Assembly: GCA_021737085.1 (NCBI GenBank)
Contig: JAIPEP010000012.1
Span: 1-32,452, forward strand
DNA from: Desulfohalobiaceae bacterium
GTDB lineage: Bacteria > Desulfobacterota > Desulfovibrionia > Desulfovibrionales > Desulfothermaceae
Direction: 5' to 3'
Length of the DNA: 32,452 nt
In this document: one piece after another, positions 1-32,452 of the stretch
Numbering within the stretch: position 1 is the first letter of the stretch
How the letters are laid out: each line of letters starts with the position of its first letter
Program-made: the position numbers and the translations under genes
Notes under the pieces: generated by a model
The model's input: the letters and a program-made list of their open reading frames with translations, nothing else
What the model was told of the DNA's origin: nothing
The model's database searches: none

Positions 1-321
1 CACGATTGGATCAAACAGAAAGGCGATCCATCCAGAATGATCCTAATGGACGTTTCCGGTGACTCCATGTCACCGGAGATTAAAGACGGGGACACAGTCT
101 TAATAGATCAGAGCCAGACGGATATATATATTGGAAAAATATATGCAGTGAGCATTGGCCAGGAGATAACAGTAAAATACGTAGAAAGAGTTCCGGAAAA
201 AATCATCTTGCGCAGCGCCAACAGGGGTTGGCATGATATAGAAGTAGACATAAGAGGAGACTTGGGAGAATCGGTAAGCATCATTGGCAGGGTTATCTGG
301 TGGTGTAGGGAGGCGAGGTAG
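1..321 (+). CDS. S24/LexA-like repressor-protease, C-terminal part (5' end outside window)
   Basis: The reading frame is open from the first base and ends at 319-321, so this is the C-terminal ~106 residues of a longer protein. It shows the S24 peptidase signature: SGDSM with the catalytic Ser, followed by a D-G-D-x-V-x-I-D strand, and about 40 residues later a V-K-Y-V-E-R segment carrying the general-base Lys. These are features of phage CI-type and LexA-type repressors that cleave themselves on RecA activation. The DNA-binding N-terminus would lie upstream and is not visible, so prophage repressor versus host regulator cannot be decided. Base composition is more AT-rich than in the genes that follow, which would fit a prophage or acquired origin. 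Confidence 0.85.
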   Translation, partial: HDWIKQKGDPSRMILMDVSGDSMSPEIKDGDTVLIDQSQTDIYIGKIYAVSIGQEITVKYVERVPEKIILRSANRGWHDIEVDIRGDLGESVSIIGRVIWWCREAR

Positions 322-380
322 CGGAGCTGACACCGTTCTGACGGATGCCCTTCTCACCCACAGAGCGGACAGATATCCAC

Positions 381-1544
381 CTATTCCCCGATCCGTCTCA
401 GGTATTCCTCCCGGCAATTCCTCTCCACATCCAACAGGCCCCGCAGGGCCTGATTGAAGTCCCGGGCCCCGGTGGCAAAGACACCGTGGCCGTACACAAT
501 CACCCCCTTGTCCTCCTCGATCGCTGGAGGAACGGTTCTGCACAGCCCGAAGGGCCCGGTGCCCACCTCCCCAGGCACGACGGGATAGCCCCGCACCTCG
601 CGCTGTTCGGGACAGCGGCGGAAGCATTCGCCCTCTTTGTCGCAATCCCCTCTCTTGTCGCAATCCATGGACATGATCACGGAAAACTTGGGATGACCGT
701 GCAGCACGGCCAAGTGCCCCGTCTTGCGCAGAATGTCCCGATGCGCCGGTAGCTCGCTGGAAGCGGTGATCCCCGCGCAGGAGGAGTTGTCCAGGGGGCA
801 GGGGTCGATGTGGCCTATTAGCTCGTCCAGGGAGCTGCTGGTCTGGGAGATGTACAGGGTATCCCCATAGAGATAGGAGATGTTGCCGAAGAAAGAGTCC
901 ACCAGCTTGTATCCCACCACCATTTTCCCTGCCTCATCCATGGCCCGGATCATCCGTGCCTTGTCCCGGAAGGGGCCGCGCTCCAGCTCCGCATCCGGTT
1001 CCTCCGGCAAGGGGTCCAGATAGGACAGGGCCTTATGCAGCACCTCCCTCTGCTCCGGGGCTACCGAGCCGTTCTTGCTGTCCTGCAGATAGTCGGAGAA
1101 GAACTTGACGAAGCAGGCGAAGCACACCGAGCTATAGAGGATGTAGGCCTGCTCCGGGCTGACCCACCCGTAGGCCACTATCCCGCGGTCCTGGACCATA
1201 ACCGCTTTCCTGGTCCTCAGGGCCTGCGTGAGCCTCTCCGGATCCAGTGATGGAACCACCGGGATGTCATGGATAAAGGTCCTGGTCTCGCAGTCCTCCG
1301 GGAGGATCCTTCCCTCGTTTGTCCGGCACAAATAGCTGATGATGGACCTGTATGGCTCCCGGGGAGGGGAAAAGAGAAGGGAGTTGATATTTATCCTCTC
1401 GAAAACCCCCTCCAGGATCTCGGTTTGCGGATCTTCCCTGTTCCAGACCAGATCCGCGTCCAGGAAGCCGAGCAGGGCCTGTCCCGGTTCCGCAAGCTCC
1501 GCCTGTTCCAGCTTGCTCACATATTTGTCTATGATGTCCTTCAT
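381..1544 (-). CDS. Class II aldolase/adducin-like protein with degenerate N-terminal half-domain and Cys cluster
   Basis: 387 aa. The C-terminal half (~195-385) is a recognisable class II aldolase/adducin domain: G-N-I-S at 220-223, Glu264, the metal-ligand pair His282-x-His284 and a third His353 in a Y-G-H-G motif. Such enzymes use a divalent metal to stabilise an enediolate in aldol cleavage or epimerisation. Residues ~90-150 resemble the tail of a second aldolase domain (R-K-A-V-M-V-Q-D-R-G-I-V-A-Y-G), but the usual N-H-G histidine is replaced, so that copy looks non-catalytic. Cys295, 301, 307 and 311 (C-x5-C-x5-C-x3-C) lie between the second and third metal histidines and could bind metal or FeS (inference). 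The start was chosen because its ATG overlaps the stop of the upstream oxidoreductase gene (ATGA), implying coupled translation; the frame is open further upstream, but only as a shadow of that gene. The substrate is unknown. Confidence 0.8.
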   Translation of the reverse strand: MKDIIDKYVSKLEQAELAEPGQALLGFLDADLVWNREDPQTEILEGVFERININSLLFSPPREPYRSIISYLCRTNEGRILPEDCETRTFIHDIPVVPSLDPERLTQALRTRKAVMVQDRGIVAYGWVSPEQAYILYSSVCFACFVKFFSDYLQDSKNGSVAPEQREVLHKALSYLDPLPEEPDAELERGPFRDKARMIRAMDEAGKMVVGYKLVDSFFGNISYLYGDTLYISQTSSSLDELIGHIDPCPLDNSSCAGITASSELPAHRDILRKTGHLAVLHGHPKFSVIMSMDCDKRGDCDKEGECFRRCPEQREVRGYPVVPGEVGTGPFGLCRTVPPAIEEDKGVIVYGHGVFATGARDFNQALRGLLDVERNCREEYLRRIGE

Positions 1545-3286
1545 GCCCAAAGCCCCAGCTCCTTCGCCTTTTTCGGCAAGGGAAGCCCCTCCCCGTCCAG
1601 CCCCCGTATGCGGTAATAGTTGCCCCTGGCCTCCAGGAAGGCCTCCCTGTCCAGGGGCGGGACCTCCAGGTCCTCGAAGCTGCCTCCTTTGTGTGTGAAG
1701 AAGCGCTCCGGCAGATCGTCGTCGCTGGCAGTGAAGCCGTTGGCGCAATTGAGCATCCGTTCCCGGAAATAGATCCTCTCCCCGATATCCAGCAGCTGCT
1801 GCTGGGAGTATTCTATCCCTGTCACTGCGGTAAGCGCCTTGGCGTACTCCTCCAGTGTGGCGCTCAGGAAGGCGAATTTGCAGGCGGTAAGCGAGTCCAC
1901 AACCGCGTTCATGTCCTCCGCGATCTTGATGATGCGCGCCTTGCCCGCAAAGCTGAACCTGTCCGTGACCACCGGCTTGCGCAGGATCTCGTGGACAATG
2001 GGATAGGAGCGGAGGTGGCATCCCCCCCGGGTGGAGGTGGCATAGGCCAGGGCCATGCCATAGGCCCCCCTGGGGTCGTATGCCGGCAGCTCCTGGCCCT
2101 TGACGGTCACCGCCGCCTCGGGGCTGCCTTGCGCCGCGGCGTACGCCGCGCTGCCCAAGGCGAGATCCGCGCCCTCTCCCCGGCAATGGGCGATGTCCTC
2201 GATCAGGCCGAGGATTTTGTCCGGAGTCAATTCTTGGCCGGTGACCTCCGCGTAGCAGCCAAGGGTCGCGCCGGTGCTTATGGTGTCCAGCCCGTATTCC
2301 GTGCAGAGCCGGTTGGCCTCCACCACGGTCTCCCGGCTCTCGTTGCCTATCAGCGCGCTGAAATGGGACATGGTCTCGAATTCCGGCATGGGCCGCTTGT
2401 CCCGCGACCTGCGCTTGCACTGGATGCGGCATCCGGTGCAGCCGGCTTTCTTGGGGCTGTATTCCCTGAAGTAGGCAGGGGCGTTCATCTCTGTGGCGGC
2501 AGGGAAATGGGTGTGCCGGAAGTTGTCCGCGGGCATCATGCGCCTGCTGTCCATGAGATCGTACAGCGCTCCCGTGCCGAAGCTGCTTAGCCCCAGATCG
2601 CCGCTCAATACCGGGGAGGCGGCAATCAGTCTGTTGATGTCCTCTCCTGCCCGTTGCAGCCCTTCCGGATCCCACACCTTTGTTTTTCCCTCCCCCAAGA
2701 CGGTGATGTACTTTAGGTTCTTGGCGGCGCAGACCAGGCCCAGTCCGTTCCTGCCGGCAAAGAAATGGGAATCCACCACGACGTTGGCCAAGCGGGCGCC
2801 GTTTTCCGCAGCCGGCCCGATGATCAGGCTGGAGGCGCGCCCCTCCAGCCGCTCGCGGGCCTGGCTGACCCCCATCCCTTGCAGGGCCCTAGCAGGGCTC
2901 AGGGAGCACTGGGAGCCCCGGATTTCGATTCCGCATAGCTCCCGGCTCTGCCCCGTGATCACCAGGCCGTCCCAGCCCGCCTTTTTCAGGGTGCTGCCGA
3001 AGCTTCCCCCTACCGAGGAGTCTGCCAAGGTGCCGGTCAGAGGAGAGCGGGACATGACACACATCCTGCCGGAGGTGGGGGCCCTGGTATTCACTAGCGG
3101 GCCGGTCATCAGGACCAGGGGCATATCCGGGTCCTGCCAGCCCAGGGACATGCGTTCCTTCAGCAAATAGCCTGCTAAGCCCTTGCCCCCGATATAGGCT
3201 CCATAGACCTCTTGGGGCAGGGTCAGGGTGGAGGACTTCCCCTCCCTGAGATCGATACACAGGATCTTTCCGTGCCATCCGTACAT
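1541..3286 (-). CDS. Aldehyde ferredoxin oxidoreductase family protein
   Basis: 581 aa, close to the usual ~600 for tungsten/molybdenum bis-pyranopterin aldehyde:ferredoxin oxidoreductases. The N-terminal domain opens with M-Y-G-W-H-G-K-I-L and has the G-G-K-G-L-A turn at 33-38 and a G-R-N-G-L-G segment at 178-183. The [4Fe-4S] ligands are visible as Cys283-x2-Cys286-x3-Cys290, with the fourth, Cys469, in the D-S-L-T-A-C-K-F motif. A D-P-R-G motif (404-407) and D-D-D-L-P-E-R-F (522-529) are also family marks. The start at 3286 aligns with the family N-terminus and has GAGGA 7-8 nt upstream; an ORF running further upstream shows no family similarity. Known members oxidise aldehydes to acids with ferredoxin, or reduce acids; the substrate here is unassigned. 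It overlaps the aldolase-like gene by 4 nt, suggesting that one handles the other's product. Confidence 0.9.
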   Translation of the reverse strand: MYGWHGKILCIDLREGKSSTLTLPQEVYGAYIGGKGLAGYLLKERMSLGWQDPDMPLVLMTGPLVNTRAPTSGRMCVMSRSPLTGTLADSSVGGSFGSTLKKAGWDGLVITGQSRELCGIEIRGSQCSLSPARALQGMGVSQARERLEGRASSLIIGPAAENGARLANVVVDSHFFAGRNGLGLVCAAKNLKYITVLGEGKTKVWDPEGLQRAGEDINRLIAASPVLSGDLGLSSFGTGALYDLMDSRRMMPADNFRHTHFPAATEMNAPAYFREYSPKKAGCTGCRIQCKRRSRDKRPMPEFETMSHFSALIGNESRETVVEANRLCTEYGLDTISTGATLGCYAEVTGQELTPDKILGLIEDIAHCRGEGADLALGSAAYAAAQGSPEAAVTVKGQELPAYDPRGAYGMALAYATSTRGGCHLRSYPIVHEILRKPVVTDRFSFAGKARIIKIAEDMNAVVDSLTACKFAFLSATLEEYAKALTAVTGIEYSQQQLLDIGERIYFRERMLNCANGFTASDDDLPERFFTHKGGSFEDLEVPPLDREAFLEARGNYYRIRGLDGEGLPLPKKAKELGLWA

Positions 3287-3392
3287 ATCCGTCCTCGTGG
3301 TCAGGGCAGCCGGACATTCCGGGCATGCCTGGACTGCCAAGCCCAGGACCGTGCAGCGAAGTTTACCCTTCCCTCTAGCTCCCTGTTTAAGG

Positions 3393-3398
3393 TATAAT
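3393..3398 (+). promoter_or_regulatory. Candidate -10 box for the 52-aa membrane protein gene
   Basis: A perfect TATAAT lies about 110 nt upstream of the start at 3509. No convincing -35 is found 16-18 nt upstream, so the call rests on the -10 alone. The opposite strand reads TTATAC here and could equally serve the oxidoreductase gene starting at 3286. Confidence 0.3.
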
Positions 3399-3508
3399 TT
3401 TTTCTGGAAAGCTTTATGACATGGCCGGGGCGAGCGCACAACCCGGTAAGGGCGCCCCGTACAGAGAAACCGCAACCTCCAGGAAGGAGAAAAGGTGGGA
3501 GATTACAC

Positions 3509-3667
3509 ATGATACTAGGTTTGGGAATACTAAATTTCCTCCTTATACTATGGCAGTTAGCCACTGGCATGCGTTGGATAAAGGTTTCCTATAAGACACA
3601 CAAAAAAACCGGAATAGCCCTGCTAGTCAGTGCTCTGATTCATGGAGCACTCGCCTTATTGGTCTAA
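3509..3667 (+). CDS. Small two-helix membrane protein, 52 aa
   Basis: The ATG is preceded by a G-rich AAGGTGGGA at good spacing, and the protein is almost entirely two hydrophobic helices (residues ~2-18 and ~35-51) separated by a basic loop with M-R-W-I-K-V-S-Y-K-T-H-K-K. His residues sit just before helix 2 and within it (L-I-H-G-A-L), a spacing seen in haem-binding cytochrome-b-like hairpins, but that role is only a guess. I do not recognise the family. The frame is open upstream to 3416, but that extension is Arg/Pro-rich and not membrane-like, so the shorter start is preferred. Confidence 0.6.
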   Translation: MILGLGILNFLLILWQLATGMRWIKVSYKTHKKTGIALLVSALIHGALALLV

Positions 3668-3704
3668 CAGGGCGCCCCCAATCTTCCAATTGCTTCGTTG
3701 CTTC

Positions 3705-3756
3705 AAAAAGTTCAAACTCTCACGTAGGCTAACTACGCTACGACCTTGAACTTTTT
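3705..3756. repeat. Nested inverted repeat
   Basis: The outer arms AAAAAGTTCAA (3705-3715) and TTGAACTTTTT (3746-3756) are perfectly complementary. Inside them CGTAG/CTACG (3723-3727 and 3733-3737) form a second short stem around GCTAA. The run of T on one side and A on the other could let it act as a weak bidirectional terminator between the membrane-protein gene and the next unit; it may equally be a dispersed extragenic repeat. Confidence 0.6.
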
Positions 3757-3909
3757 TCGCCCGTCACTTGAAATTTTTGAACGCCCTGCCTGCCAAGACG
3801 TTTTCAAAGACTACTAAGGATGCCTTCGCCTCCTTCATATGACCGAAGCTTACTGTCCTGGAATGACTAGCACCTTGCCAGGCTTTCCAGGACATTATAC
3901 CTCATTGCA

Positions 3910-3938
3910 TTGACCGTATATCTATAGCATGGTAATAT
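3910..3938 (+). promoter_or_regulatory. Sigma70-type promoter for the 109-aa gene
   Basis: TTGACC (3910-3915), a 17-bp spacer and TAATAT (3933-3938). It points at the gene starting at 4105 and implies a leader of roughly 160 nt containing a short hairpin at 4046-4067. Confidence 0.6.
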
Positions 3939-4104
3939 ATTTATTGTATTAGATTTTAACCTGTTTTTGTAATGCCTTTTCTGGAATTGATGTTGATTTC
4001 CTTCATGTCAAACACAACCTTCTAAAAGAAATTTCGGACCTATTTCATTTTCCCATAAGAGAAAATGCAATTGTTACTTTTTAAAGCCTAAAAAGGAGGC
4101 AAAC

Positions 4105-4434
4105 ATGGATGCGAGTTATGTAAAAGAGTGTTATCCCAATTCCTGCTCCCAGGTTGAAAGTGCATGGAACGATTACTTAGATGCACTGCAAGAGGTCTTA
4201 AATAACCTGGAAACAGAAGTTCAAGCAGCAGAAAGCAAGAGCTATTGCACAGAAGATTGGTGCCGTGCAACCGAGAAGATTCTAGAGGACTTTTTCCATC
4301 TTATCTTTTCTTTGCATGTCCCTAGCTTTATTCAGGAACATGAGTCTGAAAAACTATATAACCTAAAGAAGAAAGTACAAAGTCTTTATACAAGATTCCG
4401 CTCTGCATCTGATATGTCCGTCTCAGGGTTATAG
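4105..4434 (+). CDS. Hypothetical helical protein, 109 aa
   Basis: The ATG follows AAGGAGG at 5-nt spacing, and a good promoter lies upstream, so expression is likely. The protein is predicted mainly helical and rich in Glu, Lys and Ser, with four Cys: two near the N-terminus (E-C-Y-P-N-S-C) and two mid-protein (Y-C-T-E-D-W-C), plus a hydrophobic F-F-H-L-I-F-S-L stretch. There is no signal peptide or clear membrane segment. I do not recognise the family. The AT-rich codon use contrasts with neighbouring genes and suggests recent acquisition. It stands alone, followed directly by a broken Nudix gene end. Confidence 0.7.
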   Translation: MDASYVKECYPNSCSQVESAWNDYLDALQEVLNNLETEVQAAESKSYCTEDWCRATEKILEDFFHLIFSLHVPSFIQEHESEKLYNLKKKVQSLYTRFRSASDMSVSGL

Positions 4435-4435
4435 T

Positions 4436-4591
4436 TTGTGGCCCACGGGATCGGGCAAGCGCCGCGCCTTCCCCAAGGTGGATCGCGCCGGCTGGTTCGA
4501 GGAGAGCACAGCCGCGGACAAGCTGCACAAGGGGCAAGTTCCGCTTTTGGACCGGTTGCGGAGGTACCTGGAAGGAAGCACTACGTATTAG
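4436..4591 (+). pseudogene. Remnant of a Nudix hydrolase gene (C-terminal ~51 codons)
   Basis: In the frame ending at TAG 4589-4591 the translation contains W-P-T-G-S-G-K-R-R-A-F-P-K-V-D-R-A-G-W-F and then Q-V-P-L-L-D-R-L. This matches the C-terminal end of the COG4119-type Nudix NTP pyrophosphohydrolases (typically F-P-E-V-D-R-A-x-W-F ... Q-x-P-F-L-D-R-L). The Nudix box and everything upstream are missing: the frame merges directly into the end of the 109-aa gene. The GC-rich composition of this piece contrasts with the AT-rich gene before it, marking a junction near 4435. An insertion or deletion that replaced the front of a Nudix gene is the simplest reading. Confidence 0.65.
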
Positions 4592-4632
4592 GGTCCCCTC
4601 ATGTACCACGCTTCAACAAAGGGATACAATTG

Positions 4633-5259
4633 TCAATTTGGGGCGGGCTCTTTGGTGATCTCCAGTAGCGAATCCGCGATATCCCGGCTCAGGGAAGCCA
4701 GTGCCTTACTCATGGCCGCGGCGACAGCTTGATGATCCGCACCCTTCACTGGGGGCTTATATACGGCCCGCCGAGTGCGAAGGGCTTTTCCGCTTTGGGT
4801 ATCCCGGAAGGTCCAATTGGCGATCAGAAGGGCCCGGTCCCGCTCCAGGGACTCGAACCGATGCACATCCAAACTGAGGCGATAGTCACTGCGAGCTCTT
4901 TTGCGTTCGGGAAACACTGCGATATTCCCGCCGCAAAGACGGGAGTTCAGATTGGCCCTCAGGACCCGGACAAAGTTCTCCCGCAAGGGCTCGGCCCAGT
5001 GATGGAGCTCGCTTAAGCTGAGCCGATTGGGCCCCACCCGGGTCACCATTTCCGAACGATCCAGGTATTCGGGGAAAGACACCGGACCGAGCTCCACGTG
5101 CGGACATGCTTCGCTCTGGGCCATGGAGCCCTCGGACCCGCCTCCCGAAGTTTTCGCGGTCAATACATAAAAGGAGGTGGGCTGAGAGGCCGTACATCCC
5201 ACAAAAAACAAGATCCCCAGGAAGAGGAGGAAGGGGCGAAAAAATGCCATGTGGCTCAT
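4633..5259 (-). CDS. ABC-transport auxiliary lipoprotein (PqiC/DUF330-like) of the Mla system
   Basis: 208 aa. A signal peptide of ~20 hydrophobic residues ends in a lipobox F-V-G-C with Cys22 as the lipidated residue, so the mature protein should be an outer- or inner-membrane lipoprotein. The mature start (S-F-Y-V-L-T-A) and the later V-x-F-P-E-Y-L-D-R-S-E-M-V-T-R pattern are typical of the family that accompanies MCE transporters (PqiC-like). The start at 5259 has TGGAGT 5 nt upstream; an in-frame ATG further upstream is less likely because it puts polar residues before the signal peptide. It is last in the mlaE-F-D order, 145 nt after mlaD, and probably links the MCE protein to the outer membrane (known of PqiC, inferred here). 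Confidence 0.85.
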   Translation of the reverse strand: MSHMAFFRPFLLFLGILFFVGCTASQPTSFYVLTAKTSGGGSEGSMAQSEACPHVELGPVSFPEYLDRSEMVTRVGPNRLSLSELHHWAEPLRENFVRVLRANLNSRLCGGNIAVFPERKRARSDYRLSLDVHRFESLERDRALLIANWTFRDTQSGKALRTRRAVYKPPVKGADHQAVAAAMSKALASLSRDIADSLLEITKEPAPN

Positions 5260-5404
5260 AGTTACTCCAGATTTGTCCATCCTAACCTGTTCCCCATCGA
5301 AAGCCATCCTATCCGGAAGGTAGCTTTTCTCCCGGGCATCCCGCTATCCGCCCGGAAGGACCAACTGGCCCGGACGAAGGACTTTCCCCGAGATTTTTAA
5401 AAAA

Positions 5405-6466
5405 TCAATTGCTCCCCTTGCCTCGCCACAGGGCATCCGGATGCCGTTCCAGGTATCGAGCCAGGGATCGAATGGAACTGGCTGCCGAGGAGACCTCCTT
5501 TAGCGCGTCCTTTAGCTGGTAGCGAAGCTCGGGGTCGCCAGCCATATCCTCCACTGCTGCTAGAGAGGTTTCGCTCTGTTTTAGTGTGGAGCGGGCAGCT
5601 TCCAGGGCCTGCCTCAGGCTGGAAGCCAGCTCTCCGCTAGCCCCCTGGTCCAGGGACAGGGTTCCCTCCATCTGCTCGAAGGCGTCTTCTGCAGCCCTGC
5701 TGGCGTTGTTCAGCTCCCGGGCAAGACGCTCCAGCCGCTTGTCCGTTCGCTGCATCATCCCTTGAGCCGAGTCCAGGGTGGTGTTCAACTGCTTCGCCAC
5801 TTGGGGCACCTCCCTGTCCAGATCCGTTAACACACTTCTGGCTGCCTGCAGGGACTTATTCAAGGCTTTAAGGCTCTCCGAGACCTGAGGGGAGTTGATG
5901 GTCCGCTCGATCCCTTCCAATGCAGAGGTAAGCTTGGTCAACAACTCCTCGAGCGGAAGTTTTTGCACAGTCCGGGAAATCTCCTGCATTCTGGAGGGAA
6001 CCGTGGGGATCTCGGGATACTTCAGATCCCGCTGGGCCATTTTCGCCGGAGTCCCGGGCATGATGTCCAGCTCGACCATGCGCTGCCCGGTAATGTAGCT
6101 CAGATTGCGGACCCGGGCCCGCATCCCCCGATCGATCAAGTCGGAGAAGAGCTCGTCCACTTGGCCCTTCCCCTCCTTCCATCGGATTAGGCGGGGATCT
6201 ATCTCGATATAGACCGGCATGTTCACGGTCATGGCTTCCGGGTTGGTCACCACGCGGACATCGGTTACTCTCCCGATTCGCACCCCCCGGAACTGGACCG
6301 GGGCGCCTTCGCTCAATCCGCTCACGGAGTTTTCGAAGTTGAGAACAAATCTCGATTTTTGCACCCAAAACTCGGACTGGGTCAAAAAAACTGCGAACAA
6401 GGCGGCAATGAGCAGCCCCCCGAGCACAAAGCTCCCTACGAGAATGCTTGTGGTCCGACCTCTCAT
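5405..6466 (-). CDS. mlaD: MlaD/MCE-domain lipid-binding protein
   Basis: 353 aa. One N-terminal transmembrane helix (~8-28) anchors it in the inner membrane, followed by an MCE domain (~36-115) with the characteristic G-A-P-V-Q-F-R-G-V-R-I-G-R-V strand. The remainder (~150-310) is a long, heptad-like helical region rich in Leu, Ser, Asn and Gln. Such tails let MCE hexamers form a periplasmic channel for phospholipids. The tail is much longer than in E. coli MlaD (183 aa), as in many delta-proteobacterial and Mce-type proteins. The ATG overlaps the stop of the ATPase gene by 4 nt (ATGA), so the two are translationally coupled. Confidence 0.92.
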   Translation of the reverse strand: MRGRTTSILVGSFVLGGLLIAALFAVFLTQSEFWVQKSRFVLNFENSVSGLSEGAPVQFRGVRIGRVTDVRVVTNPEAMTVNMPVYIEIDPRLIRWKEGKGQVDELFSDLIDRGMRARVRNLSYITGQRMVELDIMPGTPAKMAQRDLKYPEIPTVPSRMQEISRTVQKLPLEELLTKLTSALEGIERTINSPQVSESLKALNKSLQAARSVLTDLDREVPQVAKQLNTTLDSAQGMMQRTDKRLERLARELNNASRAAEDAFEQMEGTLSLDQGASGELASSLRQALEAARSTLKQSETSLAAVEDMAGDPELRYQLKDALKEVSSAASSIRSLARYLERHPDALWRGKGSN

Positions 6467-7263
6467 AATCCGCTCTCCATACGCTCTCCTCCTCGGGTGA
6501 GAAAGGCCCTGACCCTGGTATCGCCGCTGGATTGCAGGAGCTTCCTGGGCTTGCCCCTGGCGATGGCGGTCTTCTCCTTACTGTCCAGTAAAATAGCATC
6601 GTCCGCGATGGCGTAAATGCTGTCCAGCTCGTGGGTCACCACCACCATGCTCGTGCCCAGGCTGTCGCAGAGCTCCAGTATGAGGTCATCCAAGAGCTTG
6701 GCATTGACCGGATCCAGCCCGGCCGAGGGCTCGTCGAGAAAGAGGATCTCCGGATCTAGGGCCATGGCCCGGGCCAAGCCGGCCCGTTTCTGCATCCCCC
6801 CGCTCAGCTGGGCCGGATAGGACTCCTCGGCACCGGTCAAACCCACCAGGGCCAGCTTGAGGGAAACCAGATCCCGGATATCCCGGGTGGAGAGCTCGGT
6901 ATACAGCTCCAGGGGCAAGGCCACGTTCTCCGACAGGGTCATGGAGCTCCACAGGGCCCCCCGTTGATATAGCACGCCGCAACGGCGCAGAATCTCCTTC
7001 CGCGCCGAGTCCGACCCGCCCCAGAAGTCCTCGCCGCGGAACAGGACCTCTCCGCTGTCGGGCCGAGCAAGACCCACGAGGGCCTTGAGCAGGGTGGACT
7101 TCCCGCTGCCGCTCTCGCCCATGACCACGAACACCTCGCCCTCCCGGACCTGAAAACTCACCCCTTCCAGGACCACATACCCTCCGTAGCTCACCAGCAT
7201 ATCCTTCACACTCAAGTGGATGGAGGGGCCCCCGGGGGGATTGTTTTCCGCCTGCTCCCGCAT
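6463..7263 (-). CDS. mlaF: Mla-type ABC transporter ATPase
   Basis: 266 aa, cytoplasmic ATPase of the phospholipid transporter. Walker A G-E-S-G-S-G-K-S-T at 49-57, Q-loop Gln100, signature L-S-G-G-M-Q-K-R at 153-160, Walker B I-L-F-L-D-E at 173-178, and switch His211. The L-S-G-G-M-Q-K-R-A-G-L-A-R-A form is typical of MlaF/Ttg2A. The start at 7263 was preferred because upstream in-frame codons overlap only the spacer after mlaE; GGAG lies ~10 nt before it. It overlaps mlaD by 4 nt and lies 74 nt after mlaE. Confidence 0.93.
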   Translation of the reverse strand: MREQAENNPPGGPSIHLSVKDMLVSYGGYVVLEGVSFQVREGEVFVVMGESGSGKSTLLKALVGLARPDSGEVLFRGEDFWGGSDSARKEILRRCGVLYQRGALWSSMTLSENVALPLELYTELSTRDIRDLVSLKLALVGLTGAEESYPAQLSGGMQKRAGLARAMALDPEILFLDEPSAGLDPVNAKLLDDLILELCDSLGTSMVVVTHELDSIYAIADDAILLDSKEKTAIARGKPRKLLQSSGDTRVRAFLTRGGERMESGL

Positions 7264-7337
7264 GGCTATCCACTCCGTACTCGGCCTGACCTTTGAACCA
7301 TAGCCGCTGCGTAACCTGATACAGGCTCGCCTTCCGG

Positions 7338-8519
7338 CTAAATCCCCACAATGTCGCAAAGCACGGCCAATATACCGTCGGTGGCAATGATGGCCACTGT
7401 TGCCGTAACTACGGCTGATGTGGCAGCAAAGCCCACAGCTGCTGCGTTTCGCTCCGACTGCATTCCCCGGAAGCATCCGATCAAGCCGACCAAGAAACCG
7501 AACAAAACGCTCTTGAAGAGCCCGATTCCCAGATCTACAGTGCTAAAAGCGAGCTCGGCCTGATCCACAAATTGTATGAAGGGAATATCGAGCATGCCCA
7601 CCGCCACGGTCAACCCGCCCAGCATCCCCATAAAATCGGCGTAGAGGCACAAAACAGGCATCATCAGGACTAGGGCCACGATCCGGGGGGCGACAAGGAA
7701 CTCCATGGGAGAGAGCCCTAGAGTGTTCAGGGCATCTATCTCCTCGTTCAGGTTCATGGTTCCCAGATGAGCCGCATAGGCCGCTCCGGTCCTGCCCGCC
7801 ATGATGATGCCGGTCATGAAAGCTCCCATCTCCCGGATCATGGATATGGTGATCAGGTTGGCCACATAGATCTGCGCCCCGAACTGCTTGAGCTGGACCG
7901 CTCCCACAAAAGCCAGGATGAGCCCGACCAAGAGGTTGACCAGGGCGATGATGCTCAGGGCCTCCACTCCACACTCCCGGATCAGGACCCCAAAATCCCT
8001 CTTGCGGAAAGAGCCCATCCCCATGACGAACCGCGCCGAGGCCCTTGCGGACCTGCCCAGAAACTCCAGGAAATAGAGGGCGTCCTTAACTAGCGCAAAA
8101 ACTCCGTGTCGAAAGATCTCCTGGACAAATCCGCTTTGCTCCCGCTTCCCGACTTGCTCCTCCGGCGGTCTCGCCGTGGCCAGATCCACCAGACGCATTG
8201 CTCCGGAAGGAAGGCCAGTGAGATCAAAGACAATACCCCTTTTGTGACAGACTTCCTCAAGACGGAGCAAAACTGTGATCAAGCGGCTGTCCCAGGCAAA
8301 GAGCTCCTGAGTGTCGAACTGCAGACGTTCCACCAGCGTGGTGCGGCAAAAGTCATTCAGCCCGCGGACCACTCCGGGAAAAAGGGAATGCTCCTTGGTC
8401 CAGGCCCCCTTCATGGCCAGGATGGCTATACCCTCTGCGCCGTAACGGAAGCTGAACTCAGGCTGCGGAGACTTTCCGGTGGCGGGATTACTTCCCGGAC
8501 TGGATCCGGATTCCGTCAT
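7338..8519 (-). CDS. mlaE: MlaE-family permease with N-terminal STAS domain
   Basis: 393 aa, against ~260 for a plain MlaE. The first ~125 residues resemble a STAS domain (F-S-F-R-Y-G-A-E-G-I-A-I-L-A-M-K-G then L-I-T-V-L-L-R-L ... I-V-F-D-L-T-G-L-P), the role of separate MlaB in E. coli. The remainder is the permease, with several hydrophobic helices and the diagnostic L-G-T-M-x-L-N-E-E-I-D-A-L-x-T-L-G loop after a G-R-T-G-A-A-Y-A-A segment. The fused regulator means no separate mlaB is needed. The start at 8519 has GGAGAGGGGG upstream. It is the first gene of the mlaE-F-D-lipoprotein operon, divergent from the OYE-type reductase gene. Confidence 0.92.
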   Translation of the reverse strand: MTESGSSPGSNPATGKSPQPEFSFRYGAEGIAILAMKGAWTKEHSLFPGVVRGLNDFCRTTLVERLQFDTQELFAWDSRLITVLLRLEEVCHKRGIVFDLTGLPSGAMRLVDLATARPPEEQVGKREQSGFVQEIFRHGVFALVKDALYFLEFLGRSARASARFVMGMGSFRKRDFGVLIRECGVEALSIIALVNLLVGLILAFVGAVQLKQFGAQIYVANLITISMIREMGAFMTGIIMAGRTGAAYAAHLGTMNLNEEIDALNTLGLSPMEFLVAPRIVALVLMMPVLCLYADFMGMLGGLTVAVGMLDIPFIQFVDQAELAFSTVDLGIGLFKSVLFGFLVGLIGCFRGMQSERNAAAVGFAATSAVVTATVAIIATDGILAVLCDIVGI

Positions 8520-8684
8520 GGGGACAACCCCCTCTCCGAAAAAAACAAGACCATGCTCTCCAGGAAAAACAGATCCATACTAAACTTTGACCCAAAACGC
8601 ATACACCGTCAAGACGGCCCGGGATTTCTGCGCGTTTTCTTGGCTCCTTACATGTGGGAAACTGATCGTGGACACGAGCTTTGA

Positions 8685-8713
8685 TTGATCCGGTGACCCG
8701 CGCGTGATATTTA
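8685..8713 (+). promoter_or_regulatory. Candidate promoter for the OYE-type reductase gene
   Basis: TTGATC (8685-8690), 17-bp spacer, TATTTA (8708-8713), about 77 nt before the start at 8790. A reasonable sigma70 match in the divergent spacer; the mlaE promoter on the other strand could not be placed with confidence. Confidence 0.4.
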
Positions 8714-8789
8714 GAAAATAATCCGGATCCTTTACGGTGACTCACACGGAACAAAAAAAGTCTCTGAAACCTTGCTCAGGGGGTGGCCT

Positions 8790-9905
8790 ATGTATCCCTT
8801 TCTATTTTCGCAGTTGGACATCAGGGAGAGAAAACTAAAGAACAGGATAACCATGGCCCCGCTCTACCTGGGGTATGCCGGTCAGGGAGGCGTGGTGTCC
8901 CCGCTCCTTTTGGAGCACTATCGGCTAATGGCCCGAAGCGGGGCGGCCATGGTCGTAGTGGAGAACGCGACTGTGGAGCATCCCCTCGGAGACGGAGCCA
9001 ATCGGGTCCTTCGGGCGGATACGGAGGAGACTATGGATGGATTGGCCCAGCTCGCCGCCACGATTCAAGAGGAGGGGGCTCTGGCCTGCCTGCAGCTCAA
9101 CCACGCAGGCAGGTTCGCTGCTGTGGAGCAGCCGGTTGCTCCCTCGGAGGTGGAAACCTTCGGAGGCATTCCCAGGGCCCTCACAGAATCGGAGATCCAA
9201 GCGGTGCAAGAGAGTTTTGCCGCGGCAGCGAAAAGGGCCCAAAGAGCGGGTTTCGACATGGTCGAGCTCCACGGGGGCACAGGGTATCTCCTGGCCCAGT
9301 TTCTCTCTCCCCGGACCAATAAGAGGGATGACGCCTACGGCGGAAGCCTGGAGAACAGGATGCGCTTCCCTCTGGAAACCTACAACCGCGTGCGGGAGGA
9401 GGTCGGCGATTTTCCCGTGGGGTATCGCTTTCTGGCGGACGAGCTGCTGCCGGACGGATTGAAGCTCGAGGAGTCCACCCTCTTCGCGCGGTCTCTGGAG
9501 GATGCGGGCATAGACTACCTTTCCGTCATGGGCGGGACCTACGAATCCTTTGCCCTCCCCGAGATAATAGAACAATCCAAGACCCCCGGCTATATGGCCC
9601 ATCTCGCCGGGAGCGTGAAGTCCGAGGTCCGGGTCCCGGTGATAGCCGCGGGAAGGATCCAGAGCGGAGAGCTGGCGGAAAGGATATTGGCGGAGGGACA
9701 GGCGGATCTCATCGGACTGGCCCGCATTCTGTGGGTGGATCCGGAGTGGCCGCAGAAGGTGAAACAGGGCCGCGAGGAGGAAATCCTTCCCTGCGATCCG
9801 GAGTGCGAGGATGTGTGCATGCAATTGGTGATGCAGGGGAAACCGGCCTTCTGTCCCCAGTGGCCCCCGGACAAGACGCGGCAATTCAAGGATATGTTTT
9901 CCTGA
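8790..9905 (+). CDS. Old Yellow Enzyme-family NADH:flavin oxidoreductase with C-terminal FeS-type Cys motif
   Basis: 371 aa. This is the FMN-binding TIM barrel of the Old Yellow Enzyme / 2,4-dienoyl-CoA reductase family: the barrel opens with K-L-K-N-R-I-T-M-A-P, and there is the family block G-Y-L-L-A-Q-F-L-S-P-R-T-N-K-R-D-D (165-181) followed by Y-G-G-S-L-E-N-R-M-R-F. After the barrel, Cys335-x3-Cys339-x3-Cys343-x11-Cys355 closely matches the [4Fe-4S] ligand pattern of dienoyl-CoA reductase (C-x2-C-x3-C-x11-C), yet the FAD/NAD(P) Rossmann domains that normally follow are absent. It could reduce an unsaturated acyl-CoA or other enone with electrons from a separate partner (inference). ATG 8790 is preferred over the upstream TTG at 8772 because a G-rich Shine-Dalgarno (CAGGGGGTGG) precedes it. 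Confidence 0.85.
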   Translation: MYPFLFSQLDIRERKLKNRITMAPLYLGYAGQGGVVSPLLLEHYRLMARSGAAMVVVENATVEHPLGDGANRVLRADTEETMDGLAQLAATIQEEGALACLQLNHAGRFAAVEQPVAPSEVETFGGIPRALTESEIQAVQESFAAAAKRAQRAGFDMVELHGGTGYLLAQFLSPRTNKRDDAYGGSLENRMRFPLETYNRVREEVGDFPVGYRFLADELLPDGLKLEESTLFARSLEDAGIDYLSVMGGTYESFALPEIIEQSKTPGYMAHLAGSVKSEVRVPVIAAGRIQSGELAERILAEGQADLIGLARILWVDPEWPQKVKQGREEEILPCDPECEDVCMQLVMQGKPAFCPQWPPDKTRQFKDMFS

Positions 9906-9930
9906 TTCGCGTTATTCGCGTTCAGAATAG

Positions 9931-9959
9931 TTGACTTTATTGGTCTTTTGGACTAAGTT
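9931..9959 (+). promoter_or_regulatory. Promoter of the toxin-antitoxin operon
   Basis: TTGACT (9931-9936), 17-bp spacer, TAAGTT (9954-9959), 30 nt before the antitoxin start. The -10 lies inside the first operator repeat, so bound antitoxin would block polymerase. Confidence 0.65.
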
Positions 9960-9976
9960 TAGTAGACTAAGCTTAG
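9953..9976. promoter_or_regulatory. Repeated operator of the Phd/VapC-type operon
   Basis: Two near-palindromic sites, CTAAGTTTAG (9953-9962) and CTAAGCTTAG (9967-9976, a perfect palindrome), are repeated with a 14-bp period. They cover the -10 box and the initial transcribed region, the usual place for cooperative Phd/Doc-type autorepression. Confidence 0.6.
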
Positions 9977-9988
9977 CAGGAGGGGTTT

Positions 9989-10246
9989 ATGCAAACCATC
10001 AATATCCATGAGGCCAAGACCAATTTGTCACGGCTTCTTGAGGAAGTGCAGCGGGGCAGGCCCTTCATCATTGCCAAAGCGGGCCAGCCTATCGCCCGGG
10101 TTGTCAGCATAGAGGGGCCGGAACCGGGAGAGGCAAAGCGGCTGGGTTTTCTGGAGGGGCAGATCGAGGTGCCGGAGGATTTCGATCGGATGGCGGAAGA
10201 GGAAATCCTTGCCATGTTCGGAGAGAATGATGCATCTTCTTCTTGA
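9989..10246 (+). CDS. Type II antitoxin, Phd/YefM family
   Basis: 85 aa. The N-terminus M-Q-T-I-N-I-H-E-A-K-T-N-L-S-R-L-L-E is the classic Phd/YefM DNA-binding start, followed by G-x-x-x-I-I-A-K-A-G-Q-P-I-A-R-V. The acidic C-terminal tail would wrap the toxin. AGGAGGGG precedes the ATG. The gene overlaps the PIN toxin start by 17 nt, so the two are made together. It probably represses its own promoter at the repeated site just upstream. Confidence 0.92.
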   Translation: MQTINIHEAKTNLSRLLEEVQRGRPFIIAKAGQPIARVVSIEGPEPGEAKRLGFLEGQIEVPEDFDRMAEEEILAMFGENDASSS

Positions 10247-10616
10247 TACGCAGGTTTTGCTGTGGGCCGCAGGTATGCCGTACAGGCTCCCCAGTCAGGC
10301 AGTCGATCTGATCCAGGACCCGAAGAACCGACTCCTGTTCAGTGCGGCCAATATATGGGAAATCTCCATCAAGCGTGGTCTCGGCCGCTCGGACTTTCGA
10401 GTGGAGCCCGAGGTGCTCCGGCGTGGCTTGATTGAGAACGGATACGACGAGCTCGCCATCACCAGCACACATGCCATAGCTGTGGGACATTTGCCTGCTA
10501 TCCACAAGGATCCCTTTGATCGCGTGTTGGTTGCCCAAGCAGGTTCCGAAGGGCTTCTACTGCTGACAGCTGACGAAATGGTGGCCAAGTACCCTGGGCC
10601 GATCCGCCTCCTTTAA
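10230..10616 (+). CDS. VapC-type PIN-domain ribonuclease toxin
   Basis: 128 aa. A PIN domain with the acidic metal site visible: Asp6 in L-L-L-D-T-Q-V-L-L-W, Glu44 in I-W-E-I-S-I-K, Asp94/Asp97 in K-D-P-F-D-R-V-L-V-A-Q-A and Asp115 in L-T-A-D-E. Such toxins cut tRNA or rRNA when their antitoxin is lost. Two adjacent ATGs (10227, 10230) are possible; the second is better spaced from GGAGAG at 10220. It belongs to the Phd/PIN pairing common in environmental bacteria. Confidence 0.92.
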   Translation: MHLLLDTQVLLWAAGMPYRLPSQAVDLIQDPKNRLLFSAANIWEISIKRGLGRSDFRVEPEVLRRGLIENGYDELAITSTHAIAVGHLPAIHKDPFDRVLVAQAGSEGLLLLTADEMVAKYPGPIRLL

Positions 10617-10747
10617 TCGATCGGGGCGCGAAAGAATAAGTTACACACTTTGGGTCAAACGTAAAATGTGTAGTTCAGATGATGAGTGGGATGACTCGCG
10701 ATCCGTCCAGGACCAACGTATAAAATTTAGGGCCTATAGCCCACACT

Positions 10748-10780
10748 AAAAAAGGGCCTACAGCCTAAGCTGTAAGGCCC
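10748..10780 (-). terminator. Rho-independent terminator of tRNA-Asn
   Basis: Read on the minus strand: a stem GGGCCTTACAGC/GCTGTAGGCCC (one bulged base) with a TTAG loop, followed by six T. It lies 10 nt beyond the tRNA CCA end. Confidence 0.85.
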
Positions 10781-10789
10781 TAATTTTTA

Positions 10790-10865
10790 TGGCTCCCCGG
10801 GACGGACTTGAACCGCCAACATGGTGATTAACAGTCACCCGCTCTGCCGATTGAGCTACCGGGGA
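10790..10865 (-). tRNA. tRNA-Asn (anticodon GTT)
   Basis: Read on the minus strand: acceptor stem TCCCCGG/CCGGGGA, D-arm with G-C-T-C-A-A-T-C-G-G-C-A-G-A-G-C, an anticodon loop CTGTTAA between GGTGA and TCACC giving anticodon GTT, and a T-arm with GGTTCAAGTCC. The discriminator base is G, as for tRNA-Asn, and CCA is encoded at 10790-10792. 76 nt in all, with its own promoter and terminator. There is no sign of an integrated element using it as an attachment site in this window. Confidence 0.97.
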
Positions 10866-10878
10866 AGGAACAAAGAAA

Positions 10879-10907
10879 AAGATAACCGCGCTTACGGCTC
10901 CTGTCAA
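10879..10907 (-). promoter_or_regulatory. Strong promoter of tRNA-Asn
   Basis: On the minus strand: TTGACA (10907-10902), exactly 17 bp, TATCTT (10884-10879), placing transcription start a few bases before the tRNA at 10865. Confidence 0.8.
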
Positions 10908-11133
10908 GGAACATCTTCCCGGAAGTGGAGCAGAACACGGGGGGGACAGGCAGGAATTCGCTTGGCGTTGCGCCGCAAAGGTGCTAAGGTCCCTTTCGGC
11001 TTGCTTGCTCAGCTCCGGCTAGTTCGGCGGACCTCCGTCCCGAAGCGCCTCTCCGGCCGCTGGCCTTTGGTGAGGCCCCGGGAAGCCGCGTTTTTTGAGT
11101 CCACAAAAGCAAGCGGAGCGAGGTCGACTAAGG
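10908..11133. other. Non-coding stretch between tRNA-Asn promoter and palindrome
   Basis: Open frames here are accidental: no ribosome-binding sites and no recognisable protein. I see no gene, repeat or clear promoter for the downstream thiolase; together with the 197-bp palindrome it makes a ~500-nt gene-free gap. Confidence 0.6.
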
Positions 11134-11330
11134 GTAACCCTTCACGGGGTATTTTTGAACGATTTAGCGTAGGTTATGTTGATTTTCTTCGCTCGTCACG
11201 TGGGGGAAACCCTGCACCCACTTTTTTCAAAAGTGGGTGCAGGGTGGGGGCAGGGATGCCCCCGCGTGACGAGCGTTAGAAAATCCATAACCGAAGGTGG
11301 GAAGTGAAAAAATACCACGTGAAGGGTTAC
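11134..11330. repeat. 197-bp imperfect palindrome (possible MITE/large extragenic repeat)
   Basis: The whole segment is a near-complete inverted repeat: its ends read GTAACCCTTCACG and CGTGAAGGGTTAC, and the centre is a perfect 15-bp stem CCTGCACCCACTTTT (11211-11225) / AAAAGTGGGTGCAGG (11229-11243) around TTC. Between them the arms match imperfectly (for example CGCTCGTCACG against CGTGACGAGCG). A 32-bp block of its left arm (11181-11212) recurs with one mismatch at 32393-32424, so it belongs to a dispersed family. No transposase is present. It ends 71 nt before the thiolase gene and could also act on its transcript. Confidence 0.8.
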
Positions 11331-11401
11331 AACTAAGGACCCCTCGAGTTGTCCGGATCACGCCGGGAAAAATCCAATACGCAAACAGGAAAGGAGGGAA
11401 T

Positions 11402-12685
11402 ATGCAGGACGTGGTCATCGTGAGCGGAGCCAGGACGGCACTAGGCAATTTTCTGGGCACATTGAAGGACATTCCCGCGGCTCAACTCGGGGCCCTGTGC
11501 ATCAAGGAGTCCCTGAAGCGCGCAGGGCTAAAACCCGAGCCGGCAAAGGAAATGCTGGATTTCGCCCCCAGCGCCCTGAAAAACCAGGGCAGCATCGAGC
11601 TGGAGGAGAAGTACGCGGACTGGGATCAGAATGCCGCCTCCGTGATCGTGGACGAAGTGATCATGGGCAACGTGCTGCAGGCAGGACAGGGACAAAATCC
11701 CGCCCGCCAGGCCACCATCTACGCCGGGATGCCCAAGGAGACCCCCGCGGCTACGATCAACAAAGTCTGCGCCTCGGGGATGAAGGCCATCGCCATGGGT
11801 GTCCAGTCCATCCAAGCAGGGGACGCCGAGGTGGTCGTCGCCGGAGGGATGGAGAACATGAGCCAGGCCCCTTACGCCCTGCGCGCCCTGCGCGAGGGAG
11901 CGCGCATGTTCGGGACCGAGGCCAGGGACCTCATGGTCCACGACGGGCTGTGGGAGCTCTTCTACGGCTATCACATGGGCATGACCGCGGAGAACATCGC
12001 CGAGGCCTACGGGATCAGCCGCGAGGAACAGGACCAGCTCGGTCTGGATAGCCACAACAGGGCCCTCGCTGCCATCCGGGACGGAATATGCCGAGAGGAG
12101 GTGGCTCCAGTAACCATCCCCCAGCGCAAGGGCGACCCCATTGTCTTTGACACCGACGAGCGGCCCATGGAAACCACCCTGGAGAAGATGGGCAAGCTGC
12201 GCCCGGTGTTCAAGAAGGACGGCACGGTCACCGCGGGCAACGCCTCGGGAATCAACGACGCCGGGGCTGCCGTGCTTCTGATGAGCCGGGAGAAGGCAGA
12301 TTCTCTGGGGCTCACCCCGCTGGCCACCATTGTCTCCACCGCCCCCGGGGCCATAGATCCGGCCTACATGGGCCTGGGCGTCATCCCTGCGGCGCATTCC
12401 GCCCTGCGCAAGGCGGGCTGGTCCGTGGGCGACATCCAGCGTGCCGAGATCAACGAGGCCTTTGCCTCCCAAGCCCTGGCCTGCCTGCGCGAGCTGGGCC
12501 TGGACTGGGAGCAAACCAACCCCCGCGGCAGCGGGATCTCCTTGGGCCATCCCGTCGGCTCCACCGGGGCCCGCATTGTGTATAGCCTGGCCATGGAGAT
12601 GCAGCGAAGCGGCTCCGAACGGGGCCTGGCCACCCTGTGCATCGGCGGTGGCATGGGCTACGCCACGACCCTGAAACGAGGATAG
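11402..12685 (+). CDS. Acetyl-CoA acetyltransferase-type thiolase with N-terminal insertion
   Basis: 427 aa, about 35 longer than typical biosynthetic thiolases. Catalytic residues are in place: nucleophile Cys123 in N-K-V-C-A-S-G-M, N-E-A-F-A at 351-355, His383 in L-G-H-P-V-G-S-T-G-A-R and Cys413 in C-I-G-G-G-M-G. The extra length lies at ~47-82, between A-G-L-K-P-E and V-D-E-V-I-M-G-N, where family members have only a few residues. It condenses or cleaves acetoacetyl-CoA or longer ketoacyl-CoA. The start at 11402 follows AAAGGAGGG; an upstream in-frame ATG lies inside the palindrome. It is monocistronic, closed by a strong hairpin at 12730, and lacks the palindromic operator of the two beta-oxidation operons, so it is probably controlled separately. 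Confidence 0.93.
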   Translation: MQDVVIVSGARTALGNFLGTLKDIPAAQLGALCIKESLKRAGLKPEPAKEMLDFAPSALKNQGSIELEEKYADWDQNAASVIVDEVIMGNVLQAGQGQNPARQATIYAGMPKETPAATINKVCASGMKAIAMGVQSIQAGDAEVVVAGGMENMSQAPYALRALREGARMFGTEARDLMVHDGLWELFYGYHMGMTAENIAEAYGISREEQDQLGLDSHNRALAAIRDGICREEVAPVTIPQRKGDPIVFDTDERPMETTLEKMGKLRPVFKKDGTVTAGNASGINDAGAAVLLMSREKADSLGLTPLATIVSTAPGAIDPAYMGLGVIPAAHSALRKAGWSVGDIQRAEINEAFASQALACLRELGLDWEQTNPRGSGISLGHPVGSTGARIVYSLAMEMQRSGSERGLATLCIGGGMGYATTLKRG

Positions 12686-12729
12686 AAGATACGAGTCGAC
12701 AGGATAAACAGGATTGACTTGATCAACAT

Positions 12730-12769
12730 AAAAGTAGCCCGCCGGGCACGGACCCGGCGGGCTACTTTT
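12730..12769. terminator. Strong, symmetric terminator after the thiolase gene
   Basis: A 17-bp perfect stem AAAAGTAGCCCGCCGGG / CCCGGCGGGCTACTTTT around CACGGA, with A and T runs at the two ends, so it can stop transcription in both directions (thiolase from the left, the hypothetical gene ending at 12908 from the right). Confidence 0.9.
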
Positions 12770-12907
12770 ATTTGCGCATATTGTGGCAGAGAGCAGCCGT
12801 TGGCCCGGGCGCGATTTGATTTTGCGGCTCGGGAGACGGATAGGCTGAAATTTTGGCTACTAGGGGTGTCGGCTCCCCTGACCGAATACCGGGAACAGGG
12901 AACCGGA

Positions 12908-13216
12908 TCAGGTAGAAGAGGCGAGATTCTGGGTGTGGAGCGTCCGTCCCTCGGCCTCGATGCTGAGCTCGTCTCCCTGGCGCAGGATGCGCACTACGCT
13001 GTCCCCGCCGCCGCGCAGCTCCGGATACGCCGCACGCAAAGCCGGCAGATCCACCTCTTCCAACAGTCTCCTCAATAGCTCTATACGGGCCTCCAATTCC
13101 GAGGACCCGGGGGAGCGGAAGTATTGCCCCAGGCTGATCTCGTAGACCCTTTTGGCCTCAGTGGCGATACATCGCCTATCGAGCTGGAGCTCCAGGCTCG
13201 CCTCCGGCATAAGCAT
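12908..13216 (-). CDS. Hypothetical protein, ~102 aa
   Basis: A soluble protein with a central amphipathic helix (E-L-E-A-R-I-E-L-L-R-R-L-L-E-E) and a C-terminal beta-like part (S-V-V-R-I-L-R-Q-G-D-E-L-S-I-E-A-E-G-R-T-L). I do not recognise it. High GC at third positions supports real coding, but no convincing Shine-Dalgarno precedes either candidate ATG (13216 or 13210), so the start is uncertain. It points toward the shared terminator at 12730-12769 and is preceded by the 230-bp repeat element, which may contain or replace its promoter. Confidence 0.5.
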   Translation of the reverse strand: MLMPEASLELQLDRRCIATEAKRVYEISLGQYFRSPGSSELEARIELLRRLLEEVDLPALRAAYPELRGGGDSVVRILRQGDELSIEAEGRTLHTQNLASST

Positions 13217-13260
13217 GACTTTATTCACAGTCGAACCCCTGGCACAACCAAGCATGACAA

Positions 13261-13490
13261 TGTCGCGAGGCGAGTCAAGGGATGCGCTGATGCCTGTGTT
13301 TCATCCTGGCGTCCAATGCCGGGAACGGCTCAAGCTGAGCGGTTCCAGCTGCCCGAACGACGTATGTTTTCCTCTCACCCTTTGCAGCGCGGGCTTTGCA
13401 GGCCATACCGGCTTGATTTCCATATCGCGAAGAACAAAGGCAGCCACGTATATGAAACACGGCTTCAGCGCACTCCCTGACGAGCCCTGC
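13261..13490. repeat. ~230-bp inverted-repeat element, copy A
   Basis: Its two ends are imperfect inverted repeats of ~40 bp: the left contains GATGCGCTGATGCCTGTGTT (13281-13300), the right ATGAAACACGGCTTCAGCGC (13452-13471). The interior shares blocks with copy B (24398-24630), for example CATATCGCGA (13421-13430) and AACAAAGGCAGCCAC (13433-13447). No ORF or transposase lies inside, which fits a miniature inverted-repeat element or large extragenic palindrome. It lies directly beyond the terminator of the etf operon. Confidence 0.8.
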
Positions 13491-13567
13491 ACTCATTCGG
13501 GGAATGTGTGCAGGGCAGGCCTCGACGTATTTCCTGTTAATTCAAAGCGTTAGATACATTTATATAA

Positions 13568-13609
13568 AAAATAAGGCCGGCTGCAGGGCTCTGCAGCCGG
13601 CCTTATTTT
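13568..13609 (-). terminator. Terminator of the acdH-etf operon
   Basis: A 19-bp perfect stem AAAATAAGGCCGGCTGCAG / CTGCAGCCGGCCTTATTTT around GGCT, 11 nt beyond the etfA stop and followed on the minus strand by a T-rich stretch. Symmetric, so it may also block transcription from the other side. Confidence 0.93.
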
Positions 13610-13620
13610 CCGGGAAGGGA

Positions 13621-14592
13621 CTATTTCATTTCCTGGATCTTTTCCGTGAGTGTCGGGGCGAATTCCAGCAGGTCCTCCACCACGCCCACGTGGGCCACCT
13701 GGAAGATGGGGGCCTTGGAGTTCTTGTTCACCGCCACGATGAAGGGGTTGCCCTTGACACCGCCCATGTGCTGGAAGGATCCGCTGATGCCCATGGCCAG
13801 ATAGATCTTGGGCTTGACTGTCTTGCCCGAGGTGCCCACCTGGCGCGACTTGTCCATCCATTTGGCGTCCACCACCGGGCGGGAGCAGGAGACCACGCCG
13901 CCAGCGGCCTCGGCCAGCTCCTGGGCGATCTCGATGTTCTCCTCCTCCTCGATTCCGCGGCCGATGGAGATCAGGATATCCTCTTTGGTGATATCCACCT
14001 CGCCGATCTCGGCCTCGCGCACCTCCAGGAACTTGCGCCTAGCCTGGACGTCGCCCGCCTCAGCGGTCTTGTCCACAACCTGTCCGCTCTGCCCCCCTTC
14101 GCTGGCGGGGAAGACACCGCCCCGCACGGAGAGGATCGCGCCGGAGGACATGTCGCAGGTCACATGGGTGTGCACCTGGCCTCCGTGCTCCTGGCGGACG
14201 GCCTTAAGGGTGTCGCCCTCCATTCCCTCCACGCCCACGATATCCGCAAGGTGGGAGGAGCCCATCTTGACGGAAAGACCCGGAGTAAGATCCATGCCGA
14301 AGGTGTCGAAGGAAGCGAGGACCACGGCGTCCGCGGGCAGGAGATTCATCATTTGGGGCCGGATAAGCTCCGCATTGGGATAGCTGTGCTCCTGTTTGTC
14401 CACCTTCCACACCTGGGGGTAGATGGAGGCGGCCTGCTGGCAGGCCTTGTCCAACTCGTCCCCGGTGCCGAAGAGGAGCGCCGTGACTTCGGCCTGGGGA
14501 TCTATTTGTTCCGCGACCTTGATCAGCTCGTACGCGGAATCCTCTACCTCGCCTGCGCTGTGCTTGATATATGCGAAAACCTGGCGACTCAT
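13621..14592 (-). CDS. etfA: Electron transfer flavoprotein, alpha subunit
   Basis: 323 aa. The C-terminal FAD domain is clear: G-R-G-I at 211-214, S-R-P-V-V-D-A near 238-243, and Q-V-G-T-S-G-K-T-V followed by the I-Y-L-A-M-G-I-S-G-S loop (251-272) that contacts the FAD. It then has G-N-P-F-I-V-A-V-N-K-N (281-291) and A-P-I-F-Q-V-A-H-V-G-V-V-E-D, where most ETFs have A-D-Y/L-G at the A-H position. With EtfB it takes electrons from the acyl-CoA dehydrogenase two genes upstream and passes them to the membrane FeS oxidoreductase. Its ATG overlaps the etfB stop by one base (TAATG), with AAAGGAGG inside etfB. Confidence 0.95.
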   Translation of the reverse strand: MSRQVFAYIKHSAGEVEDSAYELIKVAEQIDPQAEVTALLFGTGDELDKACQQAASIYPQVWKVDKQEHSYPNAELIRPQMMNLLPADAVVLASFDTFGMDLTPGLSVKMGSSHLADIVGVEGMEGDTLKAVRQEHGGQVHTHVTCDMSSGAILSVRGGVFPASEGGQSGQVVDKTAEAGDVQARRKFLEVREAEIGEVDITKEDILISIGRGIEEEENIEIAQELAEAAGGVVSCSRPVVDAKWMDKSRQVGTSGKTVKPKIYLAMGISGSFQHMGGVKGNPFIVAVNKNSKAPIFQVAHVGVVEDLLEFAPTLTEKIQEMK

Positions 14593-15383
14593 TACTTCAG
14601 CCCTCCTTTGGATTTGAGGAGTTCCACCAGCTTCTCGGCCACTTCCTCGGTGCTGCCCTCCAGGATCTCGGCGCCTTCACCCATCTCGGGATGGAAGTAG
14701 TCCACGCGCTTGACCCGGGCCGCCTGCTCGCCGACCTGATCCTCGGACAGTCCCAGGTCGGAGGCACCCTTCTCCGGGATCTCCACCCCGGAGACCTTGC
14801 GGATGCCCCGGATGCCCACGTAGCGAGGCTCGTTGATTCCGGACTGGATGGAGAGGACACAGGGCAGTTCTATCTCGTTGACCTCCTGGTTACCGCCCTC
14901 GATCTCTCGTCCAACCTGTAGCTTGTCACCCCCCTGCACCTGGATCTCGTTGACCAGGGAGGCGTAGGGGTAGTCCAGCAGCGCGGCGAGCATGCCGCCG
15001 GTCTGGGCCGCGCCCTCGTCGCTCTGGGCGCCGGCAAGGATCAGATCATAGTTTCCGCTCTCCGCCACCGACTTGAGAATGGTGGCCAGCCCCAGGCCGT
15101 CCGAGCCCTGGAAGGCGTCGTCGGAAACCAGGATGCCTTGATCAGCTCCCATGGCCATTTCACGCCGCAGGATCTCCTCGGAATCCTCGTCGCCAACACT
15201 GACCACGGTCACGCTTCCGCCGTGCTGATCCCGGATCTGGATGGCCTCCTCCACTGCATAGTTGTCCCATTCGTTGACCGAGTAGACCAGATCCTCGCGA
15301 TCGATGTCGCTTCCGTCCTTGTTTATCTCGATTTCGTTTTCCGCGGGATCCGGAACCCGTTTGACGCATACGAGAATATTCAT
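14592..15383 (-). CDS. etfB: Electron transfer flavoprotein, beta subunit
   Basis: 263 aa. Starts with the family mark M-N-I-L-V-C-V-K-R-V-P-D, followed by Y-S-V-N-E-W-D-N-Y-A-V-E-E-A and the nucleotide-binding segment L-A-G-A-Q-S-D-E-G-A-A-Q-T-G-G (normally G-x-Q-A-x-D-x-D-x-x-Q-x-G). This subunit binds AMP in classic ETFs and a second FAD in bifurcating ones. No FixC or NADH-partner gene lies beside it, so a classic non-bifurcating ETF is the more likely reading. GGAGGTGG precedes the start. It lies 101 nt after the membrane oxidoreductase gene, in the same operon. Confidence 0.95.
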   Translation of the reverse strand: MNILVCVKRVPDPAENEIEINKDGSDIDREDLVYSVNEWDNYAVEEAIQIRDQHGGSVTVVSVGDEDSEEILRREMAMGADQGILVSDDAFQGSDGLGLATILKSVAESGNYDLILAGAQSDEGAAQTGGMLAALLDYPYASLVNEIQVQGGDKLQVGREIEGGNQEVNEIELPCVLSIQSGINEPRYVGIRGIRKVSGVEIPEKGASDLGLSEDQVGEQAARVKRVDYFHPEMGEGAEILEGSTEEVAEKLVELLKSKGGLK

Positions 15384-15484
15384 ACGTCCACCTCCGGTTT
15401 GTTGGTGTTCACTACCTTGCTTGGGGGTGCCTTCATCCGCTCTGCCGTCTCCTCAAAGGGGAAAAGGGGCTCCGCTAAAGTGGC

Positions 15485-17560
15485 TCACTTGTTCTCCCAA
15501 TCCAGATGCCGGACCACCAGCTCGGTCAGATCCATTATCTGGATTTGACCCTCCTTGCCGCTTGTCTTGATCCCGTCCTCCAGATTGGTCAGGCAGAAGG
15601 GGCAACAGCTTACCACCAGGTCCGCTCCGGTCTCGGCGATCATCTGCGCCCGCTTCTGTCCCATGCGCTGTTCCTCCTCCGGCGGCTCGTAGAAGAGCAT
15701 GAGTCCACCGCCGCCGCAGCAGAAGGAGCGGTCTCTGCTGCGCTCCATCTCCACCCGCGTCAGCCCGGGGATGGAATCCAGAATCTGGCGCGGGGTGTCG
15801 TAGAGCAAATTGTGCCTGCCCATATAACACGGATCGTGGTAGGTGACCAGAGAAACATCCTCCTGCAGAGGCTTGAGCTTGATCGCGCCGGAGCGGATCT
15901 TGTCCAGGATGAACTGGCTGATGTGCTGCGCAGGGGGAATATCTGCATAATCCTTGTTCAGGGCGTTGAAGGCGTGGGGGTCGGAGGTTAGCAGACGCTT
16001 GGCCCCGCTATTCTGGATGGCCTGGGTGTTGGTGTCCCGCAGGGTCTGGAAGAGCATTTCCTCCCCGAAGCGGCGCACCTCGTGGCCGCTGTCCCTCTCC
16101 GCCTTGCCCAGGATGCCGAAGTCCTCGCCACAGTAGTGCAGGATGGTGGCGCTGGCCCGGGCGATCTCCTGGAGCCTCTCGTCAAAGGAGCTCGCGCTGT
16201 CCACGAAAAAGAGGGTTTCCGGATTCTCCTTGGAACCGGCCACCTGGACCTGGACCCCCTCGGGCAGCTCCTGGGTCCATTCCTGGCGCTTCTTCTCCAT
16301 CTTGCCGTAGGGATTGCCCCGCTTCTCCAGAGCACCCAGAGGCTTCTGCAGGGACTGCGGTACCTTGCCCTCCTCCACCATGGCCCGGCGCAGATCCACC
16401 ATCTTGTCGATGTACTCGTTCATCACCGGGCACTCTTCCTCGCAGGCACCACAGGTGGTGCAGGACCAGATCTCGTCCTCCTCGAAGACATTGCCCACCA
16501 GGGGCTCCCGTTCCTTGATCTCCCCGAAAACGGGGAAGCGGTCGAAGCAGTGGTCACGGGCCTTGATGGAGATAAACCGCGGGGAGAGCGGTCGGCCCAC
16601 GGTCGCGGCAGGGCAGTTGTCCGAGCATCTGCCGCAGTCCACGCAGGTGTAGAAGTCGAGCATGTGCTTCCAGGTGAAGTCCTCCAGGTGCCTTACCCCA
16701 AAGGACTCCAGGTTGTCCAGCTCCTCGTCGCTCACATCCCACCGGACCGGTTTCACCCTGCCCCGGTCCAGCTTGAGGAAGACCACATTGAAGATGGAGC
16801 TGATAACGTGGAAGTGCTTGCCGAAGGGGAGAAAGCAGAGGAAGAAGAAAAAGATCAGGTCGTGGAGGAAATAGGCGGCGGAATGCATGGACTGCAGGGC
16901 GGCAATCGGAGCGGCCCCCAGAACTATGCTGAAGAACCAGGCCAGGCTTAGCGGGGCGACCATTTCCACAGCAGCGCCCTGTTGGGCCTGGGCTGCGACA
17001 GCAGTGGCCTCGAACAGGCTCTCGAAGACCATGAGGCCCCCGATGAGGCCGAGCACGAAAATGGCCTCCCAGGTGTGCTCCGTGCCGTACTTGGCCGGGA
17101 CTTTGTAGCGCTCCGGCTTGAACACCCCACGCCTTATACCGGCTGCAATGCAGGCAAGGAGCACCACTGTCGCGGCGTAATCCTTGAGCACGCTGTATAC
17201 GACCCCTGATGTCCCATCCAGCCCGGGAAAGACGAACTCCGGGTTCACCCCCATGATCACCAGGCTTATGGAACGAATGGAGAGGATGATGAAACCGGCG
17301 AAGATGAGGATGTGCAGAACCCCGGCTAGCCGGTAGCGGGGCTGCTTGTATTGGGCCAGCCAATACAGGAGCACTTTTTTGATCCGGGTGGGGAAGCGAT
17401 CGAAGCGGGGATCGGATGTGCCTTTGGCCAGAGGGATGAGTCGTCTGGCAATAATGTAGAGGAAGGCGCAGATGCCCACAACGGGTATGAGCAGGGAAAG
17501 AAAAATGCCGGGGATGCCCAGAACGCTGATCTCTGCCGGAGGAATCAATAGGTGTTCCAT
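15485..17560 (-). CDS. Membrane FeS/CCG oxidoreductase, probable ETF:(methyl)menaquinone oxidoreductase
   Basis: 691 aa. Residues ~10-260 hold about six transmembrane helices of NarI-like cytochrome-b type with several His (83, 226, 233, 249, 251) suited to haem. Two [4Fe-4S] motifs follow, C306-x2-C309-x2-C312-x3-C316-P and C367-x2-C370-x2-C373-x3-C377-P. Then come two CCG-type halves. The second is intact (H-D-P-C578, C614-C615-G, C652-C653-P-x-C656). The first (~452-531) keeps the fold pattern (S-S-F-D-E-R-L-Q-E-I-A-R-A) but has lost its Cys ligands (V-D-S-A-S, R-D-S-G-H, S-D-P-H-A-F). This architecture and the place between an acyl-CoA dehydrogenase gene and etfBA match the EMO-type complexes of Geobacter and syntrophs that pass ETF electrons to menaquinone. 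TAGGA lies just before the start. Confidence 0.9.
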   Translation of the reverse strand: MEHLLIPPAEISVLGIPGIFLSLLIPVVGICAFLYIIARRLIPLAKGTSDPRFDRFPTRIKKVLLYWLAQYKQPRYRLAGVLHILIFAGFIILSIRSISLVIMGVNPEFVFPGLDGTSGVVYSVLKDYAATVVLLACIAAGIRRGVFKPERYKVPAKYGTEHTWEAIFVLGLIGGLMVFESLFEATAVAAQAQQGAAVEMVAPLSLAWFFSIVLGAAPIAALQSMHSAAYFLHDLIFFFFLCFLPFGKHFHVISSIFNVVFLKLDRGRVKPVRWDVSDEELDNLESFGVRHLEDFTWKHMLDFYTCVDCGRCSDNCPAATVGRPLSPRFISIKARDHCFDRFPVFGEIKEREPLVGNVFEEDEIWSCTTCGACEEECPVMNEYIDKMVDLRRAMVEEGKVPQSLQKPLGALEKRGNPYGKMEKKRQEWTQELPEGVQVQVAGSKENPETLFFVDSASSFDERLQEIARASATILHYCGEDFGILGKAERDSGHEVRRFGEEMLFQTLRDTNTQAIQNSGAKRLLTSDPHAFNALNKDYADIPPAQHISQFILDKIRSGAIKLKPLQEDVSLVTYHDPCYMGRHNLLYDTPRQILDSIPGLTRVEMERSRDRSFCCGGGGLMLFYEPPEEEQRMGQKRAQMIAETGADLVVSCCPFCLTNLEDGIKTSGKEGQIQIMDLTELVVRHLDWENK

Positions 17561-17632
17561 AGTCCTAATCCTTGTTCAGCAGTTTCATTCCACCAGCCGC
17601 GGAGTCTGGAGCCTCCCCGGACTGGCTCTTAT

Positions 17633-19447
17633 TTATTTTCCGCCGAAATGATCCTCTTCCATATCCACCGCGGTTGCGTCAAGGTGGTTTATCAGATCCA
17701 TCTTGCCCAGGGTTATGGGCAGTACGGAATTCACAAAATATTCCATGGTCTTGATCTGTCCCTCATAAAAGGGCACATCCTTCTTCTTGGCCCCGTCCAA
17801 CTGCTGCGCGGCCACGGTGGATCGCCACAAAAGCATCCAGGCCATGACCACGTCCCCGCTCACCTCCATGAAAGGATAGGCGTTGGCGAAGGCCTTCATC
17901 ACCTCTTCGGAGGCCGCTTTCTGCCCGATATTCATGGACACCTCGGCCAGCTTGTTCACCGCCTTTTCCACCTGCTCCGCGGATTCGGCCACGCGGGAGA
18001 CCTCCTTGGCCTGGGCAATGGTGGTGTGCACCTCGCCCATGAGGTCCATGATGGCCTTACCCTTTTTCATGCCCAGCTTGCGGCCTAGCAGATCCATGGC
18101 CTGAATGCCGTTGGTCCCCTCATAAATGGGGGTAATGCGGCAATCGCGCAGTAGCTGTTCCTGGGGGTACTCCCTGATATAGCCGAATCCCCCGTAGATC
18201 TGAATGCCCAGGTTGCACACGTCGATGGCCCTGTCCGTGCAGTAGGCCTTGCAGATGGGGATGAGCACATCGATGATATTCTGATACTTTTCCTGTTCAT
18301 CCTCGCTTTCGGCCACCCTTTTCCTGTCCTCGCAGTAGTTGGCGTAGTAGATCAGGCTGCGCATGCCGTCCGCATAGACCTTCATGTTGAGCAGCATGCG
18401 GCGGACGTCGGGGTGCTGGATGAGGGGGACCGCGGGAGCGCTCTTATCCGCCATGTTCATCAGGTGCCTGCCCTGCTCCCGCTCCCGGGCGTAGTTGACT
18501 GCGTTCATGTAGGAGTTGGAGGCCAGGGCCAGACCCTGCATGCCCACCAGGAGCCGGGCCTGGTTCATCATGAGGAACATCTGGCGCATACCCTTGTTCT
18601 CGCGACCCAGAAGCATCCCCTTGCACCGGCCCTTGTCCCCGAGGTTCATGGTGCAGGTGGAGCTGCCGTGGATGCCCATCTTTTCCTCCACGCCGCTGCA
18701 GACAATGTCGTTGAACTCGCCCATGCTCCCGTCCTCGTGGACCCAGTACTTGGGCACCAGGAAGAGGGAGATCCCCGCGGTTCCGGCAGGCGCGCCCTCG
18801 ATTCGGGCCAGGACGGGATGGACGATGTTCTCCGTCATATCCTGGTCTCCGCCGGTGATAAAGATCTTCTGCCCGGAGAGGTTGTAGGTCCCGTCCCCGT
18901 TGGGCGTGGCCTGGGTGGTGATGGCTCCCAGGTCCGAGCCGGCCTGGGGCTCGGTGAGCAGCATGGTCCCGCCCCATTGCCCGGTATAGATCTTCTCCAA
19001 AAACATCTTTTTCTGTTGCTCTGTGCCGAACTCCTCGATAAGGTGTCCCGCTCCCGTGGTCAAGCCGATGTAGAGGTTCAGGGCCGTGTTCGCCCCCAGG
19101 AGGTAGTCGCTCGCGCCCATGCCCACGGACTTGGGCATGCCCTGGCCGCCGTAGTCCGGATTCTCCGTGGTCCCTACCCATTCGCCTTCGCAGTAGAGCC
19201 GGTAGGCCCGGTGGAACTCCTCCGGAACCCTGACCTGACCGTTCTCCAGACTGACCCCCTTGTCGTCGCCGATCTTGTTGGTGGGCAGGATCTCCTTCAG
19301 GGCCAGATTGCGGGCCTCCTTGACGATCATCTCGATGGTCTTGCGGTTGAACTCGGCGAACTGCTCGGACTGGCTCAATTGATCCACCGCGAACTGCTCG
19401 AACATGACAAAATCGATGTCACGGCGGTCTGCGATTTGTTGTGCCAT
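17633..19447 (-). CDS. Acyl-CoA dehydrogenase (long, FadE/AcdH type)
   Basis: 604 aa, the ~600-residue class with an extra C-terminal domain. It has the FAD-contact segment M-L-L-T-E-P-Q-A-G-S-D-L-G-A, the K-I-F-I-T-G-G-D strand, and the catalytic-base region I-Y-E-G-T-N-G-I-Q-A-M-D-L-L-G-R-K, where the Glu abstracts the alpha proton. It makes trans-2-enoyl-CoA and reduces ETF. The start at 19447 is fixed by AAGGAGG 8-9 nt upstream; the frame is open to 19507 but that stretch is Ala/Pro/Gln-rich and overlaps the TetR stop. It follows the TetR gene by 59 nt and precedes the membrane oxidoreductase by 72 nt. Confidence 0.94.
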   Translation of the reverse strand: MAQQIADRRDIDFVMFEQFAVDQLSQSEQFAEFNRKTIEMIVKEARNLALKEILPTNKIGDDKGVSLENGQVRVPEEFHRAYRLYCEGEWVGTTENPDYGGQGMPKSVGMGASDYLLGANTALNLYIGLTTGAGHLIEEFGTEQQKKMFLEKIYTGQWGGTMLLTEPQAGSDLGAITTQATPNGDGTYNLSGQKIFITGGDQDMTENIVHPVLARIEGAPAGTAGISLFLVPKYWVHEDGSMGEFNDIVCSGVEEKMGIHGSSTCTMNLGDKGRCKGMLLGRENKGMRQMFLMMNQARLLVGMQGLALASNSYMNAVNYAREREQGRHLMNMADKSAPAVPLIQHPDVRRMLLNMKVYADGMRSLIYYANYCEDRKRVAESEDEQEKYQNIIDVLIPICKAYCTDRAIDVCNLGIQIYGGFGYIREYPQEQLLRDCRITPIYEGTNGIQAMDLLGRKLGMKKGKAIMDLMGEVHTTIAQAKEVSRVAESAEQVEKAVNKLAEVSMNIGQKAASEEVMKAFANAYPFMEVSGDVVMAWMLLWRSTVAAQQLDGAKKKDVPFYEGQIKTMEYFVNSVLPITLGKMDLINHLDATAVDMEEDHFGGK

Positions 19448-19506
19448 TTTCTGGCCTCCTTGGTTGGGGTTGACGTTTGCCTGAGGAGCGGTTGCGGCCT
19501 CCGGCA

Positions 19507-20118
19507 TCAGGGCTCAACTGCCGAAGCCCCGTTGGTGCCGATCCCGTTGATGAACAGGTCCACCAGAGGCTCGGCCTGGGAGACGAGCCGATAGTCCTTG
19601 GAGGAGTAGAGCCAGGTGGTTATCACCTCGTCCACGGCTCCGATGAGGTATTGCTTGACCAAGTGGACGGGGATGTTCTGGCGGATGGTTCCCTCCTGCC
19701 GGCCCTGCTCCACGATCTCGGCCACGAGATCGAAATACATCCGGGACATCTCCTTGATCTTTTCATCGGAGAGATGCCGCCTCATCCGGGTCTCCACCTC
19801 GTAGACCACAGCCAGATCCCTGTTTTGCTCGAATTCCGTGAGATGACTGGCGACAAGCCGCTCCAGTTTCTCCAGGGCATTGTGGCAGGTGTCCACTTCC
19901 TCCTTGAACTGGGAAAAGATCTGGGTGGTCTTGTAACTGAAGAAGTTGTCCAGGATATCGTCCTTGTTCTTGAAGTAGAGGTAGATCGTTCCATCTCCCA
20001 CCCCGGCTTCCCTGGCCACCTGGGAGATGGTGGAGTTGTGATAGCCCTGTCTGGCGAAGACGCGAATGGCGGCCTCCAGGATCTGTTCGTATTTGGCCCT
20101 TTTCTTGGTCTGATTCAC
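19507..20118 (-). CDS. TetR-family regulator of fatty-acid degradation (FadR-like)
   Basis: 203 aa. The N-terminal helix-turn-helix is typical: I-L-E-A-A-I-R-V-F-A-R-Q-G-Y-H, then T-I-S-Q-V-A-R-E-A-G-V-G-D-G-T-I-Y-L-Y-F (about 29-48), followed by an all-helical ligand domain. It is similar in plan to Bacillus FadR, a TetR protein released from DNA by long-chain acyl-CoA. The start is GTG with GGGAG upstream. It is the first gene of the operon with acyl-CoA dehydrogenase and etf genes, and its own promoter carries the palindrome at 20151-20172, so autoregulation is likely; the same site at 28427-28450 suggests that it also controls the fadN-fadA operon (inference). Confidence 0.88.
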   Translation of the reverse strand: MNQTKKRAKYEQILEAAIRVFARQGYHNSTISQVAREAGVGDGTIYLYFKNKDDILDNFFSYKTTQIFSQFKEEVDTCHNALEKLERLVASHLTEFEQNRDLAVVYEVETRMRRHLSDEKIKEMSRMYFDLVAEIVEQGRQEGTIRQNIPVHLVKQYLIGAVDEVITTWLYSSKDYRLVSQAEPLVDLFINGIGTNGASAVEP

Positions 20119-20150
20119 AGCTTGATTTTCTCCCGCTGTTGTCCTACAAT

Positions 20151-20172
20151 CCTGAATGAATATTCATTCAGG
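20151..20172. promoter_or_regulatory. FadR-type operator, TetR/acdH/etf operon
   Basis: A perfect 22-bp palindrome with core TGAATGAATATTCATTCA (20153-20170). It starts 4 bases beyond the -10 box, covering the transcription start. The core matches the known Bacillus FadR site type (TGAATGA...TCATTCA). Confidence 0.85.
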
Positions 20173-20175
20173 CAT

Positions 20176-20204
20176 AAATTACCTGAGTCCATACCCCATG
20201 TCAA
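20176..20204 (-). promoter_or_regulatory. Promoter of the TetR/acdH/etf operon
   Basis: Minus strand: TTGACA (20204-20199), 17-bp spacer, TAATTT (20181-20176), followed directly by the operator. Same arrangement as the fadN promoter. Confidence 0.8.
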
Positions 20205-20326
20205 GGGGAAGGCGCCGATGGGATCGGCGACAACACTTTTACTACGCACGGGCGGACCGGTTGTCCGTATAAGTGTATGTGTAGGTGACTGGCACGTTCC
20301 GGAGATCGGATACAATGACCACTAAC

Positions 20327-20366
20327 CCACTGAGTCACTGATTTACCGACTCACTGACTCACTGAT
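20327..20366. repeat. Degenerate short tandem repeat, ACTGA/GACTC type
   Basis: Imperfect repetition of CACTGA and GACTCACT units (for example GACTCACTGACTCACTGA at 20348-20365). It lies in the 334-nt gap between the divergent TetR and glycosyltransferase genes, which otherwise holds only the TetR promoter, its operator and the next repeat. Confidence 0.6.
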
Positions 20367-20389
20367 ACGTCGCCCACAGCCTATAGCCT

Positions 20390-20445
20390 GAACGCCGAAC
20401 GCAGAACGTTGAACGCGGAACGCCGAACGCGGAACGCGGAACGAG
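20390..20445. repeat. Eight degenerate 7-bp tandem repeats GAACGNN
   Basis: Eight consecutive heptamers: GAACGCC, GAACGCA, GAACGTT, GAACGCG, GAACGCC, GAACGCG, GAACGCG, GAACGAG. The last runs into the GAGGGAG Shine-Dalgarno of the glycosyltransferase start at 20453, so changes in copy number would alter the leader directly. Confidence 0.85.
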
Positions 20446-20452
20446 GGAGTTT

Positions 20453-21826
20453 ATGCGCCTGAAACGCGAGGAAGGGGCAGCACAGGGGAAAACAGCGGTC
20501 CGCCTCTCCGGCGCTGGAGCTGGCCTGCAGGGCAATAGCCCCAGAAGCCTGCGCATAGCGCTCGTGAGCTACCGCAGCAATCCCTACTGCGGGGGACAGG
20601 GGGTTTATGTAAGGCACCTGAGCCGGGCCTTGCGCGATCTAGGTCACAGAGTGGACGTGATAAGCGGGGAGCCCTACCCCGAACTGGAGCCTGGGGTGGG
20701 GCTCGTGCCCCTGCCGGGGATGAACTGCTACGGCTATCCCCGCTTCCGCGACGCCCTGAGCGATCGCGGAGTAAGCTCCCTGCGGGACCTGCGGGAGTGG
20801 CTGGGTATTGTCAGCGGAGGCTTTCCCGAGCCCCGAATTTTCGGGGAGAGGGTCCGGGACTATCTGCTCGCCCACTGGAGAGACTACGATGTGGTGCACG
20901 ACAATCAGAGCCTGGGCTACGGCCTGCTCCATCTGCAAAAGAGGGGCATGCCCGTGGTCTCCACCATCCACCACCCCATTAGCAAAGATTTGCGCTACGC
21001 CTTGCAGCGGGAAGAGCGTTGGGGGGTGCGTCTGCTCATACGCCGCTGGCACGGATTTCTGCGCATGCAGAAACGGGTGGCCCGCGGGCTGAAACGGATC
21101 CTCACCGTCTCCCATGCCTCCCGCAGAGACATAGAGCGGGACTTTGGCGTGGCACCGGGGAATACAGAGGTAGTTCAAAACGGAGTGGACACTGCCGTAT
21201 TCCGGCCCCTGCCGGAAGAACCCCTCCATCCCTGCCGCATCATGGCCACGGCTAGCGCGGATGTGCCCCTCAAGGGACTGAATTACCTATTGCAGGCCCT
21301 GGACCTGCTGCGCAAGGAATTTCCCAGTGTCGAGCTCCGCGTTCTGGGCAAGTGCGGCGAAAACGGCCGCACCGCCCGGCTTATCCGGGAGCTGGATCTG
21401 CAGGACCGAGTGGTGTTTCGCTCCGGATTGAGCCGCGAGGATATCGCCGTGCAATACGCCCGGTCCGGGATAGCGGTGGTCCCTTCCCTGTACGAGGGCT
21501 TCGGCCTGCCCGCGGCCGAGGCCATGGCCTGCGGCAAGCCCCTGGTGGCCACCACCGGAGGTGCCCTGCCGGAAATCGTGGGCAGCGCAGGAGAACTAGT
21601 CCCTCCCGCGAACGCCCAGGCTTTGGCCCAGGCAGTGGCCGGGCTGCTCCGCCGGCCGGGGTACGCAGAGGGGCTGGGCCGCAGGGCCAGACAGCGGATA
21701 GCGGACCACTTTACCTGGGATCAGGCCGCCCGGAAATCGGCGGAGGTCTATCGCGGGCTGGCCGCGGAAAGTCCGGTGGGAAGCCTTCCCGGAAAACAGG
21801 GGCAAAGATGCGAACCATCCAGTTGA
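20453..21826 (+). CDS. Glycosyltransferase, GT4 family
   Basis: 457 aa, GT-B fold. The N-terminal half opens with R-I-A-L-V-S-Y-R after a ~30-residue polar lead and has the glycine-rich G-G-Q-G-V-Y-V-R-H-L acceptor loop. The C-terminal half has V-Q-N-G-V-D-T-A-V-F and the retaining-GT signature E-G-F-G-L-P-A-A-E-A-M-A-C-G, with the E-x7-E pair that binds the nucleotide-sugar, then G-G-A-L-P-E-I-V. It transfers a sugar from an activated donor to an unknown acceptor. GAGGGAG precedes the ATG; an internal start is possible given the unconserved lead. First of three co-directional genes, overlapping the methyltransferase by 19 nt. Confidence 0.9.
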   Translation: MRLKREEGAAQGKTAVRLSGAGAGLQGNSPRSLRIALVSYRSNPYCGGQGVYVRHLSRALRDLGHRVDVISGEPYPELEPGVGLVPLPGMNCYGYPRFRDALSDRGVSSLRDLREWLGIVSGGFPEPRIFGERVRDYLLAHWRDYDVVHDNQSLGYGLLHLQKRGMPVVSTIHHPISKDLRYALQREERWGVRLLIRRWHGFLRMQKRVARGLKRILTVSHASRRDIERDFGVAPGNTEVVQNGVDTAVFRPLPEEPLHPCRIMATASADVPLKGLNYLLQALDLLRKEFPSVELRVLGKCGENGRTARLIRELDLQDRVVFRSGLSREDIAVQYARSGIAVVPSLYEGFGLPAAEAMACGKPLVATTGGALPEIVGSAGELVPPANAQALAQAVAGLLRRPGYAEGLGRRARQRIADHFTWDQAARKSAEVYRGLAAESPVGSLPGKQGQRCEPSS

Positions 21827-22530
21827 GCCGCCTGGATCTCCAGCCGGGGCAGGCGGTGCTGGACCTCGGCTGCGGGCAGGGACGGCACCTCCACGCCCTG
21901 TATGATCGCCCCGGCCTCAGGGTCTATGGCCTGGATCGCGATCCGGATGTTCTGCAAAAGGCGGCCAGTGGCTGCCGGACCTACTTTCCAGCCGCTTCCG
22001 AGGGGGCCCGGTGCTGGCTGGTCCTTAGCGGGGATAGCCTGCGCCTTCCCTTCGCCCCGGGCAGCCTGGACGTAGTGATCTGCAGCGAGGTTCTGGAGCA
22101 TATCCGGGACTATCGCGCCGCTCTGCTGGAGATCAGGCGGGTCTTGAGGCCCGGAGGAAGGCTGGCCCTGAGCGTCCCCCGCCATGGTCCGGAGCGGGTC
22201 TGCTGGCTGCTGAGCCGGGGTTACCGTAACGAGCCAGGGGGGCACTTGCGCATCTTTCGCTCCCGCTTTCTACGGGACGAGGTAGCTGCCCTGGGCTTCA
22301 TCCCCCGGGGTGGCCACCATGCCCACGCCCTGCACACACCCTACTGGTGGCTCAAGTGCCTGCGCTGGGGGAAAAGGGATTCCTGGCTCCCGGTGCGCCT
22401 CTACCACCGCATGCTGGTCTGGGACATCCTCTCCTCCCCACGCTGCACCCGCTGGCTGGAGGCCTTGCTCAATCCGCTTCTGGGCAAGAGTGTGGTGTTC
22501 TATTTGGACAAGGAGATGGAGGCCTCGTGA
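21808..22530 (+). CDS. SAM-dependent methyltransferase (UbiE/Methyltransf_11 type)
   Basis: 240 aa. SAM-binding motif I V-L-D-L-G-C-G-Q-G at 17-25, an acidic end to strand 2 (G-L-D-R-D), D-S-L-R-L-P-F-A-P-G-S-L-D-V-V-I-C-S-E-V-L-E-H-I in the middle and L-R-P-G-G-R-L-A-L-S near 138: the full class I Rossmann order. The C-terminal ~90 residues are basic and aromatic (Y-W-W-L-K-C-L-R-W) and may bind membrane or acceptor lipid (inference). Its start lies within the glycosyltransferase gene end, and its stop overlaps the GTG of the next gene, so all three are translationally coupled. Confidence 0.9.
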   Translation: MRTIQLSRLDLQPGQAVLDLGCGQGRHLHALYDRPGLRVYGLDRDPDVLQKAASGCRTYFPAASEGARCWLVLSGDSLRLPFAPGSLDVVICSEVLEHIRDYRAALLEIRRVLRPGGRLALSVPRHGPERVCWLLSRGYRNEPGGHLRIFRSRFLRDEVAALGFIPRGGHHAHALHTPYWWLKCLRWGKRDSWLPVRLYHRMLVWDILSSPRCTRWLEALLNPLLGKSVVFYLDKEMEAS

Positions 22531-23615
22531 GTAGACTCATTCTATCCCCTCGTTTTTTTCCGGCCAACTATTTCGCCAGGACCGGGGAGCACATCGCCTC
22601 GGTCCAGCTCTCCTCCGGGGCGGTGCCCTGGTACGAAGGGGGAATCCTGGACCCCTGGGACCATATCGAGTCCGCCATGGGCCTGGCAGTGGCCGGATAC
22701 CCGGACCGGGCCAGGCTGGCCTATGACTGGTGCGCCCGGAACCAACTGCCGGACGGGGGATTCTGGCCCGCGTACGCGGACAACACCCCCTTGGACTGCA
22801 CCCGCAGGGAGGCCCATCATAGCGCCTACCTGGCCACCGGGCTGTGGCACTACTACCTGGTGAGCGGGGACAGGCGCTTCCTGGCCCGTATGTGGCCCGC
22901 AGTGCGGCTGGGGCTGGACTTCTCTTGCGGGTTGCAGACAAAGCAGGGGGAGATCGCCTGGGCCAGGCTCCCTTGCGGTGGCGCCTATCCGGATGCCCTG
23001 GTCACCGGCTGCAGCTCCATCTACAAGAGCCTGGAGTGCGGGCTGAAAATCGCCGCAGTCCTGGGCGAGCCCGGGCAGGACTGGGCCGAGGCAAGGCACC
23101 GCCTGGGCCGGGCCATCCGGGACAGGGGCCACCGCTTCGACCGAACCTGGCCTGCCAAGGAGCGCTATGCCATGGACTGGTTCTACCCCGTTTTGTCCGG
23201 GGTGTTTGCCGGGGATGGGGCTAGGCGGCGTCTGATGCGGCGGTGGTCCGCCTTTGTGGAGCCGGGGCAGGGTTGCCGCTGCGTAGAGGACGAGCCCTGG
23301 ATCACGGTTGCCGAGTCCTGCGAGCTAGTGCTCAGCCTGCTCTGTGTCGGCGCCTCCTCCCGGGCGGGCCGGGTCTTCAATTGGCTGCAACAGCACCGCT
23401 GTGCAGGGGGCTACTGGACGGGGTACCAGCGGGAGCTGGATCTTTATTGGCCCCGGGAGCGCCCCACCTGGACCGCAGCTGCAGTACTGCTGGCTGCGGA
23501 CGCCCTGTTCCGGGCTACTCCAGCGGCAGGGCTCTTCACCGACTCTCCCCTGGCCGAGCCGGAGCAGGAGGCGAGGGTCAGGGATGGATGCGACGAAGCA
23601 GGGCCAATGAGGTGA
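22527..23615 (+). CDS. Alpha/alpha-barrel protein, 'prenyltransferase-like' (function unknown)
   Basis: 362 aa. Starts at GTG overlapping the methyltransferase stop (GTGA) behind GGAGATGGAGG. Repeated helical units with Trp, Gly and Asp are visible: W-Y-E-G-G-I-L-D-P-W-D-H-I-E-S-A-M, L-P-D-G-G-F-W-P-A-Y, and G-G-Y-W-T-G-Y-Q near the C-terminus. Proteins of this shape are often annotated as prenyltransferase/squalene-cyclase-fold or glycoside-hydrolase-like toroids, but no catalytic motif of either is complete here (no D-x-D-D-T-A cyclase motif). Given its partners, it may trim or recognise the glycosyltransferase product. Its last 38 nt overlap the opposing methyltransferase gene. Confidence 0.75.
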   Translation: MSRLILSPRFFPANYFARTGEHIASVQLSSGAVPWYEGGILDPWDHIESAMGLAVAGYPDRARLAYDWCARNQLPDGGFWPAYADNTPLDCTRREAHHSAYLATGLWHYYLVSGDRRFLARMWPAVRLGLDFSCGLQTKQGEIAWARLPCGGAYPDALVTGCSSIYKSLECGLKIAAVLGEPGQDWAEARHRLGRAIRDRGHRFDRTWPAKERYAMDWFYPVLSGVFAGDGARRRLMRRWSAFVEPGQGCRCVEDEPWITVAESCELVLSLLCVGASSRAGRVFNWLQQHRCAGGYWTGYQRELDLYWPRERPTWTAAAVLLAADALFRATPAAGLFTDSPLAEPEQEARVRDGCDEAGPMR

Positions 23616-24222
23616 TCAGGGACTTGGAGCGAAAAAGCCCGGAGGCCAGGGCGGCGTCCCGGATCTCGCGCGGTGCCTGTCCGCCTTCTCCGGGGTCGAG
23701 GAAAACGTCGTGGATGGCCAGGATTCCTCCGGAGAGGATGTGGGGAGCGAACCCGCGGTAGTCGGACCAGGCGGCCTCGGGGCTGTGGCCGCCGTCGATG
23801 AGGACCAGGGACAGGGGAGTGGCCCACATGCGGGCGGCGGTGGAGGAATTGGCCACAATGGGTACCACAGTGTCCCGGAGCCCGGCCCGGCCCACTGTGC
23901 TCTGGAACTCCCGGAAGGAGTCCATGCGACCTGTTTCCGGGTCGTAGAGGTCGGGGTCGTGGAAGCCCTCTCCGGGCTGATGCTCCTCGGAGCCGCAGTG
24001 ATGGTCGATGGAGAAAAGGATACCCCCGGCATCGCGCACGCCCAAACCCAAGTAGACAGTGGACAGGCCGCAGTACCCGCCGATCTCCAAACAGGGCCCG
24101 CCCGGGCTTGCACATGCGTAACCCGCCCTGTACAGGGCCTCGCCCTCCTCCGGGGCCAGAAAGCCCTTGATGTGGTCCAGGAAGGGGACCCGTCTCCGGA
24201 TCGACTCCAGATTATCTGGCAT
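23578..24222 (-). CDS. Class I SAM-dependent methyltransferase (Methyltransf_24/CmcI-like)
   Basis: 214 aa. Motif I is L-E-I-G-G-Y-C-G-L-S-T (45-55), then an acidic strand-2 end S-I-D-H-H (71-75) and L-V-L-I-D-G-G-H-S, the pattern of the Methyltransf_24 family in which D-G-x-H helps bind metal or SAM. The start at 24222 follows CAGGCGG; the longer frame adds only an S-H-Q-S-R-I-T-N-H-E lead made of a tandem repeat and is unlikely. It converges on the toroid gene and overlaps it by 38 nt at the 3' ends, an arrangement suggesting both belong to one island and may interfere with each other's expression. Confidence 0.88.
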   Translation of the reverse strand: MPDNLESIRRRVPFLDHIKGFLAPEEGEALYRAGYACASPGGPCLEIGGYCGLSTVYLGLGVRDAGGILFSIDHHCGSEEHQPGEGFHDPDLYDPETGRMDSFREFQSTVGRAGLRDTVVPIVANSSTAARMWATPLSLVLIDGGHSPEAAWSDYRGFAPHILSGGILAIHDVFLDPGEGGQAPREIRDAALASGLFRSKSLITSLALLRRIHP

Positions 24223-24242
24223 AAGCCGCCTGAGTGGTATTT

Positions 24243-24277
24243 CGTGATTCGTGATCCGTGACTGGTGACTCATGACA
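24243..24277. repeat. Degenerate 7-bp tandem repeats CGTGATT type
   Basis: Five heptamers CGTGATT, CGTGATC, CGTGACT, GGTGACT, CATGACA, ending 20 nt upstream of the methyltransferase start at 24222. Same period as the repeats at 20390 and 30498 but unrelated sequence. Confidence 0.65.
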
Positions 24278-24397
24278 AATAGTAAGAATTAAGGAGAAAT
24301 AACAAAAGAACGGAGAACCTGGAACACAGTGTTCATTGACCACTGTCCTCCAATATAATCTTTCCCCTAGCCTACGGGGTACAAAGAAGCATAAAAA
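24278..24397. other. AT-rich non-coding stretch upstream of the 23.6-kb methyltransferase gene
   Basis: Together with the two repeats it forms a 513-nt gap (24223-24735). No ORF has a ribosome-binding site; the methyltransferase promoter is presumably here, but I could not place it. Confidence 0.5.
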
Positions 24398-24630
24398 TGT
24401 TGCGAGGCGAGTCGTGGGATGCGCTGAAGCCCGTGTTTCATCCCGGGCGTCTAATGTCGAGAATAGCACCAACCGACCGGCTCCAGCTTATGAGAAAACA
24501 TATTTTCTTGGCATGCCCTAGGCATCGCGGGCCTTGTGGTTGTTACCAGCAGGCTCGCCATATCGCGAGGAACAAAGGCAGCCACCCATATGAAACACGG
24601 CTTCAGCGCACTCACTGACGAGCCTCGCCG
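24398..24630. repeat. ~230-bp inverted-repeat element, copy B
   Basis: Ends are inverted repeats: GCGCTGAAGCCCGTGTTTCA (24421-24440) on the left, TGAAACACGGCTTCAGCGC (24591-24609) on the right. Shares CATATCGCGA (24559-24568), AACAAAGGCAGCCAC (24571-24585) and both ends with copy A at 13261-13490, in the same orientation. Beyond its right end both copies also share scattered bases up to the ATAAGGCCGGC of the operon terminator. No coding potential. Confidence 0.8.
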
Positions 24631-24680
24631 AACAATCTCTCATGATAATTCAGGCTGTTAGAGATATTTACCTACAATAA

Positions 24681-24706
24681 GGCCGGCGGAGAAATCCCCG
24701 TCGGCC
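24681..24706 (-). terminator. Probable terminator of the fadN-fadA operon
   Basis: A 9-bp stem with one mismatch, GGCCGGCGG (24681-24689) / CCGTCGGCC (24698-24706), 29 nt beyond the fadA stop, followed on the minus strand by TTATTGT. The T-run is weak, so efficiency is uncertain. Confidence 0.5.
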
Positions 24707-24735
24707 CTGAAACCTTCCTTCGCGTCAGGCCTCGC

Positions 24736-25905
24736 CTAGACCCTTTCCAGGAGGCCGGCGGCACCCATGCCCCCTCCGATGCACATGGAGACCAGGCCGT
24801 ACCTGACCTCCCGCCGCTGCATCTCGTGCAGCAGGGTGGTGGTCAGCTTGGCCCCGGTGCAGCCCAGGGGATGCCCCAGGGCGATAGCCCCGCCGTTGAC
24901 GTTGACCATGCTCTGGTCCAGGCCCAATGCATCCATGCAGTACAGGGCCTGGGAGGCAAAGGCCTCGTTAAGCTCCACCAGGCCGATATCCTCCAGGGAA
25001 AAGCCGCACTTGTCCAGGACACCGGGGATGGCCTTGGAGGGACCGATGCCCATGAGCTCGGGAGGCACGCCCTGCACGTCGTAGCCCACGAAGCGGGCCA
25101 TGGGATCCTTGCCCAGCTTCTTCACAAATTCCTCGGAGACCACCAAGACCGCGGCGGCTCCGTCGGTCATCTGGGAGGAGTTGCCTGCGGTGACCACCCC
25201 GTCCTGCTTGAAGGGTGTCTTGAGCTGGGCCATTTTTTCCGGGGTGGAGTCCCTGGGCCCGTCGTCGATGTCCACGAGCTCGGTTGTCTTTTCCAGCTTG
25301 TTGCCCGAGAGCTTGGACCGCTCCACGTTCACCGGAACGATCTCCTCCTGGAAACGTCCCTGCTCTATGGCCTGCAGTGCCCTGCGGTTACTCTGCAGCC
25401 CGAACTCGTCCTGGCGATCCCGGGGGATGCCGTACTTCTCCGCCACCTTCTCCGCGGTGATGCCCATTGTGGCGTACGCCCCGGGCCACCAGCCCACCAG
25501 CTCGGGGTTGGCGGAGTAGTTCTTCCCGCCCATGGGGACCTTGGTCATGGACTCGGTCCCGCCGGCGATAATGCAGTCGGCAAACCCGGCCATGATCCGC
25601 TCCGCTGCCATGGAGATGGACTGCAGCCCGGAGGAGCAGAAGCGGTTCACGGTCTGACCCGGGACCTCATAGGGAATCCCGGCGCCCAGGGCCGCCATGC
25701 GGCCCACGTTCATACCCTGTTCCCCTTCGGGGAAGGAACAGCCCAGGATCACGTCCTCTACATGGCTCGGATCCACGCCGGTGCGCTCCAAGAGCCCCTT
25801 CAGGGCAGTGGTGGCCAGGTCGTCCGGCCGCACGTTGGCGAACTTGCCGCGTTTGGCCCGGCACCCGGCCGTCCGTACCGCTTTGAGTATATAGGCGTTA
25901 GGCAT
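24736..25905 (-). CDS. fadA: 3-ketoacyl-CoA thiolase (acetyl-CoA C-acyltransferase)
   Basis: 389 aa, usual length. Nucleophile Cys90 in [16 protein letters not shown], the catalytic His in [12 protein letters not shown] and the second Cys in C-I-G-G-G-M-G. It has the degradative-type [11 protein letters not shown] start and cleaves 3-ketoacyl-CoA with CoA as the last step of beta-oxidation. AGGGAGG precedes the ATG. It follows the fadN-type gene by 54 nt under the same operator. Distinct from the thiolase at 11402, which has an insertion and no operator. Confidence 0.95.
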
Positions 25906-25959
25906 AAAAAACCTCCCTGTCTTTGCAGTGATTTCCGGGTTGGCAGAAAGCCCGCTGAA

Positions 25960-28347
25960 TTAGTTACGCAGGGGCTTATTCGTCTTTAAGATGTGGTCGA
26001 CACGCTCCTGCGTCTTCTGATTCTTGCTCAGCCGGACGAAGCCCTCCCGCTCCAGATCAAGGAGGTACTGTTCAGTGATCAATGTACCGGGATCGACATC
26101 CCCGCCACAGAGCGCATCAGCCACAATACCCCCCATTTGGTACTCGTATTCGGTAATGAAGTTGCCTTCCTTCATGTTCCAGAGCTGGCTCTTGATGCTC
26201 GCGGAGACATCCCTGCCCGGCGCCTTGAATGGTCTGGGATGCCTGGGCCGATAGTTCGCCGCCAGGGAGAGGACCTTCTGCTTGGCATCGCCGAGGAGGC
26301 TGTCTATGTCGAAGGTCACGCTGTCGCCCTTTCGCATGTACCCCAGGTTGAACGCGTCGTCCGCTCCCTGGGAGACCTTGGCTTGGCCGATATTCTGGAA
26401 GAACTTGAACAGGAGGTCCTGGGAGCTCACCCCGTAAGTTTCCTCCATTTCCACGGCCCGCACGCAAAGCTCCTTGATACCTCCGCCTGCGGGGAGCAGG
26501 CCGGCACCCATCTCCACGAGGCCCATGTAGGTTTCCACGTAGGCGTTGATTGCGTCGCTGTTCAGACAGAACTCGCAGCCACCGCCCAGGGCCATCCAGA
26601 AGGGCGCGGCCACGACGGGCACGTGACAATACTTCAGGGCCAAGGTCGCCTGCTGGAATTTGTGGACGATCTGATCCAGCTGCTCCCATTTGCCCTCCTG
26701 AACCGCTCCGGCGAGCAGGAAGAGATTTGCGCCGACGGAGAAGCGCTCGCCCTGGTTGCCCACCACGATGCCCACGCCCTCCTGCTCCGCGCGTTCCACG
26801 CAGCGAAAGCACATGTCCAGCATATCCTCGCTGATGGAGTTCTGGGGGGCGTGGAACTCCAGGCAGAAGACCCCGTCCCCCAGATCGAGTATGGAGGAGT
26901 TCTCTCCCTGCTCCACAACCCCTCCTGCCTTCTTGACCAGATCCAGATCGATCTGTTCCGGCTTGGAGGGGACTTCCCTGAAGGTGTTATGCAGGATGTC
27001 CAGATAGTACTTGATCCCGCCCTCTATCTTATAGAAGCACTCCATCTCCTTCAGCTTGTCCGGCACCTGCAGGCCGTCCTTTTCCGCCCGCTGCACGAAG
27101 TAGTCCACTCCGATGGCGTCGAACATCTGGAAAGGCCCCAGCTCCCAGTTGAATCCCCATTTCATGGCGTTGTCGATGTTGACTATGTCGTCAGCGATCT
27201 CGGGGATGCGCTTGAAGGCGTAGAGCAGGGTGTCCCGCAGATTGCGCCAGGCGAACTCCGCCGCCTTGTCCTCCCCCTGGATCACCGCCTTTAGGGTCTC
27301 TCCGGTGGTCTGGGCCATCCTGGCCAGCTTGATGGATTCGAACTTAGGCTTCTGCACCGGCTTGTATTCGCCCGCTTCGTAGTCCCAGTAGTAGCGCTGC
27401 ACACCCTCCTCTGTCTTTTCCTTCTTGTAGAAGCCCTGCTTGGTCTTGTCCCCCAGCTGATTACTGCTCAGCATGGTGTCCACCCAGTCCGGCAACAGAA
27501 AAGCCTCGCGCTCCTCGTCGTGGGGCAGATTGTCGTAGGAATTCTTGGCCACGTGGGCCATGGTGTCCAGCCCCACCAGATCAATGGTCTTGAAGGCTGC
27601 CGTCTTGGGCCGTCCGGTGGGCTTGCCCGCCACGGCGTCCACCTCCTCCACGCTCATGCCCAGGTCCCTCATGTGCTGGAAGGACTTGGCGATGGAGTAG
27701 ACCCCGATACGATTGCCCACGAAGTTGGGGGTATCCTTGCAGTAGACGATACCCTTGCCCAGCCGCTTGTTGAGGAAGTCGGCCATATCCCGGACCACGC
27801 CGGGATCGGCCTCGTTGCAGCCCACTATCTCCATTAGCCGCATATAGCGGGGAGGATTGAAAAAATGGGTGACCATGAAGTTCCTGCGCACCTCCGGTGG
27901 CAGGGCGGTGGCCATCTCGTTGATGGACAGGCCGCTGGTGTTGGAGGAGAGCACCGCCCCCTCCTTGAGATGGGCGGCAACATTGGGGAGCACCTTCTTC
28001 TTGATGTCCATGTTCTCCACCACCACCTCGATAACCCAGTCGCAGTCACTCAGTTTGTCCAGGTCGTCCTCCAGATTGCCCACTTCGATGAGGCGGGCGT
28101 AGTCGTTCTGCAAAAAGGGAGCCGGCCTGGTGGTGTACAGGGACTCCAGCCCCTGCCGGGCGATGCGGTTGCGCACCTGGGGGCTCTCCAGGGTAAGCCC
28201 CTTCTCCTTCTCCTTCTCCTCCTCGGTCAGCTCCTTGGGGACAATGTCCAGTAGCACCACCTCCAGGCCCGCATTGGCCATATGGGCGGCTATGGTGGCA
28301 CCCATCACTCCGGCACCGAGTACTCCTGCCCGTTTGATCCTTCTCAT
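25960..28347 (-). CDS. fadN: 3-hydroxyacyl-CoA dehydrogenase / enoyl-CoA hydratase fusion (FadN type)
   Basis: 795 aa. The dehydrogenase is N-terminal: NAD-binding G-A-G-V-M-G-A-T-I-A near 10-19 and the catalytic region M-V-T-H-F-F-N-P-P, followed by two C-terminal dehydrogenase domains (T-P-N-F-V-G-N-R-I and later). The hydratase part begins near 490, with the oxyanion-hole segments R-F-S-V-G-A-N-L and A-L-G-G-G-C-E-F and G-L-V-E-M-G-A-G-L-L-P. This dehydrogenase-first order is that of Bacillus FadN, opposite to E. coli FadB. It converts enoyl-CoA to 3-ketoacyl-CoA. GGAGG lies 7 nt before the ATG. First gene after the operator-promoter at 28427-28481. Confidence 0.95.
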   Translation of the reverse strand: MRRIKRAGVLGAGVMGATIAAHMANAGLEVVLLDIVPKELTEEEKEKEKGLTLESPQVRNRIARQGLESLYTTRPAPFLQNDYARLIEVGNLEDDLDKLSDCDWVIEVVVENMDIKKKVLPNVAAHLKEGAVLSSNTSGLSINEMATALPPEVRRNFMVTHFFNPPRYMRLMEIVGCNEADPGVVRDMADFLNKRLGKGIVYCKDTPNFVGNRIGVYSIAKSFQHMRDLGMSVEEVDAVAGKPTGRPKTAAFKTIDLVGLDTMAHVAKNSYDNLPHDEEREAFLLPDWVDTMLSSNQLGDKTKQGFYKKEKTEEGVQRYYWDYEAGEYKPVQKPKFESIKLARMAQTTGETLKAVIQGEDKAAEFAWRNLRDTLLYAFKRIPEIADDIVNIDNAMKWGFNWELGPFQMFDAIGVDYFVQRAEKDGLQVPDKLKEMECFYKIEGGIKYYLDILHNTFREVPSKPEQIDLDLVKKAGGVVEQGENSSILDLGDGVFCLEFHAPQNSISEDMLDMCFRCVERAEQEGVGIVVGNQGERFSVGANLFLLAGAVQEGKWEQLDQIVHKFQQATLALKYCHVPVVAAPFWMALGGGCEFCLNSDAINAYVETYMGLVEMGAGLLPAGGGIKELCVRAVEMEETYGVSSQDLLFKFFQNIGQAKVSQGADDAFNLGYMRKGDSVTFDIDSLLGDAKQKVLSLAANYRPRHPRPFKAPGRDVSASIKSQLWNMKEGNFITEYEYQMGGIVADALCGGDVDPGTLITEQYLLDLEREGFVRLSKNQKTQERVDHILKTNKPLRN

Positions 28348-28426
28348 GCTTTACCTCCGTGGATTTTGTCCGGGGTTGCTATACTTGCCGTTCAGTAGCT
28401 TCGAGACATTTACATACAAAAAAAGG

Positions 28427-28450
28427 AAATGAATGAATATTCATTCATTT
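28427..28450. promoter_or_regulatory. FadR-type operator, fadN-fadA operon
   Basis: A perfect 24-bp palindrome with the same 18-bp core TGAATGAATATTCATTCA (28430-28447) as the operator at 20151-20172. It begins 3 bases beyond the -10 box, so a bound regulator would block initiation. Confidence 0.87.
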
Positions 28451-28452
28451 AA

Positions 28453-28481
28453 ACACTACTAAAGCCCTGGCGGGTTGTCAA
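28453..28481 (-). promoter_or_regulatory. Promoter of the fadN-fadA operon
   Basis: Minus strand: TTGACA (28481-28476), 17-bp spacer, TAGTGT (28458-28453), then the operator. The leader is ~100 nt. The rest of the 427-nt gap to 28774 holds only a doubtful small ORF. Confidence 0.75.
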
Positions 28482-28515
28482 GGAGGTAGTTCCCCTACCA
28501 GGAGTGATTCCCTAC

Positions 28516-28761
28516 TCAAGGGTCCGGAGAAGGAATTCGCATGCGGCAGAAAAGGCACTTTACTGGGGGTGGAAACTGTTTAATGCTGCCCCTTAGTATC
28601 CACGGCGGGTTCGTGGGACGGCTCAGGCGCCAGGGGAAACAGCTATAGGAGGGACGCCGTCCGGCATCGGTCCCCGGACACCCGGGACCGCGGGTCAGGG
28701 AGTAGCAGTAGAGCACCTTGCCTCGTCCCTCCAGGGAGCCGTCCGGGACAAGGATAACCAC
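28516..28761 (-). CDS. Doubtful small ORF, Cys/Pro-rich, 81 aa
   Basis: GTG start 13 nt beyond the DHH gene stop. It keeps high GC at third positions and has five Cys (for example K-C-L-F-C near the C-terminus), but there is no clear ribosome-binding site, fold or known family. It may be a real downstream gene or an accident of GC-rich sequence. Confidence 0.25.
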   Translation of the reverse strand: MVILVPDGSLEGRGKVLYCYSLTRGPGCPGTDAGRRPSYSCFPWRLSRPTNPPWILRGSIKQFPPPVKCLFCRMRIPSPDP

Positions 28762-28774
28762 AACTCGGCAGGGG

Positions 28775-29902
28775 CTATTCCTGGGTGTCCGAGGTGTCGT
28801 ATCCGATCTTGTCGAAGATCCGCTGTTTGATCCTGGCCTCGAAGGTCTGCCATTTCAGCTCCCGGAACTCTTCGCTCTGGCCTCCGGCCAAAAAATCCAC
28901 CGGGATCTGGAAGCCTCCGGCGGAATGCTTGCCTCCGCCGTAGGCAGTCCCCGAGGCTTCTCGCCCCAGGGCGCCCTTCAGGAAATCGTCCGGGTCCAAG
29001 GCCAGCTTGGAGGTGCGCAAGGACCCCGCAACAAACTCCTGCTGCTCCGGTCCCTGAATGATACCGAAGACAATGGCGGTGTGCACATTCTCCTCCGTGA
29101 GCAAAAAGTCCGCTGCCTGGGGGACGGCGTCCCGATCCTCGCTACGCAGATAACCGATCCCCGCAAGGGAGAATCCTTCCGCAATAATCCGGTTCTCCAG
29201 GGCCTTTTTGATGATTTCCATAGTCTTTTTGGACTTGTTTTGCCCCATGATCCGCTCCAGGGCCTCGGCATCCCTGTAACGGCTGAGAAAGGCCGCAGCC
29301 CCAAAATCCTCCGCTCCGGCCCGCAGAAAGCTGTTGGTGTCCGAGATCAGGCCGTGCATCAGGGCGGTGGCCAGGTTTGCGTGTTCCTCCCTGTTAGGGT
29401 CCAGCTGAAGGATCCCCTGCTCCAAATACTGGGCGTACATGGTTGCCGTGGCCCCCACGGGACGGATGTCCACGAATTCGGCTTCCGAGCTGTACTGCTC
29501 CTCGTGGTGGTCCATAACTATAAGCACCGGGACCTCAGCCCGCTCCAGGGCCTTGGCGATTTCCCGGGCGGTCGTGCCCTGGTGGTCCACGTACACCGCT
29601 CCAGCGTAGCCGCGCAGGTCCGTGTCCGGGAGGAAGGGATGGAGCTTGATCCCCAGCAAGTTGACCAGGGCCAGGTTCTGCTGGTGACTGATGCTCCCGC
29701 AGTAGACTATATCCGCCTCGATGCCGTGGTCCTGGCTGATGAACTGATGGGCGTAAGCCGCGGAGATGGCGTCCGGATCCGGAAAATCCTGCAGGACTAC
29801 CAGGTGGCGCTGGCCCTTGTGGGCAGCTAGGATCTCCTGCAAACGCTGCAAGCGCTGCCGGTCCTCGGCTGGGGGGTCGCTTTTCCTACCGGAATGGGCC
29901 AT
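28775..29902 (-). CDS. DHH-family phosphoesterase (NrnA/RecJ-like)
   Basis: 375 aa. DHH domain: D-F-P-D-P-D-A-I-S-A (39-48, metal Asps), V-D-H-Q-G-T-T (105-111), and the namesake M-D-H-H-E-E (130-135). The C-terminal DHHA1 domain ends with the substrate-binding G-G-G-K-H-S-A-G-G-F. In classic NrnA the motif-I sequence carries a His (H-x-x-P-D-x-D-A) where this protein has Q-D-F-P-D, so one metal ligand differs. Likely degrades short oligonucleotides, pAp or cyclic dinucleotide products; which one cannot be told. ATG 29902 is preferred over a TTG at 29950 that has no ribosome-binding site, though neither is strong. Confidence 0.85.
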   Translation of the reverse strand: MAHSGRKSDPPAEDRQRLQRLQEILAAHKGQRHLVVLQDFPDPDAISAAYAHQFISQDHGIEADIVYCGSISHQQNLALVNLLGIKLHPFLPDTDLRGYAGAVYVDHQGTTAREIAKALERAEVPVLIVMDHHEEQYSSEAEFVDIRPVGATATMYAQYLEQGILQLDPNREEHANLATALMHGLISDTNSFLRAGAEDFGAAAFLSRYRDAEALERIMGQNKSKKTMEIIKKALENRIIAEGFSLAGIGYLRSEDRDAVPQAADFLLTEENVHTAIVFGIIQGPEQQEFVAGSLRTSKLALDPDDFLKGALGREASGTAYGGGKHSAGGFQIPVDFLAGGQSEEFRELKWQTFEARIKQRIFDKIGYDTSDTQE

Positions 29903-30104
29903 GAGCTCGGCTCTGTCTGATTTGCGGCCGTTTTCGGGGAACCACGGCAATTATAGATTCTAGTGGATTATATGTCACAGTATGCCCCGGGTCAAACACG
30001 CTGCGACCTTGGGGGAGGGAGGCCTGTCCGAATAACCTTCATGCCTGCGCAGACGCAGGCACAACGAAGCATACAATGATCGGAGCCTATCCGGGATGAA
30101 CCCG

Positions 30105-30443
30105 TCAGGCCAGCCGCGCCCCGTCGGGAACATCCGCGTCCGGCACAGCGAGAACCACGGCGCCGTCCTGCCTGTGGAACCCCGTAACCAAACACTCCGA
30201 CAGGACGGGACCTATCTGTTTGGGCGGGAAGTTGACCACGGCCATCACCTTTTTCCCCAGCAGATCCTTCTTGGAATAGAGCTCGGTGATCCGGGCGCTC
30301 GACTTCTTCTCCCCGAGCTCCGGGCCGAAGTCAATCCGCAGGAGATAGGCGGGATGCCGGGCCTGGGAAAAATCCTCCACAGCGACCACCGTGCCCGCCC
30401 GCAGGTCCACCTTCTCGAAGTCGTGCCATTGGATGGGCTCCAT
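30105..30443 (-). CDS. csaA: CsaA-type tRNA-binding protein
   Basis: 112 aa, the full length of CsaA. A tRNA-binding OB-fold: [12 protein letters not shown] (9-20), the A-R-I-T-E-L-Y strand, and [19 protein letters not shown], ending in [12 protein letters not shown]. Dimeric OB proteins of this family bind tRNA and have been linked to chaperone-like roles in secretion. The promoter region is not resolved; the Shine-Dalgarno is AGGAG upstream of the ATG. Monocistronic between the DHH and acyltransferase genes. Confidence 0.93.
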
Positions 30444-30497
30444 GTCCGAACTCCTACCACGTGTGAAACATTTTGCTCGTTACTCGTGAGGCCAGCA

Positions 30498-30532
30498 CCG
30501 GACGCCGGACGTCGGACCTCGGATGTCGGAGG
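30498..30532. repeat. Degenerate 7-bp tandem repeats CCGGACG/TCGGANN
   Basis: Five heptamers CCGGACG, CCGGACG, TCGGACC, TCGGATG, TCGGAGG, about 55 nt upstream of csaA. CTATAAC heptamers at 30575-30588 continue the same 7-bp habit before the acyltransferase stop. Confidence 0.75.
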
Positions 30533-30607
30533 AAAGAGGGAACTCGAACCTCGTTCCTGGTTCGTTCCCATCGTCTATAACCTATAACCCCCTAACCTAT
30601 AGCCGGC

Positions 30608-32062
30608 TTAGCCGGCGGCAGAGGAATGGTACCTTTCCTGCAGATCCCGGAGACGGGAGAGAATCTCCTCCCGCTCCCGCCGCAGGCCCCGGCTCAGATG
30701 CCTGTGGGTGGAAAAGAGGGTGCGCACCAGGATCTTGTCCCTGTAGCGCATGATCCGTCTGCGGTAGCGGAGACAGGCGAATCCCGTCCAGAGCAGGGCT
30801 ACGAGGTAGGCTATGAGCAGAAGCGGGCTTTGCAGGAGGAAATGCCAGAATACCGCGGCATAGAAGAAATAGGCCAGGGAGAAGAAACCGATGCCCAGAG
30901 CGAAGGCCGCGAATCCGCGAATGGCCTCTTCGCGGAAAAGCCGCGAGCTGAAGAGGGTCGCCAGGTAGGGGGGAAGGTTGTGCACGAAGCCGACAAGAGC
31001 AAAGGGGGCCATCAAGACGGCGTACAAGGTCATGCGCAGGCGCATGAGACGTTCCTGCACCGGCCTGTCGAAGCTGTCTCCCAGATCCTCTCTCAGCCTG
31101 TATTGGGCCAGGTGGGACTTGTAGCGCTCCACGGCAGCGCTCAGATCATCGATGACTCCGGGCTCTTCCTCGGCAGCCCAGGCGAGCAAGTCCCCCATGT
31201 GCTGTTGCCCTCGCAAAACGGTATGCAGATCCTTTCGGACCCCGGCTTCCTCCGGACGAAACCACTGCTGCAGCCTGCTCCAGGTCCTCTGCAGCGCTTT
31301 TCGCCACTGGCCCGAGGCGACCGCCTTCTCCCCGGAATGAGTGGCAGGCCCCATCTCGCCGTCCCAGCGAACCATGCGGCTCAAGTCCCCAACCAATTGG
31401 CTCACCCGCATATCCTCGATATGCAGCGCCTGCCTTCTTAAAGCCTGCTGCACATCTCCGGTCAGGTCCTTAACCGCTCTGTCCGGGTTTTCCAGGTGCT
31501 TCGCCGCATAATCGGTAATAGCCAGGGGCTGATCAAAACAAAGAAATACCGAGGTCAAAAAGAGCTCCCTGCTCTCGAAGTTGACGCCCACCGGGACGAG
31601 ACGCAGGCCCAGGCGGTATCCGTTGCGCGCCTCCGCCTCCAGGGCTATCCTGGCCACTCCGGTGCGTATCTCCGCGATCTGTCTGCGGGGGGAGTTGCGG
31701 CCCTCGGGAAATATCCCCAGGCAGCCCCCGTTCTCCAGAACCTGGTAGGCGCACTGGAAAGTGTCCACATTGCCGGATGAGTCTCCGGGCTGTCCAGCCC
31801 GGTAAACGGGAATGACCCCCAGGCCGCGGAAAATGGCCGCGACAACCGGATACCGGAAGAGCTCGCTCTTGGCCAAATAGCTTATCCTGCGTTGAACCAG
31901 CGTGCTCAATAGGATCGCGTCCAGCAGGGAGCCAGGGTGGTTGGCCGCAATGATGAGCGGGCCCTTGCGGGGTACTTTCTCCAGGCCGGTGGACTGGATG
32001 TCCACGAAGTAAAGATGTGCCACGATGCGCATCAAGTGCCGCACCACGGTATAGAGCCGCAT
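30608..32062 (-). CDS. PlsC-type glycerophospholipid acyltransferase with C-terminal membrane region
   Basis: 484 aa, twice the size of a plain PlsC. The acyltransferase part (~1-230) has N-H-P-G-S-L-L-D (41-48), a form of the His-Asp catalytic motif with one extra residue, the R-I-S-Y-L-A-K block and the acceptor-binding F-P-E-G-R-N-S (118-124). A helical linker (~230-340) follows, then at least three hydrophobic segments (~345-365 and ~385-430), and a basic tail. It probably acylates lysophosphatidate or another lysolipid at the inner membrane. AGGAGGC precedes the ATG. The stop codon sits inside a perfect GCCGGC-TTA-GCCGGC hairpin (30602-30616). Confidence 0.88.
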   Translation of the reverse strand: MRLYTVVRHLMRIVAHLYFVDIQSTGLEKVPRKGPLIIAANHPGSLLDAILLSTLVQRRISYLAKSELFRYPVVAAIFRGLGVIPVYRAGQPGDSSGNVDTFQCAYQVLENGGCLGIFPEGRNSPRRQIAEIRTGVARIALEAEARNGYRLGLRLVPVGVNFESRELFLTSVFLCFDQPLAITDYAAKHLENPDRAVKDLTGDVQQALRRQALHIEDMRVSQLVGDLSRMVRWDGEMGPATHSGEKAVASGQWRKALQRTWSRLQQWFRPEEAGVRKDLHTVLRGQQHMGDLLAWAAEEEPGVIDDLSAAVERYKSHLAQYRLREDLGDSFDRPVQERLMRLRMTLYAVLMAPFALVGFVHNLPPYLATLFSSRLFREEAIRGFAAFALGIGFFSLAYFFYAAVFWHFLLQSPLLLIAYLVALLWTGFACLRYRRRIMRYRDKILVRTLFSTHRHLSRGLRREREEILSRLRDLQERYHSSAAG

Positions 32063-32392
32063 GCCCGCCTCCTGGAGGGCTATCCTTCAGACCACGCGAA
32101 ACCTTGGACGCGTCCTGCGCCCCGCTTTCTTTCCCCGTCCTGTAGCAGTCAGCAGACTTTTTCCCGTGTCCCTCTTCAAAGAGGGCCTTGACCACATAAA
32201 ACCCCAACCGGAAGATAATCTCTCTTGCGCCCTATTGCGGAAGGAGCCGGAAAGCACCTGAAACGGTCATTCACCTTCCCCTTTGCCGCCTCCCTCCCCG
32301 ATAAACGGAAAACGTAACTATTCACCACTTCTCTGGCCTCGGCGTAATCTTCAAGGGGGCCTTTTTGAATCAATTCTCCGGAGACTCTGTTC
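32063..32392. other. Non-coding stretch before the window end
   Basis: No gene supported; a 65-codon TTG-started frame at 32176-32373 has no ribosome-binding site or family. Nothing else seen until the dispersed repeat at 32393. Confidence 0.5.
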
Positions 32393-32424
32393 GATTTTCT
32401 TCGCTCGCCACGTGGGGGAAACCC
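32393..32424. repeat. Partial second copy of the 197-bp palindrome family
   Basis: 32 bp identical except one T-to-C change to 11181-11212 inside the palindrome (starts GATTTTCTTCGCTCG, ends GTGGGGGAAACCC). A TTTTTGAA about 30 bp to its left corresponds to that at 11152, so it looks like the left arm of another element that diverges or runs out of the window. Confidence 0.7.
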
Positions 32425-32452
32425 GACCGTGAACAGGCTTCATATGGCCAAA

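Follow-up and report, generated by a model that had tools for sequence, protein, structure and literature searches.

The stretch of 32,452 nucleotides analyzed here (the window) encodes on its minus strand a tungsten-type aldehyde:ferredoxin oxidoreductase (AOR), followed by a class II aldolase with two domains. The reading that we favor, with moderate confidence, is that the two proteins couple a DHAP-type aldol cleavage to a ferredoxin-dependent oxidation of the aldehyde, with 5-deoxyribulose 1-phosphate and/or 5-methylthioribulose 1-phosphate as the most probable substrate. If this is correct, it provides a physiological role for a subset of the tungsten AORs, the natural substrates of which are mostly unknown, and it suggests a function for a protein family that is annotated only as 'aldolase'.

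The AOR gene (1541-3286, minus strand, as are all features of the pair) is intact and encodes 581 amino acids; the aldolase gene (381-1544) encodes 387 amino acids. The stop of the former and the start of the latter overlap by 4 nt (ATGA, 1544-1541), as stated in the first-pass annotation of this DNA. The Pfam domains AFOR_N (E 5.7e-57) and AFOR_C (E 2.9e-104) together span the whole length of the AOR. A phmmer comparison identified AFOR from C. autoethanogenum (9g7j, E 1e-92) as the nearest solved relative; AOR from P. furiosus (1aor) scored with E 1.5e-88, and the similarity to FOR (E 1e-59) and WOR5 (E 1e-26) was weaker. Judged by these scores, the protein belongs to the AOR type within the tungsten oxidoreductase family. 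The 4Fe-4S ligands C283, C286, C290 and C469 as well as H424 occur in 67/67 aligned AORs of the pair type, the active-site residue E302 in 65/67, and the regions around P301/E302 and H424 are intact in the window protein. The AOR hence resembles 1aor and 9g7j over its whole length and in its FeS ligands and active-site residues; it differs from them in that no aldolase partner gene was found for these enzymes, and its own substrate is a predicted one.

The aldolase DrdA produces DHAP and acetaldehyde with a Keq of about 1e-4 (PMC6079011). AFOR from C. autoethanogenum is reported to oxidize acetaldehyde and reduce ferredoxin, with acetate/acetaldehyde at -580 mV versus ferredoxin near -400 mV (PMC12727526). 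In the proposed mechanism the metal-dependent C-terminal domain of the aldolase would cleave a ketose 1-phosphate into DHAP and a short aldehyde, namely acetaldehyde or methylthioacetaldehyde. The AOR would then oxidize this aldehyde to the acid with reduction of ferredoxin, and the removal of the aldehyde would pull the unfavorable cleavage forward. This would be an example of an aldol equilibrium that is pulled by a low-potential oxidation, which recovers the electrons in ferredoxin. The pair could also work in the reverse, biosynthetic direction, in which the AOR reduces an acid with ferredoxin and the aldolase condenses the aldehyde with DHAP to a deoxyketose 1-phosphate. Condensation is indeed favored by the aldol equilibria (PMC6079011), and AFOR can run as an acid reductase in C. 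autoethanogenum; the reduction is however strongly uphill without CO-driven ferredoxin (PMC12727526), and no linked gene could use the product. We consider this direction very improbable.

The catalytic domain of the aldolase comprises residues 193-387 (384-968) and is FucA/DrdA-like. PF00596 matched residues 203-379 (E 1.1e-17; 65 bits versus a cut-off of 22.2), and the AlphaFold2 model of the protein has a pLDDT of 94. The top fold match of the domain is FucA (2fk5, Z 21.6); the 5-deoxyribulose-1-phosphate aldolase DrdA (6btg) also matches with Z 20.0. Since FucA and DrdA are both strong matches, the modeled fold cannot name the substrate. The catalytic Glu264 (753-755, in an SSE motif), the metal ligands His282 and His284 (HGH, 693-701) and His353 (486-488), and a four-cysteine insert, C295-x5-C301-x5-C307-x3-C311 (Cys4; 612-662), between the second and third metal ligands are all present exactly as noted in the first-pass annotation. 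The phosphate-binding motifs N-x-S, T-(G/S) and SSE are intact. The family PF00596 is functionally diverse, and YgbL, MtnB-type APIP and decarboxylases are also among the fold matches of the domain. The protein could catalyze another class II reaction, such as the decarboxylation or dehydration known from OtnC, MtnB or PhtC, while the AOR oxidizes an aldehyde that is not derived from a DHAP-type cleavage. Such a reaction appears improbable, given that Glu264 with the SSE and N-x-S phosphate motifs is the DHAP aldolase type and that, of all profiles, PRK08660 (NF006413) matches the catalytic domain far better than any other (E 3.6e-40). The window aldolase scores 137.8 bits with this profile and thereby stays under the equivalog cut-off of 203 bits.

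The coupling might also be the same and the sugar a different one: L-fuculose-1-P, L-rhamnulose-1-P or ribulose-1-P would be cleaved and the AOR would oxidize lactaldehyde or glycolaldehyde. This is in line with the top match to FucA and with the promiscuity of class II aldolases and AORs. The profile scores, however, gave no fucA, rhaD or RU1P equivalog assignment, and no sugar kinase, isomerase or transporter was recurrently linked to the pair in 80 loci. An unlinked, single-copy and widespread pair furthermore resembles a housekeeping function and not sugar catabolism, so that we regard another sugar as unlikely.

An alignment of 110 homologues, mostly with 42-60% identity to the window protein and a few from one and the same genome, showed which residues of the aldolase are kept. 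E264, H282 and H284 are present in 110/110 and H353 in 108/110 sequences; C295 and C301 are kept in 110/110 and C307 and C311 in 109/110, the exception being a truncated sequence. The other cysteines of the protein are less conserved in the same homologues, and on the basis of this alignment the conservation of the Cys4 and catalytic residues is far above chance. The spacing of the insert among the homologues is C-x4 to x8-C-x5-C-(H)-x2-C; position 308 is a His in 96% of them and a Phe in this genome. A natural deletion of the Cys4 loop occurs in one genome (G577), at a contig end. Counted from the metal ligands, the insert corresponds approximately to the interface loop with the catalytic Tyr113 in FucA. 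The latter shares the metal and phosphate sites with the window protein but has no Cys4 insert, which here replaces the Tyr113 loop. The likeliest occupant of the Cys4 site is a structural Zn, or else a 4Fe-4S cluster, and the insert would close the active site.

The first-pass annotation had called the N-terminal part of the aldolase (residues 1-190; 975-1544) a His-less partial aldolase domain. The absence of metal ligands was correct; the term 'partial' was ruled out by a separate model and fold comparison. Modeled alone, these residues form a full class II fold (AlphaFold2 pLDDT 94), which matches 2flf with Z 17.8 and an rmsd of 1.7 over 148 residues. The N and C halves align with each other by hhalign (E 7e-6), and the similarity in sequence is visible only in the second half of the N domain. 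A loop in this domain, P82-x-D-C-E-T-R-T-F-x-H-D93 (1266-1301), is nearly invariant among the homologues; in the alignment of the two halves it appears to occupy a place equivalent to that of the Cys4 insert in the C domain. The active site of FucA lies at the subunit interface. The subunits of FucA have a single domain and are all alike, while the window aldolase consists of two unequal fused domains. DrdA, a class II aldolase of this fold, is a tetramer (PMC6079011). Because such aldolases are tetrameric with active sites at the interface, we infer that the fused dead N copy most likely supplies the neighboring subunit's half of each site. The protein would then form a pseudo-tetramer, in which only half the number of active sites remains.

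A scan of genome contigs yielded at least 122 relatives of the aldolase, of which 80 were kept. Their genomes are mostly MAGs, with Desulfospira joergensenii, Fundidesulfovibrio agrisoli and Salidesulfovibrio brasiliensis as cultured representatives. According to the bin names they include Desulfobacterota groups, Fermentibacteria/Aegiribacteria, WOR-3/Stahlbacteria, Eisenbacteria, Aminicenantes, Planctomycetota and Hydrogenedentota. The AOR gene is directly upstream of the aldolase in 71 of the 77 loci with enough upstream sequence, in bins of at least seven bacterial lineages, and 60 of these 71 pairs overlap. In two more loci the AOR is 2-3 kb away, in one of them with an SLFN/AlbA-type gene in between. 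Adjacency restricted to this genome, or loss of the four cysteines in homologues, had been named in advance as evidence against a functional coupling; because adjacency extends over several lineages and essentially all homologues keep the four cysteines, neither is the case. No third gene recurs widely beside the pair in the 80 loci; the pair is a stand-alone unit. The distances among the AORs and among the aldolases are correlated (Mantel r 0.80; 2000 permutations reached at most 0.15), a correlation which is partly due to shared organismal descent.

These data also bear on the possibility that the two genes are merely co-transcribed and that the AOR is a general aldehyde scavenger without a dedicated coupling to the aldolase. 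Additional AOR-family paralogues were found in 11/11 genomes searched, and at one locus (L048) a zinc alcohol dehydrogenase abuts the two-domain aldolase in place of the AOR. On the other hand, the overlap is conserved across lineages and the two proteins diverge in a correlated manner; even the replacement at L048 belongs to an enzyme class that uses aldehydes, which fits with an aldehyde as product of the aldolase. We give little credence to co-transcription alone. Genes for an LsrF-like thiolase and for an amidohydrolase lie upstream at the same locus (L048:1849-7188).

A search of a sample of the phylum Desulfobacterota uncovered seven single-domain PRK08660 aldolases above the cut-off, and all seven are located directly behind an AOR (genomes G398, G402, G404, G435, G439, G470 and G474). 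Two such AOR-linked relatives reach 218.7 and 223.7 bits (cut-off 203), and those whose sequence was read have neither the N domain nor the Cys4 insert. The linkage to an AOR thus predates the two-domain Cys4 branch or extends beyond it, and the insert, as far as the sequences tell, is a trait of this branch, which with its pseudo-aldolase N domain sets the window protein apart from the PRK08660 'aldolase'. Because these AOR-linked aldolases do without Cys4, the coupling cannot depend on the insert alone; the suggestion that it is an FeS or docking element for the AOR is weakened and, as originally worded, unsupported. The more general proposal of an aldol cleavage with direct ferredoxin-linked oxidation of the product is well supported by the overlap and adjacency, by the Mantel correlation and by the linkage of the single-domain aldolases, and a complex of the two enzymes with channeling of the aldehyde is conceivable; the substrate is proposed from the content of the genomes.

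In the preferred reading MtnP and MtnA would make the ketose 1-phosphates from 5'-deoxyadenosine and MTA. We found mtnA in 318/348 Desulfovibrionia genomes and, among the pair-bearing genomes to which the loci led, in 31/34; MtnA in the window's own genome is encoded at G000:C33:4105-5076 (E 5e-126). We rejected the presence of mtnA as a proof of the substrate, since 91-94% of the genomes have the gene with or without the pair. It is only a precondition and says little by itself. Its near-universal occurrence implies that nearly all Desulfovibrionia should make, and need to remove, 5-deoxyribulose-1-P or 5-methylthioribulose-1-P. A physical linkage of the pair to mtnA or mtnP was also dismissed: mtnA lies within about 4 kb of the pair in only 1/80 loci (L047), which is compatible with chance. 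An MTAP-type phosphorylase gave a strong match in 21/26 pair-bearing genomes examined. The genome of the window itself, a MAG with 89% completeness, had no such match, which speaks against the preferred reading.

The occurrence of the pair is largely mutually exclusive with that of canonical class II aldolases. Among the Desulfovibrionia, 6/87 pair-bearing versus 211/261 pair-free genomes encode a canonical PF00596 aldolase (Fisher 1e-36, ignoring phylogeny). The same holds at the level of genera (3/18 versus 37/41, p 6e-8) and in a wider sample of the phylum (5/23 versus 154/223, p 1e-5), both again ignoring phylogeny; the exclusion fails in one family (f38). An extra aldolase in genome G307 was discarded as a replacement for the pair: it sits in a sugar ABC-transporter region and is hence probably unrelated. 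Among the near-complete genomes any PF00596 protein occurs in 1/11 without mtnA, many of which are reduced genomes, versus 224/235 with mtnA. Because some genomes with mtnA lack any PF00596 protein, another disposal route must exist. Together, mtnA, MTAP, the exclusion tests and the thermodynamics of the aldol and AOR reactions make disposal of 5'-deoxyadenosine/MTA the best supported function, and the role of the pair is probably to remove a toxic compound that radical enzymes leave behind. This would explain 5'-deoxyadenosine disposal in strict anaerobes that are rich in radical SAM enzymes and have no canonical aldolase.

In its chemistry the pair very probably follows a variant of the DHAP shunt, the known route for the disposal of 5-deoxyribose, with the AOR as aldehyde sink. 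The shunt aldolases DrdA and Ald2 share with the window protein the class II fold, the metal His, the catalytic Glu and the phosphate motif. The products would be the same, DHAP together with acetaldehyde or methylthioacetaldehyde, and mtnA is found in the same genomes. The shunt aldolases differ in being single-domain proteins without Cys4. The organisms studied pass the aldehyde on to an alcohol dehydrogenase or AdhE (PMC10986504), while a tungsten AOR is proposed here; the described clusters contain mtnA or mtnK, and the pair is clustered with neither. More tentatively, the pair may represent a dedicated tungsten-dependent branch in the disposal of radical-SAM by-products. In this scenario the aldolase, which has a dead partner domain and a Cys4 lid that binds a metal or FeS, would dock on the AOR and pass acetaldehyde to it directly, and many anaerobic phyla would convert 5'-deoxyadenosine to DHAP, acetate and reduced ferredoxin in this way. 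The first-pass annotation knew no characterized pathway of this form. This statement holds within the literature that we searched, which covered few subscription papers: it contained no report of an AOR-aldolase operon, of a comparable two-domain class II aldolase with one dead half, or of the Cys4 insert.

Other arrangements of class II aldolase genes were seen during this search. The window's own genome encodes, besides the pair, one more class II aldolase, with a TrmO domain as fusion partner (G000:C133; L119:4601-5614); its presence speaks against the favored reading. The same fusion, with an N-terminal domain of TrmO (tRNA t6A methyltransferase), occurs at L165:1726-2874, and genome G235 has a TrmO-aldolase fusion gene that shares 4 nt with the start of an AOR gene of the pair type. 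Several Desulfovibrionales families commonly have open reading frames of similar length (about 330-390 aa) around a class II aldolase. At L158:1493-2805, L159:4765-6011 and L179:2-1074 a PRK08660-like class II aldolase is directly followed by a TalC-type transaldolase gene, without an AOR. In pair-free genomes of genus g13 (L123:4401-6207, L126:5201-6943) the class II aldolase stands behind genes for a ThiL-like kinase and a UvrD helicase.

A search for regulatory RNAs of the operon gave no Rfam match except one tRNA gene (RF00005; 10793-10865, minus strand), and promoter motifs matched only at chance level. The minus strand of the window further carries Mla-type transport genes (4636-7476) for an ABC_trans_aux lipoprotein, an MlaD protein and an ABC ATPase. 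It also has two groups of beta-oxidation genes (14595-19507 and 24739-28347), which include an ETF subunit, a CCG/4Fe-4S protein, an acyl-CoA dehydrogenase, a thiolase and a 3-hydroxyacyl-CoA dehydrogenase fusion.
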